DNA from: Catalinimonas niigatensis
Lineage (GTDB): Bacteria; Bacteroidota; Bacteroidia; Cytophagales; Cyclobacteriaceae
DNA length: 64,000 bases
Direction: 5' to 3'
NCBI RefSeq assembly: GCF_030506285.1
Contig: NZ_CP119422.1
Span: 4,451,501-4,515,500 of the forward strand
Shown one piece after another: positions 1 to 64,000 of the stretch. Position numbers and translations under genes: made by a program. Each line of letters starts with the position of its first letter. Positions within the stretch are counted from its first letter, which is position 1. The notes under the pieces are model-generated. The model saw only the letters and a program-made list of their open reading frames with translations, was not told where the DNA came from and searched no databases.

Positions 1-408
1 TAATGCCATTTCTACACCGGATACACCCCCGCCCTGACGGGCATGATGACCAAACTGTCTTATCTTCTTAAACAAGCGTTCTACATTGCAGGGATTCTCT
101 CCTAAAAGGCGGCTTTTCAGGAAGAGCGCATACTCTTTGGCTGCGCCATCTCTCACATCTCCGTGTCCGATAATACCCTGATTGGTATAGATACGCACGA
201 TAGGCGTACGGAATACTACTCCGCTAATTTCGGCAATGCGCACATCGGTAATTTTCAGGTCAGTGGGTGCAGAGTAGCGATTTACTTTTTGGGTAGAATA
301 TTCCAGGACTTCCTCCACTGGAGAGGATGTGAAGGCTGCCAGGCTGAGTCCGCTTAGGCTTGCTTTCTTCAGAAAATCACGTCTTTGATGGTTTTGTTGA
401 TCTTTCAT
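1..408 (-). CDS. Secreted enolase-superfamily protein (mandelate racemase/muconate lactonizing type), N-terminal part
   Basis: The reading frame starts at an ATG at 406-408 and stays open for 136 codons to the window edge, so the C-terminal catalytic barrel is missing from view. Residues 9-15 read RRDFLKK followed by a hydrophobic stretch, which is a twin-arginine (Tat) export signal. The following segment (KITDVRIAEI, then TPIVRIYTNQGIIGHGDV) is the typical N-terminal capping domain of the enolase superfamily, whose members abstract a proton alpha to a carboxylate of acid sugars or amino acids. The gene lies 54 bases downstream of the sulfatase on the same strand, so co-transcription is likely and a role in processing an acid sugar or other carboxylate is plausible. 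The exact reaction cannot be assigned without the barrel residues. Confidence 0.72.
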   Translation of the reverse strand, partial: MKDQQNHQRRDFLKKASLSGLSLAAFTSSPVEEVLEYSTQKVNRYSAPTDLKITDVRIAEISGVVFRTPIVRIYTNQGIIGHGDVRDGAAKEYALFLKSRLLGENPCNVERLFKKIRQFGHHARQGGGVSGVEMAL

Positions 409-461
409 AGTTTAAGTTTTGTATAAGTAGGAAAATAGACAATACCTTAATATAACAATCT

Positions 462-1925
462 TTAACCAATCACCTTATCATAAGTAGTACTAAGATCAAG
501 CTTGTCATCCAGTTTCTTTTGTAGCTTGCGCAGTTCTCTGAAAAGCTTTTTAATTTTTCGGGCATAAGCCGGATCTTCTGCCAGATTATGTAGTTCTATT
601 GGGTCTTCCTCTACATTGTATAACAGTATTTTGTCAATTTCGGGATAGACAATCAGTTTGAAGCCCTCTTTGCGGATCATCCGTTGCTGCTCAATGTAAG
701 CTCCGTAGATCGCTTTGTAGGTACTTTTGTTTTTCTTCCCGCTGGCCATATCCATCAGGCTGTTGAACTCTACATATTTCGGCTTTTTGAGCCCTGCCAG
801 GTCTAATCCACTGGCCATAACATCCTGCAAGTATACATCTGCTTCTACCTTCTTGCCCTTGGGAAGGTCAGGTTCCATGACCATCAGGGGGACACGTATG
901 CTGTGTTCAAACATATTCTGCTTACCCATCAGTCCGTGCTCTCCGCAGGCCAGTCCATGATCAGCCGTGAAAAAAATGTAAGTATTGTCCTGCTTGCCGC
1001 TCTTTTCCACAGCTTCAAGAATTTGACGGATTTGTTCATCCATGTGGGTGATTAGGGCATAGTATTCCTGCCGATGTACCTGCACGGCATATTGAGTACG
1101 AGGGAAAGGAGCAAGGCGTTCGTCTCTTAGCATTCTTCCACTGCCCATGGCTTCGTTGTAGGGATATTCCGACATAAAGTTTTGGGGAGTCTTTACTTCT
1201 TCCACCGGATATTTATTTATATATTCTTTAGGCGACTGCCGGGGATCATGAGCAGCGTTAAAAGCCAGGTACATAAAGAAAGGAGCTTCTTTCTGAGAAG
1301 CATCCTCAATAAAGGAAATGGCATCATTGCGCAGTACTTCGCTCCAGTGCGTACCGCCTTCCCAGAAGCCTCCAAATTTTTTATCCCAGGGCTGCCATGC
1401 TTTATCATCTCTGCTTTTGGGGCGGTTGTAAGCTTCTTCGGTATCTTCAGGCATTCCCGGACGAATGTGGGCGGTTGTCATAAACAGATCGGGAGCAGAT
1501 GCGGCTACATGCCATTTGCCACTCATGTAAGTGTTGTAGCCTGCGGATTCCATCAGCTTGGGCCATGTTTCATCTTGTTTCCTTCCTGCTTTCAGATCAT
1601 CATCCAGGTCGTGCGCTCTCCAGACCGACCTTCCGGTGATCATCATGGCACGGGAAGCCATACATACTGCTCCATTCCAGGCCCCCATATTGTAGGTATG
1701 AGTAAAGGTAACTCCCTCATTGACCATCTTATCCAGGGTAGGGGTGATGATTTCTTCATTCCCTAAAGCATGGATGGTGGAGAAAGCCTGATCGTCGGCA
1801 AGTATGAAAATGATGTTTGGCTTATCAGCCCGAGGCTTTTCAGCCTGACTTTGTTGTGCCAGTATTTCTAATTGACAGGTGATCAAAAAAATAAGCATGA
1901 AGAAGATAATGCGTAGTCTATTCAT
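462..1925 (-). CDS. Secreted sulfatase (type I, formylglycine-dependent)
   Basis: A 487-residue protein with an N-terminal signal peptide (about residues 1-24) and the sulfatase fold. PNIIFILADDQ at about 36-46 carries the metal-binding aspartates, and CMASR at 88-92 fits the C-x-[PA]-x-R signature whose cysteine is oxidised to formylglycine. SGKWH and TADHG motifs further on supply other active-site residues. The family hydrolyses sulfate esters, often on algal polysaccharides or glycosaminoglycans; the substrate cannot be told from the sequence. It sits between a cytochrome c/sugar dehydrogenase fusion (101 bases upstream) and a Tat-exported enolase-family protein, all on the minus strand and probably one operon. 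No formylglycine-generating enzyme is seen nearby, so maturation depends on a gene elsewhere. Confidence 0.9.
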   Translation of the reverse strand: MNRLRIIFFMLIFLITCQLEILAQQSQAEKPRADKPNIIFILADDQAFSTIHALGNEEIITPTLDKMVNEGVTFTHTYNMGAWNGAVCMASRAMMITGRSVWRAHDLDDDLKAGRKQDETWPKLMESAGYNTYMSGKWHVAASAPDLFMTTAHIRPGMPEDTEEAYNRPKSRDDKAWQPWDKKFGGFWEGGTHWSEVLRNDAISFIEDASQKEAPFFMYLAFNAAHDPRQSPKEYINKYPVEEVKTPQNFMSEYPYNEAMGSGRMLRDERLAPFPRTQYAVQVHRQEYYALITHMDEQIRQILEAVEKSGKQDNTYIFFTADHGLACGEHGLMGKQNMFEHSIRVPLMVMEPDLPKGKKVEADVYLQDVMASGLDLAGLKKPKYVEFNSLMDMASGKKNKSTYKAIYGAYIEQQRMIRKEGFKLIVYPEIDKILLYNVEEDPIELHNLAEDPAYARKIKKLFRELRKLQKKLDDKLDLSTTYDKVIG

Positions 1926-2026
1926 AGGTTGTTCGTAGTTTAAATGAGTGTTATGGTTTTATAATTCTAAGTGTTATAGTTAGGTAAATTATTAGAACCT
2001 TAACACCATCGCACTTTAACACAACA

Positions 2027-3796
2027 CTATTCCACTGCTGAGATATATTTACCTGCGACATTGACGACTTTCCACACTTTGCCATCGGCTTTAGTGAAAA
2101 TATACAATTCCTCTTCGGCACCAATGCCAAACCTGAGGTCTACTCTATTATTGTCAGTCACTTCTCTCCATGTAGTTTCCTGTCCATTTACCTGAAGGCC
2201 AAGTTCCAGAATAGGTTCCTGATGTCCCGCTGCCAGCTTGTTGCCTTCTACATAAAAGAGCCTTCCGGTGACAATATCTCCGAAAATATATTTGCCGTTG
2301 AGTTGAGGAACCAAATCACCGCGGTAGACAAATCCCCCCGAAATGGCTTTGCCTTCATCATGGTCATATTGGGCCACCGGATAAGTGTAGCTCAGATCAG
2401 GATCATTTTCAGGTAAGTTATACGCCTGGTCTATGTTGCCTTGAAGCATAAAGGTGCCTTCCCGGCTTCCCCATCCATAGTTGGCTCCCGCTTTTCCCAG
2501 ATAAATGGACTCAATATTGGTTTGACCAATGTTGGTAATGAGCATCTTACCATCGCTTCCTGTATCCCAGGAGATACGGTGGGGGTTGCGAAAGCCATAA
2601 GCCCAGATTTCTTTTACTACTTTTGGGCTTTTGATGTCAACGAAAGGGTTGTCTTCAGGAATTCCATACTGACCATTCTTGCTGTTACTGCCCTGTGGAT
2701 CAATGCGGATGATGGTACCCCATATACGTTCCATACTCTGGCACAGAAAAGGATAACCTGCCAGCATAGCACCCCCATCTCCGGTACCCATGTAGAGCAT
2801 GCCATAGTCAACATCTCCAGGCACCGCCAGCGGATTGAAAGTAATCTCCTGTACACCATGAATACTACCCACCATATTGGCGCGCAATAGTTCCCGATTG
2901 CTACCTGAAAAAGTTTTGGACTTTGGATTATCCATTTTCCATTCGCTGAGTACCCACTGCAAAGTGACTTTGATGCTGTCATCATAAGCAAAGTCAGCAG
3001 GAGCGGTGCCGGGTGGTTCGGTATGGGTAGTATAGAAAATACCATTCTGCTCAAATTCCGGATGAAAAGCAAAGCTTCCTAAACCTGTACCCAGACCCGG
3101 CTTGTTGATGAAATTTGGCTTTTCTTTTCTAATGTCCAGAAAAGTATGAAATGTGTTCTCCTTCAACTCATAAAGTATCCCTTGCAGATCATGAATAAAC
3201 ATGCGTTCCCGGCCCCCTGCTTTTAGGGTAAGCAACTTATTGATACGCGCCAGCGGCGGGTCCTGAGCAGTGACCGGTGCCTGGGCTACTTCTTCAATGA
3301 CCAGACTGATTCCTGAGTACTGTATCTTTTCAGGAATAGGGTCTTCCAGAAAGTCACCCGTTTCTGCCAGATTAGAGGGCGCGTTTACCTGCTGCTGTGT
3401 ATGCAGATAGCCCATGATGGCTTCTATCTCCATGCTATCCAGCGCAGAAAAGGGAGGCATATAGGTTTGATATTCTTCATAAAGTTGAACCGCTCGTTGG
3501 TTTCCTCCCTCTATCATTTCCGGCGCATTGCGGATAAAATGGAAAAGCCAATTTGGCTCTGTTTCAGTGGTTATCCCGGAAAGCTGAGGACCAATGGCAC
3601 GTTGCCGGAAGTTGTGGCAGGCAGAGCAATTTTCCTGAAAGAGTTGTTCACCCTGTGCGATCATTTTTGGATCATTGGTGATGACTCTATCATTAGTTTG
3701 ATTGCTTTGATTAGAGCATCTGTACAATAAGCTTCCACACAAGAAGATGCCAAACAGATAAGTTGTTGTTGGGAGTAGGTATTTTCTAAAAAACAT
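2027..3796 (-). CDS. Cytochrome c / glucose-sorbosone dehydrogenase (PQQ-type beta-propeller) fusion
   Basis: A 589-residue exported protein. An N-terminal hydrophobic segment (about 6-25) ends in LLYRC, not a standard lipobox, so it may be either a signal peptide or a membrane anchor. A class I cytochrome c domain follows, with heme motif CSACH at 57-61 and a likely axial methionine at 113 in YMPPFS. Residues from about 180 onward are a GSDH/YliI-like beta-propeller (FAHP-, GDGG-, YGFRNPHR- and GANYGWG-type blades), which oxidises aldoses or related sugars with PQQ and could pass electrons to the attached heme. The order dehydrogenase after cytochrome differs from free-standing GSDH enzymes. 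It is the first gene of the probable operon with the sulfatase and the enolase-family protein. Confidence 0.85.
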   Translation of the reverse strand: MFFRKYLLPTTTYLFGIFLCGSLLYRCSNQSNQTNDRVITNDPKMIAQGEQLFQENCSACHNFRQRAIGPQLSGITTETEPNWLFHFIRNAPEMIEGGNQRAVQLYEEYQTYMPPFSALDSMEIEAIMGYLHTQQQVNAPSNLAETGDFLEDPIPEKIQYSGISLVIEEVAQAPVTAQDPPLARINKLLTLKAGGRERMFIHDLQGILYELKENTFHTFLDIRKEKPNFINKPGLGTGLGSFAFHPEFEQNGIFYTTHTEPPGTAPADFAYDDSIKVTLQWVLSEWKMDNPKSKTFSGSNRELLRANMVGSIHGVQEITFNPLAVPGDVDYGMLYMGTGDGGAMLAGYPFLCQSMERIWGTIIRIDPQGSNSKNGQYGIPEDNPFVDIKSPKVVKEIWAYGFRNPHRISWDTGSDGKMLITNIGQTNIESIYLGKAGANYGWGSREGTFMLQGNIDQAYNLPENDPDLSYTYPVAQYDHDEGKAISGGFVYRGDLVPQLNGKYIFGDIVTGRLFYVEGNKLAAGHQEPILELGLQVNGQETTWREVTDNNRVDLRFGIGAEEELYIFTKADGKVWKVVNVAGKYISAVE

Positions 3797-3992
3797 CCCA
3801 CAATCTATTAAAGAATCCTTTTAAAAAGGAATAAAAATAAGTCAAACTTTTGAAAGTGTTCTAGCCACGATGATTCATTGGAGGACTGTTTGGTGTGTTA
3901 TTGCTCTGTGGTGAACGCATAAATATAGAAGCTTGGAATCAGACAACTTAAAATTTGAAAGGCCAGTTTTTTTCATAACACCATAACAATAA

Positions 3993-4448
3993 TCACTGTG
4001 CGAGTTTGTGAGTCACTTCTACCCAATCAAAGGCAGTACTTGCATCCTGAAAAATCATGATGGTAGTATCCTGCTGCAAATTTCTGTGGCCTCCTTTTTT
4101 CAGTACAATGTGGTTGAACAGATTGAAACGGGATACATAGACGATTTGATAAATGTTAAGCGCATTGAGGTGGATGAGCTGCGTGGTATGGGGCCAGGTG
4201 ATATCATCAGCGGGAAGAGGCTGGCCGTGAGGAACTTCAATGATAAAAGCTAAAATCGGAAAAGGCTGTGTTTTCTGACAGAGCCAGGCCTCTATCTGTT
4301 GATAATAATAGGGGATAAGGTGAGAGGCTTTGGGCATTTGCTTATAGCGCTGGTACAAGCAACGAATATCCCCGATCCACAGCGTTTCGCAGTAAGCATC
4401 CTGATATACCAGCTGTAGCGAATCAATCATATGGAAGGGGATATTCAT
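3993..4448 (-). CDS. Hypothetical protein, 151 aa
   Basis: I do not recognise this protein. It has no signal peptide or membrane segment, is rich in aromatic residues, and looks cytoplasmic. The C-terminal pattern (TIMIFQDASTAFDWV) resembles the end of the STAS-like small proteins common in Cytophagales, but this is only a resemblance. It lies 65 bases downstream of the lipocalin-like gene on the same strand. The reading frame is uninterrupted and ATG-started, and a shorter open frame on the opposite strand (4008-4253) looks like a shadow. Confidence 0.55.
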   Translation of the reverse strand: MNIPFHMIDSLQLVYQDAYCETLWIGDIRCLYQRYKQMPKASHLIPYYYQQIEAWLCQKTQPFPILAFIIEVPHGQPLPADDITWPHTTQLIHLNALNIYQIVYVSRFNLFNHIVLKKGGHRNLQQDTTIMIFQDASTAFDWVEVTHKLAQ

Positions 4449-4513
4449 AGGTTTGCCTGTGTTAGAATTGAATTGGATTAATGAAAGTCTGGTTTATTAC
4501 TGAAAATTTTAGA

Positions 4514-4993
4514 TTATTCCTTAGCTTCAAAGGCAATTACAATGAGGAGATCTCCTATTTCGGTTGGGATGGTTTCTCCTGATGCAATAATAAAATCTTC
4601 TTCAGTGAGCTCAAGGATTTCTACTTCGTCAGGGCCTTCTTCATCAGTAAAAGTGATTTTTGTCTCACTGGAGTTAAATTTCCAGGTACCTGTTGAAGTC
4701 TGTTCTTCATCATCGCAAAGATCACTTCCTTCACTAGCCTCAAAATTTCCGTTTTTATTAAATTTCAACGTATTGTCATTGAAACAATCTAGGTCAAATT
4801 CTTCAGGTATTTCGTAAAACTCTTCAGTTTCAGTATCCATTAGCACAATTGCAGCAGTCTCCCAAGAGGAAGGATTGACAAGCATTTGTGTTTTGATGCT
4901 CAGGGGAGCTTCAGGTTCTTCATCATCTTTTTCACAAGCGGTGAAACCAAGAGCGAAAACAGTGAGTGCGAATAATAAGGTGATTTTTTTCAT
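4514..4993 (-). CDS. Lipocalin-like lipoprotein
   Basis: A 159-residue protein with a lipoprotein signal ending GFTAC at 16-20 followed by an acidic linker, so it should be anchored in a membrane, probably facing the surface as many Bacteroidota lipoproteins do. The rest fits the small lipocalin-like family: a beta-rich body with LKFNKNGNFEAS, TGTWKFNSSETKITFTDE and LTEEDF strands. The ligand is unknown. The upstream leader holds five perfect GAATT units 33-57 bases before the start codon, which could alter expression by slippage. It stands between a 151-residue unknown gene downstream and a PKD lipoprotein upstream, the latter separated by a hairpin. Confidence 0.72.
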   Translation of the reverse strand: MKKITLLFALTVFALGFTACEKDDEEPEAPLSIKTQMLVNPSSWETAAIVLMDTETEEFYEIPEEFDLDCFNDNTLKFNKNGNFEASEGSDLCDDEEQTSTGTWKFNSSETKITFTDEEGPDEVEILELTEEDFIIASGETIPTEIGDLLIVIAFEAKE

Positions 4994-5025
4994 GGGTTTG
5001 AGATTAATGTTGTTTGATAAATAAT

Positions 5026-5050
5026 GAATTGAATTGAATTGAATTGAATT
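5026..5050. repeat. Five perfect GAATT units (short tandem repeat) in the leader of the lipocalin-like gene
   Basis: The five-base unit GAATT is repeated five times without error, from 5026 to 5050. The downstream gene (minus strand) starts at 4993, so the array lies 33-57 bases before its ATG, within the promoter or 5 prime leader. Slipped-strand changes of a five-base unit would change the spacing of promoter elements. Confidence 0.9.
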
Positions 5051-5061
5051 TGGGTGATTAG

Positions 5062-5091
5062 AGTGCCTGTTAGCCGAAGCGTTCAGGCACT
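5062..5091 (-). terminator. Hairpin downstream of the PKD lipoprotein gene
   Basis: An eight-base stem (AGTGCCTG at 5062-5069 and CAGGCACT at 5084-5091) lies eight bases beyond the stop codon of the minus-strand PKD gene. The T-rich run lies on the plus-strand side, so on the minus strand it is a hairpin without a good U tract. It may act as a weak or bidirectional terminator. Confidence 0.5.
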
Positions 5092-5098
5092 TTTATTT

Positions 5099-7159
5099 TT
5101 AATATTTATAAAGGTTTCCCTGAGGTAAGTCATCAAACGAGTTGCTGCTTTCCACATCCTCATTGATAGTGGCACCCCAGCCGGTTTCTACCGCTACGCC
5201 CCAGCCAGCGCCATGCGTGATCGCAGAGTTGGTAATCACCAATTTTCCTGGGCTGATCGCATCTACTGCGATATTGGCTTTGGTGCTGACCATACCTGGC
5301 ATATCGTTGCTGCCACCGTAGGATACTTCTGTGTAATCTAGTACGTTCATGCTGTTGTTGGACTGTATCAGAATTCCTTTCCAGTAGACTGACATGCCTG
5401 GGTTGATAGATGTAAAGGTGATGTAAGTGTCTGGAGTACCTACTGCGTTCAGGTAACCTCCAGGGCTGATCTGCAACATCGCATCTAAGCCGAATTTGAG
5501 CGTCACACCAGGATTTAACTTTAAGCCTGAGTGGATATTGACAGCCTCAGGGATGAAGTAAGGGGTTCCATCTTCCAGAGCTACCCAGCTGGCTTCCTGT
5601 TCTATGTTCAGTGAAGTGCCGTTGATCTCAATCGCAGCTTCTCCATCAGAAGAGGTAGCAATTGCTGTATTAGTCAGTTTACCTACTTCTTTGATAGGAA
5701 GCGAAGCAGGGATGGCATTTTCTTCAAAGAGGTTATTGTCAAACTGTCCGATTACTGAGCCATCTTCCATATAAAGACCATAAGCTGAGCTTCCGGTGAT
5801 ATAGGTGTTCTTCATGTTCAGAACAGTACTGTAGTCGCTGTCCACACTGACGGCCGCGCTTTTCATCAATCCGTAAGCAGGTTGTCCGTTACCGGCATTG
5901 TAAATTTCTACATATTCCAGCAGGTTGTCGGGGCTGGAAGATTTGATGAGGAGCCCACCCCATTTGAAGCCACCTGCCGGGTCAATATCCATTTTGATAG
6001 GATCATTGCTGGTACCTTTGGCGTAGAGATAACCTTCATTAAAAATTCTGAAGAACTTGTTAGGATTGAAGCGAAGATGTGTGCCAGGCTCTAATCTTAA
6101 ACCAGAACCAATGCTTACTTCTTCCACCAGTTTGTATACAGTACCATTGGAAAGGCTTACCCAGGTTACTTCCTGCTCTTCTTCCAGTGAGGTACCTAAA
6201 AGTTGTACATAATTCAGTTCCTCAGTTCTGGCCTCAATTCTGGAGTCTGCGTCTATCTTGTGTGCCTGATTTACTGGTACTGTTACATTCAGCCCTTCGT
6301 TGTTACCAAAATAATTGTGTTCGTAATCAATGATTCCTAAGTTCTTTACCAAAAGGCCGTTGTCCTGAGCAAATTCTACACTTGAATAGGTTAATTTCAG
6401 ATAAGCCTCACTATTCACACCAATGGCTGTAGGATGCTCAAAAGGATAGATAGCAGCTCCTGCGGCATATTTCACTTCTGTGTAGGTTATTTCGTTGTCC
6501 AGACTGCTACTCATGAATATAATACCTGCCCAGTAGCCTTTTTCTTCTTCTTTTCCAGTAAAGGTGATCAGCTGAGTTTCAGTACCTTCGGCAATCATTT
6601 TACCTTCATAGTTGATTTTGAGACCCTTGTCTTCATCAAAAATGATGACTACACCAGGTTCAATTGTCAATTTAGCATTGACGTTGACCATAGCAGTTAC
6701 ATGATAGTCGGGTACTGCTGGGTCCTCAAAAACATTTTCCAACACAATTTCTTCATTGATGTCACCATCTATGATGGTAGCAGTAGTGTTAGCAGTTGTT
6801 TTGGCTTTGATGGTTACCTCATCGGTATCGTTGCCAGACCCATTGCTGATCTTAAGTTCAATGACATAGTCACCAACCACATCAGGCGTAAAGCTTGGCT
6901 TGGCTATCGTTTCATCGCTCAGTTCTGCTTCACTTTCAGCAGGCATGCTTTTGATAGTCCATTCGTAATCAAAAGTTTTACCATTGCCATCTTTGGAGGC
7001 TGAGCCATCCAGGTTTACCAGGGTATTGATATCCACCTCCTGATCTGGACCGGCCTTGGCTTCCAGCTTATTTTCTGTGGGCGTAGGTGTTTCTGAGTCT
7101 TCTTCGCAGCTCACCATCAATAAGAAAAGCGAGAGCATCATTAAGAGAATTTTCTTCAT
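5099..7159 (-). CDS. PKD-domain lipoprotein with beta-helix-like repeats
   Basis: A 686-residue protein with lipoprotein signal (LLMVSC at 13-18) and an acidic, threonine-proline linker. Residues about 33-120 form a PKD (Ig-like) domain with AGPDQEV, LDGSASKDGNG, YEWT and VVGDYVIELKISN. The remaining 550 residues are a repeating series in which LEPGT/LNPGVTLKF, YLNAVGT/YLYAKGT and YWKGILIQSNNSMN / KWGGLLIKSSSPDN units recur at three sites, which looks like right-handed parallel beta-helix repeats. The protein is probably surface-exposed and may bind or process a polymer, but no catalytic residues are identifiable. A small stand-alone PKD lipoprotein of the same type lies at 14733. No operon partner is seen upstream. 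Confidence 0.75.
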   Translation of the reverse strand: MKKILLMMLSLFLLMVSCEEDSETPTPTENKLEAKAGPDQEVDINTLVNLDGSASKDGNGKTFDYEWTIKSMPAESEAELSDETIAKPSFTPDVVGDYVIELKISNGSGNDTDEVTIKAKTTANTTATIIDGDINEEIVLENVFEDPAVPDYHVTAMVNVNAKLTIEPGVVIIFDEDKGLKINYEGKMIAEGTETQLITFTGKEEEKGYWAGIIFMSSSLDNEITYTEVKYAAGAAIYPFEHPTAIGVNSEAYLKLTYSSVEFAQDNGLLVKNLGIIDYEHNYFGNNEGLNVTVPVNQAHKIDADSRIEARTEELNYVQLLGTSLEEEQEVTWVSLSNGTVYKLVEEVSIGSGLRLEPGTHLRFNPNKFFRIFNEGYLYAKGTSNDPIKMDIDPAGGFKWGGLLIKSSSPDNLLEYVEIYNAGNGQPAYGLMKSAAVSVDSDYSTVLNMKNTYITGSSAYGLYMEDGSVIGQFDNNLFEENAIPASLPIKEVGKLTNTAIATSSDGEAAIEINGTSLNIEQEASWVALEDGTPYFIPEAVNIHSGLKLNPGVTLKFGLDAMLQISPGGYLNAVGTPDTYITFTSINPGMSVYWKGILIQSNNSMNVLDYTEVSYGGSNDMPGMVSTKANIAVDAISPGKLVITNSAITHGAGWGVAVETGWGATINEDVESSNSFDDLPQGNLYKY

Positions 7160-7487
7160 TTGGATATGGGTTAACTTTGTTGTGATGATTTGTCTGTTTT
7201 AACATTACAAAGATGGAGCGCGCGGCTTCGGATTAGAATACCATAGGAGAGGCATTTGTACTACCGGATTCACGGTATTTGTATGACGGAAATACGGTAG
7301 ATCAATGGAAAAATTAGAATTTAAGGCTTGAAAATCAGTGGATTACAGATAATCAGCCTTTGGGTAAGCATTGGATATACTGAGAGAGTAAGAACATAAA
7401 AAAAGAGTGGACTGCTTATGCTATCCACTCTTCGTTATGCTATGTATTAGTCAGAAAGGAGTAATGCTCCTGCTTATCTTTTTTTAC
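7160..7487. other. Intergenic region between response regulator and PKD gene
   Basis: This 328-base gap holds the terminator described at 7396-7432 and the leader of the PKD lipoprotein gene. I see no further gene, repeat or recognisable operator. Confidence 0.6.
7396..7432 (-). terminator. Rho-independent terminator of the kinase/response-regulator operon
   Basis: On the minus strand a nine-base perfect stem (AAGAGTGGA with TCCACTCTT, plus-strand positions 7403-7411 and 7424-7432) is followed by a run of T. It lies 56 bases past the stop codon of the response regulator. Confidence 0.85.
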
Positions 7488-8135
7488 TTAAACTAATTGG
7501 TGTTTAACCGCATACTTATAGATGCCCAACGAATTTCTGACACCAATTTTCTTCATCAGGTTTTTCCGGTGGGTTTCCACAGTTTTAGGGCTGATGAACA
7601 ATTGGTCGGCAATTTCCTGGTTGGAATTTTCTTCAGCGATCATGCGTAAAATCTCTTCTTCGCGTTCTGTCAAAGTTACTTCAGAGGAACGGGGAGCGGC
7701 ATAGGAAGCAGGTCTGAGCATATCCTGAGCCAGTTGTTGTCCTACGGATTGGCTTAGGTAAAACTCTCCGTTAGCCACTTTTTCCAAAGCAATTTGTAGC
7801 TCAGTCTTTCCGGTGTTTTTCAGGATGTATCCCATAGCACCAGCCTGCAAGGCCTCTCGGATATTTTCCAGATGATCATCCATTGTCAGTACCACTACCT
7901 TGATATGCGGATAGCGTTCTTTGATTTCTTTAGCCACAAATTTGCCATCCCCATCGGGCATGTGCATGTCTACAATGACCACATCACATTGGGGGTAGGA
8001 ACGTAGCTTGTCCAGAAGCTTTTTTCCGGAAGTGGCTGTGCCTAGTACTTTTACACCGTCCATTTCGGCGAGTAGCGAATGCAGTCCATCTAAAAAGAGC
8101 TGATGGTCATCTGCGAGTAAGTAGTTTTTTACCAT
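7488..8135 (-). CDS. LuxR/NarL-family response regulator
   Basis: A 215-residue two-domain regulator. The receiver domain (about 1-120) has the acidic pair DD at 9-10, phosphoacceptor D56 in VVIVDMHMP, and the conserved threonine and lysine region (VVLTMDD and YILKNTG). The C-terminal LuxR helix-turn-helix is at about 152-213 (LTEREEEILRMIAEENSNQEIA, then ISPKTVETHRKNLMKKI). The gene is 146 bases downstream of the giant sensor kinase on the same strand, which has the HisKA_3 type of dimerisation domain that usually pairs with this regulator class. It is the last gene before a strong terminator. Its targets cannot be read from the sequence. Confidence 0.92.
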   Translation of the reverse strand: MVKNYLLADDHQLFLDGLHSLLAEMDGVKVLGTATSGKKLLDKLRSYPQCDVVIVDMHMPDGDGKFVAKEIKERYPHIKVVVLTMDDHLENIREALQAGAMGYILKNTGKTELQIALEKVANGEFYLSQSVGQQLAQDMLRPASYAAPRSSEVTLTEREEEILRMIAEENSNQEIADQLFISPKTVETHRKNLMKKIGVRNSLGIYKYAVKHQLV

Positions 8136-8281
8136 ACATTATATCAGGATGAAAAGCGTTTGTCAAATTAAAGGCCAAATTACAAATAAGGGTAAATCTC
8201 AAGAAAATACGCTTATTCAGCGAAACAACTGTTCGCAAAAGAACAGTAATATGATCGTTAGCGTACAATTCGTGCATATGG

Positions 8282-11200
8282 TCAGGTTTCAAGAGGTATA
8301 TAGATATAGTAGCTTGTGCCCTCATTGGGTGCTGAGTGTACTTCTATCTTTCCTTTTAGTAGATGCACGCGTGAATGTATATTGCGTAGCCCTAAACCAG
8401 AGGTAATGATCTCTATCTCAAAACCCTTTCCATCATCTCCTAATGTCAGTACAAGCCCATTTGTGGCACCTTCAATATCTAGTGTCATCTGACTGGCCTG
8501 AGCGTGTTTGATCACATTGTGTACCAGCTCCTGCACGATACGGTAGACATTCAGCATAATTAATTCTGATAAATCCTCCGGCACAGAGGCATGGGTAAAA
8601 CGGATATCCAGGGCGCTGGCTATTGCCTGACGGCGCAGTAGTATTTCCAGCACTTCTACCAGCGACTTATGCTGGATATCGGGCGGCATCAGGTTATAGG
8701 CAATTCTACGTATCTCCTGACAGCTTTCATCCAGCAACTGGTTGGAATTCTCAAAGAGTTCATATTTGCCTGTGATATGATCTTCTATCTGAGAGAAATT
8801 CAGCTTAACCAGCGAAAGCATCTGTCCCAGATGATCGTGCAACTCTTCGGCAATGCGTTTGCGTTCTTTTTCCTGCGCTTCCATCATGGCTTCTACCCTG
8901 CGCTGCTGCTGCTGCTTCAGTTCCATATTGAGCTGCTGCAGGTTTTCATACATACCCGCATGGCTCAAAGAAACGCCTGCCTGGGCAAAAATGAGCTGTA
9001 GCATTGGGTTATTCAATACTGAAGCAGGCTCTGGCACTCCTTCCAGATATACATAAGCAATGGCTTCCTGCTGGTAGATGATAGGTATCCCTACTGCTGT
9101 TTTTATATGGTTAAGGTTAAAATAACTCTGATCAGGAGAAGGGCTGCTTGTTTGCGTACTGTCCACCATACTAGCTTGGGGCTGCTTCAGCATTTCATAA
9201 ACAAAGTGCCGGGGAAGCTGATTCAGATACTGGGCAAGAGAAGTGGCAGGGATGCTCCAGCCTTCCTGCTCAAAATCAGCCAACACTTTCCACCCTACGG
9301 TCTGGCGGAGCAAAAATACGCCCCGTCCGGCTTTCGTTCTGTGTACGCTGATTTGTAATAGGGCTTTGACCAGATCCGATAGTTGTAAAGATTGGGAAAG
9401 CTGCCGTATGTCTTCATAAGCCGTGGTTTTTTCAGGTAACAGGGAGGCTTCATAGACTGACAAGCTGTGTAAGAGGTCAGGATAACGCTTGAGCAACCAT
9501 TGCTTCTTACCCTCGGCCTGCCAGACCTCATAGTAATGAAGAGCCTCCTGTAAATATCTGTAGGCTTTGCGTTTCTTGCCCAAACTATAAAGATAATGAC
9601 CGGCAAGCTCTGAGGCCAAAGCAGCTACGGAAGTAAAGTTTTGCTTTTCAGCTTCTTCCTGAGCTTTGTCATACCACGCTATGGCCTGACTTTTTTTACC
9701 CTGGCATTTGGCAATGCCTGCTTTGATCAGCCATACTTTATGCTGATAGTTGCCAGAACGATACGTGGCCAGATGGGCAAAAATTTTCAGCTTATCTTTG
9801 ACCCTTTGCTGCCAGTCTTCCGGAGCATTTTGCCTGCGATAAGCCATTTCAATAAGGAGTAGCGCATAATAGAAATCATGCTCCATACCAATCTGAAAAG
9901 CTTCGTAGAGTTGGTAAACCTGCTCGCATATCTGGGCATTGCGGAGGGCCTTGTCATACTGCTCCGTCATAAAATACAGCTTCTCTTTGACCAGAGAAAA
10001 GTGAAAGCGACAGTTGGTATTGTATTTGGCTTCTTCAATCAACGAATGGCTGAAAGTGAATTTCCCTTCTGCAAAGCCTGGCTTTTTGCCACTCATGTAC
10101 TGCACAAATGCGGTATGGCTGCGGTTGACGAAGTGTACATGCTGCTGTCGGAGTGTAGGCGTAGCATAGGCATGCCGGAGGAGAGGTGTGCCCAGATAAA
10201 TTTCAAACAATCGCGCATTGGTCATGCAAAAAACAGCATAATTAAGGTCTCCTTGTTCCAGAGAAAACTGCGTGGATTCATCAAGTCGCCGGATACTTTC
10301 CTGGTAATGATGCTGCCAGTTGTAAAAATTAAGTGTTGCCAGATGAAATATCGCATGCCTCATCCGTTGATAGGGCTCACGTTGTACCATATACAAGGCA
10401 ATATTTCCTAATTGAATGGCGATTGCTATACCGTTTTTCTGCGCACTCATCGCCCAGACTGAGGAAGCAAAGAGTGCCGGTGTTACAGGAGTATAGCCTT
10501 TCTTCATGCATAAGTAAAGACTTGCCAGCGCAATGCATTTTGACTTCTGTATGTGAACAAAAAACACCAGCGGCAAAGCTTGCACGATAAAATGCATCAT
10601 CGTTTGATAAGCCTTGTCTTCATTGATCGGGCGCTGCCTGATGGCTTCAATTCCTTCTTTAAATATACGTTTTTTGATGCGCAGGCATAGTTTATACATA
10701 TATTGGTCAAAGTCTGCTTTTGGAATATCAATACCATACTGCTGTAGCACTTCCTCTGTAATTTGCATTCCTTTTTCCAGGTATGCAGGTGCATTTTTGA
10801 GGTTAGACCATGCAACACAAATTTTGAGGCTAAGGGTGTAGGCTTGTAAACGCATCAAAAGGTCTTGTGTCTGGGATAGCACTTCTTCTGTTCTGGCAAG
10901 CGCCGACATAAAATCCTGAAGAAGCAGTTCACATTCCGCAATCTCCAGCAGGATTTGCAACCGCCATTGCTGAAGGGATTTTAGCTCAGCTACCATCGGA
11001 AGCTGGGCATACAGCCGCTGCATTTTATGCTCCTGATTTATGGAAGGCTTATGGGTAAGGCAGTATGCAAAGTACTGTTTTGCCTTGTCAAAAGCCATTT
11101 TTTTGCGGTACACTCTTGCTCCAATCCAGTTGGCATACCAAAGAGCATCCTGCTCTGCAGAAGATAACAGGGGGAGCGCCAGGTTGAGGTGGTTCAGCAT

Positions 11201-12523
11201 ATCCAGAAACTGCGGATGCCTGCCCGACCATTGCACCTCTTGATTCAGGCTGAGTGCATAGCGATGATGGATTTGCTGCTTTTCCAGGTCGCTCAGCAGA
11301 GACTCTGCCGCTGTGAATACATTGTCATGAATAAAGAAACACTCCTTCTCATCGCTGTGAAGCACTTTTTCTTTCTGCAATTGTGCCAGCCCTTCTGTAA
11401 TGTCTGTTGTAGAGTTGTCCAGTAACTTTCGGAGGGAATTTTCAGTAAAAGAAAAGCCAAGTATGGCCCCTGTACCCGCAATTTGCTTACAAACTGCCGA
11501 TAAATGATTGAGGCGGTAGATGATCAGGCGGATGGCATCCTGGTTTTTTTGAATCCGTGGTAGTTTATTCCACTTGAGTTTCAGTTGTACATGAGGTTCA
11601 AACACTATCATACCTTCCTTTTGTATCCAGGAAATGATTTCCTGCGCTGCAAAGGGGTTTCCGGCACTGGCCTGGTAAAAATATTCCATAAAAGCAGCCT
11701 GTTCGCTTTCTGCGATGGTCCATTCTGCCGGAATAAGAAACTGTAGGTCTTGTGCTTTTAGGGGCGAAATCTCCCAGTGATGAATGGTATGAAATGTCTG
11801 TAATTTGGAGAGATAGGGCTTTACGTCTTCATACAACTCGGTACGGTATGCTCCAATAATTTGCACATTGGGAAGTTCGTATAATTTAAGCAGATCAAGC
11901 AGCAGGTTAAGTGTGGTGGCATCTACCCACTGCCAGTCATCCCAAAAGAAAATAAGTTTATATCCACTTTCAGTGATGGCCCGCAAAAGCTTATGGAAAA
12001 AGTAAGCAAATTGCTGCCTGGCCTGGTTTCCATCATGGCTTGCCAGGCTGTTGCCCTCTGAGTTTCTATGCCCTACCAGCCACTCCAGTTCTTCCAGAAT
12101 TTCACTGAGGATGTAGCCCTGCTTTCCTACAGCTTGTTGTATGTTGGTCCTGAGCAACTGAAGTTCTTCATCCGAAAGATAGAGCAGTTGGTTGACCCAA
12201 TGGGTAAAGCTTCGCCTGAGCACGGCATAGGGCTTCCTAAGGATAGAAGTGCTACCTTTGGCACGCAGCACAAAAACACGTTCACCTCCCGTTTCACTTA
12301 AAGCACGATGGATCAGGCTGGTTTTGCCAATACCGGCAGGCCCAGAAACAAACAAAAGGTTAGCATCCTCCCGAGGGGGATGACGCAGTGCCTGTACGAT
12401 AGCCTGAAGTTCGGAGGTCCTTCCATAGAGCGAACTGTACTCTTGCTGTATTATAGGAGGAGAAAAGGATGAGGTATTAGTGTGATCAGATGTAGGCGCT
12501 CCTTCTTTCAGTACATGTTCCAT
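8282..12523 (-). CDS. Giant AAA-ATPase/TPR/GAF histidine kinase (1413 aa)
   Basis: Domain order: an AAA_16/STAND-like ATPase (about 30-350) with Walker A GPAGIGKT at 61-68 and a Walker B-like LIFFWDDWQWVD at about 190; a long alpha-helical, TPR-like region (about 400-1000); a GAF-like domain (about 1020-1170); a coiled coil; a HisKA_3 dimerisation domain with phosphoacceptor H1229 in ELHDHLGQ; and a HATPase_c domain with N-box (ELVHNVIKHA) and GDDGKGF. No membrane segment is present, so it is a cytoplasmic sensor. The architecture matches the multidomain kinases that lack the N-terminal Ser/Thr kinase of the related STAND kinases. It is 11 bases downstream of an alpha/beta hydrolase gene and upstream of its probable response regulator, indicating one operon. 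The signal is unknown. Confidence 0.9.
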   Translation of the reverse strand: MEHVLKEGAPTSDHTNTSSFSPPIIQQEYSSLYGRTSELQAIVQALRHPPREDANLLFVSGPAGIGKTSLIHRALSETGGERVFVLRAKGSTSILRKPYAVLRRSFTHWVNQLLYLSDEELQLLRTNIQQAVGKQGYILSEILEELEWLVGHRNSEGNSLASHDGNQARQQFAYFFHKLLRAITESGYKLIFFWDDWQWVDATTLNLLLDLLKLYELPNVQIIGAYRTELYEDVKPYLSKLQTFHTIHHWEISPLKAQDLQFLIPAEWTIAESEQAAFMEYFYQASAGNPFAAQEIISWIQKEGMIVFEPHVQLKLKWNKLPRIQKNQDAIRLIIYRLNHLSAVCKQIAGTGAILGFSFTENSLRKLLDNSTTDITEGLAQLQKEKVLHSDEKECFFIHDNVFTAAESLLSDLEKQQIHHRYALSLNQEVQWSGRHPQFLDMLNHLNLALPLLSSAEQDALWYANWIGARVYRKKMAFDKAKQYFAYCLTHKPSINQEHKMQRLYAQLPMVAELKSLQQWRLQILLEIAECELLLQDFMSALARTEEVLSQTQDLLMRLQAYTLSLKICVAWSNLKNAPAYLEKGMQITEEVLQQYGIDIPKADFDQYMYKLCLRIKKRIFKEGIEAIRQRPINEDKAYQTMMHFIVQALPLVFFVHIQKSKCIALASLYLCMKKGYTPVTPALFASSVWAMSAQKNGIAIAIQLGNIALYMVQREPYQRMRHAIFHLATLNFYNWQHHYQESIRRLDESTQFSLEQGDLNYAVFCMTNARLFEIYLGTPLLRHAYATPTLRQQHVHFVNRSHTAFVQYMSGKKPGFAEGKFTFSHSLIEEAKYNTNCRFHFSLVKEKLYFMTEQYDKALRNAQICEQVYQLYEAFQIGMEHDFYYALLLIEMAYRRQNAPEDWQQRVKDKLKIFAHLATYRSGNYQHKVWLIKAGIAKCQGKKSQAIAWYDKAQEEAEKQNFTSVAALASELAGHYLYSLGKKRKAYRYLQEALHYYEVWQAEGKKQWLLKRYPDLLHSLSVYEASLLPEKTTAYEDIRQLSQSLQLSDLVKALLQISVHRTKAGRGVFLLRQTVGWKVLADFEQEGWSIPATSLAQYLNQLPRHFVYEMLKQPQASMVDSTQTSSPSPDQSYFNLNHIKTAVGIPIIYQQEAIAYVYLEGVPEPASVLNNPMLQLIFAQAGVSLSHAGMYENLQQLNMELKQQQQRRVEAMMEAQEKERKRIAEELHDHLGQMLSLVKLNFSQIEDHITGKYELFENSNQLLDESCQEIRRIAYNLMPPDIQHKSLVEVLEILLRRQAIASALDIRFTHASVPEDLSELIMLNVYRIVQELVHNVIKHAQASQMTLDIEGATNGLVLTLGDDGKGFEIEIITSGLGLRNIHSRVHLLKGKIEVHSAPNEGTSYYIYIPLET

Positions 12524-12534
12524 AGCAAAAGCTT

Positions 12535-13371
12535 TTAGGCAAATTGTCCTTTCAATAAATCATTGAAAAACGCTGGATTTTCATATGAGGCCAAATGCCC
12601 TGCCTGTGGGATTTCCATGATGCTGCAGTCATCCGGAAGCTGAAGTGACTGGAAATAAGCAGGATTAACGATCTGTTCTTTTTCACCATACGCCAGCAGC
12701 ACCGGGACAAAAGATGAATGTATAAGGGCTACCTCATCCTGATACTGCCCTGTCAGTGTGTTCTGGATGAAGGTGATACGCGCCAGAGGATCGGTTTGAC
12801 GGTAAGTTTCCGGCAGCAAGGGCCAGGCTTCTCCTCCTGGGCGTACCATACTCATGCTCAGTGCTTCCAAAGCTTCGTCAGTAGCCTGCTCCTGAAAGAG
12901 CAGCGCAGCATTTGGGTTAGGCAGGAAAGGCTGGCCCTGGTCCCAGGGTTTTTGCAAGGGCGGGGTACCCACTACCACTACTCCCCGACACGTGAACTCA
13001 CTCAAAAAAGGTAACAACTCAAGCACTACATGTCCTCCCAGAGAATGACCGATCAGCACAAAAGAAACTATTTTTTGTTGGTTAAGCAGGTCAAGGATTA
13101 CCTGCCCATAGGCCGAAAGACTATAGCTACTGATGGGATCAGCGGCAGGCTCAGACTGGCCATGTCCTGGCAGGTCCAGGGCCAGGAGGTTGAAGTAGCG
13201 GGATAAATCACTTTCAAACTGTGGCTGCCAGAACCGGGAGGATAGAGAATTACCATGAATAAAAATCAGGGTAGTGGGCTGAGCCGAATATTGGGATGTC
13301 ACATATATATGGTGCTTCCCAAGCAGTAGCATACTCTCTTGCATACAGGAAAATTTAATAAAGTTATGCAA
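12535..13371 (-). CDS. Alpha/beta hydrolase
   Basis: A 278-residue alpha/beta hydrolase with oxyanion-hole motif IFIHGNS (37-43), LDLPGHGQS, nucleophile S110 in GHSLGG, and a C-terminal IPQAGHLASYENP histidine region. The predicted cytoplasmic enzyme would hydrolyse an ester, lactone or similar small molecule; the substrate is not indicated. The start used here is the upstream ATG; a second ATG at residue 10 (MQESM) would also give a complete fold. The stop is 11 bases before the start of the giant kinase gene, so the hydrolase is probably the first gene of that operon. It may make or remove a signal that the kinase senses, which is inference only. Confidence 0.85.
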   Translation of the reverse strand: MHNFIKFSCMQESMLLLGKHHIYVTSQYSAQPTTLIFIHGNSLSSRFWQPQFESDLSRYFNLLALDLPGHGQSEPAADPISSYSLSAYGQVILDLLNQQKIVSFVLIGHSLGGHVVLELLPFLSEFTCRGVVVVGTPPLQKPWDQGQPFLPNPNAALLFQEQATDEALEALSMSMVRPGGEAWPLLPETYRQTDPLARITFIQNTLTGQYQDEVALIHSSFVPVLLAYGEKEQIVNPAYFQSLQLPDDCSIMEIPQAGHLASYENPAFFNDLLKGQFA

Positions 13372-13745
13372 AAGAAGAGTCTGATAATTAACAATTAGTT
13401 GGAATTTTTTTTATTCAAAACAAACTTTTTATGCTGCTCAAAAACTTCAAATAAGATAACATAGGCAAAGAAAAATCATCACTTAGGTGTTAGTAGAAGA
13501 GCCTGATTTAAGCAAACCACATTTTCCCTAGGAACTAACCTGATACTGCTTGTGAAAAGAGATCAAAAACTCACATTGTCTGCTTGATCTTACTTCAGGC
13601 CTTATAAGCTTTACTACTCTATCTTACTTTGAAAATACCCTGTAGACAGTAGGCAATACACCGCATTGCTGGTATTCTTCATGATCATTTTTCTTTTCAG
13701 TTTTGCATTATGTCTCCATGTGCGATAACATAAATTTCTGAATGT
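13372..13745. other. Intergenic region, no gene seen
   Basis: This 374-base AT-rich stretch separates divergent genes. It should contain the promoters of the hydrolase-kinase operon (minus) and of the plus-strand lipoprotein, but I found no clean Bacteroidota promoter match and no repeat. An open frame at 13614-14051 on the minus strand overlaps the lipoprotein gene and looks like a shadow. Confidence 0.5.
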
Positions 13746-14504
13746 ATGAAAAATATGATCTGGCTTTTTGTAAGCGTTTTTATATGTCTCTCTGCCTGCA
13801 CCACACCTCAGATGCTGTTGAAGGAACCTCTTGCCAGTGAAGCTTTGCCTATGCCTGTAAAAGGACGACAGGGCTGGCTGATCAACCAGAAGCTTTCTTT
13901 TGGCCATTACCAGACCGACCGTGTGGAAAGGGGTTGGACTTTCAGCTATGGCATAGATGTATGGTTGACAGAACTGCAGGGTGCCCGACAAAAGTTTAGC
14001 TTTACACTTCAGAATGAAAAAGGGCAGAAATACACGGTAATGAGTGCGCACCAGCTTCGCGGCCTTAAGATTCCAGTAGATCGTTTTACACCCAGAGCCA
14101 AACCGGCAGTGCAGGAATTACTTTCCTTTACTGTACAAACCCAAGACATGATGGCGGCCACGCTTTATGACCATCAGCAGCAACAGTATTGGCATATGCT
14201 GATGATGCACCCTGATGATTTCAGGAAAACCGGCAAATACGTAGGCCTGTTGACCAGCGGTACCCAATCTCCCATTCAGATTGTGCCGGTACGTAAACTT
14301 GCCGGACAGAAAAGCTGGGGAGGAGATATTGTAGGCTTTGAGTTTCAGCAGGATGGACAGGCAATCGCGGCAGTGGAACTGCTGAACCAGGGAAAAGTAT
14401 GGATAGACTATACTTTGGCAGATGATATGCAGTCATTACTTGCTGCCGCCTGCGCCACACTTTTGCTACAGCAGGAAATTGAATTACCCTCCGAGCAGAT
14501 ATAG
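13746..14504 (+). CDS. Lipoprotein of unknown function, 252 aa
   Basis: The N-terminus is a lipoprotein signal (VFICLSAC at about 11-18), so the protein is exported and lipid-anchored. The body is soluble, with no recognised domain; it contains recurring beta-strand-like segments (WTFSYGIDVWLTELQ, KYTVMSAHQLRGLKI, SWGGDIVGFEFQQDGQ) and ends in a helical LLAAACATLLLQQE. I do not know its function. It is followed by a leader region containing the AACACCATAA-type intergenic repeat and then by a small PKD lipoprotein gene on the same strand. Confidence 0.6.
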   Translation: MKNMIWLFVSVFICLSACTTPQMLLKEPLASEALPMPVKGRQGWLINQKLSFGHYQTDRVERGWTFSYGIDVWLTELQGARQKFSFTLQNEKGQKYTVMSAHQLRGLKIPVDRFTPRAKPAVQELLSFTVQTQDMMAATLYDHQQQQYWHMLMMHPDDFRKTGKYVGLLTSGTQSPIQIVPVRKLAGQKSWGGDIVGFEFQQDGQAIAAVELLNQGKVWIDYTLADDMQSLLAAACATLLLQQEIELPSEQI

Positions 14505-14535
14505 GGGTGCGATAGTGTTAGGTTGTTATAGTTGT

Positions 14536-14600
14536 TGGTGTTATGCTTTAAATGATCATATACAAACTTTCATCAAAAACCATAGCACTATAACACCATA
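14536..14600. repeat. Imperfect inverted repeat with AACACCATAA-type motif
   Basis: GGTGTTAT at about 14538 pairs with ATAACACC at about 14592, with a long AT-rich middle. The same short sequence family recurs in the intergenic regions at about 1950-2025 and 3975-3992, suggesting a dispersed intergenic repeat. Confidence 0.45.
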
Positions 14601-14732
14601 AAATAAAAATACCAGCAATACGGTAGACAGAACACCCCCCATCGGGTATTTCCCAGCTTCTCCTTTCTTTGGAAATTTGTACTGTGCTTGCTCATATCGA
14701 GTTTGAATATTTAACATCAATCCAAAATTTAG

Positions 14733-15119
14733 ATGAAACGCCTTGTATTTATATGTTTTTGTCTGTGGACAATGACTTTACTGATCAGCTGCCAGGAAGA
14801 GGAAGATATAAACTTGCCCTCTTCCCATCCCCTCAAAGCCTTTGCTGGAGAAGATCAGGAAGTGGAGGTGAATAGACAGATCATACTGGATGGTGCAGCT
14901 TCTCAGGATGGAAACTACAAGCCACGTGCATATGTATGGACTGTCCTGAGCAAACCCGAGGGTAGCCAGGTGGTATTAGAAAATGCCCATAAAGCTCAGG
15001 CTTCTTTCACTCCCGATCAGGCAGGCGAATATACTTTTAAACTCAAAGTGTATAATATCATTGGCAACGAACATGCGGATAAAGTAACGATTAGAGTAAA
15101 ACCTTCAGGCCAGAAATAG
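14733..15119 (+). CDS. Small stand-alone PKD-domain lipoprotein
   Basis: A 128-residue protein: lipoprotein signal with cysteine in LLISC (about 16-20), a short linker, and one PKD domain (about 32-125). The domain shows AGEDQEV, LDGAASQDGN, YVWTV and AGEYTFKLKVYN, the same pattern as the N-terminal PKD domain of the 686-residue lipoprotein at 5099-7159. PKD domains are beta-sandwiches that mediate protein-protein or glycan contacts on the cell surface. Its small size and absence of any other domain suggest a displayed adhesion or docking module. It may be a partial duplicate of the larger gene. Confidence 0.75.
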   Translation: MKRLVFICFCLWTMTLLISCQEEEDINLPSSHPLKAFAGEDQEVEVNRQIILDGAASQDGNYKPRAYVWTVLSKPEGSQVVLENAHKAQASFTPDQAGEYTFKLKVYNIIGNEHADKVTIRVKPSGQK

Positions 15120-15343
15120 AACAATAGCCGTTATTACAGTTACTGAGGATTAGCATTTCATCATTCACTTGTTGTCATTGCGAGTTATGGTCAGTTTGGT
15201 TGGGGGAAGTCTTATGCCCCGTAGTGAAATCAGATAATAACAAGTTAAAGCCAGGGCAGTTAATGAAAAGACAAATATCTTTTGTACTTTTTGTGATCAA
15301 GGACGTAAGTCTGAGTTTTTCTGCAAAAATAACAACCTAACTG

Positions 15344-16564
15344 ATGGCAAAACTTGATCTTTCAGCATTCTGGTCCTCTTTCTCAGCCCAGTTGATGAGC
15401 CAAGGTACAGCAGACAGTACTAGCATAGCCCCTGCTTCCAAAAAAACTGTTCCACCCATTGTAGCTGATAAGCCCAGGCGTCTGCTTTCCATTGATGCTT
15501 TGCGGGGCTTCGATATGCTGTTCATTTCCGGAGCGGGTACATTTTTGCTCTTACTTGAAGGCAAGACAGGTTTGGCCTGGGTAGATGCCATTGCGCTACA
15601 GATGGAACATCCGGGCTGGAATGGCTTCACTTTCTATGATTTCATCTTTCCACTCTTCCTGTTTATCGCCGGTGTGTCCCTGCCTTTCTCTCTCAACAAA
15701 GCTTTGTCTTTGGGGATGAGCAAAACAGAAATCTACCAGAAAGCTTTTCGCCGCATGCTGATTCTCATTGCACTGGGTATCTTATATAAAAATGCTCCTA
15801 TCCCCCTTTTTGAGCCTTCTCAGATCCGCTTAGGCAGTGTGTTGGGAAGAATAGGTCTGGCAGGTTTTGTTACCACAATACTTTATTTGAATTTTTCTTC
15901 CAAAGCCCGCTTTATGTGGATAGGAGGCATATTACTGCTTTATTATGCAGCCCTCTTCCTTATTCCTGTACCTGGCTATGGGGCAGGCGATCTTTCTTTT
16001 GAAGGCAATCTGGTAGGCTGGTTTGACCGTACTTTTCTGCCCGGCAGATTGCTGCAAGGCACATATGATGAATTAGGCTTACTTACCCAGCTGCCAGCCC
16101 TCTGCCTGACCGTGCTGGGTGCCGCCGCCGGAGAGATATTAAGCGCCAGCCAAAAAGACAGCAAAAAATTGCAGCATCTTATCATAGGCGGAGTAATTTG
16201 TGTAGGCTTAGGACTATTGTGGAGTTTGCACTTCCCGATCAACAAACATTTGTGGAGCAGTTCCTTTATCCTGCTTACCGGAGGCCTGGCTTTTCTGGTA
16301 TTGAGCTTGTTCTACTGGATCATAGATATACTCAAGTATCAGCGCTGGGCATTTTTCTTTAAGGTAATAGGCATGAATTCGCTTACTATTTATCTGGCTT
16401 ACCGCTTTATCAATTTTGGAAATACTTCCCGCTTGCTTTTTGGAGGTATCTATGCTCCTACACCGGAAGCCTGGCATGAGGTGTTCCAGGCATTTGGTGC
16501 CCTGGCACTGGTCTGGCTGTTCCTGTATTTTTTGTATCGGAAAAAACTGTTTTTGAAGATTTAA
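15344..16564 (+). CDS. Membrane acyltransferase, NagX / HGSNAT-like (DUF5009 type)
   Basis: A 406-residue integral membrane protein. After a 40-residue hydrophilic N-terminus it begins with RRLLSIDALRGFDML, the characteristic start of the COG4299 family related to heparan-alpha-glucosaminide N-acetyltransferase, and then has roughly ten hydrophobic segments, including FYDFIFPLFLFIAGVSLPFSL. The family includes transmembrane enzymes that acetylate amino sugars and bacterial homologues of unclear substrate, often encoded near glycan-degradation genes. The N-terminal 40 residues are unusual and may reflect an early start; an internal ATG at residue 18 is possible. It is not obviously in an operon: the PKD gene lies 224 bases upstream and the next gene is on the opposite strand. 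Confidence 0.82.
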   Translation: MAKLDLSAFWSSFSAQLMSQGTADSTSIAPASKKTVPPIVADKPRRLLSIDALRGFDMLFISGAGTFLLLLEGKTGLAWVDAIALQMEHPGWNGFTFYDFIFPLFLFIAGVSLPFSLNKALSLGMSKTEIYQKAFRRMLILIALGILYKNAPIPLFEPSQIRLGSVLGRIGLAGFVTTILYLNFSSKARFMWIGGILLLYYAALFLIPVPGYGAGDLSFEGNLVGWFDRTFLPGRLLQGTYDELGLLTQLPALCLTVLGAAAGEILSASQKDSKKLQHLIIGGVICVGLGLLWSLHFPINKHLWSSSFILLTGGLAFLVLSLFYWIIDILKYQRWAFFFKVIGMNSLTIYLAYRFINFGNTSRLLFGGIYAPTPEAWHEVFQAFGALALVWLFLYFLYRKKLFLKI

Positions 16565-16624
16565 CAGAACGCATGTTCAAAAATTAAACTTATGAAGAAG
16601 TAGACCTTATCAACTTTGTTTTCT

Positions 16625-16945
16625 TTATTCCTGTCCACGTTGTTGTTTCATGATCTTGTAGTAGTTTTTCAGGTTCCTGTTTAGTTTTAAGAACCTGAAA
16701 ATTCCTATCACAAGGAAGATCACAGTAAGTACCAGGGCCAGGTGCCCAACAATTTTCAGATCATCAAAACCCTCAAGCTGTAAAAGTGCAATGCCTCCAA
16801 TCAGCAAGTACAGCGAAGTGCGGATGTAAGAAAGCAGCGTACGCTCATTGGCAAGTTTTGTGCGCTCCATAGCCAGATAATCCCTGAGAATGATCTCTTC
16901 TTTGGGTTCAAATTTTTTGGAAAAACTTATCAGGTTTTTTAACAT
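16625..16945 (-). CDS. DUF202 (YidH-family) inner-membrane protein
   Basis: A 106-residue protein with the DUF202 signature (REYLA-type DYLAMERTKLANERTLLSYIRTSLYL at 25-52) followed by three hydrophobic helices. The family is small and membrane-bound, of unknown biochemical role; E. coli YidH is a relative. It is the last gene in a convergent pair with the membrane acyltransferase, with 60 bases between stops, and shows no nearby partner. Confidence 0.85.
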   Translation of the reverse strand: MLKNLISFSKKFEPKEEIILRDYLAMERTKLANERTLLSYIRTSLYLLIGGIALLQLEGFDDLKIVGHLALVLTVIFLVIGIFRFLKLNRNLKNYYKIMKQQRGQE

Positions 16946-17307
16946 AGCTTAGTGTCTCAAAATGGAAAAACAAAGGTATAATAAGAGAAGCAGCTATCCA
17001 TCAAATAATGTTCAAAGGAGGGGGTATTTCTGAAGAGTCACTCCTAAAAGTGTTAGAATATCATCAATCAGGTTAAATATTGAGCAAAGCAAGATGCTAT
17101 GAAGCTTAGGGAATAGAAAAAAAGCATACTGTAGGAATTATTCTGAATTACAAGATTGTCAAGCCGCCAGAAAAGCGATGCTATTTTTTTGTTAGGTTGA
17201 TAATACATTCAACTTCCCGTGTTTCAAGTCAACCAAGAATTGACTCTACAACTCATCTCAACATCCAAAACTTTAAACTTTCGTTACTTTAAGAAAAAAT
17301 CATTCTT
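16946..17307. other. Intergenic region, no gene seen
   Basis: This 362-base AT-rich stretch separates the divergent DUF202 and pirin genes. No open frame, RNA gene or repeat is apparent. Confidence 0.5.
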
Positions 17308-18327
17308 ATGAATCAATCAGCAATTATAAGTATCAAAGCTTTGGGGTTTCCATGGGAAACCAGTGATCCGTTTCTTTTTTGTGTACATCATGAAGACTTC
17401 TACCCGCAGGGAAATGACGATATGGGGCCTAAAGCCTCTCTGTCTGGCAGAAATATAGGGCAGGATTTTACCGGTAAAGATGGCTGGCGCATGTACCACG
17501 GTAGTAAAGTACCCGGATTTCCTGCGCATCCGCACCGGGGTTTTGAAACGGTGACCATTGTTCGCAAAGGTTTGATTGACCACTCCGATTCTCTGGGCGC
17601 TGCCGGACGCTTTGGCAATGGCGATGTGCAGTGGATGACCGCCGGAAAGGGCGTGCAGCATTCGGAGATGTTTCCCCTGCTTAAAGCGGACGAAGATAAT
17701 CCTCTGGAACTTTTCCAGATATGGCTTAACTTGCCGAGGGCCAAGAAAACGGCGGAACCACACTTTGCTATGCTTTGGAATGATACTATTCCCCAGTATG
17801 AAGCATCGGATGCAGCAGGAAAAAAAATTGTGATAGAAATTATTGCCGGGCAACTGGAGGGATTGCGGGCACCCGACCCTGCTCCTAACTCCTGGGCAGC
17901 TGATCCTGCCAACGAAGTCGCTATCTGGAATATGAAGCTGGAAGCCGGTGTACAATGGACATTGCCCGCTGCTAAGCATCCGGTAAACCGCACACTTTAT
18001 TTCTATAAGGGCAGTGTACTGAAAGTAGAGGGGCAGGAGGTATCTCCTTCCCAATCCATCAAAGTACATGCAGATCAGGAGATAGTGCTGGAGAATGGCG
18101 ATCAGGAGGCATATATCCTGCTGCTACAGGGTAAGCCGATTGATGAGCCGGTAGTGCAGTATGGTCCTTTTGTAGCCAACACCGAAGGAGAGATCAGGCA
18201 GGCGATGCAGGATTTTCAGCAGACCGAATTCGGAGGATGGCCCTGGCCTTCACACGAAAACGTACATCCCCGCTCCAAAGGTCGCTTTGCCAGATTTGCC
18301 GACGGCAAAGTGGTGGAGAAGGATTAA
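17308..18327 (+). CDS. Pirin-family protein
   Basis: A 339-residue bicupin. The N-terminal cupin shows the pirin metal site: H74 and H76 in [10 protein letters not shown], and H118 and E120 in GVQHSEMF, which bind one Fe(II). The C-terminal cupin lacks metal ligands, as is usual. Bacterial pirins include quercetin dioxygenases and redox or regulatory proteins, and the in vivo role here is not indicated. An ATG start is followed by a normal family N-terminus. A stable hairpin at 18343-18373 follows the stop codon. Confidence 0.88.
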
Positions 18328-18743
18328 GTTATCTATATTGAATCTCTGCCAGGGTTTAGAGCTTTGGCAGAGATAGAATGCTAGCCTACTATCATCTCCA
18401 TGCACTATCCGACAGCGACCAGATATTTCCAAACCTTAGGTAGGTCTAAAAACTTTTCTTCTTCATCAGAAGCCAGCGCAATGGAGGCTAGGCAAATCAA
18501 ATTTTTTCTCCCTCTACCCTTCATTTGCACTATTAAGTACCGTCTTATTACTTCTCTTGAGAAGAGATAAATGCATAATACTTTAACATATACACCTACT
18601 CATTCGTTTTCTTAAGCCATGTTCCATAGTGAGAAACCACTAAAAAGCAGCATGTTTTTTAATTAATCCTGATAAAGGAAAAAGCGCGCTTGATATTTTC
18701 TTAGATTGTTTGATTGTTTATAGATGCAGCTAAAATATTCTAA
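18328..18743. other. Intergenic region with a hairpin after the pirin gene
   Basis: This 416-base region contains a hairpin near its start (18343-18373) and the long leader of the CheB/CheR fusion gene. I see no other gene, RNA or repeat. Confidence 0.5.
18343..18373 (+). terminator. Hairpin downstream of the pirin gene
   Basis: A nine-base perfect stem (TCTCTGCCA with TGGCAGAGA at 18343-18351 and 18365-18373) lies 16 bases past the stop codon. There is no T-run afterwards, so it is a weak terminator candidate. Confidence 0.45.
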
Positions 18744-21700
18744 ATGAATGATAACCTAAAAGTCACTCATCAAGATAATAATCCTGATCTTCTGACCATC
18801 ATAGGCATCGGTGCATCGGCTGGCGGTATAGATGCACTGAAAACTTTTTTCTCTCATGTGCCTAAAGATAGCGGACTTGCTTTTGTACTGGTGGTACACC
18901 TCTCTCCAGACTATAAAAGTGTACTTGCCGAATTACTACAACCTCATGTTAAAATGCCAGTGCTGCAGGTGACAAAAACCATTCCTTTGGAACCTAATCA
19001 TGTCTATGTCATCCCGCCCAATGCCAATCTTAATACAATAGATACCCACTTACGCCTTTCTGAACTGGAAGAAAGACGAAGAGATCGTGCACCAATTGAT
19101 CATTTTTTTCGCACACTGGCCAAAACCCATGGGGGAAACTCTATCGGTATCATTCTGACGGGTACCGGATCGGATGGCACGCTAGGTATCAAGGAAATCA
19201 AAGCCCAGGGCGGTTTAACAGTTGCCCAGGACCCTTATGAAGCAGAATTTGATGGTATGCCACAGAGTGCTATTGCCACCGGCCTGATTGATCTGGTACT
19301 TCCGCTAATGCAAATACCAGAATTCATCATACGCTTTGTGACCACCCAGCCTCAATTACCATTGCTGGAAGCAGAACAGGAAGGGAAAGAAAGCCAGCTT
19401 ATTCAGCAGATCTTTGCCCAGATTCGGGTACGTACCAGACGTGATTTTAGTGCTTATAAGCTTTCTACCATTTTACGGCGTCTACAGAGACGTATGCAAC
19501 TCTATCAGGTAGAGCGACTGGAAGAATACCTTAACTTCCTACAGAAAAGCCCTGAAGAAGCACGTGCACTCTCTGATGATTTCCTGATTAACGTGACTAA
19601 TTTTTTTCGTGATCCTGAAGTATTCAGTCATCTGGAAGAAAATGTCATTCCACAGTTATTCAATACAAAAAATCCGGGAGAGCAGTTTCGTGTATGGTCA
19701 GCGGGTTGTGCCAGCGGTGAGGAGGCTTATTCTTTGGCCATACTGCTCACTGAAGAGGCTAACCGTCGCCAGATATCACCACAGATACAGGTTTTTGCTT
19801 CTGATCTGCATGAGCAGTCCTTACAAAAAGCACGCGATGGTTTTTATCCCGGTGATATCAGGGTAGATATTAGTCAGGAAAGGCTACAAAATTTTTTTAC
19901 CAAAGAAGATGGAGGTTACCGTATTCGCAAAGAGTTACGAGAGATGGTAATCTTTACGCCTCACAATCTACTGGGAGACCCGCCATTCTCACGAATTGAT
20001 CTTATTGTCTGTCGTAATTTACTGATTTACCTCAAGCGTGAGGTGCAACGGAATATTTACGAACTTTTTCATTATTCGCTGCATGCGGGTGGTTTTCTTG
20101 TGTTGGGTCCTTCTGAGCATCTGGAAAGTGCAGACCTTTTCAGCACGGAGAATAAAAAGCGCTCTATCTATGTTAAACGAAATGTAGTGGGCTTGCATGC
20201 TTCTCTTCCTGTGTTCTATCAAAATATTCACCCACGTATTACAGAAGAAACATCTATTCCGAAAAACCAGCCTAGTCTACAGGAAGGAGAGCTACATCAT
20301 AAAGTCTTGGAACGTTATGCACTTCCTAGCTTATTGCTTGATGCTGATTATCAGGTGATTCACCTTTCAGAAAATGTAGGGCGTTACCTGGTTTATCCGG
20401 GAGGAAAACTTAACAGGGATGTATTCAAAATGGTGCGTCCCGAAATCCGCAAGGAGTTGAGAGTAGCGATTTATGCTGCTCAGGAAAAAACGAAACTGAT
20501 TCGTACCCAGCCCATCATAGTACCTATAGAAGGGCAAATGCGGCAGCTCATTATTTTAGCGCGTATTGCGCAGGAGCCTTACATGGAAAATGGTATACTG
20601 CTGATGTTTGAGGAATATGATGAACCTGATGCTTTGCAGGAACAGCAGAAGTTCACAGACAGTACACTGCAAATTCCTGTAAAAGAGATGGAGGCAGAAC
20701 TACAGCTTACCCGGCAGCAGCTACAGACAGTCATAGAAAAGTACGAAAGTAGCCGTGAGGAAATGAAAACGTCTAACCAGGACCTTCAGTATGCCAACGA
20801 AGAACTACGCTCTACAATGGAGGAACTGGAGAGCAGCAAAGAGGAGCTACAGTCCATGAACGAAGAACTCACCACCCTCAACCAGGAAAACCGCCATAAA
20901 GTAGAGGAACTCGGGCAGCTTTCTGATGACTTACAGAACCTGCTGGGCGCTACTGATATCGCTACGCTTTTTCTGGATCAAGAGTTGCGTATTTTACGAT
21001 TTACACCCAAGCTAAGTAAACTGTTCAATGTGCGTTTAGCAGACAGGGGCCGGGTCATCTCTGATATTACTCATAAGCTAGCGTATGACGATCTCATTGC
21101 TGATGCCAGAAAAGTACTTGATACCTCAGTTCCTCTTGAAAGAGAAATAGAAGACGATCAGGAAAGGTATTATCTTTGCGGAATTCGTCCCTATCAGAAA
21201 AACGGTGCAGAAGGAATAAAGGGGGTAGTTATCATCTTCATTGAGATCACAGCCTTGAAAGAGGCCAACCTGGCAGTACAGCAGAGTGAAAAGCTGCTTC
21301 AGTCGATACTTAATCAGATGCCCTCCGGAGTCTCAATAGCCGAAGCTCCTTCAGGAAAAATTCTTTTTTATAACGAAGAGGCTAACAGGCTTATCCGTTA
21401 TCCCAGACATAATTCTCAGGATTTTACCGAACCCAGGCAGTATGGAGCGCTCCATCAGGATGGTTCGCTTTATAAACCTGAGGAGTATCCTATCGCAAGG
21501 GCTCTTTCCGGCGAAGTAGTGTACCAGGAAGAAATGATATACCGCCGTGTCGACGGTACTCTGATGACTTTATCCATGAATGCTGCTCCTGTACGCAATG
21601 AGCACGGTATGATTGTACGTGCCGTCAGTGTCTTTCATGATATTTCTGAGCCCAAACGGATTCAACAGGCATTACAAAAGGCTAAAGATGAAGCTGAGGA

Positions 21701-23246
21701 ATCTGCCAAAGCCAAAGAAGAGTTTCTCTCCAGCATGAGTCATGAGATACGTACTCCGCTAAACGCGATCATTGGTTTGACCAATTTACTTTTGAAAAAA
21801 GACCCGCGGCCTGAGCAAATGGAAAATCTAAGCACCTTAAAATTCTCTTCACAAAATTTATTAAACCTAATTAATGATATTCTGGATTACAGCAAACTGG
21901 AAGCAGATAAAGTAGCGTTGGAAGCACATCATTATGGAATTAAAACACTGATTAACAGCATCAAACAATCTTATCAACCCTTAGCCGAAGAGAAAAAAAA
22001 TACCTTGAAATTTGAAATTTCTGATCAGGTACCTGAGGTGTTGCATGGAGATTCTCATAAACTGGCACAAATCCTTAACAACCTAATCAGCAATGCCGTT
22101 AAATTTACCGAAAAAGGCAGTGTCAGCCTGTTAGTAACCCTGCTTAAGCAGGAAGGCCCGGAAGTGGATCTGCATTTTGCTGTACGTGATACCGGAGTAG
22201 GTATTTCAAAAGAGAAAATTCAGAAAATCTTTGACAAGTTTACCCAGGCTGACAGTAGCACAGTGCGACGCTATGGGGGTACCGGTTTAGGCCTGTCCAT
22301 TACCAAATCTCTGTTGCAACTGATGGGCAGTGAGATTGAAGCAGAGAGTGAAGAAGGTATAGGCTCCGTTTTTTACTTTAGCCTCAGGCAACGTATAGGA
22401 GATAAAGAAAACGTTGAGTTGGTAGAAGATCTGAATTTGAAAGACAAACAAGAGGCTCTCAGCAGGGCAAAGCCCAACATACGCATACTGCTGGTAGATG
22501 ACGAACCCTTTAACCGTTTGGTCTTGCAGCAGCATCTTCAGGAATGGTGGCAATTACAGGCTGACGAAGCTACCAACGGCCAGGAGGCCATCGAGAAAGC
22601 ACAACAAAATAAGTATGATCTCATCCTGATGGATATCAGAATGCCAGAAATGGATGGAGTGGAGGCAAGTCAGCTCATTAGACAGCTGGATAAATATTTT
22701 GCCAATATTCCTATCATCGCGCTGACGGCTGATACTTCTCTGAGGAATTTGAAAGAAGGTAATTCCAGTGTATTCAATGGGATCATCACCAAGCCTTTTG
22801 AACCTCAACAGCTGATGAAATTGATCTATCCCTATATTGTAGAGCAGGAAGCCACTGAATCTAATGATGTAAAAATAAACGCAGAAGAAAGCACGAAAAG
22901 CATTCAGCCTGATTTTGAAAGGGCTGAAAGACCTTTTAAGGGAGAAAAAGAAAAAAAGAAAAAGTTTTATGAAACGGCCCTGCAATCACTGCAATCTTAC
23001 CAGACAGATTATCTTGATGCATTGGAAAAAGGAGATATCACTCAACTAAGCAATGTGATGCATAAAGCAAAAATGCTTTTTAGCATGTTAGGCTTAGAAA
23101 GTTTTTATCAGAAGATGTCCGATACGAGAGCGCGTAGAACATCCGGTGTGCCCTGGCAAGAATTGCAAGATGAAAGTAAAGAGATTCAAAAGGAATTAGA
23201 GCAGTTGTACAATAGGATTGAAAGGTATTTGGAACATTTAATCTAA
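18744..23246 (+). CDS. CheB-CheR-PAS-histidine kinase-receiver-Hpt fusion protein (1500 aa)
   Basis: Domains in order: CheB methylesterase (about 18-200) with catalytic S25, H52 and D144; CheR methyltransferase (about 215-480) with SAM motif VWSAGCASGEEAYS; a long coiled coil (about 650-745); two PAS domains (about 745-850 and 855-985); HisKA with H1000 in SMSHEIRTPLN; HATPase_c with NLISNAVKF and YGGTGLGLS motifs; a receiver with D1297 in LILMDIRMPE; and a C-terminal Hpt-like helix pair with H1440 in NVMHKAKM, degenerate relative to the usual HxxKG. The two Che enzymes would act on a methylatable protein, but no chemoreceptor or flagellar gene is near. The protein is a self-contained hybrid phosphorelay, probably cytoplasmic, and appears monocistronic. 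Confidence 0.92.
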   Translation: MNDNLKVTHQDNNPDLLTIIGIGASAGGIDALKTFFSHVPKDSGLAFVLVVHLSPDYKSVLAELLQPHVKMPVLQVTKTIPLEPNHVYVIPPNANLNTIDTHLRLSELEERRRDRAPIDHFFRTLAKTHGGNSIGIILTGTGSDGTLGIKEIKAQGGLTVAQDPYEAEFDGMPQSAIATGLIDLVLPLMQIPEFIIRFVTTQPQLPLLEAEQEGKESQLIQQIFAQIRVRTRRDFSAYKLSTILRRLQRRMQLYQVERLEEYLNFLQKSPEEARALSDDFLINVTNFFRDPEVFSHLEENVIPQLFNTKNPGEQFRVWSAGCASGEEAYSLAILLTEEANRRQISPQIQVFASDLHEQSLQKARDGFYPGDIRVDISQERLQNFFTKEDGGYRIRKELREMVIFTPHNLLGDPPFSRIDLIVCRNLLIYLKREVQRNIYELFHYSLHAGGFLVLGPSEHLESADLFSTENKKRSIYVKRNVVGLHASLPVFYQNIHPRITEETSIPKNQPSLQEGELHHKVLERYALPSLLLDADYQVIHLSENVGRYLVYPGGKLNRDVFKMVRPEIRKELRVAIYAAQEKTKLIRTQPIIVPIEGQMRQLIILARIAQEPYMENGILLMFEEYDEPDALQEQQKFTDSTLQIPVKEMEAELQLTRQQLQTVIEKYESSREEMKTSNQDLQYANEELRSTMEELESSKEELQSMNEELTTLNQENRHKVEELGQLSDDLQNLLGATDIATLFLDQELRILRFTPKLSKLFNVRLADRGRVISDITHKLAYDDLIADARKVLDTSVPLEREIEDDQERYYLCGIRPYQKNGAEGIKGVVIIFIEITALKEANLAVQQSEKLLQSILNQMPSGVSIAEAPSGKILFYNEEANRLIRYPRHNSQDFTEPRQYGALHQDGSLYKPEEYPIARALSGEVVYQEEMIYRRVDGTLMTLSMNAAPVRNEHGMIVRAVSVFHDISEPKRIQQALQKAKDEAEESAKAKEEFLSSMSHEIRTPLNAIIGLTNLLLKKDPRPEQMENLSTLKFSSQNLLNLINDILDYSKLEADKVALEAHHYGIKTLINSIKQSYQPLAEEKKNTLKFEISDQVPEVLHGDSHKLAQILNNLISNAVKFTEKGSVSLLVTLLKQEGPEVDLHFAVRDTGVGISKEKIQKIFDKFTQADSSTVRRYGGTGLGLSITKSLLQLMGSEIEAESEEGIGSVFYFSLRQRIGDKENVELVEDLNLKDKQEALSRAKPNIRILLVDDEPFNRLVLQQHLQEWWQLQADEATNGQEAIEKAQQNKYDLILMDIRMPEMDGVEASQLIRQLDKYFANIPIIALTADTSLRNLKEGNSSVFNGIITKPFEPQQLMKLIYPYIVEQEATESNDVKINAEESTKSIQPDFERAERPFKGEKEKKKKFYETALQSLQSYQTDYLDALEKGDITQLSNVMHKAKMLFSMLGLESFYQKMSDTRARRTSGVPWQELQDESKEIQKELEQLYNRIERYLEHLI

Positions 23247-24015
23247 GACAAATATGTATTTGACGGCTAAAATTCAATTTTAAGAGAAAAGATGCTCAAA
23301 AAGAATGTATAGACATGTTTTAGCTAAAAATACAGATGGTTTCTCTGATGATTAACTCCGTAGAGAGACAGTCCGTTAAGATTTTTTTATTTTCCACATC
23401 TCCTTTTTTTTGCAGTAAAGAGGTGACTATTTCCCCCATTTCAGAGGCAGGCTGCCTGACAGTGGAAAGCCTTGGGATCAGGCTGGTTACTCTCGATGAT
23501 AAATTTTTTTTCCGGAAAGGCAGCTGCCACTTTTTAAGTGCTTCTTATAGCCTATATCCCGGTTGAAAGTAGTAGAAATATTTTCAGGTCTTTAACATAG
23601 ACACTTTGTCTACAGCCAGACTTGATAAGGAATGCTGCTGCCTGAAAAGCTTCAGTCTTCGGCCAGGTTTCAAAATTGCGCTTCTGGTTTTATGTCCTTC
23701 CTCGGGCCACCATTGAATGTTCTGAAAGCCGTAAAAGGAGAGATATTCAGCGCTGTGGCGATATATGTGCTGCTGACTCTTTTTCTTTTCATATCAATAC
23801 GACACAAAAATTATTGAAATAAACGCAACGCATGTTAACTGCGCAAAGCTTTGTCCTAAATAACGCAGGCTCATATCTTGATAAAGAAAGGGGATTCACT
23901 TACTATTACAGCTATAATTCTGGAAGATCAGTTTTAGAAATCATTTATTTCATCTTTAAAACTAAGCTTTTTTAAAGTTCAAGGATGTGATTTTCATTTT
24001 TATTGATATTTAAGT
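23247..24015. other. Large intergenic region, no gene recognised
   Basis: This 769-base AT-rich gap is the longest unexplained stretch of the first half. Two short plus-strand open frames (23336-23566 and 23632-23817) lack family features, and I regard them as chance. No tRNA, IS end or clear promoter is seen, though an unannotated small RNA or remnant gene cannot be excluded. Confidence 0.5.
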
Positions 24016-24984
24016 GTGATACCACAGCTAAAACCTAATCCCACTTTTAAAGGAGAAATTGCTACTCATACATCCTTGATTTTTGAGAAAGGAAGCAGAC
24101 TCGTTTATGGCACTTCCGGTCTGGGAGGCGTATGGGGTCAGGTAGAGCAAGAGGAAAGTATAGATTGTTTGCTTTATGCATTTGAGCAGGGTATTACTTC
24201 TCTGGATACTTCACCTTCATACCACAAAGCTGAAGAGTATGTAGGCAAAGCCTTGGCCCGATGGCAGGGAGCCACGCCTTTCATAAGTACCAAGGTAGGA
24301 AGACTGCCGGCAGAAAAAGCGGATGAATGCTACGTTGACTATTCACCCAAAAGTATGCAAAATAGCCTGATGCGAAGCCTGGACAGAATGAAAGTGGAGC
24401 GGGTAGACTTGCTTTTTTTGCATGAACCACAGTTAGTGCCATTGGAGCAGCTGGATGAAATCATAGATACGCTGCAAAAATTTAAAGCAGAAGGCTATAC
24501 CAAAATGCTGGGAGTAGGGGGTAACCCAACCGACGCTTTTCGTCCTTATATCGGAGGTAAGTTTGATGTCGTCTCAGGCTTTTTGAAGCTGGATGCCTGT
24601 AATCTTTCAGCTTTTGAAAAAGATATACCTTATTTAAAACAACATAATATAGCATACTATGCCGCATCCGCTTTGCATATGGGCTTGCTGGGCAATCGCT
24701 TTGAAAGCTATGTAAAGAACCCGCCGGACTCAGCATGGATCAGCCGGGAAGATATAGAAGCAGCAAAAGCGGTGCATGAGATTGCCAGAAGAAATGAATT
24801 AAACCTCTCCAGTCTGGCGCAACGTTACCTTTTTTCTATCCAGGAAGCAGATCGGATAGTGATGGGTGCCCGCAAAATAGAGCAGATAGAAGCAACCATA
24901 ACCGACTGGCAGCAAGGTGCTTTGCCCAAGGAGATATTTGAGGAAGTGAGCCAGGCTATCATTGCACATAGATATAATAGATAA
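24016..24984 (+). CDS. Aldo/keto reductase
   Basis: A 322-residue (alpha/beta)8 oxidoreductase with the catalytic tetrad visible: D64 and Y69 (SLDTSPSYHKAE), K93 (FISTKVG) and H136 (DLLFLHEP). The NADP-binding C-terminal motif VMGARKIEQIEA is also present. Sequence style resembles the L-fucose/D-threo-aldose dehydrogenase group, which oxidise free aldoses; the GH95 fucosidase downstream makes that plausible. Start is a GTG at 24016; no in-frame ATG lies near it. It is separated from the following dehydrogenase gene by nine bases, then by 33 bases from the fucosidase gene, forming a probable three-gene operon. Confidence 0.88.
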   Translation: MIPQLKPNPTFKGEIATHTSLIFEKGSRLVYGTSGLGGVWGQVEQEESIDCLLYAFEQGITSLDTSPSYHKAEEYVGKALARWQGATPFISTKVGRLPAEKADECYVDYSPKSMQNSLMRSLDRMKVERVDLLFLHEPQLVPLEQLDEIIDTLQKFKAEGYTKMLGVGGNPTDAFRPYIGGKFDVVSGFLKLDACNLSAFEKDIPYLKQHNIAYYAASALHMGLLGNRFESYVKNPPDSAWISREDIEAAKAVHEIARRNELNLSSLAQRYLFSIQEADRIVMGARKIEQIEATITDWQQGALPKEIFEEVSQAIIAHRYNR

Positions 24985-24993
24985 TACTTAAAA

Positions 24994-26013
24994 ATGAAAA
25001 CGATAGTACTACAACAAGCAGGTAAATTTGAATATACTGAAAGCACGCTGGATAAAAACCTGAAGCCGGATGAGGCGCTGGTGAAAGTACACAGCATTGG
25101 TATTTGTGGAACTGATTTTCATGCCTATGCCGGGAATCAACCTTTTTTTAGCTATCCCAGAATTCTGGGACACGAACTTGGAGTAGAAGTCATGGAAGTG
25201 GGGGCTAAGGTTGATCATGTAAAAACAGGAGATAGATGCTCGGTAGAACCTTACCATAATTTCGGAAATGATCAGGCGGTGCGAAGAGGCTTTACCAATT
25301 GTGGAGAAAATGTTTCGGTGCTAGGCGTACATCAGGACGGAGGCATGCGTGAGTATCTTAAGATTCCCGCCAGCTATTTACATAAGTCTGATCAGCTTAC
25401 GTACGATCAACTGGCTTTGATAGAACCCTTGGGTATTGGCTGCCATGCCGTGAATCGGGCGCAGGTCACTGCCCAGGATGATGTGTTGGTCATTGGTGCC
25501 GGTCCTATCGGATTGGCAGCTATTGAATTTGCGGTCGCCAGCGGAGCACGTGTGGTAAGTATGGATATCAACGAGGATCGGCTGCACTTTGCTGCCTCTG
25601 TCATGAAGATCAAAGGCACAGTAGTAGCCAATAAAGAAGACACGGAAGTACAACTGAGAAAACAGTTTGATGGCGACCTGCCTACTATCGTATTTGATGC
25701 TACCGGAAACAAACACTCCATGAGCAAAGCGATGGAATATGTAGCTTCGGCTGGCAAACTGGTGTTTATTGGCTTGTTTCAGGGAGATTTTTCTTTCCAT
25801 GATCCTTACTTTCACAGGAAAGAGATGACCCTCATGGCCAGCCGCAACGCCTTGCCTTCAGATTTCAAGCAAATCATCCGAATGATGGAAGAGGGAAAAA
25901 TCAATACTGATGCCTGGATTACCCATCGCAGTAGCTTTGAAGATATGGTTGGGCAATTTGATCGCTGGCTCCAGCCTGAGGCAAAAGTGATAAAGGCCAT
26001 CGTTTCGTTATGA
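24994..26013 (+). CDS. Zinc-type alcohol/sugar dehydrogenase lacking the structural-zinc cysteines
   Basis: A 339-residue medium-chain dehydrogenase. Catalytic zinc ligands C38 (GICGTDFH) and H60-E61 (LGHELG) are present, and the NAD-binding Rossmann motif is clear (VLVIGAGPIGLAAIEFA). The four-cysteine structural-zinc lobe seen in related galactonate and threonine dehydrogenases is reduced to a single cysteine (C103), so that site is probably lost. The enzyme likely oxidises a sugar acid or polyol, for example in fucose or galactonate catabolism, which is inference from its position between the aldo/keto reductase and the fucosidase. The substrate is not proven. Confidence 0.85.
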   Translation: MKTIVLQQAGKFEYTESTLDKNLKPDEALVKVHSIGICGTDFHAYAGNQPFFSYPRILGHELGVEVMEVGAKVDHVKTGDRCSVEPYHNFGNDQAVRRGFTNCGENVSVLGVHQDGGMREYLKIPASYLHKSDQLTYDQLALIEPLGIGCHAVNRAQVTAQDDVLVIGAGPIGLAAIEFAVASGARVVSMDINEDRLHFAASVMKIKGTVVANKEDTEVQLRKQFDGDLPTIVFDATGNKHSMSKAMEYVASAGKLVFIGLFQGDFSFHDPYFHRKEMTLMASRNALPSDFKQIIRMMEEGKINTDAWITHRSSFEDMVGQFDRWLQPEAKVIKAIVSL

Positions 26014-26046
26014 TTGATTACTGAATCTTAACTAGTAAATACAGCC

Positions 26047-28632
26047 ATGAGATATCTGATTTTTTTGGTTTTTATCCTTTATACTTTCACCTACTGTTCT
26101 TCGCCAGTAGCTCAGGAGAGTGAACAGACTTTTACAACCCAGGCACAGGAACTGAAGCTTTGGTACGATGAACCTGCCCAAAACTGGAACGAAGCCTTAC
26201 CAGTGGGTAACGGCAGGCTGGGGGCCATGGTGTTTGGTGGCGTGGAAGAAGAGTTAATTCAACTCAATGAAGAGACCCTCTGGAGTGGTGGACCAGCCAA
26301 AACCAATCCTAACCCGGGCGTTGCAAAATATTTATCAGAAATCAGAGAAGCTCTTTTCAATGAAGAATACCAGAAAGCAGCCGAACTGACACAAAAGATG
26401 CAGGGGCTGTATACACAATCCTATGCTCCTTTGGGAGATCTGCTGATCAGGCAGGAGGTGGAAGGACAGGCAACTGAATATTATCGTGACCTTGATATTA
26501 CCAATGCGTTGGCTACCACGCGCTTTAGCGTAGGCGGGACAAACTATACCAGGGAAATATTTGTATCAGAACCCGACCAGCTCATTGTCATCCGCCTGAA
26601 AGCCAGTGAACCGGGAGCCCTGAATTTTACAGTAGCTACCCAAAGTCCGCTTCAGTATGAAAACGAAGTACTAAGTGCGGATGAAATCCTCATGAAAGGA
26701 GAAGCGCCTGCCCAAGCAGATCCCAATTATGTGAATTATAATGAGGAGCCGGTGATCTATGGCGATGATGAAGATTGCCGGGGCATGCGCTTTGCATTGC
26801 GGGTAAAAGCTAAGCATAGTGACGGAGAAGTGACTGCCGATGCCAGTGGCCTGCAAGTGAGCGATGCAACGGAAGTGGTACTGCTGCTTTCTGCGGCTAC
26901 CAGCTACAATGGCTTTGACAAATGCCCTGACAAGGAAGGAAAAGACGAACAAAAACTCGCAGAGCAGTATTTGACGAAAGCTTTAGGAAAAACGTATGAT
27001 CAGATGCAAATTGATCATGTACAGGATTATCAGGAATATTTTAACCGGATGAGCTTATTTTTAGGTACATCAGAGAATGCTGACTTACCCACCAATGAGC
27101 GGCTGATGAGATATTCGGAGGGCGAGCAAGATCCTGCGCTGGAAAGCCTTTATCTGCAATACGGGCGGTATCTGTTGATCTCCAGTTCTCGTCCGGAAGG
27201 CATTCCCGCTAATTTACAGGGCATTTGGAATCCGCATGTGCGTCCGCCCTGGAGTAGTAACTATACCACCAATATCAATGCGGAAATGAACTACTGGCCT
27301 GCCGAAATGACCAATCTTTCGGAGATGCATGAGCCTTTTTTGAATCATATCAAAAATGTAGCCGCTACCGGAGCTGAAACGGCAAAAAACTTCTACAGTG
27401 CCGATGGCTGGGTGGCTCACCACAATGTAGACATCTGGGCGACTTCCAACCCGGTAGGTGATTTGGGTAAAGGTGATCCGCAGTGGGCCAACTGGCCTTT
27501 GGGTGGTGCCTGGCTGGCTCAGCATCTGTGGGAACATTATCAGTTTACCGGAGACAAGGAGTATTTGCGCAATGAAGCCTATCCCCTGATGAAAGGTGCC
27601 GCACAGTTTTGCCTGGACTGGCTGATAGAAAATGAAGAGGGACAATTAGTAACTGCTCCTTCCACCTCTCCTGAGAACGTGTTTATTACAGAAAGCGGGT
27701 TAGAGTCAGATGTGTCTATTGCCACTACGATGGATATGTCTATCATCTGGGATTTGTTTACCAATACGATAGAAGCTTCGGAGGTCATGGGTACCGATGC
27801 TGATTTTAGGCAAAGCCTGATAGAGGCACGCAGTAAGTTATTCCCTCTACAAATAGGTAAAAAAGGAAATTTGCAGGAGTGGTACAAAGACTGGGAAGAT
27901 GTAGACCCTCAGCACCGGCATGTCTCTCATTTGTTTGGTCTGCATCCCGGTCGGCAGATTACCCCTTTGCGGACCCCGACCTATGCAGAAGCAGCAGAGA
28001 AAACCCTGGAAATACGGGGTGACGGAGGTACCGGCTGGAGTAAAGCCTGGAAAATTGATTTCTGGGCAAGGCTACACGATGGTAATCATGCCTATAAGCT
28101 GCTGAGGGAGCTATTAGAATTGACTGGCGTAGAAGGTACGGAGTATGCCGATGGAGGAGGGACTTATCCTAATCTTTTCTGTGCGCATCCCCCTTTCCAG
28201 ATTGACGGAAATTTTGGAGGCACTGCCGGAATTGCAGAAATGCTGCTTCAAAGTCATGATGGAGCCCTACATCTGTTGCCTGCTATTCCTGATGCCTGGG
28301 CAGATGGAGAAGTGAAAGGACTTAAAGCGAGAGGCGGTTTTGAAATAGATATGCGGTGGGCAGATGGAAAAGTGCAGCAGTTGGTAGTATATGCTGCATT
28401 AGGAGGAAACTGCCGTCTGCGCCTGGATAGCGAGCTTACCTCAGAAAATGAACCCGACCTGACCAAAGCAGAGGGAGATAATCCCAATCCTTTCTACAAA
28501 GTACCCAAGGTGGAAGATCGGCTTTTGGGAGATGATGTAGCACAGCCAGCGCCTAAGGATACTTATGTGCTATATGATTTTAATACCGAAGCAGGACAAA
28601 GCTATACATTTGTTGGTATGGGTGAGGAGTAA
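26047..28632 (+). CDS. GH95 alpha-L-fucosidase (lipoprotein)
   Basis: An 861-residue glycoside hydrolase family 95 enzyme. The signal ends TFTYC (cysteine near residue 18), so it is probably a surface or periplasmic lipoprotein. Catalytic-site equivalents of the characterised Bifidobacterium AfcA are visible: N409 and N411 (TTNINAEMNYWPAE), E543 (APSTSPENVF), and D720 (PFQIDGNFGG). The family hydrolyses terminal alpha-1,2-L-fucosyl (and sometimes L-galactosyl) residues by inversion. With the two upstream dehydrogenase genes it suggests fucose release and oxidation. A SusD remnant after it suggests that a larger polysaccharide-utilisation locus once stood here. Terminator at 28631. Confidence 0.93.
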   Translation: MRYLIFLVFILYTFTYCSSPVAQESEQTFTTQAQELKLWYDEPAQNWNEALPVGNGRLGAMVFGGVEEELIQLNEETLWSGGPAKTNPNPGVAKYLSEIREALFNEEYQKAAELTQKMQGLYTQSYAPLGDLLIRQEVEGQATEYYRDLDITNALATTRFSVGGTNYTREIFVSEPDQLIVIRLKASEPGALNFTVATQSPLQYENEVLSADEILMKGEAPAQADPNYVNYNEEPVIYGDDEDCRGMRFALRVKAKHSDGEVTADASGLQVSDATEVVLLLSAATSYNGFDKCPDKEGKDEQKLAEQYLTKALGKTYDQMQIDHVQDYQEYFNRMSLFLGTSENADLPTNERLMRYSEGEQDPALESLYLQYGRYLLISSSRPEGIPANLQGIWNPHVRPPWSSNYTTNINAEMNYWPAEMTNLSEMHEPFLNHIKNVAATGAETAKNFYSADGWVAHHNVDIWATSNPVGDLGKGDPQWANWPLGGAWLAQHLWEHYQFTGDKEYLRNEAYPLMKGAAQFCLDWLIENEEGQLVTAPSTSPENVFITESGLESDVSIATTMDMSIIWDLFTNTIEASEVMGTDADFRQSLIEARSKLFPLQIGKKGNLQEWYKDWEDVDPQHRHVSHLFGLHPGRQITPLRTPTYAEAAEKTLEIRGDGGTGWSKAWKIDFWARLHDGNHAYKLLRELLELTGVEGTEYADGGGTYPNLFCAHPPFQIDGNFGGTAGIAEMLLQSHDGALHLLPAIPDAWADGEVKGLKARGGFEIDMRWADGKVQQLVVYAALGGNCRLRLDSELTSENEPDLTKAEGDNPNPFYKVPKVEDRLLGDDVAQPAPKDTYVLYDFNTEAGQSYTFVGMGEE

Positions 28633-28663
28633 TTGATATCGTAAATATCAATTACTTTTTTTT
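28631..28663 (+). terminator. Rho-independent terminator of the fucosidase operon
   Basis: A nine-base perfect stem (AATTGATAT at 28631-28639 and ATATCAATT at 28645-28653) is followed by eight or more T residues. It overlaps the fucosidase stop codon. Confidence 0.85.
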
Positions 28664-28771
28664 AATATCTGATTAACTAAAGTTCAACCTAAAATCAATT
28701 GCTATGCAATCAAATCTATTGTTTTGCAGGAGGATAGCTATTCTTATCCTATTGTGATCTGCTGACTCAGG

Positions 28772-28966
28772 TTAGAGATTTGGTTGAGGTATTTTGACTT
28801 GAAAAGATGGCGTATCCCAGATGAAGTGCTGAACAATGTGATCGATGGTGTGATACCCTATAATTATGAGGAAAGATTTTACTTATGGCCCATCCCCCAC
28901 ACTGAAATTGACAAGAGTCAGGGAGAACTGGAGCATAATCCTGATGATCTGTATGAATATCTTTAC
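28772..28966 (+). pseudogene. SusD/RagB-like lipoprotein, C-terminal remnant
   Basis: A short open frame reads WLRYFDLKRWRIPDEVLN and later FYLWPIPHTEIDKSQG ELEHNPD. These are the characteristic C-terminal motifs of SusD-family outer-membrane glycan-binding lipoproteins (the FDLKRW and LWPIP..EI elements). A stop codon sits upstream at 28763-28765 and no start, signal peptide or N-terminal domain is present, so roughly four fifths of the gene is gone. The frame then reads into the terminator at 28973. It lies after the fucosidase and supports loss of a SusC/SusD pair from this locus. Confidence 0.75.
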
Positions 28967-28972
28967 GGTACC

Positions 28973-29005
28973 AAAAAAAAAGCCCGCTATCTGGCGGGCT
29001 TTTTA
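28973..29005. terminator. Bidirectional terminator
   Basis: AGCCCGC (28981-28987) pairs with GCGGGCT (28994-29000), flanked by an A-run on the left and a T-run on the right, so it can terminate on both strands. It serves the minus-strand gene ending at 29007 and any transcript crossing the SusD remnant. Confidence 0.85.
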
Positions 29006-29006
29006 C

Positions 29007-30146
29007 TTACTTTCCGATATTTAAATCCTTTTTCATATTACTGATGTAGTTGGCCAGGGCGTCTTCCCAGCTCTCATCAGCATCCCAGGGATTGCCCAGA
29101 TAGACATCTCCGGTATAGATATGCTTGATATAATATTTGTAGACCGGTGCTTTGGCCGGGATATGCCGCATTTTGATATTGCCACCGTTTTGCTGCATGG
29201 TGATATAATCTGTTTCCGAAGGGTTAATTTTGTAGCCTAACATTTCCTTGACATTCTCTCCGGTAGTATTCAGGCGGACCAGTATAAATTGGTAGCCATC
29301 CTGACGAATACGGTCTTCTTCCAGCGTAGGGTCCACCAACGCATACTCATAAGGATAATTATTCATGATCTCCTTCAGAGTAAGGTTATTACGATCTACT
29401 TTCTTGTTGTTCTTCCTGATTTCTTCTTCCAGGTTTTTGTTAGCATTACCGCCCGGACGTTTGTCAGGAATGGTAGCTTCTTCAAAGCGGGGAACTGCTA
29501 GTTTATCCAGCTTGAGATCCTGGGCGAAGCCTTCTGCTCTTTTTCCCTTGACAATGTTGCCTGCTCCGGCAAAAAACTCCGGTTGATCAGCGATGAGATG
29601 GTTTTTAGAAGCCATCCCACTTTTACGGATCTCCTTATCAAATTGCTTGAATAGTTTCTCAGTGTCTTTGGCTACTTCTTTGTAAGCCGCCTGCCCGTGG
29701 GAGATAAAGGATTTCTCTCCATTAAAATCAGTAATTAGAATAGCGTAACGTTCGGTGTCTTTACCAGCTATTTTCAAAGGTATTTTGCTAAGCAGAATAA
29801 TATTTTCCACCTGACGGCTTTTCAGCTCATTGGCCAGTTTGATAGAAGCATCACGACCAGCTTCTACATCGCCAATATTATAATAAGCTACTGCGTCAAT
29901 TCCCAGGCTTTTAAAAACCTGATGCCCTTCTTTGGCCAGCGCCTGCCAGTCGCCGCGGAGTGAAGTGCCGGATTTTACCGGAACTTCTACAAACACTACT
30001 GATTTGGTATGCAGTAGGTTGTCAGGTAAATTACTATTATAGTCCAGAAAGCGTAATCCTGCCGGAAATACCATGTCCTCTTCCTGTGCCAGCACTGGCA
30101 TCATCGTAATGAAGCAGAGGATAAAAGATAAGTATGCTCTTTTCAT
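29007..30146 (-). CDS. Secreted protein of unknown function, 379 aa
   Basis: An N-terminal signal peptide (about 1-20, ending in VLAQ) precedes a soluble protein. Two parts are apparent: a first half with alpha/beta segments (SVVFVEVPVKSGT, AVAYYNIGDVEAGRD, NIILLSKIPLKI) and a C-terminal half with charged linker (NKNLEEEIRKNNKKVDRN) and beta-rich end (YKYYIKHIYTGDVYLGNPWD). I do not recognise the family. It is separated from the upstream sigma-factor operon by a terminator. Position and start look normal, with no sign of decay. Confidence 0.6.
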   Translation of the reverse strand: MKRAYLSFILCFITMMPVLAQEEDMVFPAGLRFLDYNSNLPDNLLHTKSVVFVEVPVKSGTSLRGDWQALAKEGHQVFKSLGIDAVAYYNIGDVEAGRDASIKLANELKSRQVENIILLSKIPLKIAGKDTERYAILITDFNGEKSFISHGQAAYKEVAKDTEKLFKQFDKEIRKSGMASKNHLIADQPEFFAGAGNIVKGKRAEGFAQDLKLDKLAVPRFEEATIPDKRPGGNANKNLEEEIRKNNKKVDRNNLTLKEIMNNYPYEYALVDPTLEEDRIRQDGYQFILVRLNTTGENVKEMLGYKINPSETDYITMQQNGGNIKMRHIPAKAPVYKYYIKHIYTGDVYLGNPWDADESWEDALANYISNMKKDLNIGK

Positions 30147-30257
30147 AAGCTGAGTATTTATTTATCAGAACGCTAAGTAAAGGGCATTTAGTGAATAAAA
30201 ATTCCTTTTTTGTCAGGAGCTCAGGCAGATGTAACAAATAAAGTGGAATGATGAAAA

Positions 30258-30288
30258 TGAAAAAGCCACAAACTTAATATTTGTGGCT
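30258..30288 (-). terminator. Rho-independent terminator of the sigma-factor operon
   Basis: On the minus strand, GCCACAAA and TTTGTGGC (plus-strand positions 30265-30272 and 30280-30287) form an eight-base perfect stem followed by T residues. It lies 12 bases past the stop codon of the Spy-like gene. Confidence 0.85.
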
Positions 30289-30299
30289 CGTGGGCAAAA

Positions 30300-30788
30300 T
30301 TATCTGTTGGGTGGTCCTCCTCTCCTTCGCTCACCAAATTTTTGCAGTACCATCCGGTGAAAGTCAGCCTCAGCTTTGTAGAGCTGCAATACCTGCTTAG
30401 GCGAAAGTACATCCTGATACTGCTGAACAGATTCCTTTTCCAGCGCAAGTTGCTCCTCTTTGAGGTCAAAATACTGATCCAGTTTGGTTTCTGCTTCAGC
30501 GTCAGTCAGTTCGCTGGCATCCAAAGTACGTCGCATTTCAACCTCCTTTCTTCTCAGCGCGCGTTCTTTTTCACTGAGTTGATTATAGATGGGCCAGAAT
30601 TTCTGAGCTGTTTCCGGGGTAAGTGCAAGGCGCTCGGTGATATGGGCAATTTTTGCACTTTCAAGTTTCTCCCGACCTCCTGGGCCTTGTGCCTGGGCAT
30701 TGTTATTTACCCAGAGCGTAAGCATCATCCATGCTGCAAAGGGCTTAAAGATATTCTTCAATAAATTCCACTTCATATTCATAATCAT
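30300..30788 (-). CDS. Spy/CpxP-like periplasmic protein
   Basis: A 162-residue protein with a hydrophobic N-terminal signal (about 8-30), then an all-helical body with ERLALTPETAQKFWPIYNQLSEKE, the LTxxQ-like pattern of Spy/CpxP/CnrX periplasmic proteins. Such proteins act as envelope chaperones or stress sensors. The coding start lies 44 bases inside the preceding gene, so translation is coupled. It is the third gene of an ECF sigma, membrane regulator, Spy-like operon, which points to control of an envelope stress response. Confidence 0.75.
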   Translation of the reverse strand: MIMNMKWNLLKNIFKPFAAWMMLTLWVNNNAQAQGPGGREKLESAKIAHITERLALTPETAQKFWPIYNQLSEKERALRRKEVEMRRTLDASELTDAEAETKLDQYFDLKEEQLALEKESVQQYQDVLSPKQVLQLYKAEADFHRMVLQKFGERRRGGPPNR

Positions 30789-31176
30789 CTAAAGGTATAT
30801 CATAATTATCTAACTCCTGTAAAAGCAGTTCCTGTTGCTCTTCTTCGGTCAGTGCAAACTCCACGGTAGTTGCCTCAGTATTGGTTTGAAGATAGTTGAT
30901 AAGCTCTTCCTCAGAGACAGAAGCCAGCAGTTCTTCCACCTGCTGCTCAACAGCCAGTGTATTAGCAGACTGATCAGGCTGTGAGTAGAAGAATATGCCT
31001 GCTGCCAATAGGATCAACACAGAGGCTGCTACGACATATGACCAGCGAGGAAGCACAAATACATTATCCTCCTGCTCTTCTTGCCGGATTTTTTCCTGGA
31101 TACGTCCTGGCAACTGGTCAAAATAGCCTTCGGGCGAGTGGAAAATGTTTTTTTTAAATTTATCCGATTCTTGCAT
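30745..31176 (-). CDS. Membrane protein, probable anti-sigma factor
   Basis: A 143-residue protein with a cytoplasmic N-terminus, one transmembrane helix at about 46-66 (SYVVAASVLILLAAGIFFY), and an acidic extracytoplasmic C-terminal region. It lacks the conserved zinc-binding anti-sigma (ZAS) motif, but its position four bases from an ECF sigma factor gene and its one-pass topology fit an anti-sigma factor. Its C-terminus overlaps the start of the Spy-like gene. The assignment is from context and topology rather than from a motif. Confidence 0.6.
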   Translation of the reverse strand: MQESDKFKKNIFHSPEGYFDQLPGRIQEKIRQEEQEDNVFVLPRWSYVVAASVLILLAAGIFFYSQPDQSANTLAVEQQVEELLASVSEEELINYLQTNTEATTVEFALTEEEQQELLLQELDNYDIPLDDYEYEVEFIEEYL

Positions 31177-31180
31177 AGCT

Positions 31181-31816
31181 TCAGGATAATTGAGTTTTGA
31201 TATCTTCTTCTATTTTTTTTACTGCATGGTGGTAACTGGCTTTCAGGCTGCCTACGCTGGTGCCAGTGATCTCAGACATCTCTTCATACTTTAATTCTTC
31301 AAAATATTTGAGGTTAAAGACCAGCCTCTGTTTGTCAGGTAGTTTGAGCAAAGCTTTCTGTAACTTCTTCTGCACCTCATCTCCGCTGATATGGGGAGAC
31401 GTATCCAGTTTACTGGCTAGTTCCGCGCTGGCGTCGCCCATAGAAATCCAGAATCTTTTTTTCTTTTTCCTTTCCAGAAAGCGTAAACATTCATTGGTGG
31501 CAATGCGGTAAATCCAGGTAAAAAGCTGAGATCCACCTTCAAAATTATCCAGATTCTTCCAAACTTTGATAAAGACCTCCTGCACCACATCATCGGCATC
31601 ATCATGGTCAATGACCATCTTACGCACCAGAAAGTATACCCGCTGCTGGTATTTTCGGATAAGCTGGCTGAAGGCTTGTTCACGCTGCACACCCTGTTTA
31701 AACTGTGTCAGCAGTTGTGCATCATCTATATTTACTGTTGCTTTCTCCAATACCTGCAATGCTTTCTTTATTGATTCTGACCTTTGGATACGGCAGGCAT
31801 CAAAAGGTTTAACCAT
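31181..31816 (-). CDS. ECF RNA polymerase sigma factor
   Basis: A 211-residue sigma-70 family member of the extracytoplasmic-function group. Region 2 is at about 50-115 (YFLVRKMVIDHDDADDVVQEVFIKVWKNLDNFEGGSQLFTWIYRIATNE shortened in spirit; the DDVVQEVF and WIYRIATNECLRFL parts are clear), and region 4 at about 145-205 has the helix-turn-helix LPDKQRLVFNLKYFEELKYEEMSEITG. The extra N-terminal 35 residues before region 2 may indicate a later start (for example around residue 45). It precedes the probable anti-sigma factor and Spy-like gene, so the product likely autoregulates this operon. Confidence 0.88.
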   Translation of the reverse strand: MVKPFDACRIQRSESIKKALQVLEKATVNIDDAQLLTQFKQGVQREQAFSQLIRKYQQRVYFLVRKMVIDHDDADDVVQEVFIKVWKNLDNFEGGSQLFTWIYRIATNECLRFLERKKKKRFWISMGDASAELASKLDTSPHISGDEVQKKLQKALLKLPDKQRLVFNLKYFEELKYEEMSEITGTSVGSLKASYHHAVKKIEEDIKTQLS

Positions 31817-31995
31817 GGGAGATAAATGTATGAATATTTACGGCAAAGCCATGTATTACTGTCCACAGCAGAACAACCAATGTCCATTTTTGAACATTTA
31901 AATGAAGAGTAAGTGCTTGGCAAAATGTTGAAAATCAGATGTTTGTGTAAATGGTATATAATTTGGCAAGAAAGAAAAAACACTTTCTGGAATCC

Positions 31996-34401
31996 ATGCT
32001 AAAAAACTATATCATTGTGGCACTACGCAACCTAAAGCGTAATAGAGTGTATGCAGCCGTCAACATTCTGGGCCTGGCGCTAGGTCTTACCACTGCGCTG
32101 ATTATCTTTCTACTCATTCGTTACGAACTGAGCTTTGAACAAATGCATACGAATGGCGAGCGAATTTACCGGCTGGTACAGACAAGGGGAGAAAGGAAAA
32201 GCGCTCCCACACCTTATCCTGCGCCTGTAGCCGTACGCATGGATTATGGCTCTCAGCTGGAAAAAGTGACCGGAATTTATTTTGATCAGGAGGTACTGGT
32301 CAGGATTGATGAAAATAAATTTATAGAAGATGTGGCGCTGTTTGCTGACAGTAGCTTTCTGGAGGTCTTTGATTATGGTTATGGAGATGATTTTGTCATT
32401 GAAGGTGACCTGGAGCGCAGCATGCGTGAGCCTGGATTTGCCGTACTTACCAAAAGTCTTGCGGACAAATATTTTGGTAATGAAAATCCTTTAGGAAAGC
32501 GTCTGAGTCTGCGCAACAGATTGGATGTAGAAGTAGGTGCCGTGGTAAAAGACCCACCCGTAAATACGCATGTTCGCTTTGATTTGCTGGTATCTTTAGA
32601 GTCGCTGACCCCGGGATACATAGATTCTCCCTTAGATAGCTGGGGATTTGTTGCGGCCGGGTATACTTATATGCTACTTCCGGAAGGGGCTTCTCCTGAG
32701 TCAATGGATTTTACAGAACTTGTCAAAAAATATTATAATGAAGAAAGCTGGAGCCAAACCAGCTTTCAGTTGCAGGCATTAAAGGATATTCACTTTGATG
32801 AGACCTATGGAAGAGGTGGCTTGGCTTCTAGTCCGGTGAGTCAAACCTACCTTTGGGTGGTAGCTTTAGTAGGCATTTTTATCATGATCATTGCCTGTAT
32901 CAATTTTATCAACTTGTCTACCGCCATCAGCCTGCGCAAAAGCAAGGAAGTGGGCGTGCGCAAAGCATTGGGTGCTTTACGTGCTAACCTGATCGGGCAG
33001 TTTTCCGGTGAAGCCTTGCTGGTGACGCTGATCTCCTTTGCCATCGCTTTTGTTGCGATGATGCAAATACTACCGTCGCTGAACAATTATTTGCAAAAGG
33101 GAATCCATCTGGATATCACCAGTGATTTCTTTTTCTGGTTGTATGCACTGGGGCTGATTTGTATAGTGGCTTTGCTGAGTGGTTTGTATCCTGCTTTTGT
33201 GGTGTCAGGTTTTCAACCGGTTAAAGCCCTCAGAAACACAGTCAACTCCCATCATCAATCATCTATCTGGATGCGCAGAGGTCTGGTAGTATTCCAGTTT
33301 CTGATTGCCCAGGTACTGATTATCGCTACTTTGATTGTAGCTAACCAGATGGATTTTATCCGTTCCAAATCCTTGGGTTTTGACCAGGAGGCAATCATCA
33401 ATGTAGGGTTGCCTGATACAGATTCAGTGAAACTTGATGCTATTCGTACGCGCCTGCACAATCAGGCTGGTATAGAGACATTTAGTTTATGCATAGGCGC
33501 TCCCAATGCTGAGAGTGTTATCTTAACCCCTTACGATCTCGCTGAAAAAGGGATAGGAAATGAATCTGCCATTACCAATGTCAAACCGACAGATCATCAT
33601 TATCTGGATGTATATGGCGTTCAGCTTTTGGCTGGTCGCTGGTTTGAAGAATATGATCTGGGCTCACCGGATACACGTTTTGTAGTCAATGAGCGTTTTG
33701 TAAGCGAGTTGGGATATGCTTCTGTAGAAGAAGCTTTAGGAGCATCCGTGATTACAGGTTTTGGTAACAGTCAGGGTGAGATTATTGGCGTGGTGGCCAA
33801 CTTTCACGAGAGCTCTCTCCACAATGAGATGATGCCGGTTTGTTTTACGACCTTCTCTCCACTTTTTTATAGCATAGGGATCAAACTTTCAGCAGGTAAC
33901 TATACAGCAGGGATAGAAAAGGCAGAAGAGGTGTGGACGAGCCTCTATCCCGATGGATTGTTCCAGTATGATTTTATGGATGCTCAGCTGGCCAGCTTGT
34001 ACGAGGAAGATATGCGGACCTATACACTTTTCAGAATTTTTTCCGCAGTGGCTATTTTCATTGGCTGCCTTGGACTTTTCGGACTAATTTCTTTCCTGGT
34101 GGAGCAGAAGCGCAAAGAGGTGAGCGTACGCAAAGTTTTGGGAGCTTCTGTTGCTCAAATTGTATTTCTCTTCTCCAAAGAATTTACCCAATTGGTACTC
34201 CTTGCTTTTGTATTTGCAGTACCACTGGCCTGGTACCTGTCAGAAAACTGGCTGGAAAATTTTGCCTATCAGACTGAGATTGGTATAGACGTATTTATCA
34301 TTGGAGGCTTGGCAGCACTGCTGATTGCCTTTTTATCAGTAGCCTGGCAGTCAGTAAAAGCTGCCCGTGAGAATCCTGCTAAGAGTTTGAGAAATGATTG
34401 A
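31996..34401 (+). CDS. FtsX/MacB-type ABC transporter permease
   Basis: Reading from the internal ATG at 31996 gives an 801-residue protein starting LKNYIIVALRNLKRNRVYA, the standard beginning of Bacteroidota MacB-like permeases; a longer frame starts at 31951 but adds 15 basic residues without family similarity. It has an N-terminal membrane segment (NILGLALGLTTALIIFLLI), a periplasmic MacB-type domain, a central FtsX domain (VALVGIFIMIIACINFINLSTAI, with the SLRKSKEVGVRKALGA loop), a second periplasmic domain and a second FtsX domain near the C-terminus (ending ESAK..RENPAKSLRND). It would move lipoproteins, peptides or small molecules, or transduce signals. No ATP-binding gene is adjacent. 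A strong terminator follows at 34421. Confidence 0.88.
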   Translation: MLKNYIIVALRNLKRNRVYAAVNILGLALGLTTALIIFLLIRYELSFEQMHTNGERIYRLVQTRGERKSAPTPYPAPVAVRMDYGSQLEKVTGIYFDQEVLVRIDENKFIEDVALFADSSFLEVFDYGYGDDFVIEGDLERSMREPGFAVLTKSLADKYFGNENPLGKRLSLRNRLDVEVGAVVKDPPVNTHVRFDLLVSLESLTPGYIDSPLDSWGFVAAGYTYMLLPEGASPESMDFTELVKKYYNEESWSQTSFQLQALKDIHFDETYGRGGLASSPVSQTYLWVVALVGIFIMIIACINFINLSTAISLRKSKEVGVRKALGALRANLIGQFSGEALLVTLISFAIAFVAMMQILPSLNNYLQKGIHLDITSDFFFWLYALGLICIVALLSGLYPAFVVSGFQPVKALRNTVNSHHQSSIWMRRGLVVFQFLIAQVLIIATLIVANQMDFIRSKSLGFDQEAIINVGLPDTDSVKLDAIRTRLHNQAGIETFSLCIGAPNAESVILTPYDLAEKGIGNESAITNVKPTDHHYLDVYGVQLLAGRWFEEYDLGSPDTRFVVNERFVSELGYASVEEALGASVITGFGNSQGEIIGVVANFHESSLHNEMMPVCFTTFSPLFYSIGIKLSAGNYTAGIEKAEEVWTSLYPDGLFQYDFMDAQLASLYEEDMRTYTLFRIFSAVAIFIGCLGLFGLISFLVEQKRKEVSVRKVLGASVAQIVFLFSKEFTQLVLLAFVFAVPLAWYLSENWLENFAYQTEIGIDVFIIGGLAALLIAFLSVAWQSVKAARENPAKSLRND

Positions 34402-34420
34402 ACCGCATAAATTTCTTTTT

Positions 34421-34456
34421 AAGCCCGGCCACATCTATGTATGCCGGGCTTTTTTT
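34421..34456 (+). terminator. Rho-independent terminator after the ABC permease
   Basis: AAGCCCGGC (34421-34429) pairs with GCCGGGCTT (34443-34451), followed by a T-run. The stem lies 19 bases past the stop. Confidence 0.9.
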
Positions 34457-34519
34457 GTCTCTGTCCAAGCGGAGTAGTTAACCTACTTCTTTTAGGATAC
34501 GTATGCTCTGCATAAGCTT

Positions 34520-35086
34520 ATGGAAAAAATCTACGTCAAAAACATGGTATGCGATCGTTGCATACAACTGGTAAAGGAAATTTTTGAACGACATCATTAT
34601 GTGGTGCAGAAAATCCAACTGGGAGAAGTAAGCTTGGAAAAAGCTGTATCAGGAAAAGATCAAATTTTGATAGCACAGGCATTGGAAGAAGAGGGCTTTC
34701 AATGGCTGGATGAGCATAAAGCGCAAATCATAGAACAGGTAAAAACTACCATCATTGAGCTTATTCATAGACAGGAGAATGTGCAACTGTCTATAAAATT
34801 GTCGGCACTGCTGGAGCATAAGCTGCATATTGATTATGCTTATATCAGCAGTCTTTTTTCTGAAACTGAAAGCGTAACCATAGAAAAGTATCTCATTGCG
34901 CAACGTATTGAAAGAGCCAAAGAATTGCTTGCTTATAATGAGTTGAACCTGAATCAGATCGCTGGTAAACTAGGCTACAGCAGCACGTCTCATCTTTCAG
35001 CACAATTTAAAAAAGTAACCGGCATGACGCCCTCACGCTTTAAAAATTTGTCAGCCAATTTGCGAAACCCTTTAGATAAAATTTAA
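34520..35086 (+). CDS. AraC-family regulator with N-terminal HMA-like metal-binding domain (1)
   Basis: A 188-residue protein. Residues 1-70 resemble a heavy-metal-associated (HMA) domain with MVCDRC at 9-14, the MxCxxC metal-binding loop, in a beta-alpha-beta-beta-alpha-beta order. The C-terminal half (about 90-180) is an AraC DNA-binding domain with two helix-turn-helix units (AKELLAYNELNLNQIAGKLGYSS and SHLSAQFKKVTGMTPSRF). This combination should let metal or thiol binding alter DNA binding. The stop codon shares an A with the start of the next gene, a paralogue, so the two are translationally coupled. No copper efflux or mercury gene is adjacent, so the metal and targets are unknown. Confidence 0.85.
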   Translation: MEKIYVKNMVCDRCIQLVKEIFERHHYVVQKIQLGEVSLEKAVSGKDQILIAQALEEEGFQWLDEHKAQIIEQVKTTIIELIHRQENVQLSIKLSALLEHKLHIDYAYISSLFSETESVTIEKYLIAQRIERAKELLAYNELNLNQIAGKLGYSSTSHLSAQFKKVTGMTPSRFKNLSANLRNPLDKI

Positions 35087-35664
35087 TGTCGCTGCAAGAT
35101 CCCCTGACCCTCAGTATCAAAGGCATGGTTTGTAACCGCTGCATCAATGTACTCAGAAAGGAGTTTCAAGCCCTGGGATTGAATATAGAAGAGATAAACT
35201 TGGGGTCAGTGAAACTCTCCGGAACCTCAGCCCTGAAGTCACTCACGCCTTTACAGCAGGTAATTGAGAAGAATGGCTTTGCTCTGTTGAGTGACAAAAA
35301 GCAGGAGACTTTGGAGCAAACCAAAGCAACTGTTGCTGAATACTTTCAGAAAGAAATAGCTTTTTGCGAAGACATAAAACTTCCGGTCTACCTCAGCAAG
35401 CATTTGGACATGCATTATGAAAGCCTAAGTACACTTTTTTCTTCTCTTACAGGAAGTACATTGGAACATTATGCTATGGAAAAAAGGCTGGAGAAGGTAA
35501 AAGAGTTGCTGGTATACACCCAAATACCGCTGATGGAGATTGCTGCCCGCACAGGATTTAGCAGTGTGCATCATTTATCCAATCATTTCAAGGCCCAGAC
35601 AGGTCTTCCTCCTTCACATTTTCGAAAAATAGGTGTGCATAAGAAGAAAATGACAGATGAGTGA
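35086..35664 (+). CDS. AraC-family regulator with N-terminal HMA-like metal-binding domain (2)
   Basis: A 192-residue paralogue of the preceding protein in the same order: HMA-like domain (about 1-75) with MVCNRC at 14-19, then AraC DNA-binding region (about 95-185; KVKELLVYTQIPLMEIAARTGFSS and HHLSNHFKAQTGLPPSHF). Sequence identity to its neighbour appears moderate, so the duplication is old and the two are likely to form homo- or heterodimers with different target preferences. It starts at an ATG overlapping the upstream TAA (TAATG). The pair sits between the permease terminator and tRNA-Arg, with no evident target gene close by. Confidence 0.85.
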   Translation: MSLQDPLTLSIKGMVCNRCINVLRKEFQALGLNIEEINLGSVKLSGTSALKSLTPLQQVIEKNGFALLSDKKQETLEQTKATVAEYFQKEIAFCEDIKLPVYLSKHLDMHYESLSTLFSSLTGSTLEHYAMEKRLEKVKELLVYTQIPLMEIAARTGFSSVHHLSNHFKAQTGLPPSHFRKIGVHKKKMTDE

Positions 35665-35757
35665 TACTAAATGATAGATATTTAAGCAGCAAAGATAAAG
35701 GCTTGAGTAAGCCATACGTTGTTCACAGAAAAAAAGAAATGATACGCTTTCTATAAA

Positions 35758-35829
35758 TAGCCCCGACAGGAATCGAACCTGTATCTAAAGTTTAGGAAAC
35801 TTCTATTCTATCCATTGAACTACGGGGCC
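35758..35829 (-). tRNA. tRNA-Arg(CCT)
   Basis: On the minus strand a 72-base cloverleaf folds: acceptor GGCCCCG/CGGGGCT, D-stem, anticodon stem GAAGT/ACTTT around loop TTCCTAA (anticodon CCT, reading AGG), T-stem ACAGG/CCTGT with TTCGATT, discriminator A. CCA is not encoded. A promoter-like element lies upstream. Confidence 0.93.
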
Positions 35830-35842
35830 ATAAAATATTCTG

Positions 35843-35874
35843 CGAAAGTAGTGCTTTCCAATGCGTTTTTCAAA
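35843..35874 (-). promoter_or_regulatory. Promoter candidate for tRNA-Arg
   Basis: On the minus strand TTTG (35871-35874) is followed after 20 bases by TACTTTCG (35843-35850), one mismatch from the Bacteroidota -7 pattern TAnnTTTG. It lies 13 bases upstream of the tRNA. Confidence 0.55.
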
Positions 35875-35900
35875 TTCTCCTTGGCAATTTTGCTAAAAGA

Positions 35901-36674
35901 TCAGGCGCTTTCCTGTTTGTTTTTTTCTGCAATGAGTCTTAAACCTTCCAGCGTAAGCCAGGGATCTAGTGCATCAAATTGATCGGTCAGGGGTGCAATG
36001 ACTTCTGCTAACCCTCCGGTGGCAATGACCTTAACAGGTTCACCCAATTCTCCTTTAATTTTTTTGATCAATGATTCTACCAAGCCTACATATCCCAATA
36101 CCACTCCTGATTGTATCGCATGGATGGTATTTTTGCCAATCACTGAAGGAGGTGCTTCCAACTGTACAAAAGGCAATTGGGCGGTATTGGAAGAAAGGGC
36201 TTTCATAGCAGACTTAATACCAGGAGCGATGGAAGCACCCAGCAGCACCCCCGTTTTTCCAACGACAGTAATGGACAGAGCCGTTCCAAAATCTACAACA
36301 ATACAGTTGTCTTGGTATTTAACATATCCTGCTACCGCATTGGTCAGTAGATCAGAGCCGATTTCCAGCGGATTGTCAATTTTCACCGATATTCCGGTAT
36401 CAGTTTTAGCATTTATCAGTAAAGGCTCTACGCCAAACATATTGCGGACCATATGCAGGAAAGTTGGGCTAAGCGGCGGAACCACACTGCTGATGACTAC
36501 TTGCTTTATGTGCTCAAGACTGTAGTCATGATTGGAAATCAGGGAGCGGAACAAGACTTGATACTCATCTGAAGTTTTGTCAGCCACTGTATTTAATCGC
36601 CAGCGATGTTGCCAGCCAGCACCATAGATTCCAAAAGCAATATTTGAGTTACCGATGTCAATTGCTAATAACAT
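35901..36674 (-). CDS. coaX: Type III pantothenate kinase
   Basis: A 257-residue kinase that phosphorylates pantothenate in the first step of coenzyme A synthesis. The N-terminal phosphate-binding motif DIGNSNIAFG (6-15), the VVDFGTALSITVV motif and the GGLAEVI motif are those of the type III (CoaX) enzyme, which differs from CoaA. Start and length agree with the family. It is divergent from the SlyD-like gene with 67 bases between starts. Confidence 0.93.
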   Translation of the reverse strand: MLLAIDIGNSNIAFGIYGAGWQHRWRLNTVADKTSDEYQVLFRSLISNHDYSLEHIKQVVISSVVPPLSPTFLHMVRNMFGVEPLLINAKTDTGISVKIDNPLEIGSDLLTNAVAGYVKYQDNCIVVDFGTALSITVVGKTGVLLGASIAPGIKSAMKALSSNTAQLPFVQLEAPPSVIGKNTIHAIQSGVVLGYVGLVESLIKKIKGELGEPVKVIATGGLAEVIAPLTDQFDALDPWLTLEGLRLIAEKNKQESA

Positions 36675-36741
36675 AAAGCAAAGCTTAGATGAACAATGCT
36701 CAATATGGTATGTTCCCCTTATAAATCAAAAAATTAATATA

Positions 36742-37248
36742 ATGCTGATAGAAGAAAATCATATTGTTACGATGAGTTATGAGCTAAGGGATGGTGATGC
36801 CTCAGGAAACCTGATGGAAGTAATGGATATTGCTTACCCTTTTATATTCTTTTATAAATCAGAGGGTATGTTGAATGACTTTCAGGAAAATTTGAGAGGA
36901 CTGGCTTCCGGGGAAACATTTGAATTTGTCTTGTCTGAAGAGCAGGCTTACGGTTCTCATAAAAATGCGAACATAGCTACTATTCCTATTGAACGTTTTG
37001 TAGTAGATAATGAGATGTCAGACTCCATTCGGGATGTAGGCGAATATGTGGCAGTGACTGATGAGCAGGGACATACGCAAAATGGAAAAGTAGTTGAGAA
37101 AACCGCTACTCACCTCAGAGTAGATCTTAACCATGCCATGGCGGGGAAAAATCTTCATTTTAAAGGTAGAATACTGAACATTCGGAAAGCTACTGCTGAT
37201 GAAGTGATTCAAAAAAGATACATCATGTCCGATGGAATCCGATTTTAG
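36742..37248 (+). CDS. SlyD-like FKBP-type peptidyl-prolyl isomerase
   Basis: From the ATG at 36742 the protein has 168 residues. It has the FKBP core followed by an insert-in-flap domain (ETFEFVLSEEQAYG, then VVDNEMSDSIRDVGEYVAVTDEQGHTQNGKV) and a C-terminal NHAMAGKNLHFKGRI strand, typical of SlyD proteins that catalyse proline isomerisation and act as chaperones, sometimes with nickel binding. The C-terminal histidine-rich tail of E. coli SlyD is absent. An upstream ATG at 36655 would extend the frame into the divergent coaX start and is unlikely. Confidence 0.85.
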   Translation: MLIEENHIVTMSYELRDGDASGNLMEVMDIAYPFIFFYKSEGMLNDFQENLRGLASGETFEFVLSEEQAYGSHKNANIATIPIERFVVDNEMSDSIRDVGEYVAVTDEQGHTQNGKVVEKTATHLRVDLNHAMAGKNLHFKGRILNIRKATADEVIQKRYIMSDGIRF

Positions 37249-37258
37249 ATGAATGTTT

Positions 37259-37266
37259 TTACCTTT
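37259..37266 (+). promoter_or_regulatory. -7 promoter element candidate upstream of the DUF481 gene
   Basis: TACCTTTG matches the TAnnTTTG pattern 37 bases before the ATG at 37296. A matching -33 TTTG is not obvious, so this is tentative. Confidence 0.35.
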
Positions 37267-37295
37267 GTGCAGCTTAGCAAATACTAAACTGTACT

Positions 37296-38102
37296 ATGTG
37301 TTTAAAATATCTTCTTTCTACCTATCTTTTTGTTCTTTGTAGCCTTTGTAGTTTACAGGCGCAAATTCTCAATGTGGAAAAGGTACGCCTGAGTAGTGAT
37401 TCTGCCAATTATTTTCTGGGAAGCGCTGGTGTAGCTTTCAATGCCAACAATCGGAGTATTAATGATGATGGTGAAACTGTTTCTTTTGTAGGACTAACTG
37501 CCAACGCAGATTTTGGATATATCTCTGAACTACACAGTTTCCTGTTGGTAAGCCAATTTAATTATACAGCCACTTCTGACGATCCCATCAACAGTACAGG
37601 GTATGGTCATTTTCGGATAAACTTTTTGCGTAATAGGCAATTATCTTATGAAACATTTGCTCAGGTGCAGTACGATCAGGGTAGAGGCATGGAAAGCCGA
37701 TGGCTGAGTGGAGGAGGTCTACGTTTTCGGCTAAATAAGACTGAGAAAAACAGCGTGTATGTAGGGGTTGGTGCTATGTATGAGCAAGAAATCTGGAATT
37801 ATCCCGGACCCAGTGAAATCCTGCTTACTACGCGTATTTGGAAGTCATCCAATTACATTTCAGGAAGGTTTCAGCTAAATGATCATATCAATCTGAATTT
37901 GATTACTTACTATCAGACGGGCTATGATTTTGAAGCAGATTACTTCCGTCACCGGATCAGCGGAGATTTGAATTTGCTGATCAATGTAACTTCAAAGCTC
38001 TCTCTTACCACCACAGTTTTTGGGATGTATGAAAACAGACCTGTTGTCCCTATTTCTAAAGTAGTTTATTCTATCACCAATGGTATTATTGTGAGCTTCT
38101 GA
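37296..38102 (+). CDS. DUF481-type outer-membrane beta-barrel protein
   Basis: A 268-residue exported protein: signal peptide (about 1-22, ending LQAQ) followed by alternating beta-strands with aromatic ends (HSFLLVSQFNYTATS, NRQLSYETFAQVQYDQ, KNSVYVGVGAMYEQEIW). The pattern, with a terminal beta-signal (NGIIVSF), fits the DUF481 small outer-membrane barrel family, whose role is not established. It begins about 30 bases after a TAnnTTTG element. It ends 57 bases from the convergent clpC gene with a shared hairpin. Confidence 0.78.
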   Translation: MCLKYLLSTYLFVLCSLCSLQAQILNVEKVRLSSDSANYFLGSAGVAFNANNRSINDDGETVSFVGLTANADFGYISELHSFLLVSQFNYTATSDDPINSTGYGHFRINFLRNRQLSYETFAQVQYDQGRGMESRWLSGGGLRFRLNKTEKNSVYVGVGAMYEQEIWNYPGPSEILLTTRIWKSSNYISGRFQLNDHINLNLITYYQTGYDFEADYFRHRISGDLNLLINVTSKLSLTTTVFGMYENRPVVPISKVVYSITNGIIVSF

Positions 38103-38133
38103 TAAAAAAAAGGACTGTCAACGACAGTCCTTT
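38103..38133 (-). terminator. Rho-independent terminator of clpC
   Basis: An 11-base perfect stem (AAAGGACTGTC with GACAGTCCTTT, 38109-38119 and 38123-38133) ends in a T-run on the minus strand (plus A-run). It is 26 bases past the clpC stop and also lies after the convergent plus-strand gene. Confidence 0.88.
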
Positions 38134-38158
38134 CGTAAATATAAATGATATTTAAACT

Positions 38159-40693
38159 TTATTCTTTCTTCTCTTTTTCCATCTTTTTCTTCTTATGAGT
38201 AAGAGAAAGATGGTCACTTTTGCCATCATAGTCTGCAAGAATGATATCCGTAGGTTCTACCTCACCTTTGAGGATTTCTTCAGCTACCGCATCTTCCAGA
38301 TACTTTTGGATGGCTCTATTAAGTGGCCGTGCACCGTACTGGGGATCATAACCTTTTTCAGCAATAAAGTCTTTCGCCTTTTTAGTCAGTTCAATGGTAT
38401 AACCCAAAGCTGTAACACGGGCAAATAATTTATTCAGGGTGATATCAATGATCAGGTGAATATCTTCACGCTTCAGTGAGTTAAACACAATCACATCATC
38501 CAATCTGTTAAGAAACTCAGGGCTAAAAGTCTTTTTCAGCGCATTCTGGATGGTAGATTTCATCAGGTCATCCATGTTCTCTTCTTTTGCTTGTGTAGAG
38601 AATCCTATTCCTGCACCAAAGTCTTTCAGGTCTCTGGCTCCAATATTGGAAGTCATGATGATGATCGTATTACGAAAATCTACTCTTCTTCCCAGACCAT
38701 CGGTCAGAATACCATCATCCAACACTTGCAATAAGAGGTTGAATACATCAGGGTGGGCTTTCTCAATCTCATCAAGCAACACCACGCTATAAGGCTTTCT
38801 TCTTACTTTTTCAGTAAGCTGTCCACCTTCTTCATAACCTACATATCCGGGAGGCGCTCCTACCAGGCGAGATACAGAGAATTTCTCCATATACTCACTC
38901 ATATCAATCCGGATCAATGCATCTTCCTTATCAAAGAGGTATGTTGCCAATACTTTGGCAAGTTCTGTTTTACCTACTCCGGTAGGGCCTAGGAAAACAA
39001 AAGTACCAATAGGCTTCTGAGGATCTTTTAGTCCTACACGGGTTCTCTGAATGGCTTTCGTAAGCTTGTTGATCGCATCTTCCTGACCAATTACTTTTCC
39101 TTTCAACTCTCCCCCCATGCCCAGTAGCTTAAGACTTTCATTTTGCGCTACTCTGCTGGTAGGTATTCCGGTCATCATAGCAATCACTTCTGCTACGTTT
39201 TCTTCATTTACCGTATAGCGTTTGGTGCGGGTTTCCTCTTCCCACTTCTGCTTAGCACTTTCCAACTGATCTAAAAGCTTCTTCTCACGGTCACGCAACT
39301 GCGCTGCTTCTTCGTACTTCTGGCTTTTCACAACCCGGTTTTTCTCTACCTTGATGTTTTCTATCGCCTCTTCCAGTTTTACAATTTCATCGGGTACATG
39401 AATATTGTTGATATGCACACGAGCACCGGCTTCATCCATCACATCAATAGCTTTGTCAGGTAAAAAACGATCACTGATATAACGGTCTGACAAGCTTACA
39501 CAGGAGTCAAGCGCTTCCTGAGTGTAGTTAACATGGTGATGACTTTCATACTTATCCTTGATATTGTTCAGGATTTGCATGGTCTCTTCAGGAGAAGTAG
39601 CATCTACCATCACTACCTGGAATCTACGGGCCAAAGCGCCGTCTTTCTCAATGTACTGACGATATTCGTCCAACGTAGTAGCTCCGATGCATTGAATTTC
39701 ACCTCTGGCAAGTGCAGGCTTAAACATATTAGAAGCATCAAGTGAACCTGAGGCACCACCTGCTCCTACAATAGTATGCAACTCATCAATGAAAAGAATG
39801 ACATCAGGAGATTTTTCTATCTCATTCATCACGGCTTTCATCCGCTCCTCAAACTGACCGCGATACTTTGTACCGGCTACCAGAGAGGCAAGATCCAATG
39901 TCACTACTCTTTTGTTGAATAGTACCCGAGATACCTTTTTCTGAGTGATGCGTAAAGCAAGTCCTTCAGCAATGGCAGTTTTACCAACGCCAGGCTCACC
40001 TATCAAGATCGGGTTGTTTTTCTTTCTTCTACTTAAGATCTGCGCTACACGCTCGATCTCTTTTTCTCTACCTACGATAGGGTCTAACTTATCATCATCA
40101 GCCAGCTTGGTAAGGTCACGACCAAAATTATCCAAAACCGGAGTTCTGGATTTCTCTGAACCTTTAGATTCGCGGCTTGAGCTTGATCCTCCACCAAAAA
40201 TCCGGCTGGAAGAATCATCATCACTATCATCAGTATCAGAAGATGCCATTGGGTTCTCTGTCTGGTACTCCAGCAGTTCTTTTACTACGTCATAGTTGAC
40301 GTCAAATTTTTCCAGGATTTGTGTAGCAATATTATCTTCGTCTCTTAAAATAGAAAGGAGAAGATGCTCAGTTCCAATCAGTTGGCTCTTGAAAATTTTA
40401 GCCTCCAGGTAAGTAATCTTTAATACCTTTTCTGACTGTCTTGTCAAAGGAATATTAGCAAGATTTTTTACATTACCGGTAGCAGTACCTTTAGTAGCCT
40501 GCTCCACTGAGCCTCTGAGTTCGTCCAGAGATACTCCCAGCTTTTTTAGCAGGCTTACGGCCACTCCTTCGCCTTCTCTGATCATTCCGAGAAGTAAGTG
40601 TTCTGTACCAATATAATCATGCCCTAAACGAAGAGCTTCTTCTCTGCTGAGGGATATTACTTCTTTTACTCTATTTGAAAATTTAGCTTCCAT
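38159..40693 (-). CDS. clpC: ClpC ATPase subunit of ClpCP protease
   Basis: An 844-residue AAA+ chaperone. Two Clp_N repeats are at the N-terminus (about 1-145), then a glycine/serine-rich linker, AAA-1 with Walker [12 protein letters not shown], an M-domain containing a UVR motif ([15 protein letters not shown]), and AAA-2 with [11 protein letters not shown]. The ClpP-contact loop IGF is visible in the AAA-2 region. It unfolds substrates into ClpP, important in stress tolerance. It is probably transcribed alone; no mcsA/mcsB or ctsR is close by. Confidence 0.94.
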
Positions 40694-40814
40694 AAATAAG
40701 GAATTATAGTAAGTCGCCGGAACGCCGGTCGGAAATCATTAATTTAACCTATCCTGCGTACGAGCAAGATAAAAATTTTGTACTAGAAATCAACAAGTCT
40801 GGGAAAGCAAATGT

Positions 40815-41465
40815 TCAACGATGGATGAGGGAAGATTGCCCTAAGATCATATTGGCATTCGGACCTTCACAAAACAGCAAATCTATTACACTCAGATTAG
40901 AAACAAAGTTTTTGCCAAAAATCTGATTATACTTTGTATACCCTTCTATTTTATCATTGGGAGGCATAGACTTTATATCTATAATCCCCCTAAAGTCAAC
41001 CCACTGGCTTTCAGTAGCTTTCACGTATGAACTTGTTAACGTAATTTCTTTATCATGCCAATTGAGCAGCTCAAGACATTTTGTCAGTAAATCCACGTTC
41101 AAGTCAATCAAAAACTTGTATTTCCTGTATAAAATGTCATGGAAGTAATCAGCGAAAAAATCAAAGAAAGGGGTTTTGCCGTAGGCTGATTGGATAGCCC
41201 TCCAGTGATTATTTTGCCAACGCTGCGTATAGTCTAAGCTTATTTCTTTCAACTTTGTTTTATTCCCATCTTTACTTACCGGAATGCTCAACGCTTGCAC
41301 CTTATTGGCAGTCAGGATATAGCATCTGTTTCGGTAAGTCTGTTTGGTGTAGTTTTCATTTACCTCAAGGATAATTTTCCGAAATGGTTGCAAGTGAATA
41401 AAATAAGCTATGCTAGGCAGATAATGTAACTCTATCAAAACAGTATCTGCATGCGAATGATTCAT
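40815..41465 (-). CDS. WbqC-family protein
   Basis: A 216-residue protein with the WbqC fold: LPSIAYFIHL near the N-terminus, NRCYILTANKVQALSIPV, and QNNHWRAIQSAYGKTPFFDFF in the middle. WbqC proteins are found with lipopolysaccharide and O-antigen genes and are also widespread as orphans in Bacteroidota; their reaction is not well established. The gene is 12 bases downstream of the Sua5/YrdC gene on the same strand, so the two are co-transcribed. Confidence 0.82.
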   Translation of the reverse strand: MNHSHADTVLIELHYLPSIAYFIHLQPFRKIILEVNENYTKQTYRNRCYILTANKVQALSIPVSKDGNKTKLKEISLDYTQRWQNNHWRAIQSAYGKTPFFDFFADYFHDILYRKYKFLIDLNVDLLTKCLELLNWHDKEITLTSSYVKATESQWVDFRGIIDIKSMPPNDKIEGYTKYNQIFGKNFVSNLSVIDLLFCEGPNANMILGQSSLIHR

Positions 41466-41477
41466 TAGACTATCAAA

Positions 41478-42110
41478 TTACATGAAAGGGGTAAGATCCC
41501 CCATTCCCTCTCTCACAATTTTCACTTCATAGTCATCAGTACAATCCACTACGGTAGAGGCGATGTTGTTTCCCGGTCCTCCGTCAATAATAACATCCAC
41601 CAGATTGCTGAACTTCTCGTAAATCAGGTCAGGATCTGTGGAGTAGGCTAAGATTTCATCATCATCATGAATAGAAGTAGTAATAATCGGGTTACCAAGC
41701 CTCTCTACTATCATACGTGGGATATTGTGATCGGGAATTCTTATGCCTACTGTTTTCTTTTTAGAATCTATCACTTTAGGTACTTTGCTGCTTGATTTTA
41801 AAATATAAGTATAAGGGCCAGGAAGGGTTTTTTTCATAAGCTTAAAAGTAGATGTAGGCAGGTTCTTGACGTATTCCGAAATATGGCTCAGATCATTGCA
41901 TATGAAAGAAAAGTTATTTTTGGAGGAATCTACTCCTTTGATACGTGCTATCCGTTCTACTGCATCTTTGTTATAAATGTCACAGCCAATACCATATACT
42001 GTGTCAGTAGGGTAGATAATCACGCCGCCTTCACGCAATATTTCCACAGCCTTGTCAATTTTGCGCTGTTCAGGATTTTCAGGGTGTATCTTCAAAAGCT
42101 CTGCTTTCAT
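41478..42110 (-). CDS. L-threonylcarbamoyladenylate synthase (Sua5/YrdC/YciO family)
   Basis: A 210-residue YrdC-domain protein. The family signatures [33 protein letters not shown] and [16 protein letters not shown] are present. The family makes threonylcarbamoyl-AMP for t6A modification of tRNAs that read ANN codons. The protein lacks the C-terminal Sua5 domain, so it is the short YrdC/YciO type; YciO-like members may have another role. It is the first gene of an operon with WbqC. Confidence 0.9.
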
Positions 42111-42404
42111 AAAAGGATGTGTTTGGTTAGAGATTTGATAAAAAAATAAGATTAACTAAACTAAGCATTTATTAAACGGTGTTAGGTGGAGAGTGATAAG
42201 GTTTTTTACATAAAGTTTTATCAAAAACTATCCACTTACATAAGGATGATTAAAAATAATAAAATCAAAAATGTCCTTATCGGACAAATTACTAATTTTG
42301 CTGATGTTATGAAAAGAGGTCTTTCAATATAGAGATGCATTTGTACAAATTCCATTGTTTCATCTACGCTCTTGTTTTGATCTCTCAACGTTAAACCCAT
42401 ATTA

Positions 42405-43439
42405 ATGAAAAGAAGTAAGATACTTATTATAGGATTGGTTGTTTTTGCAGTAATGCTCATATCCTTCTCCTTCTATGCCTATCAGGTAGTCATGTCTCCA
42501 AACATTCTGGTAGATGAGCAGGAGAGCGTGGTGCTAATTCCCACAGGCTCTACCTTTGATGAAGTACGAGATATGCTGTATGAAGAGAGATATGTCAATG
42601 ATCTTCTTTCTTTTAGTATGTTGTCCAAGCTGATGAAGTATGATGAGTATGTAAAGGCAGGGCGTTATGTTTTGACTCCCAATATGTCAAACCTTGAAGC
42701 CATAAGGCTTTTGCGCTCTGGACGACAGGAGCCGGTAGAGGTAACTTTTAATAATGTAAGGCTAAAACCTGAACTGGCCCTCAAGCTTACAGCCAATCTG
42801 GAAGCAGATGCTGATGAATTTCTGGCCCTTATAGAAGACCCGGCAGTCATCGTTAAGTATGGTTTTGATGAAGAAACCATCATGACCATGTTTTTGCCTA
42901 ATACTTATGAAATGTTCTGGACTACACAGGAGCAGGAACTGCTGGACCGTATGTATCAGGAGTACAAGCGCTTTTGGAATGAAGAGCGGCTTACCAAAGC
43001 AAAAGCTCTGAATATGTCCCCGGTAGAAGTATCAGTACTGGCATCTATTGTAGAATCTGAAACTAACAAAGCAGATGAAGCCCCGGTGGTAGCTGGCCTG
43101 TATCTGAATCGTTTAGAGCGTAACATCGCCTTACAGGCAGATCCTACCCTGGTTTTTGCTGCACAGGATTTTACCATACGCAGGGTTTTGGATAAACACA
43201 AAGAAATAGATTCTCCTTACAATACCTACAAGTATACCGGGCTTCCTCCCGGCCCTATCCGTTCTCCTTCTATCACTTCAATAGATGCAGTACTGAACTA
43301 TGAGGATCATAACTATTTATACATGTGTGCAAAAGAAGACTTCTCCGGCTATCATAATTTCGCCACCAATCTTCAGGCGCATTTGGCCAATGCCCGCAGG
43401 TACCAGCGGGCTTTGAGTCAGGCTGGTATCTACAATTAA
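42405..43439 (+). CDS. mltG: Endolytic murein transglycosylase
   Basis: A 344-residue inner-membrane protein with one N-terminal transmembrane helix (about 6-28), a LysM-like subdomain, and the YceG/MltG catalytic domain. The catalytic glutamate lies in ASIVESETNK, and NTYKYTGLPPGPI with SIDAVLNYEDHNYLYMC marks the family. It cleaves growing peptidoglycan strands, limiting their length. The thioesterase gene begins five bases after its stop codon. Confidence 0.92.
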   Translation: MKRSKILIIGLVVFAVMLISFSFYAYQVVMSPNILVDEQESVVLIPTGSTFDEVRDMLYEERYVNDLLSFSMLSKLMKYDEYVKAGRYVLTPNMSNLEAIRLLRSGRQEPVEVTFNNVRLKPELALKLTANLEADADEFLALIEDPAVIVKYGFDEETIMTMFLPNTYEMFWTTQEQELLDRMYQEYKRFWNEERLTKAKALNMSPVEVSVLASIVESETNKADEAPVVAGLYLNRLERNIALQADPTLVFAAQDFTIRRVLDKHKEIDSPYNTYKYTGLPPGPIRSPSITSIDAVLNYEDHNYLYMCAKEDFSGYHNFATNLQAHLANARRYQRALSQAGIYN

Positions 43440-43444
43440 CAGTA

Positions 43445-43870
43445 ATGTATACTCACACGACACAAATCAGAGTACGCTATGGGGAAACTGACCAGATGGG
43501 ATATGTTTATTATGGACATTATGCCTCATATTTTGAAGTAGCCAGGGTAGAGGCGCTGCGTCATCTGGGCATGAGTTATAAGGAATTAGAAGAAGAAGGA
43601 ATTATGATGCCGGTATTGGAGAACCACTCTTATTACCATCATCCTGCTATCTATGATGATTTATTGAGCATTGAAGTGAGCATCAAGAACATTCCCTCGG
43701 TGAGGATTATCTTTTACTATAGGATATTCAATGAATCGGGTAAAATGGTACATTCTGGTGAGACGAAGCTTGCTTTTATGCATGCAGAGAACAAACGTCC
43801 TTGCAGGCCGTCCGAAAAGATGATAGCTTTACTGGCTCCCTTTTTTGAGCCGGGTGGAAGCGAAGTGTAA
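43445..43870 (+). CDS. YbgC/4-hydroxybenzoyl-CoA-type thioesterase
   Basis: A 141-residue hotdog-fold thioesterase with the characteristic RVRYGETDQMGYVYYGHYASYFEVARVE start; the aspartate in ETDQMG is the family active-site residue. It hydrolyses acyl-CoA esters. It follows mltG with five bases between them and so is likely co-transcribed. tRNA-Ser lies 83 bases downstream. Confidence 0.92.
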   Translation: MYTHTTQIRVRYGETDQMGYVYYGHYASYFEVARVEALRHLGMSYKELEEEGIMMPVLENHSYYHHPAIYDDLLSIEVSIKNIPSVRIIFYYRIFNESGKMVHSGETKLAFMHAENKRPCRPSEKMIALLAPFFEPGGSEV

Positions 43871-43896
43871 AAATATAAAATTTCCCCTCCCAAGCA

Positions 43897-43927
43897 TTTG
43901 GCAATAAACTGAAAAGCTGTAAATTTG
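43897..43927 (+). promoter_or_regulatory. Promoter of tRNA-Ser, exact Bacteroidota consensus
   Basis: TTTG (43897-43900) is followed after exactly 19 bases by TAAATTTG (43920-43927), matching the TTTG-N19-TAnnTTTG promoter of the Bacteroidota housekeeping sigma factor. A start near 43934 would lead into the tRNA at 43953. Confidence 0.85.
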
Positions 43928-43952
43928 CACTCTCGTTCACCAGAGCGAACAC

Positions 43953-44037
43953 AGAGAGTTGGCGGAGCGGTCGAACGCGGCGGTCTTGAAAACCGTTGTA
44001 CCGAGAGGTACCGGGGGTTCGAATCCCTCACTCTCTG
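43953..44037 (+). tRNA. tRNA-Ser(TGA)
   Basis: An 85-base class II tRNA: acceptor AGAGAGT/ACTCTCT, anticodon stem GCGGT/ACCGT around loop CTTGAAA (anticodon TGA), long variable arm TGTACCGAGAGGTACC, T-arm with TTCGAAT, discriminator G. CCA is not encoded. Confidence 0.95.
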
Positions 44038-44070
44038 CGAGGGTCCTGAACCTAAAGCACATTTTACATC

Positions 44071-44111
44071 AAAGCCCTCAAAATCATATGATTTAGAGGG
44101 CTTTTTTTTTC
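44071..44111 (+). terminator. Rho-independent terminator after tRNA-Ser
   Basis: AAGCCCTC (44072-44079) pairs with GAGGGCTT (44096-44103) and the stem extends inward through AAATCAT/ATGATTT, followed by a long T-run. Confidence 0.9.
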
Positions 44112-44602
44112 TTCAGGATATCAAATTAAACCAAACAAATACAAATCATTCGGTGACCTATTCGGTGCCCCATTCTTAGTTTTTTTCTCCCATAAAATGT
44201 ACGTTGTTGATACGTTTTGGCAGATGTCAAAAAAAGCAAATTAATTCAATTTGATCATCTGATCAGGATACTTGTACCTTGGAATAAGCTTATTTCTTGT
44301 TATGAAAGCTCTAGTTAGAATTACAATATCCTTTATCAACACTTTTTGACTCAGAACCCGGAATGCTCTAGGTTATAAACTGGAAAATCCTACTCTTTTC
44401 AAAACTGGAGGGTAGAGGAATTCAATAAGAAGCATATGTGATCAAGGTAAAAAAAAGTCTTCGAAGAACAGGCTTATGCTTTTACCATTAGTTTTGAGAG
44501 AATTGTTTAAACTTGAAATACATTTAACATATAAGCCCTTATTGAACAACAACAGCCAATTATCTAGTTTTATCAGGCTTTTTCACCCTATAAGCCAAAA
44601 TG
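44112..44602. other. Region between tRNA-Ser terminator and IS21 remnant
   Basis: This 491-base AT-rich stretch marks the start of the mobile-element region. I see no open frame with family features. A copy of the tRNA 3 prime end that would mark an attachment site is not visible downstream in the window, so a tRNA-targeted integration is not supported. Confidence 0.45.
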
Positions 44603-45235
44603 TCAAAATACATATTCAATTTTGATAACAGGTAGTTGGGAAGTAACGATAGTAGATCTTCGGCCATGCCTGTCTTCAATGACTTCTAAGAGCATCAGGC
44701 GGTTTTCTTCATCTAAAGGGTGCAAACCAAAATCATCCAGTATTAGCAGATCCTGTTTTTCCAGACGATTGATAAACTTCGTATAAGATCCATCTACCCG
44801 ACTCATTTTTAATTGGGAGAAAAGTTTTGCTGCATTAAAATAAAGGACCTTATAGCCTTTCATACAAGCCTGATGGCCAATGGCAGAAGCAAGATAACTT
44901 TTACCTACACCGGTAGGTCCCGTGATGATAATATTCTCTTGTTTCTCTAGGAACTGGCAACTGGACAGTCTGATCAAGTGGTTTTTATCCAGTCCTCTGG
45001 GAGAAGAAAAATCCACTTCCTCCACACTGGATTGATAACGGAACTTGGCAGCCTTGAGATAACGGTTGATCTTTCTGTTTTGCCGATCCTCATACTCTGC
45101 CTCTATAAGCAGATGGAGCAGTTGATCAAAAGGTAGTTGTTCATGCTGCCGGGTTTCCATACTGACTTTGAAAGCCTCATGCATACCCAGTAGTTTCATA
45201 GCTCTCATTTTTCGGAAGGTTTCCTCGTAATTCAT
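44603..45235 (-). pseudogene. istB: IS21-family IstB ATPase, C-terminally truncated
   Basis: A 210-residue frame with the IstB/DnaC-like AAA+ ATPase: RKMRAMKLLGMHEAF at the start, Walker A IITGPTGVGKSYLASAIG, Walker B DLLILDDFGLHPL. Family members are about 240-250 residues; the match stops after STIVTSQLPV and the last residues (IKIEYVF) are unrelated, so the 3 prime end was cut off. IstB assists the IstA transposase. Its start is 24 bases after the stop of the istA remnant, in the usual istA-istB order on the minus strand. Confidence 0.8.
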
Positions 45236-45258
45236 GGTATTCTGTTTTAGTGAATGGT

Positions 45259-45766
45259 TTACTGATAATATTCTTTTCCTCTTATGTTCTCATGAAAGAC
45301 TGAGAGTTGAGAGGGTACTTTAGGTTTATCCTGCCATTGCTGAGCCTCTAATCCCTTCTCCAGGATACTTTTGATGATGCGGTAGCTGTGGTGTTAAAGT
45401 AAGCTGCACGTTCACAGGCCTTTTCCAATCGCTCTCTGCCTACTTTTCTGGCTAGCGACAGGATGCCCATACAGACCTTGTAGGCCTGCTCGGGGTGCGG
45501 CCTTCGCTCCAGTATCTGCTTAATACAACAAGCTGTATGAGGCCCAACATCTGCTGCCCAGGAGAGGAATTTTTGTGGATTCCATTCTGTGACAAACTGG
45601 TGTGTAGAAGGTAAATGTTCTTTGCGGGAGGTATATCTATAGAGGCCTTTCTCTCTGGCATGAAGAGCGATCCTTTCATGGTTGAAGTATACTTCAACCG
45701 TTTGAGAGGTTGTGTCGTCCTGAATTTTATTGACCACTCCGTGGCGGCCATCTTTAGTTTAGTCCA
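45259..45766 (-). pseudogene. istA: IS21-family IstA transposase, C-terminal remnant with frameshift
   Basis: Only the C-terminal part of an IstA transposase survives. The frame reads VEVYFNHERIALH, QFVTEWNPQKFLSWAADVGPHT and HPEQAYKVCMGILSLARKVG, which are typical C-terminal IstA motifs. Near 45390 it shifts by one base: the frame continues to a stop at 45348, while a second frame carries the family continuation (SYRIIKSILEKGLEAQQW and on to a stop at 45259). The N-terminal helix-turn-helix and DDE core are missing, so the gene is dead. Confidence 0.75.
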
Positions 45767-46040
45767 ATTATAAATTTACCATTTCTTTTTAATTATTATT
45801 GGTCTAGTTTCTCATAACTCTGCCCCGGGTTTGTTTATTCCTAATATATATTGGACTGTTTTTATTGTTGTGATGCTAAAAAGGGATCTCCATCAGCGGT
45901 AATTTGAGGAATTATCCATCGTTGTACGCCGCATTCTATAGCTTACCCAGACTCATCTTTGACTGAATAGTAATTTTCCAACAGCGCTTAAATCTGTGCT
46001 GTCTGTATAAGTCCGTATGGTAAAGTGATTTTTATAAGTA

Positions 46041-47004
46041 ATGCGAATCAAGGTTAAAAAAGTAAAAGGAACAGATGTGATAGAGAAGCTATTGATTGTG
46101 TATGAACAAAATACAGTTAATAGCCCTATACTACCACATCTGCGAGTGTTATGATAAACAATTACGTTGGTGCTGTCAACGGCATAGCCATAATTCTTTT
46201 AAGCCGGAATTTACTGATGAGGAATTATTGACAATTTATATTTACGTGATGCTGTTTGAGGAAAAAAATAGAATAAAGCCCATCTGGAAGCATGCTTCCA
46301 CTTATTTGAGGTCATGGTTTCCTGCCTTGCCCAGCTATCAAGCCTTTAATGCACGTCTGAATCGCTTAGCTGATGTATTTCCGGGTTTAGCAGAGTATTT
46401 TCTGTCTAGAGTTGACAAGCAAGTCTCGGAGGATATAGGTTTGATGGACTCATTTCCGGTCATGCTTTGCAGTGCTAAAAGAAAGGCAAAGTGGCCCGTG
46501 ACATTTCTGATAAAGGCTACTGCTCTACAAAAAGCACGCATTATTACGGCGTCAAACTACATGTAGTTGCCAAACCTACTCCTGGAGCTTTACCTGTACC
46601 AGAATTTGTAGGACTAACACCAGCCTCCACTCATGATCTGACTGTAATAAGACCCATCTTACATAAATTAGAAGGAAAAGCCCTGTTTGGTGATAAGATC
46701 TATGCAGACCAGCCACTCAACGAAAGATTACACCAACAAAAGGATAGCTTTATCTACACCCCAGTCAAGCTAGTAAAAGGAGAGTCTGAACAAGAAAGAC
46801 AGCGCAAGAGGGCGGCAGACAACCTGTTTTCTAAATCTGTATTTTCTATTAGACAACCCACTGAATCTCTATTCAACTGGTTGATTGAAAAAACCAATAT
46901 GCAGAATGGATCTAAAATTAGATCCAAAGCTGGAATAATGGTGCATGTCTTTGGAAAACTAGCGGCTGCTTGTTTCTTAATGTTTATTAACCCTTGATTC
47001 GCAT
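46041..47004 (+). mobile_element. IS982-family insertion sequence with 5-bp target duplication
   Basis: Terminal inverted repeats read ATGCGAATCAAGG-TTA at 46041-46056 and, inverted, at 46987-47004 (with one extra G). The bases directly outside are AAGTA at 46036-46040 and AAGTA at 47005-47009, a perfect 5-bp target duplication. The element is 964 bp and contains one transposase gene in two frames. The intact ends and duplication show a recent, complete insertion. Confidence 0.88.
46102..46997 (+). pseudogene. IS982-family transposase, disrupted by a -1 frameshift
   Basis: The first frame (46102-46566) carries the N-terminal domain and the first DDE residue in IGLMDSFPVMLC. The second frame (46491-46997) carries KGYCSTKSTHYYGVKLH, a D in LFGDKIYAD and the QPTESLFNWL end. 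Joining them at about 46488 by one base backwards gives CSAKRKAKVARDISDKGY, the continuous family sequence. No classical slippery heptamer lies at the junction, so a one-base deletion in an A-run is the likely cause. The ATG at 46102 is preferred over an upstream TTG. Confidence 0.82.
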
Positions 47005-47063
47005 AAGTAAATAAACCTCTTTGGGCTGAAAGCACCATAGTTTTTGCCTTGACTGAAAGTCTT

Positions 47064-47510
47064 TCATTGCAAGATGAAGTTTGATTGATTGTTCCCGCCT
47101 GGTTTACGATGATGTTCAAGATATTCATTAACCATCTTATCAGTTACATTTCCGGTACTCCAACAGCCAAAACTCATTGTCCAAAAATGCCTCCCGCGCC
47201 GGTGGCTCCAATATTGTTTCCCTAACTCGGGAAATTCTTGTTGTAGCTTTCTGTAACTTCGTCCCTTGAGCCGTCATACCAATTCACTAATAGACTGAGA
47301 GGTTCGTTATTCTAAGTGCATATGCACATGGTCTTTAGCAACAACTCCTTTCAATATCTGTACGTCTTCTACCTCGCATATCTGAATCAGTAACGATCTA
47401 CACCGCACCTTAATTTCTCCCTTTAAGATCGGATAACGATATTTGGTTGCTCATACAATATGCACCGTCATTCTCGATACTGTATGTCCATTGGTACGCT
47501 GATACCACAT
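47064..47510 (-). pseudogene. tnpA: IS200/IS605-family TnpA transposase, decayed (three in-frame stops)
   Basis: A 149-codon frame without frameshifts but with stops at codons 20, 68 and 79 encodes an HUH single-strand transposase. Recognised motifs include TKYRYPIL, the HUH pair (H63-M-H65 in HVHMH), RLKGRSYRKLQQEF and the catalytic tyrosine Y130 in NEYLEHHR. Length and motif order match the IS200 TnpA. No tnpB or guide RNA sequence is visible nearby. The stops make it non-functional unless suppressed. Confidence 0.8.
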
Positions 47511-47824
47511 ACAGCAAAGGTAGATTTTTAGAAGCTAAAGTGAAATACACTCAAAGTGCATAGGTTTAACTTTGTCTGTAACCAATAAATATGTCACGAT
47601 CTTAAGAGATTTTCAAGGAAACGCCAAAGTAAATCAAGAAAATATAAAATTGTTTAAGTAATAAGACTTAATTATTTAACAAATAAAATTTTATAAAAAT
47701 ATAGTATATCATCATTAATTCCTTTTATTTGAGTGCATATTTTAAATGCAACATGCAATACCATAGTAAAATAGTGAAATCATTTTTTATACTCATAAAT
47801 ATACTTAACTAAAATTGTGCGCTC
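47511..47824. other. AT-rich intergenic region before the polysaccharide lyase gene
   Basis: A 314-base AT-rich stretch separates the IS200 remnant from the lyase gene. No clear promoter is found; the region may hold it. No repeats recognised. Confidence 0.45.
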
Positions 47825-49777
47825 ATGAAATTTTTTACGAAACTACTCATCATTAGTTCTATTTTGCTTTTTTTTAGCTGTGAAGAAGATTTTACTCTCA
47901 ATTCAATGCAACATTTTCCATTAGCTAACAGCTTTAATTTGGGAGAAAACTCTGAGATTATTATTGATAATACAGATTTGGGATTTAGTACTACAGGTTC
48001 TTGGACAATCAGTACTTGGCAAGGAGGAGGATATACCAGATATGGAGATGACTACTATCATGATAATAACACTGGGAAAGGCAGTAAAGCGGCTACTTTC
48101 ACGACAAGCGTAACTCCTGGAAATTATGATGTATATGCATGGTGGTGCGCTTCCCCAAATAGAGCTACAAATACACCTTTTGAAATTATTACAAGTACGG
48201 GGAGCGAGACAATTCTCATCAACCAAAGAGAACAAGGAGGGGAGTGGATATTGATAGGAAATTACACATTTGGGTCAACAGCTAATGTAATTATCAACAA
48301 CGCTAATACAGATGGATATGTAGTAGCAGATGCAATTAAATTAGAGGCTACATCTAATAATAATTATCGTGTTCAAGTTAATATTACTTCAGGAACACCA
48401 ACCTACAACAATACTACCTGGAATCATCTTAATTTGGCTCCCTCTTCTGGTGCAAGTCTAAATAATCTACAAGATACTGATGGAAATGCAACTGGAATTA
48501 ATTTCAAAATTACTTCTTCAGGTTTTATTGCTAACAATAATGGTCCCCAAACAGGTGATGATTCAGGTGTTGTTCCTGATGGGGTCATGAAAACTTATTA
48601 TTACATTGAAAATGATGAACAGACACTTGAACTTACTGGGTTAAATGCTTCTGATACTTATTCATTTACATTTTATGGAGGAAGTAGTTATTCTGGTGAT
48701 CGAACCGCCATTTATACTATTGATAATCAATCAGTATCATTAAATGCTGCATTAAATACTTCACAGACAGTTCAAATATCTAATGTTATACCTAATAGTA
48801 CAGGTAATATCATTATCAAAATGAATAAAGGTTTAGGGGCAAGTTATGGTTTTTTAAATTCGATAATTATTGATGTTAACAGTAGTAGTGGAGGGGATAA
48901 TAGCACTAATGATTTACCATCCGCATTACCCCCATTAGAACTTTTGAGAGGATATGAGTTTGAGGATAACATCGGAAGAAATGTAAATATAACCCAAGAC
49001 GGAATTAAGGTTCACCATTTATCTCGTGAAGGAGGAATAGTAATATCTACAGATGGTGGGTCTAGAGGTACAGTAGGAGCTTACCATTTTAAAATATTAA
49101 ATGATGGAGACACATACTCAGGGAGTGGCGAATTTTATAGACAAGAGCTAGAACCTCGTAATTTACCTGCACCATATTTTACAAATGGTCGTCAGGCCAA
49201 ATGGGGTCAGGAATATGTATATCAGCTACGGAGAAAAATGACAGAGAATTACCAGATTGGAAATGAATACGTTGGTTTTATGGGGGGAAAGAACGATTAT
49301 TTTTCATCAAGAAGTGGAACATCTCTAAAAACAGAGGGCGATCATTATCGGTATGAAATGAACTTTGATACAGAAAGTGGTGGAACTGGTAATGGACAGG
49401 AAGACGGACCTTATGTTCCATGGAGACGCCAATATTTTGCGAGTGATGGAGAAGTATTAGAACCTGGTGTTGATTTTAATAGCAATACATTTATGGGTTC
49501 AGGTTATGAAAAAATATCTAATGATATCGGAAAATGGGTTGTCTGGACTTGGCATGTAAAATGGAGCTATGAAAGTGATGGTTTTCTCAGAATTTACAAA
49601 GACAATCAACTATTTATGTCATACGATGGTCCCAATACATTTAAGGATATTGTAGATAGAGCTCCATATTTCAAATTTGGTATTTACAACAACTATTGGA
49701 AAAACCCTAATAACAATACTGGTTCAAGTATACAAGAAGCCTATGTAGATTATTTTAGAGTATATGTGCCTGAATAA
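47825..49777 (+). CDS. Polysaccharide lyase lipoprotein with golvesin-like N-terminal domain
   Basis: A 650-residue lipoprotein: signal ending ILLFFSC (about 14-20). Residues about 40-175 are a golvesin/Xly-like domain (IIDNTDLGF, SWTISTWQGGGYTRYGDDYYH, DGYVVADAIKLE). Residues about 180-350 form a beta-sandwich-like module resembling a carbohydrate-binding domain. Residues about 365-650 match a heparin-lyase-I/PL-like jelly-roll (GAYHFKILND, YRQELEPRN, WVVWTWHVKWSYESDGFLRIYKDNQ, YFKFGIYNNYW, AYVDYFRVY). The enzyme likely cleaves an acidic polysaccharide such as glucuronan, alginate or a glycosaminoglycan; the substrate is undetermined. The gene is far more AT-rich than chromosomal genes here and stands between IS remnants, so lateral transfer is likely. 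Confidence 0.82.
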   Translation: MKFFTKLLIISSILLFFSCEEDFTLNSMQHFPLANSFNLGENSEIIIDNTDLGFSTTGSWTISTWQGGGYTRYGDDYYHDNNTGKGSKAATFTTSVTPGNYDVYAWWCASPNRATNTPFEIITSTGSETILINQREQGGEWILIGNYTFGSTANVIINNANTDGYVVADAIKLEATSNNNYRVQVNITSGTPTYNNTTWNHLNLAPSSGASLNNLQDTDGNATGINFKITSSGFIANNNGPQTGDDSGVVPDGVMKTYYYIENDEQTLELTGLNASDTYSFTFYGGSSYSGDRTAIYTIDNQSVSLNAALNTSQTVQISNVIPNSTGNIIIKMNKGLGASYGFLNSIIIDVNSSSGGDNSTNDLPSALPPLELLRGYEFEDNIGRNVNITQDGIKVHHLSREGGIVISTDGGSRGTVGAYHFKILNDGDTYSGSGEFYRQELEPRNLPAPYFTNGRQAKWGQEYVYQLRRKMTENYQIGNEYVGFMGGKNDYFSSRSGTSLKTEGDHYRYEMNFDTESGGTGNGQEDGPYVPWRRQYFASDGEVLEPGVDFNSNTFMGSGYEKISNDIGKWVVWTWHVKWSYESDGFLRIYKDNQLFMSYDGPNTFKDIVDRAPYFKFGIYNNYWKNPNNNTGSSIQEAYVDYFRVYVPE

Positions 49778-49826
49778 GTGGTTTTAATCATTATTAAGTA
49801 GTATTGTTTGGAAAATCATTTTATGC

Positions 49827-49868
49827 AAAAAAATGGATTAAGTGCTTAGTCCATTTTTTTGTTTTTTT
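49827..49868 (+). terminator. Rho-independent terminator after the polysaccharide lyase
   Basis: A 15-base stem with one wobble pair (AAAAAAATGGATTAA at 49827-49841 and TTAGTCCATTTTTTT at 49846-49860) ends in further T residues. It closes the lyase gene just before the IS3 element. Confidence 0.85.
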
Positions 49869-49885
49869 GACTATATTATAAATTA

Positions 49886-49910
49886 TGGCTTATCCTGCAA
49901 TGAGTCAACA
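49886..49910 (-). repeat. Right terminal inverted repeat of IS3-family copy 1
   Basis: TGGCTTATCC...GAGTCAACA (25 bases) matches the repeats at 51549-51573 and 52180-52204 in about 19 of 25 positions and reads inward into the copy whose orfB is on the minus strand. Confidence 0.7.
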
Positions 49911-49968
49911 GATAAAAAAGAATTTTAGGGCGGAAAAAGGCATTTCATGGTTTGTAATATTTTAAGAT

Positions 49969-50558
49969 TTAGGCTACAAGTACATTAAATCGTTCTTTGT
50001 TAGTGGATCTTTGATATTTTTTCCAGCGCTTTTTGAGTGGAATATTGAGTTCATGAGCTTTAGCTGGCGTCTATCCAGACCGGGTCAAATAATCCAGACT
50101 AGCATGTGGTCTTATATAATTATAACAGTGTATTGCTTTCTTTGTAGCGTGGTATGCCTGGTGAAAAGAAGGAAAGCCATTCTCCAATAAGAACTCATGT
50201 TTCATCGTCAGATTAGTTCTTTCGGCCATTGCGTTTTCATACGGATCAGGTGATTCTGTCATGGAAACAGTGATTTCATGATTCTGTAACAGACCTATAT
50301 ACTGATGACAACAATACTGAATGCCCCGATCAGAGTGATGAATGAGTGGAGTAGGGGAGTCCTCCTCCTTTTGACTCAATGCCATATCAAGAGCCATCAA
50401 TGGACCACGTGCATGCAAAGTAGGATTCAGACTCCAGCCAATGATCTTACGAGAGAAAGCGTCAGTAATCAGACTCAGATAACTAAAATGATTCCCTGTT
50501 CTGATATATGTAATATCTGATACCCAAAGTTGGTTGATCCCGGAAGGTTTAAAATTCT
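49969..50558 (-). pseudogene. IS3-family OrfB transposase, C-terminal part
   Basis: The frame carries the DDE integrase core: SDITYIRTGNHFSYLSLITDAFSRKIIGW, HHSDRGIQY, and the E-containing YENAMAERTNLTMKHEFL, ending YIRPHASLDYLT. A TAG stop at 50071 interrupts the frame, with the family C-terminus (TPAKAHELNIPLKKRWKKYQ) continuing in frame to a stop at 49969. The 5 prime part lies beyond an IS1 insertion at 50559. Confidence 0.82.
50551..50558. repeat. 8-bp target duplication of IS1 (left copy)
   Basis: AAAATTCT at 50551-50558 and again at 51365-51372, directly outside the IS1 ends. Confidence 0.9.
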
Positions 50559-50618
50559 GGTGGTGGTAAAGAATGTATGATAATGAATAAAGAGCAATGA
50601 AAGCTTTGTTAGATAGTT

Positions 50619-50894
50619 ATGTACGAAATAACAATCAAACTCAAATGCGCCCATTGCTCAAGTGTCAAAGTATCAAAAAACGAGAAGAAACCGAATGGTA
50701 AACAAAATTTTCTATGCAAAGACTGTGGTAAACAGTTTCAGGCCAATTATCAATACGCCGGGGCTGACCCTTCCAACAAATCACTTATCCGGATCATGTT
50801 GTTAAGGAACTGCGGTATTAGGGATATAGAAACAATATTAGGAGTAAGCCGCTATAGCGTGCTGAGCTGTTTAAAACGTATGCCATGCAAATAA
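50619..50894 (+). CDS. insA: IS1 InsA (zinc-finger/helix-turn-helix) protein
   Basis: A 91-residue protein with a zinc-finger pair (CAHCSS and FLCKDCGKQF) and a helix-turn-helix (RNCGIRDIETILGVSRYSVLSCLKR). The InsA product binds the IS1 ends and acts as a repressor on its own. A T_TTA_AAA slippery heptamer at 50870-50876 lies just before its stop, so a minus-one shift would produce the InsAB transposase. Confidence 0.88.
   Translation: MYEITIKLKCAHCSSVKVSKNEKKPNGKQNFLCKDCGKQFQANYQYAGADPSNKSLIRIMLLRNCGIRDIETILGVSRYSVLSCLKRMPCK
50870..50876 (+). promoter_or_regulatory. Programmed -1 frameshift site of IS1
   Basis: The heptamer T TTA AAA, in the insA codon phase, has the classical X XXY YYZ form. 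Shifting here gives the InsAB fusion. Confidence 0.8.
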
Positions 50895-51355
50895 GCCCCC
50901 ACCCCAGCCACATATACTATCCGAGCCTTCAGATAGATGAGCGGTCCGCCGCGCGGTTTTGGACATATGTAGGCAAACGAAAAGAGGGAAAAATTTGGCT
51001 TTTATACACTTACAGCCCTGAATATGATGAAATAGTAGCTTACGTGACTGGGGACCGGTCAGCTAAAACAGTGGACAAGCTTTATGGAAAACTAGCCGAA
51101 ATAGAAGTGGGTGAATTTTGTACAGATGAGTGGCAGGCTTTCCAGAAAGTACTGCCTGCTGAAAAACACCGGGTAGGTAAGGAATACACCGCAGCGGCGG
51201 CCGCAAAGCATATAGAGGGCGTCAATACTAGTTTTAGGGCAAGGAACAGAAGGTTGGTAAGACAAACAACATGCTTTTCAAAAGACGTAAAAAACCATTT
51301 ATCAGCTATCAATTTGATGATAAATTACAGAAATCAAACTCATCATACATTTTAA
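50885..51355 (+). CDS. insB: IS1 InsB transposase frame
   Basis: A 156-residue frame overlapping insA, with IDERSAARFWTYVGKRKEGKIWLLYTYSPE, CTDEWQAF and the C-terminal KDVKNHLSAINLMINYRN of IS1 DDE transposases. It lies in the minus-one frame relative to insA and is expressed as an InsAB fusion by frameshifting at the upstream heptamer. Its internal ATG overlaps the insA stop, so independent translation is also possible. Confidence 0.88.
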   Translation: MQISPHPSHIYYPSLQIDERSAARFWTYVGKRKEGKIWLLYTYSPEYDEIVAYVTGDRSAKTVDKLYGKLAEIEVGEFCTDEWQAFQKVLPAEKHRVGKEYTAAAAAKHIEGVNTSFRARNRRLVRQTTCFSKDVKNHLSAINLMINYRNQTHHTF

Positions 51356-51364
51356 ACCACAACC

Positions 51365-51372
51365 AAAATTCT
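51365..51372. repeat. 8-bp target duplication of IS1 (right copy)
   Basis: AAAATTCT, identical to 50551-50558; part of the IS3 orfB QNF codons. Confidence 0.9.
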
Positions 51373-51548
51373 GAGTGAGATTCTCAAACTTTCTATATCC
51401 ATGCTCTGAATAAGTAGTCTTAACCCTTAATGTTTTGGGTCTGATGAGCATATCCTGCTTTTTGAGAATTTCATTCAACTTATCACGGCCACACTTAATG
51501 CCTTTTTGTTTGCGGAAAGGAACCATCATATAATGCAGTTTTATTGTG
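51365..51548 (-). pseudogene. IS3-family OrfB transposase, middle part
   Basis: The frame reads KLHYMMVPFRKQKGIKCGRDKLNEILKKQ and ends YRKFENLTQNF at the IS1 insertion; it continues on the far side of the IS1 as NFKPSGINQLWVSDITY. At its upstream end it meets a CAC target (51546-51548) adjoining another IS3 end, so the N-terminal part is lost from this copy. Confidence 0.8.
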
Positions 51549-51573
51549 TGGCGCATCCGAAAATTAGTCAACA
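51549..51573 (+). repeat. Left terminal inverted repeat of IS3-family copy 2
   Basis: TGGCGCATCC...GTCAACA, 25 bases, 39 bases upstream of the orfA ATG. It is identical to the copy at 52180-52204. Confidence 0.85.
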
Positions 51574-51611
51574 CACCTACTGGTAACTCTTTATTAATCA
51601 ATCATTTAAGC

Positions 51612-52001
51612 ATGATCACTTCAAAATACTATCCTGTTAAGACCAAAAAACAAGCCGTACAGTATGTTCAGGTTGGACTACTTTCTGAAGAGCAGGCTTG
51701 CCATAAATACCACATTTCCAGTAAATTACTACACCAATGGATGCGATGGCATGAGAAATTCTTTGTTCAACCGCAGTGGCGGCCACCACATAATAATCTC
51801 GATATCATGGCTCAGAAAAAAAGCAAAACTAAGGCTGATCTGAAGGATAAACAGAAGATCAAAGAGCTTGAAAAGCAGCTTAAGCTGATGAAAAAAGAAA
51901 ATGAACTGGCTCAGTTAAAGGCTGAGGCCTATAAAACTATGATTGAGGTAGCCGAAGAACACTTCAATATCAAAATTGGAAAAAAGTCTGGTGCCAAGTA
52001 A
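51612..52001 (+). CDS. IS3-family OrfA protein
   Basis: A 130-residue protein with an N-terminal helix-turn-helix (KTKKQAVQYVQVGLLSEEQACHKYHISSKLLHQWM) and a C-terminal leucine-zipper-like coiled coil (IKELEKQLKLMKKENELAQLKAEAYK). It binds the IS ends and, fused to OrfB by a minus-one frameshift, forms the transposase. Start is the ATG at 51612; upstream codons in the same frame read into the terminal repeat. Confidence 0.85.
   Translation: MITSKYYPVKTKKQAVQYVQVGLLSEEQACHKYHISSKLLHQWMRWHEKFFVQPQWRPPHNNLDIMAQKKSKTKADLKDKQKIKELEKQLKLMKKENELAQLKAEAYKTMIEVAEEHFNIKIGKKSGAK
51980..51986 (+). promoter_or_regulatory. Programmed -1 frameshift site of IS3 copy 2
   Basis: A AAA AAG in the orfA codon phase is the canonical IS3/IS911 slippery heptamer. 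Shifting gives KKVWCQVIQKLKLRYPLKG, continuing into the orfB frame. Confidence 0.8.
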
Positions 52002-52179
52002 TTCAGAAACTTAAATTGCGCTACCCACTCAAAGGACTTCAGGTTCTTTGCGGATTACTTGGCTTGTCAAGATTTGCGTATTATAAAGCTTTAAAGCAAA
52101 AGCATTCCCGCCAAGAAATTGAGGAAGAAGTTGTCGCAAAAGTAAAAGATATCCGAGAGAAACTACCTCGCGTAGGCAC
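51981..52179 (+). pseudogene. IS3-family OrfB transposase, N-terminal part
   Basis: The frame carries the OrfB N-terminus (YPLKGLQVLCGLLGLSRFAYYKALKQKHSRQE) and stops matching after EKLPRVGT at 52179. The residues after that come from the terminal repeat (GASEN then stop). The homologous continuation, IKLHYMMV, lies on the opposite strand at 51546. Confidence 0.82.
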
Positions 52180-52204
52180 TGGCGCATCCGAAAATTAGTC
52201 AACA
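52180..52204 (+). repeat. Third IS3-type terminal repeat
   Basis: Identical over 25 bases to 51549-51573, and the next 25 bases (ACCTACTG.TAAC.CT) also match. It lies directly after CAC at 52177-52179. No orfA follows, so it is the end of a truncated third copy or of a rearranged copy. Confidence 0.85.
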
Positions 52205-52249
52205 AACCTACTGATAACCCTCTATAAGTGATAAATACCTACAGGTTTT

Positions 52250-53170
52250 TTAATTGAACGACCTCCTGAATTCTAAAGGAGAGAGATCTGTCTTGGTCTT
52301 GAATAATCGATTGAAGGACTGGGAATACTCAAACCCTAACTGATAGGCTATTTCGCTGACCGAGAAATTGCTCGTTGACAGAAGTTCTTTGGCTTTTTCA
52401 ATCAGTTTATCATGTATCAACTGCTGGGCATTTCTTCCGGTAAGAGAGCGAAGCATATCACTGAGATAACTCGGAGAAAGATTGACCTGCTCAGCCAGAA
52501 ATTGCACAGTCGGAATACCATTGTTTAAGGACTTTTCATGGTCTAAGTAGTCATCCAGATAGCTTTCCAGTTTTTGCAGTATGTCATGGTTTACTGCTTT
52601 GCGTGTGATGAACTGACGGTTGTAGAACCTATTTGCAAAATTCAGGAGAAGTGCTATCTGGGAGATGATCACATACTGACTAAAATCGTCAATGCGACTG
52701 CTTAATTCGGTTTCTATCATTTTAAAAATAGAAAGCATGGTTTCCTTTTCTTCCGCAGATAGATGTAATGCCTCATGGGTAGCATAGGAAAAGAAACCAT
52801 ACTGTCTGATCTCCTGGGCTATCGGATGACCTAGAAAAAAGTCAGGATGAATAAGCAATGTATACATTGAGCAGTCTACTGCATCCTTATTATCATCACC
52901 ACCAATGATCTGATTGGGAGAAGCAAACAGCAATCCACCTTCATTGAAATCATAATAATTCTGACCATACCTCAGCCTGGCGCTTTGCCTGGGCTTGTAG
53001 GAGATCTTGTAAAAATTCAGCACATGTGAGCCGGTTGGTATGTTCATATCATCACGATTAGCACCATTTATTAGGCTGATCAGCGGGTGTTGGGGTTCTG
53101 GCAGATTAAATGCATGGTGTGCATCCGAAATGGAGTCAAATTTATGAGGACGCCTCTCTTCTTTCTTCAT
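52250..53170 (-). CDS. AraC-family transcriptional regulator
   Basis: A 306-residue regulator with an N-terminal cupin-like sensor region (about 30-190) and a C-terminal AraC/XylS DNA-binding domain (about 200-300; FLAEQVNLSPSYLSDMLRSLTGRNAQ and VSEIAYQLGFEYSQSFNRLFKTKTDLSPLEF). The N-terminal architecture resembles small-molecule-responsive AraC members such as those next to short-chain dehydrogenases. It is 60 bases downstream of the SDR gene on the same strand, so it is probably co-transcribed and may regulate it. It also marks the right edge of the mobile region. Confidence 0.88.
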   Translation of the reverse strand: MKKEERRPHKFDSISDAHHAFNLPEPQHPLISLINGANRDDMNIPTGSHVLNFYKISYKPRQSARLRYGQNYYDFNEGGLLFASPNQIIGGDDNKDAVDCSMYTLLIHPDFFLGHPIAQEIRQYGFFSYATHEALHLSAEEKETMLSIFKMIETELSSRIDDFSQYVIISQIALLLNFANRFYNRQFITRKAVNHDILQKLESYLDDYLDHEKSLNNGIPTVQFLAEQVNLSPSYLSDMLRSLTGRNAQQLIHDKLIEKAKELLSTSNFSVSEIAYQLGFEYSQSFNRLFKTKTDLSPLEFRRSFN

Positions 53171-53230
53171 GATTCAAATTTATGATGATAACCGATACTT
53201 TTAACGTGTATCAGTTATCATAAGATCATA

Positions 53231-54118
53231 CTAATGCTTTACAGCTTCTCCCTGAGCTGAGCTGGATACCGCATCCCATGCCTCCCATTCTTTCAGACGT
53301 TCGCTGTAGGCCGCACGTACGCCCGGTAAATTGTGGCTACCGAGATGAAACCTCAGAGGTGGGTTTTCGGCATCTACTACCTTGAACAGTGCTTCCGGTG
53401 TAGCTTCAGGGTCTCCTCTTTCCAGGGTGCTTAAACGCTCAAAAAACTTTGCTTTAAAATCTGCATAGATGTCCATACCTGTAGCAAACTTTAGTGACTG
53501 CGGACTGCCAAATTCCGTAGCATAAGCACCGGGCTCTATGATCGTGACTTTGATACCGAACGATGCAATTTCTGCTGCCAGGCTTTCATGGATAGATTCA
53601 AAAGCCCATTTAGAAGAACAATAGTAGCCAATCACAGGAAAGGTGACATGCCCAAGGTTGCTTGAGGTGCCCAGAATATGCCCATAGCCTTGCTTGCGCA
53701 AAATAGGCAAGGCAGCTTGAATCACCGAAAGTGGTCCTAAGATGTTGGTTTCGTAGAGGGCTCGGACATCGTCCGGACTGGCTTCTTCGATGGTACTCAC
53801 CAAAGAATACCCAGCGTTATTAAACACGATATCCAACTTTCCAAAGTATGTATGAGCCTGTTCCAGAGCCGCTTTGACTTGTTCAGGTTTGGTTACATCC
53901 AGGGGAAGGGTAAGTACATTTTTGCCATACTTTTCTTTGAAGTCGGCAATACTATCTAAGTTACGGGCAGTAGCTGCTACCTTGTCACCGCGCTTTAGTG
54001 CTGCTTCGGTCCATACACGACCAAACCCCCGGGATGTACCCGTGATAAACCATACTTTATTTCCTTTAATAGATTTGGGTGCTGATCCAGTACCCTGATT
54101 TTCATTCTGTCCTATCAT
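53231..54118 (-). CDS. Short-chain dehydrogenase/reductase
   Basis: A 295-residue classical SDR with TGTSRGFGR (cofactor loop), NNAGY, and the catalytic YYCSSK (Y and K of the Yxxx K pair) preceded by serine. It should use NAD(P)H; R following the glycine motif suggests NADP. The substrate is unknown. The preceding RidA-like fragment and downstream AraC regulator suggest a detoxification or metabolite-processing locus. Confidence 0.9.
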   Translation of the reverse strand: MIGQNENQGTGSAPKSIKGNKVWFITGTSRGFGRVWTEAALKRGDKVAATARNLDSIADFKEKYGKNVLTLPLDVTKPEQVKAALEQAHTYFGKLDIVFNNAGYSLVSTIEEASPDDVRALYETNILGPLSVIQAALPILRKQGYGHILGTSSNLGHVTFPVIGYYCSSKWAFESIHESLAAEIASFGIKVTIIEPGAYATEFGSPQSLKFATGMDIYADFKAKFFERLSTLERGDPEATPEALFKVVDAENPPLRFHLGSHNLPGVRAAYSERLKEWEAWDAVSSSAQGEAVKH

Positions 54119-54226
54119 TATATTTTTGTTTTATTGATAAGACAAATATCCAACTTTACATATTGGCGATTGTAACTGAAATCAGGATCGTTGTAACTGA
54201 AATGGGGAAGTAGTGAGAAACAACTC

Positions 54227-54476
54227 TTAATTTATCAAAATGAGGCCAAAGATCTTCGGTGGGCGTGGTATAAATATTAAGGCGGACAATATTTTTGTAA
54301 CCTAACCTGCATCGGTAATTACTTGTTCCAAGTTCTTAATTGTCAACTCCAATTGAGTTTTCATGTCAGCAGTACTTGATTCGCCTTTATCATTGATGGC
54401 TGTTTGCCTGGAAATATACAGTGTTCCCTCTACTGTTTGGTTGTAACAATGTTCGTTTTGCCAGGTCCAAAGGTTG
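54227..54476 (-). pseudogene. RidA-like (YjgF/YER057c) protein remnant
   Basis: The minus strand reads NLWTWQNEHCYNQTVEGTLYIS and, after QTAINDKGE, DMKTQLELTIKNLEQVITDAG, close to the N-terminal half of RidA-type imine deaminase relatives (NPWTWQ, LYxSGQT, NLExVLxxAG). An in-frame TAG then interrupts, after which VTKILSALIFIP could be the degraded continuation. There is no start codon and no C-terminal end, so the gene is broken. Confidence 0.6.
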
Positions 54477-54477
54477 A

Positions 54478-55335
54478 CTATACACCTCTCATAAAAGTTC
54501 TGATCTTTTCTATGATTTCATCCCCATCTTCTTCTAAAGCAAAATGCCCTGTATCATATATATTATAGTCAATATTATCGATATCTTTCTTAAAGGCTTC
54601 TGCTCCACTTTCAGGAAAGTATTCATCATTTTTCCCCCACACTATTAACATGGGTGGTTGATGTTTTCTCAAATATTGATGCCAATGCGGATATAATTTT
54701 AAATTATTCTGGTAATCATACCATAAATCTATATTTACTTTATGAGCATTAGGTCTGCTCATCCTTAGATAATCCAGATGCCAAGTATCAGGATTAACAT
54801 TTTCAGGATTTCTGGTTCCGTGGGTATATTGCCATTTCAGACCTTCTAATGTAAAGGCAGGTAATAGAGCTTTTTCAGTACTTTCATTTCTATTGGCCCA
54901 AAGTGCCCTGATAGAGCCCCATGCTTCTCCAAGCCCTTCCTCATAAGCATTACCATTTTGATTGATTATTGCAGTTACTCTTTCCGAATGCCTGGTTGCA
55001 ATTCTGAATCCAATCGGGGCACCATAATCCTGCATCATTAACGCATACGTTGTGATTTCTTTCTTTTCTAAGAATGCATCTATAGTTGCAGCAATGTTGT
55101 CAAAAGTATATTCATACTTGTCAGGTGAGGGGAAATCGCTATTTCCAAAACCGGGATAATCAGGGGCAATCAGATGGTATTCATCAGATAGCTGATGTAA
55201 TACTTTTCTATATTGATGGGAAGATGACGGGTAACCATGTAATAACACAATGGTTGGCTTATTGGTATTCCCAGCTTCACGATAGGCTATATGTAAGCCA
55301 TGTATTTCAAGCGTTTTATATTTTATCTTTTCCAT
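54478..55335 (-). CDS. Alpha/beta hydrolase (haloalkane dehalogenase/epoxide hydrolase-like)
   Basis: Starting at the ATG at 55335 gives a 285-residue protein (MEKIKYKTLEIHG); the open frame extends to 55437 but the extra 34 residues look non-homologous. Oxyanion-hole HGYPSSSHQY, nucleophile D in MMQDYGAPIG, and GKNDEYFPESGA with terminal GHFALEEDGDE histidine are the pattern of haloalkane dehalogenase-like and epoxide hydrolase-like enzymes. The Asp nucleophile rather than Ser supports this group. Likely role is detoxification of a small halogenated or epoxide compound. Confidence 0.82.
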   Translation of the reverse strand: MEKIKYKTLEIHGLHIAYREAGNTNKPTIVLLHGYPSSSHQYRKVLHQLSDEYHLIAPDYPGFGNSDFPSPDKYEYTFDNIAATIDAFLEKKEITTYALMMQDYGAPIGFRIATRHSERVTAIINQNGNAYEEGLGEAWGSIRALWANRNESTEKALLPAFTLEGLKWQYTHGTRNPENVNPDTWHLDYLRMSRPNAHKVNIDLWYDYQNNLKLYPHWHQYLRKHQPPMLIVWGKNDEYFPESGAEAFKKDIDNIDYNIYDTGHFALEEDGDEIIEKIRTFMRGV

Positions 55336-55464
55336 TTTTGATAATTTAAGTTTAATATATGTGTTAGTTAAAAATTGGATATAACCCCCTTTTCTATCTC
55401 CAGGGATCAGACCATAAGAAATAAACAAGCTGTTCATTGAGACCTTTATTCCTTGTTAATTAAT

Positions 55465-55983
55465 TTAAAATCTATGTGAAATTCCAATACTTATAATTCC
55501 ATTTCCGATATCGGTTTTATCGTAGTGAAAACCAAATTCATTTCCCGATACAATTTTATTGTACCGTCCCACAGCTTTGTCTACATAAATACTTGATCTG
55601 ATGTTAAAAAAGCCTGATGCCACACCTAAACTGCCTAATGTAATCCAATAAGAACTCCTTAATATAGCTTCTCGATCAAAAAAAGCATACAGTGAAAATC
55701 CTGCTGAAATTAGATTTATTATTTTAGCTGTGTTTCTTGACCTCCTAAAAACATTAAAGTTTTTAGTAACGAATGAATCTTTCACTTGCATTAAAGGGAT
55801 CTGTAGTCCATAGGGACTTTCAAAACTTTGGTCACCATAGAAGTATTTAGTACTTATTAAACTATTCTTTACTTCTATCGGATGTAAGTCTTTAGTAGAT
55901 TGAGCGAGTGAGTTGGCATAAAATGCAATAATAAAGACGAGCAATAGATTAAACTTCATGATATATGAAATTAATGTTTTCAT
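55465..55983 (-). CDS. Small membrane-associated protein, unknown
   Basis: A 172-residue protein with a signal peptide or anchor (about 8-27, ending SLAQ) and a later hydrophobic segment (about 90-125), followed by a glycine-rich beta-like end. I do not recognise the family. The ATG overlaps the stop codon of the preceding lipase-like gene (ATGA), so it is translated from the same transcript. Confidence 0.6.
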   Translation of the reverse strand: MKTLISYIMKFNLLLVFIIAFYANSLAQSTKDLHPIEVKNSLISTKYFYGDQSFESPYGLQIPLMQVKDSFVTKNFNVFRRSRNTAKIINLISAGFSLYAFFDREAILRSSYWITLGSLGVASGFFNIRSSIYVDKAVGRYNKIVSGNEFGFHYDKTDIGNGIISIGISHRF

Positions 55984-56936
55984 TTGACTGTGTAGGTACG
56001 ATCCAGCCAGTCCACGATCTGCAACCAGCTTTCGCGGGGAATATTCGCATGAGTAGCGTTTTTCATGACCAGAAACTCTTTTTTATCCCCAGGGATCAGA
56101 TCATATAGTTCTCTTACTTTTTCCACGGTGAACAACTCATCCTCATCGCCGATACCCACCAAAACAGGAATGTTCATCTCTGCCGGTAACCTGAGCTTTT
56201 TGGCGTCGAGCATCAGCAGGAACCGGGGTGTATAGCGAAAATTAAACAGACTATCCTCCGTTACCGTCATCCCTTCCCGGTAATACTGGTAAACCTGATA
56301 GGAAGGACGCAGCACTGAACTGACGTATAATCGTGTTAATTCCAGAAATGAAGGTGGTTTGGATACTCCCTCTCTGCCCTCATACGCCCCAGACAGCATA
56401 ATCAAGCCTGCAATCTCGTTCGGAACTGCATTGGCCACCGAAAAGGCAGCCGCGACCCCCAGGCTGTGCCCCAACACAACCACTTCAGAAAACCCCAGAT
56501 CTTTGATATAGGCCACCGTTTCTGCCATATCCTTAATCCACCGTTCCTTGCCTGGTGTGTCTCCCCTATTGCCCGACGACAAGCCATGCCCTCGGTAATC
56601 CAGGCCAAAGGTGGTATAGCCATGCTCGGCAAATGGAATACCAGCCATTGCATACGGACCACTGTATGCAGTAATCCCATGAAGGATAAGGATGGCGATT
56701 TTTCCATGCGGAACACGATCCGGGTTCCACCTTCGCAGAAAAAGTGTCGCGCCATCAGCCGTAGTGAGCAGGTGATGTGGACCTGTAAACTCTTTTCTAA
56801 GTTCCGTCGCCCTTTCTTCGGAAATCCCGGCATGATTTGTTTTATCCGCAACCGGGTAACAGGCTACAATGTATGCCGCACTAACCAGAGCAAGTACGAT
56901 GAAAAGTAAAGCTTTAATAATATTTATAAAGTTCAT
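55980..56936 (-). CDS. Alpha/beta hydrolase, lysophospholipase/monoacylglycerol lipase-like
   Basis: A 318-residue hydrolase with an N-terminal membrane anchor or signal (about 5-27), HGITAYSGPY oxyanion region, LDYRGHGLSSG, nucleophile serine in VLGHSLGVAAA, and GDEDELF and KNATHANIPRES for the acid and histidine. It matches the serine aminopeptidase S33/monoacylglycerol-lipase group. It would hydrolyse an acylglycerol or lysophospholipid. The next gene overlaps its stop codon. Confidence 0.86.
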   Translation of the reverse strand: MNFINIIKALLFIVLALVSAAYIVACYPVADKTNHAGISEERATELRKEFTGPHHLLTTADGATLFLRRWNPDRVPHGKIAILILHGITAYSGPYAMAGIPFAEHGYTTFGLDYRGHGLSSGNRGDTPGKERWIKDMAETVAYIKDLGFSEVVVLGHSLGVAAAFSVANAVPNEIAGLIMLSGAYEGREGVSKPPSFLELTRLYVSSVLRPSYQVYQYYREGMTVTEDSLFNFRYTPRFLLMLDAKKLRLPAEMNIPVLVGIGDEDELFTVEKVRELYDLIPGDKKEFLVMKNATHANIPRESWLQIVDWLDRTYTVK

Positions 56937-56946
56937 ATTTTCGGAT

Positions 56947-57188
56947 TTAATGAAGTTTGTTCATATGATCGACCGCTGTCGTCATAATTTCTGACTCAAC
57001 AGTGGCTTCTCCATTGAGATGGATGACGGCACCATTTTCAATTCGTTGAGTAAATCTGTAAGACGTTTGGTATACATTTCTAATGAACCCTCCTCTTTTT
57101 TTGGCTATTTTCCACCAGGCATAACCTAGTAGAGCCTATGGCCATTTCCATCAGGACTGTTTGGGACTTAATGTTATCGATAGTTAAA
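56947..57188 (-). pseudogene. Unidentified coding remnant
   Basis: The minus-strand frame ending at 56947 reads ALLGYAWWKIAKKRGG and IENGAVIHLNGEATVESE, ending MNKLH. A second frame upstream (QFDLTIDNIKSQ) may be its frameshifted N-terminal continuation. No start or recognised domain is present. Confidence 0.35.
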
Positions 57189-57204
57189 TCAAATTGCTTC
57201 AACG

Positions 57205-58205
57205 CTACATTTCCACAAGCATTTTACCCATATTTTTGCCCGCAAAAATCTCTATAAATGCCTTTGGAATATTGTCGAAACCCCTTCTTATTGTTTCGTC
57301 ATATTGAATCTTGTTTTCCTGAAGCCATTCACTAAGTTGCTCAACAGTTTCAGTAAACTCATTAGTATGATCGAGTACTGAAAATCCTTGCATCTTGGCT
57401 CTTTTTTCTACCAAAATACCCTCTAAACGCATTCCATTTGGGATTCTTTCTTTATTGTAATTAGATATTGCCCCACAATTAACAATTCTTGCAAATTCAT
57501 TGATATGATGCATGATTGTATCAAGAATCTTTCCTCCAACATTATCAAAATAAATATCGATACCATTTGGACATTTTTCCGATATCTCCCGATTCATATC
57601 TTTCGAGATTTTATAATTAATACCGGCATCAAAACCAAAATCTTGAATCAGGTGATTTATTTTCTCATCAGATCCTGCTATCCTACTACACGACAGCCGT
57701 TTATTTTTCCTATTTGCCCCACAATACTTCCTACAGCCCCAGCGACTCCGGATACGAGTAAGGTTTCACCTTTTTTAGGAGTTCCAATTTTTTTTAAAGC
57801 TAAGTAAGCAGTAAGTCCTGTCAGACCTAGCACTCCCAAATAAGCGGAAAGCGGAATATCTTTATAAGTATTCATTAATTTGTTTAAACCGTTTCCCGAA
57901 TGGCTTTGGAATTGTTTCCAAGACAGCATTCCACTAATGTGTTCTCCGTTGTTATACTCATCGTTTTTTGATTCTACAACCTCTGCAATAATCATGGAGA
58001 TCAGTGGCTCATTTAGTTTAAAGGGTTCTATGAAAGAATCTGCTTCTTTCATCCTTCCCCTGAGATAGGGATCTACCGATACATATTTCGTTTTTAACAG
58101 AATCTCTCCATTCTTAATACTAGGATATTCTTCTTCTTTAAACTCGAAACTTTCCTTTTTTGGTTTTCCTATTGGCCGTTTTCCTAATGTGATTACTCTA
58201 TTCAT
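57205..58205 (-). pseudogene. MDR-family NADP-dependent oxidoreductase (quinone reductase/curcumin reductase type), single frameshift
   Basis: The N-terminal frame (57678-58205) reads the CurA/PTGR-like start (GKPKKESFEFKEEEYP, VSVDPYLRGRM, TAYLALKKIGTPKKGETLLVSGVAGAVGSIVGQIGK) and ends at a TAG after GCRVVG. The other frame continues with IAGSDEKINHLIQDFGFDAG and the rest (YFDNVGGKILDTIMHHINEFARI, ending GKNMGKMLVEM). Inserting one base at about 57683 would restore a 333-residue enzyme. Either a real mutation or a sequencing error explains this. Confidence 0.8.
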
Positions 58206-58235
58206 TGTTATAGTTGTTATGACAATTGCTTGTTT

Positions 58236-58464
58236 TTAGTAGGACATACGATTCGTATCAGAATCAACCAGGGGCCATAACAAGAGCTGAAAAACCAGTT
58301 TCGGCCCCATTTTTTCTTTGGCCATTTGGGCAACTACTGTGGACATGTTTCCTCCTAAACTGTTTCCTGCAACTGCTAATCGAGAACCATCTACTCCGAT
58401 AGCACTTCCATTTTCAGAAACCCATTTCGTTGCTGCATAGGCTTGATTGTTGAATTTTCTATAC
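58236..58464 (-). pseudogene. HSL/Aes-type alpha/beta hydrolase fragment
   Basis: The frame reads YAATKWVSENGSAIGVDGSRL and AVAGNSLGGNMS with the nucleophile G-N-S-L-G-G, then KLVFQLLLWPLVDSD, the central core of hormone-sensitive-lipase type esterases. Both ends are missing and it begins directly after the stop of the neighbouring reductase gene, so it is a fragment. Confidence 0.65.
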
Positions 58465-58468
58465 CCTA

Positions 58469-60112
58469 TTAACTAACAGTCATTTTCAATTCGGCTAAAT
58501 ATCGATGGACCTGGCTAATCGCCATGGAACCTTCCCCCACCGCAGAAGCAACACGTTTTACAGATCCTTTCCTGACATCGCCTACAGCGAAAAACCCTGG
58601 AATGCTCCCCTCCAAAAATTGTGGTTTCCTTTGTTCGAATATGGAGCATGGAGTCATCTCCGCTTCACTAACATCGGCACCTGTATGAATAAAACCCTGA
58701 TCATCCATCGCTACAATTCCATGCAACCACTCTGTACAGGGCTTTGCACCGATAAAGTTGAATAAGTTGGTTATTGCAATAATTTGGGTTTTTCCGTCGG
58801 TATCCAGCACCAAATACTGCAAGTGGTGCGCACCATTCAGTTGGACCACATTACTGTTTTTGTGAACCATGATATTGGGTGAAGAATAAATTCTTTGGAC
58901 CAGGTAATCGCTCATTTTGTCACCGAGATCATTCCCACGGATGATCACATGTACTTCAGCGGCGTGATCGGCCAAAAACAATGCAGCCTGACCTGCTGAA
59001 TTTCCGCCTCCAACCACACCAACCAATTCGTTTTTACAAGCCGAGGCATTCATTCCTGTGGCGGAATAAAAAACACCACGTCCTTCAAATGCTTCAAGGT
59101 TGTCGACAGGAAGTCTTCTATATTCGGCACCAGTGGCAGCAATAATGGATTTTGCCTTAATATGTTTTTCATTTGACGCGCATAGGGTAAAGTATTCGCC
59201 ATTGTATTCAACTTTTTCTGCTTTGTGCGGAATGGATATAGTACACCCAAATTTCTGCGCTTGGAAATAAGCCCTATTTGCCAGGTCATGTCCGGAAATA
59301 CCTGATGGAAACCCTAGATAGTTTTCAATTTTTGTACTTTTTCCGGCCTGGCCGCCGGGGGCATTGCCATCTATAGTCACTACGCTTAATCCTTCTGAAG
59401 CGGCATAAACACTAGCCGCCAATCCGGAAGGACCTGCCCCGACTACCAACACATCAAAGATCGTATCTTCAAAATCCATTAATACACCTGTTAATCTCGC
59501 CAGTTCAGCAATCGTGGGATTTTTATAAATTTCACCTGACATATTGATAATAATCGGCAAATCCGTATAACTAAGATTAAAGCTCACCAGTAGTTCCTTG
59601 GCTTCAATGGATACATCGATGTTAAGAAACGAGTGCCAAATGTGGTTTTTATCCATGAAATCACGAAGGATATAGGTCTCTTTGGATTTTTCGGAGCCGA
59701 TCACTTTTATTCCTCCACTTAACTCTTTTAGCATGACCTCTTGCCTCAGAAGAAATGCACTTAAAAGGACATCGCTTATGCCGCTGTGTTTGGATATAAT
59801 TTCTTTCAGGATATCAGGCTTTATGCGCAACACACTTGCTCCTTTGGATGCATACGCACTAAATGGTATACTCCTATTTGACAACATACTGCTGTCGCCG
59901 GTAAACTCATTGATACGATGTATTGCCAAAATATGATTGTCATCATTTGCATCCTTCATATATATTTCTCCATCCAAAACGACATAAAAATCATAGGCAC
60001 TGTCGCCAACTTGAAAAAGTACAGTCTCCTGTTCAAAGGTTATAACAGTACCAAATTCCTTAAGGGTATTGATTTGTTTTTGGGTCAAAACCGGAAATCT
60101 TGGATCACTCAT
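58469..60112 (-). CDS. Cyclic-nucleotide-binding/FAD-dependent disulfide-reductase-like fusion, lacking the Cys pair
   Basis: A 547-residue protein. The N-terminal 1-130 residues form a CRP-like cyclic-nucleotide-binding domain (GDSAYDFYVVLDGEI, FTGDSSML), 140-215 a thioredoxin-like region, and 220-545 an FAD/NAD(P)H reductase domain with VLVVGAGPSGLAA, GGQAGKS, and VGVVGGGNSAGQAA. The place where thioredoxin reductases have a CxxC pair reads SATGMNASAC (350-359): only C359 remains. It may thus have lost disulfide reductase activity or act on another substrate, with a nucleotide-responsive input. It is flanked by a glutaredoxin fragment, which fits a redox role. Confidence 0.85.
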   Translation of the reverse strand: MSDPRFPVLTQKQINTLKEFGTVITFEQETVLFQVGDSAYDFYVVLDGEIYMKDANDDNHILAIHRINEFTGDSSMLSNRSIPFSAYASKGASVLRIKPDILKEIISKHSGISDVLLSAFLLRQEVMLKELSGGIKVIGSEKSKETYILRDFMDKNHIWHSFLNIDVSIEAKELLVSFNLSYTDLPIIINMSGEIYKNPTIAELARLTGVLMDFEDTIFDVLVVGAGPSGLAASVYAASEGLSVVTIDGNAPGGQAGKSTKIENYLGFPSGISGHDLANRAYFQAQKFGCTISIPHKAEKVEYNGEYFTLCASNEKHIKAKSIIAATGAEYRRLPVDNLEAFEGRGVFYSATGMNASACKNELVGVVGGGNSAGQAALFLADHAAEVHVIIRGNDLGDKMSDYLVQRIYSSPNIMVHKNSNVVQLNGAHHLQYLVLDTDGKTQIIAITNLFNFIGAKPCTEWLHGIVAMDDQGFIHTGADVSEAEMTPCSIFEQRKPQFLEGSIPGFFAVGDVRKGSVKRVASAVGEGSMAISQVHRYLAELKMTVS

Positions 60113-60168
60113 TGTGTAGTTCTTTTGTTATTAAAAATTGAATTATTGTTTATCAGAATTTCTATCAT

Positions 60169-60355
60169 CATTCATCGCTATTATGCTTTTTTAAGAATTC
60201 ATTGAGCTGTGGTATGGTCGGGTTTTTAATAAATTGGTACCGACCATTACCATTGAGAACTTCAACTTTCCATCATATATCGCTCATACCCGGGCATTTG
60301 CTTCGGCATGGGTTTCCACATTAAAATCATCAAATGCTATCCACTTGCTTTGCAT
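60169..60355 (-). pseudogene. Glutaredoxin duplicate fragment
   Basis: The frame resembles the gene at 60945 from its residue 29: MQSKWIAFDDFNVETHAEAN, then a TGA, then AIYDGKLK. After a frameshift it continues with NPTIPQLNEFLKKHN. The N-terminal CPKS active site is missing. It is a broken partial duplicate of the intact gene 590 bases away. Confidence 0.78.
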
Positions 60356-60359
60356 AACT

Positions 60360-60725
60360 TTAAACCACTTTATCTGCTTTGCCAATCCAGCCCAAATGTG
60401 TATGCTTAAAATGATCTGGATACTTAAGTCCGTAACCTAAAGTTCTGTCCATGCCACTGTGGCCAAAAAGCACCAGTCCAGCCAGCATCCATTCCTGGCT
60501 AGCCAGCAACAGTCCGGCAAGGCCCACCACAATGGCTATCCCCTGATGGTGAAAAAGGTTGTAAAGCAAAGCACCAGTTTTATTGTTTAGCAGATACCCC
60601 AGCATACTCAGATCAGGGGCGAGCAGCAGTACCAGGTACACCCACCATGCATATCCCAGATATAGACTCAGGATATAGCAAAGGATAAGTTTGGCAAATT
60701 CTTCAAGGGCAATAAATGTTTTCAT
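60360..60725 (-). CDS. DUF4260 membrane protein
   Basis: A 121-residue protein with several hydrophobic helices and the family pattern LEEFAKLILCYILSLYLGYAWW, LAPDLSMLGYLLN, YNLFHHQ, FGHSGMDRTLGYGLKY. DUF4260 members are small membrane proteins of unknown function. It lies five bases from the glutaredoxin remnant. Confidence 0.85.
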   Translation of the reverse strand: MKTFIALEEFAKLILCYILSLYLGYAWWVYLVLLLAPDLSMLGYLLNNKTGALLYNLFHHQGIAIVVGLAGLLLASQEWMLAGLVLFGHSGMDRTLGYGLKYPDHFKHTHLGWIGKADKVV

Positions 60726-60823
60726 AGTAGTTATTATAAATGAGGATATGCTGAAAATTGAGGTTGAAATGCTTTAAACGGAAGATCACCTCATTGTTCA
60801 CACCTTTTCTTATTTTTTAGTCA

Positions 60824-60944
60824 AATTGAATCTTATCTTCCTTAAGCCATTCACCAAGCTGCTCAATAGCTTCGGTTGAATTCTTATGATGGACAAGCAC
60901 TAAACATCCCTGCACCTTAGCTATTTATTCTATTTACATACCCT
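60824..60944 (-). pseudogene. MDR oxidoreductase duplicate fragment
   Basis: The minus strand reads AKVQGCLVLVHHKNSTEAIEQL and GEWLKEDKIQFD, with stop codons just upstream. It aligns with AKMQGFSVLDHTNEFTETVEQL and SEWLQENKIQYD of the frameshifted reductase at 57205. It is a residual partial duplicate of that gene. Confidence 0.65.
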
Positions 60945-61199
60945 CTAATCTATATTGTGCTTTTTCAGGAATTCATTGAGCTGGGGTATGGTAGGGTTTT
61001 TAATAAAATCATCAGCTATTATGACTGTTGGGAATTTAAGTTTTCCGTCATATAGTGCTCGTATCCTGGCATCTGCTTCAGCATTGGTTTCTACATTAAA
61101 ATCATCAAACTCTATCCATTTGCTTTGCAGGTAATTGCGCAGGGCAGATGACTTGGGACACCAATCGGTGCCGTATAACTGTAATTTTGGTTCAGACAT
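60945..61199 (-). CDS. Glutaredoxin/mycoredoxin-like protein
   Basis: An 84-residue thioredoxin-fold protein starting SEPKLQLYGTDWCPKSSALRNYL. The active site CPKS (about 14-17) has a single active cysteine, the monothiol glutaredoxin or mycoredoxin pattern. The cis-proline region (KFPTVIIAD) is present. It probably reduces mixed disulfides with a low-molecular-weight thiol. Its ATG overlaps the antiporter stop by several bases, so the two are translationally linked. A broken copy lies at 60169. Confidence 0.88.
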   Translation of the reverse strand: MSEPKLQLYGTDWCPKSSALRNYLQSKWIEFDDFNVETNAEADARIRALYDGKLKFPTVIIADDFIKNPTIPQLNEFLKKHNID

Positions 61200-62373
61200 G
61201 TTTAGTTTTCAGTTTTTCAAAGAGTGGATATATTTTTTCAGCACTGGTGACGACGAATGGCGTTACCGACATCAGGATGATAGATACAGCGAGAAAAATT
61301 TGATAGTTGTTGGCACTGATCAATTCATATTGCAATCCGCTTTGGGCAAGCACAAAAGAAAACTCCCCGATTTGCGCAATGGAGAATCCTACGGCGAGTG
61401 CTGTTTTCCATTCCAAACCCATCACTTTGACGGCAAGTATTCCGGCAGCGGCTTTTACGGCAAAGGCAAATAATGTCCAGAACACAATCCAGCCAAAATC
61501 GGTCATGAATATCTCATAGTTGAGCAGCATGCCCATAGAAATGAAGAAAAAACTCATAAACACATACCTGAAAGGCAAAAAGCAGGATATGGCCATGTGG
61601 TTATAATCGGTTTCGGCAATAATCAAACCTGCGATGAAAGCACCTAAAGCCAGGGACAGCCCCAGCTGTTCAGTCACTAAAGCAATACCGGTAACGATAA
61701 AGACTAAAGCAATTAAAAACACCTCCTGACTCTGTACTTTCATGACCGTTTTTAAAAGATACGGAATTACAAAACGAGCCAGTGAGTAAGCAATACCGCC
61801 CATCAATACCAACTTGGCTAGCAACCAACCCAATGATGTCAGTAAATCATCGCCTACACCCGCAATAATCGGTGTGAATAGCATTAAGGGTACAATCATG
61901 ATATCCTGAAAGAGCAATACTGCGAGTATGAATTTACCGTGGGGTGTAGCTATTTTGTTGGAATCCTGCAATGTTTTGATCACAATAGCGGTGCTGCTGA
62001 GCGCATATAAAAATCCCCAGAATACGCTTTCTTCCCAGCTAGGCCGCATCACAAGCCAGATAAGTACAGAGGTAAGCGCAATGGTAAAGAACACCTGGGC
62101 ACTACCACCCCCTAACACATATCTTTGAATCTTTTTCAGGTTGGTAAATGAAAATTCCAGACCAATGGTAAACAGAAGCAGTATAATGCCTATTTCTGCG
62201 TATACTTCTACCTCTTCCATGTTGGCAAAAAGATTAGACGTATTGGGGCTGAGTAAAACTCCGGTAATCAAATATCCGATGATGAATCTGATGTTAAGAA
62301 ATCTACATATGATGATGACCGCCGTGGCGACACCAAAAATGGCAAAGATGTTTATAAGAATGTGGTGCTGCAT
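61192..62373 (-). CDS. Cation/proton antiporter (KefB/CPA2 type, membrane domain only)
   Basis: A 393-residue transporter with about 11-12 hydrophobic segments. The start (IFGVATAVIIICRFLNIRFIIGYLITGVLLSP) and the conserved stretch SSTAIVIKTLQDSN are typical of the CPA2 Na+/H+ or K+/H+ exchangers. The C-terminal TrkA-N regulatory domain of KefB is absent, so this is the short type. The gene starts 10 bases after the YjdI stop and overlaps the glutaredoxin start; operon with redox genes may point to glutathione- or thiol-linked ion control. Confidence 0.88.
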   Translation of the reverse strand: MQHHILINIFAIFGVATAVIIICRFLNIRFIIGYLITGVLLSPNTSNLFANMEEVEVYAEIGIILLLFTIGLEFSFTNLKKIQRYVLGGGSAQVFFTIALTSVLIWLVMRPSWEESVFWGFLYALSSTAIVIKTLQDSNKIATPHGKFILAVLLFQDIMIVPLMLFTPIIAGVGDDLLTSLGWLLAKLVLMGGIAYSLARFVIPYLLKTVMKVQSQEVFLIALVFIVTGIALVTEQLGLSLALGAFIAGLIIAETDYNHMAISCFLPFRYVFMSFFFISMGMLLNYEIFMTDFGWIVFWTLFAFAVKAAAGILAVKVMGLEWKTALAVGFSIAQIGEFSFVLAQSGLQYELISANNYQIFLAVSIILMSVTPFVVTSAEKIYPLFEKLKTKHV

Positions 62374-62382
62374 AAGGTTTGA

Positions 62383-62595
62383 CTATGATTCCCGATAACT
62401 CAATGCTCCGGATGGACAAATATCAATTTGACGCTTTAATTCCTCCTCAGAGGCATTTTCAGGCCTGATCCACGGTTTAGCCTTGGGGTCATATACTTTT
62501 GGCAGCGTTCTGACGCAGACACCGGAGTGGATACATTTATTTGGTTTCCAGATAATGGTCAGTTTGTTTTTCTGGTATTCTTTAATAACTTCCAT
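62383..62595 (-). CDS. YjdI-type small 4Fe-4S/mono-cluster protein
   Basis: A 70-residue protein with the YjdI fold: TIIWKPNKCIHSGVCVRTLPKVYDP and a final IDICPSGALSYRE. Cysteine motifs CIHSGVC and CPSGAL fit the iron-sulfur-binding family of E. coli YjdI, of uncertain role. Standing next to the GNAT gene is the same order as yjdI-yjdJ in E. coli. Confidence 0.9.
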   Translation of the reverse strand: MEVIKEYQKNKLTIIWKPNKCIHSGVCVRTLPKVYDPKAKPWIRPENASEEELKRQIDICPSGALSYRES

Positions 62596-62604
62596 GGTTA
62601 CTGA

Positions 62605-62889
62605 TTATGATTTTAATACATCCTTTATGTCTTCCATCTTTTTAAACATCGCTGCTGCAAACGGGCATAGGGGAATAATTTTTATGTTTCTTTCTCTAGC
62701 CATTTCCACAATTTTATAAAGCATTTGCTTACCTACACCTTTACCAAAATATGCTGACTCAACTTCTGTATGGTCTATGATAATCAATGCTGTTCCTGCG
62801 ATGGAATAAGTCATCATTCCTGCACGTTTTTGATCTTCGCGTGCCATGGCAAAGCCTTTGGAGCCCTTTTCTTTTAATAGTAGTTCCAT
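62605..62889 (-). CDS. GNAT-type N-acetyltransferase (YjdJ-like)
   Basis: A 94-residue small acetyltransferase with the GNAT acetyl-CoA motif ESAYFGKGVGKQMLYKIVE (V/GxGxG/A pattern at about 45-63). The protein starts with a beta-hairpin typical of YjdJ members. The YjdI gene is nine bases downstream. The acceptor is unknown. Confidence 0.88.
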   Translation of the reverse strand: MELLLKEKGSKGFAMAREDQKRAGMMTYSIAGTALIIIDHTEVESAYFGKGVGKQMLYKIVEMARERNIKIIPLCPFAAAMFKKMEDIKDVLKS

Positions 62890-62908
62890 AATTTCTTAAT
62901 TAAAGTCT

Positions 62909-63928
62909 TTATACTGATTGCTTGATAAGTGGAATAACCTTAGTGCCGATCAATTCAATGGACTGTAACAATTGCTGGTGCGATAATCCTGCATTATCCA
63001 TTTGAAAGGTAAATCGGTCCACACCGCCAAGCGCTTGGCTATGGCTTAGTAATTTTTCGGCAACCCGTTCAGGCCCACCCACCACCAGTACGCCTTCAGG
63101 GGCGATCAAAGCAGTGAATTGCGTATGGGTCACCGGTGGCCATCCACGCTCTTTACCTAATTTTGTCCACAGCTCGGCATAGCCCGGATAATAATCGGCA
63201 ATAGCCTGCTCATCGGTTTCGGCTACATAACCGGGTGAATGCAGCCCCACCTTTAATTGTTCTGGTGTAAATCCAGCGCGTCGGCCTGCTTCACGGTATA
63301 AGTCTACCAAGGGACGAAAGCGAGCAGTTTCTCCACCAATCACAGCTACCATCAGCGGTAAACCTAAAGAGCCTGCGCGTACAAATGATTCGGGAGTGCC
63401 ACCCACTCCCACCCATATCGGTAGTTTTTGCTGCAGCGCTCTTGGGTAAACTGCTAGCTGATGCATGGCGGGCCTGAATTTGCCAGACCAGGTGACAAAT
63501 TCCTGCTCGCGTACCTGTAGCAGTAAATTCAGTTTCTCGGCAAAAAGCGCATCATAGTCTTTTAAATTAAAACCAAAAAGCGGGAAGGCTTCAATGGCTG
63601 AGCCACGCCCGACGACCAGTTCTGCGCGTCCCTTTGAAATAAGATCAAGGGTGGCAAAACGCTGATATACCCGCACAGGGTCATCGGTACTTAATACCTT
63701 AACAGCACTGTTCAGACGAATCCGTTGAGTCCGGGCAGCTGCCGCAGAGAGGATTACTGCCGGGGCAGAATCCAAAAATTCTTTTTTATGGTGCTCTCCG
63801 ATACCAAAAACATCCAGGCCCGCTTCATCGGCTGTAGAAATTCTATCCAGTAACTGTCCCATAGCATCGGCACTACTAAGGCTACTTCCGTACATGGCCG
63901 ATGCAAAACTATCTATGCCTATTTCCAT
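62909..63928 (-). CDS. LLM-class flavin-dependent oxidoreductase
   Basis: Beginning at the internal ATG at 63928 (MEIGIDSFAS, the usual family start) gives a 339-residue luciferase-like monooxygenase fold; an upstream ATG at 63961 adds 11 residues of no apparent family relation. Key pieces are FGIGEHHKKEF, VRVYQRFATLDLISKGRAELVVGRGSA and GVGGTPESFVRAG. The class uses reduced flavin (often F420 or FMN) to oxidise small substrates. It starts the minus-strand gene group with YjdJ/YjdI; it may not be co-regulated with the antiporter. Confidence 0.88.
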   Translation of the reverse strand: MEIGIDSFASAMYGSSLSSADAMGQLLDRISTADEAGLDVFGIGEHHKKEFLDSAPAVILSAAAARTQRIRLNSAVKVLSTDDPVRVYQRFATLDLISKGRAELVVGRGSAIEAFPLFGFNLKDYDALFAEKLNLLLQVREQEFVTWSGKFRPAMHQLAVYPRALQQKLPIWVGVGGTPESFVRAGSLGLPLMVAVIGGETARFRPLVDLYREAGRRAGFTPEQLKVGLHSPGYVAETDEQAIADYYPGYAELWTKLGKERGWPPVTHTQFTALIAPEGVLVVGGPERVAEKLLSHSQALGGVDRFTFQMDNAGLSHQQLLQSIELIGTKVIPLIKQSV

Positions 63929-64000
63929 TTGTCTCTTATTTAAATATTGCTCTTGTTTCATCAAGCATATACTCTGAATCGTTAGGAAAGTGCATTGGGA

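Follow-up and report, generated by a model that had tools for sequence, protein, structure and literature searches.

A split IS3-family element in Catalinimonas niigatensis that probably inverted its own left half by using two left-type ends

Architecture of the disrupted element

The window analysed here is a stretch of 64,000 nucleotides from the genome of Catalinimonas niigatensis, which is assembled as one contig of 7,134,482 bp with a completeness estimate of 100. Between positions 49886 and 52225 of the window lie the pieces of an insertion sequence (IS), arranged in the order probable right terminal repeat (IRR), minus-strand parts of orfB with an IS1-type insert between them, the triplet GTG, a left terminal repeat (IRL), orfA, the N-terminal part of orfB, the triplet CAC and a second left end (IRL'). 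Sequence downstream of IRL' (after 52225) is not alignable to the IS3 element, and the IRL' side is adjoined by a minus-strand gene that, going by its sequence, we take to encode an AraC-type regulator. A search of positions 49000-53000 revealed no tandem repeat.

The coding region is distributed over both strands. On the plus strand, orfA (51612-52001) is followed in the -1 frame by orfB, with a run of AAAAAAG near 51980 that would serve as the slippery site, an arrangement that corresponds to the two-frame organization of IS3-family elements. The N-terminal part of orfB (51947-52179) is an open frame that ends at CAC (52177-52179). The remainder is located on the minus strand, where a middle part (51365-51548) starts at the same triplet, CAC, which appears as GTG at 51546-51548 in plus orientation. 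Beyond the IS1-type insert, the C-terminal part (50071-50558, minus strand) carries the rve/IS3 transposase region and ends at an in-frame stop (50071-50073).

The nearest intact relatives that we found are two copies in the same genome (G000), located at G000:C1:197428-198602 (L128) and 301763-302937 (L127), whose two proteins are 59% identical to OrfA and OrfB in the search alignments. When the three orfB pieces were compared separately with the OrfB protein of L127, identities were 53-55% per piece, and the pieces corresponded to residues 1-66 (N-terminal part, 55%), 67-125 (middle part, 53%) and 130-315, the last of these running past one stop. The two halves therefore meet at residues 66|67 of L127, with no overlap except CAC and with agreeing codon phase, as expected from the proposal of the first-pass annotation that the halves are continuous across this triplet.

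Membership in the IS3 family is best documented by the C-terminal part of orfB. A predicted protein from this region (50074-50580), the N-terminus of which includes about seven residues from the IS1-type insert, matches the IS3-type DDE (rve) transposase models Pfam PF00665 (3.6e-18, above the cut-off) and PF13683 (3e-16), as well as the NCBIfam IS3 model NF033516 (4.7e-51; 174 bits, cut-off 160). OrfA matches NF033516 at 3e-06, below the curated cut-off of that model, and the N-terminal part of orfB alone gave no Pfam match. The N-terminal region of OrfA (51615-52001) also matches Pfam DUF1153 (25.1 bits, cut-off 23.5) and, far below the cut-off, the model for the CtrA inhibitor SciP. Both of these matches probably reflect a shared helix-turn-helix.

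The IS1-type element that interrupts the minus-strand part of orfB spans 806 bp (50559-51364, plus strand; Pfam DDE_Tnp_IS1, 6.3e-22). It is flanked by an 8-bp duplication, AAAATTCT, at 50551-50558 and 51365-51372, and its ends match each other in inverted orientation at 19 of 23 positions. Relatives with 77-78% identity are located in the same genome at G000:C1:1547979 and 4587031. The remnant is thus broken both by this insertion and by the in-frame stop at 50071-50073. If the element's own transposase produced the rearrangement described below, the IS1-type insertion and the stop would have to have come later, and the sequence gives no date for either.

Terminal repeats and the common triplet

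A 25-mer, TGGCGCATCCGAAAATTAGTCAACA, occurs identically at 51549-51573 (IRL, plus strand, at the border of the plus-oriented left half) and at 52180-52204 (the outer portion of IRL'). The GTG at 51546-51548, the CAC at 52177-52179 and both 25-mers have the bases and positions that the first-pass annotation assigned to them. With up to three mismatches allowed, the 25-mer is found at only these two sites in the window (mean of 0.00 sites in 100 shuffles) and at the same two sites only in the whole genome, where a reversed control pattern was found at none. The repeat extends to 46 bases (51549-51594 and 52180-52225; 42/46 identical), such that identity is 25/25 within the terminal repeat and 17/21 beyond it; all four differences between IRL and IRL' fall at the 21 subterminal positions. 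Because of these differences, a second, diverged left end must, as judged from the two repeats, once have been present at 52180, a requirement that counts against the single-element reading proposed below.

This 25-mer, which begins TGGCGC, is very probably the true outer left end of an IS3-family element, because 19 of its 25 positions agree, on a count by eye, with those at which an intact relative in the same genome begins on the left. The ends of that relative are TGGATCGTCCTAAAAATAGTCTACA on the left and, read inward, TGAATAGAGCTAAAATAGGTCTGCA on the right. An earlier suggestion that the repeat is a real IS end is upheld by this comparison.

The opposite end of the element is probably represented by TGGCTTATCCTGCAATGAGTCAACA at 49886-49910 (plus strand, outer end at 49886), which is identical to IRL at 19 of 25 positions. 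Apart from the two left repeats, this is the only site on either strand of the window with fewer than eight mismatches to IRL (it has six, and the next best site has eight). When IRR itself is used as the query, however, an unrelated site at 35918 has seven mismatches, and the assignment therefore leans on position too. By arithmetic, IRR lies 194 bp past the last matched OrfB residue, as against 298 bp in L127, so that the probable repeat sits in the right place although not at the same distance. IRL and the probable IRR are imperfect and start with TG, as is seen for IS3-family elements in general and for the relatives found here.

The interior of IRR is not alignable with 52205-52225, and the end at 52180 is therefore classified as left-type. 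As a consequence of this arrangement, a left-type end adjoins the triplet at both junctions, whereas the right-type end is located at 49886 and at neither CAC. Both breakpoints fall exactly at outer ends of the IS and have the 3-bp duplication in common (GTG at 51546-51548, CAC at 52177-52179). The behaviour of CAC, which is present at both junctions and is the only overlap between the halves, is that of a 3-bp target duplication, in line with the first-pass annotation. This duplication belongs to an internal event. IS3-family elements duplicate 3 to 5 bp of target at the original insertion, but the outer left flank of that insertion is lost here or has been replaced by IRL'.

An artefact of assembly or amplification, in which an inverted chimera arose during sequencing, is a further rival explanation. 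We regard it as hardly credible, given that each of the two junctions coincides exactly with an IS end and that they have a 3-bp duplication in common, that a one-sided chimera would not yield two such junctions, and that the genome is a single contig with a completeness estimate of 100%.

Copies and relatives in this and other genomes

No other copy of orfA, of orfB or of either left end was found in the one-contig, 7.13-Mb genome. DNA matches of 77-78% identity within this genome lie in the IS1-type insert and not in the IS3 element, and the other matches are pieces of 66-73% identity. Because the orfB halves join with no overlap other than CAC and no other copy was found, the pieces are taken to represent a single element together with 46 bp of an additional left end. 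The first-pass annotation had correctly recognized pieces of opposite orientation, but had attributed them to two IS3 copies; neither the right end nor the IS1-type insert figures in it. It had also called for complete copies elsewhere in the genome from which the true ends could be read; none of the same element was found, and the intact relatives at 59% identity supplied a similar left end instead.

According to the same annotation, a copy inserted into orfB of a sister copy, after which the inverted copies recombined homologously. Such a history would account for CAC on both sides and for the opposite orientations. However, by reasoning, it should place a right-type end next to one of the two CAC triplets, whereas both ends there are left-type, the right-type end resides at 49886, the halves share nothing but CAC, and no sister copy was found in the genome. 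We therefore regard this proposal as very unlikely, while retaining the accompanying observation that two left-type ends at CAC are impossible to obtain from a simple nested insertion.

Searches were extended to samples of related genomes. Among 295 genomes sampled from the family, with at most two candidates scored per genome, 21 (this genome included) had DNA matches, and the best match outside this genome was 78% over 74 bases. OrfA matched in 67 of 390 genomes sampled from the order (again including this one, with a ceiling of 11 scored candidates for each genome); the match with the best E-value outside, in the congeneric genome G012, is 38% identical. For the C-terminal part of OrfB, 147 relatives were found in genome contigs by a search in which one of the six peptide patterns contained residues from the IS1-type insert, and the best identity among the best 80 of the 147 was 49%. 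An intact copy of the same element was not found within the sampled genomes and the candidates scored.

The AraC-type gene provided a second point of reference. Its nearest counterpart in the other two genomes of the genus (G012 and G091) is 51% identical, and the sequence downstream of that counterpart is not alignable by eye. In a search for an empty site, inspection by eye revealed no alignable sequence past the gene in G012 or past a paralogue fragment in the genome under study. The search thus yielded neither an ancestral arrangement nor an empty site, which counts against the self-inversion reading. Elsewhere in the genome under study, a segment at G000:C1:1668939-1669295 (L165) has 71% identity with the 119 residues at the C-terminus of the AraC-type protein and, as judged by eye, adjoins a putative transposase gene.

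The best 80 of the 147 loci carrying an IS3-type OrfB C-terminal part were also scanned, in other genomes, for an OrfB N-terminal part opposite in orientation to the C-terminal part. No flip was recognised in this crude scan, in which several of the loci are near-duplicates belonging to a single genome and the C-terminal frame is shorter than 240 amino acids in 16 of 80 cases, some near contig ends. The one locus flagged among the 80, on a Teredinibacter waterburyi contig (L107), was read differently: at L107:1234-2986, an apparently complete, different IS3-type element is found in inverted orientation next to a truncated IS3 orfB, of which the 3' part is present.

L127 (at 302 kb) and L128 (at 198 kb), which are in opposite orientation, have 29 of the 30 printed bp of left flank in common, and their right flanks are not shared, which suggests duplication or recombination around them. 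A further IS3-type element is present in four copies (L129 to L132), with a 3-bp duplication in L129 (CTG) and L132 (GTT) and none in L130 and L131; these 3-bp duplications speak for the self-inversion reading given below. By eye, the flanks of these four copies resemble one another, with GGAAG.. and ..CTTCC motifs, and L129 and L131 have 14 bp of right flank in common, hinting at a repeated target sequence.

Proposed self-inversion by two left ends and its known counterparts

The arrangement is most readily explained by autointegration, with inversion, of a single and now dead IS3-family element through two left-type ends, one of them an orphan, and to this reading we assign a probability of roughly 0.7. 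The ancestor would have been an ordinary minus-oriented element that terminated on the right at 49886. On the other side, its left end would have pointed towards an oppositely oriented second left end, IRL' (52180), either directly or across a spacer that has since been lost. This unflipped state is the simplest predicted precursor, since it links the right and left halves and makes neighbours of the two ends now found at the CAC sites. Transposase would then have paired the two left ends, as it normally does with ends that abut in a transposon circle, and both ends would have been cut and joined to CAC, a staggered 3-bp target lying in the element's own orfB. A concerted attack with this stagger is predicted to yield exactly the observed order, orientation and duplication. 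As a result, the 631-bp left half (51549-52179) would have been inverted, CAC duplicated, the left-left junction consumed and the transposase gene destroyed.

The ends, the duplication, the exact fit of the halves and the failure to find a second copy are observations, whereas the ancestral junction, the order of these events and catalysis by the transposase are all inferred from the present sequence, and the use of two left-type ends is both the surprising and the least proven part of the mechanism. The left-left pair might have arisen by insertion of the element beside an orphan end, or through the first transposition step (step I) if the asymmetry of this element is weaker than that of IS2, and it would then have had to serve in the second step (step II).

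A nest of three copies would place left ends at both CAC junctions without any left-left reaction, and would also explain the 4/21 subterminal differences between the two left ends. Here, copy A would have entered copy C at CAC in inverted orientation, and copy B would have gone into A at that very CAC in direct orientation. A subsequent deletion would have taken out nearly the whole of B, of which 46 bp persist, along with A's right half and C's left half. This series requires that two insertions independently hit one and the same position in an element of roughly 1.5 kb (by arithmetic from the coordinates, excluding the IS1-type insert) plus a third step, as well as three copies where none was found elsewhere in the genome. 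A self-insertion hotspot at CAC would make the series less improbable, and overall we consider it unlikely.

The locus is a clean natural footprint suggesting that a copy-out/paste-in transposase may join two left ends in step II. A left-left product of this kind helps to separate the rules for making junctions from those for using them, because accounts of IS2 and IS30 turn on how left and right ends differ. A more general proposal is that some IS3-family transposases can pair two left ends for concerted integration of both strands, even though two left ends fail in the first step of IS2, and that head-to-head left-left junctions would then constitute a natural, self-limiting trap in which an element flips and kills itself; we advance it tentatively, at somewhat below even odds. 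Self-attack of this kind may also be a route by which lineages lose an IS element. For the host, a single decayed element has no evident wider consequence, and the locus is best read as a real, well-bounded footprint of a variant of a known reaction in a dead element, not as a new kind of system.

With the IS3 family the element shares its orfA/orfB organization, the -1 slippery run, an rve transposase, TG-starting repeats of about 25 bp and a 3-bp duplication. Unlike the usual member of the family, this copy is split, with one half inverted, and bears an additional left end as well as an IS1-type insertion and a stop. Among the open-access literature on two left ends and a transposase, the IS3-family case is IS2, for which PMC3299598 states that the left end is without donor function in step I, that minicircles failed to form from derivatives in which both ends were left ends, and that left and right ends are both donors in step II. 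The same paper describes the abutted ends of minicircles in the IS3, IS30, IS21 and IS256 families as the substrate of a symmetrical step II attack. No left-left case appears in the accessible portions of an IS911 paper (PMC2909936) or of PMC11708052. A description of an IRL-IRL structure for an insertion sequence was not found in the open-access literature, a scope within which absence proves little.

The locus is therefore likened to autointegration by an inverted-repeat (IR-IR) junction without being a canonical example, because both ends are left-type (25/25 and 42/46 identical) where one left and one right end would be expected. For IS30, PMC9333248 describes IR-IR junctions that attack the plasmid backbone or inner IS sequence to produce deletions and inversion, with loss of the junction. 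The proposed event is similar in that joined ends would attack inner IS sequence and the inversion would consume the junction, but the targeted junctions of IS30 are reported there to be exclusively IRL-IRR. There is also a resemblance to the suicidal autointegration of Tn10, which is named in PMC3952818 as the best-understood bacterial example, and of Sleeping Beauty and piggyBac, whose self-attack gives inversions with target duplications and, for Sleeping Beauty, re-oriented ends (PMC3952818). These are cut-and-paste elements in which the element's own two ends attack, whereas here the second end would be a left-type orphan and the right end would have taken no part. Autointegration inversions are thus known in principle, and what is unusual at this locus is the apparent choice of two left-type ends.
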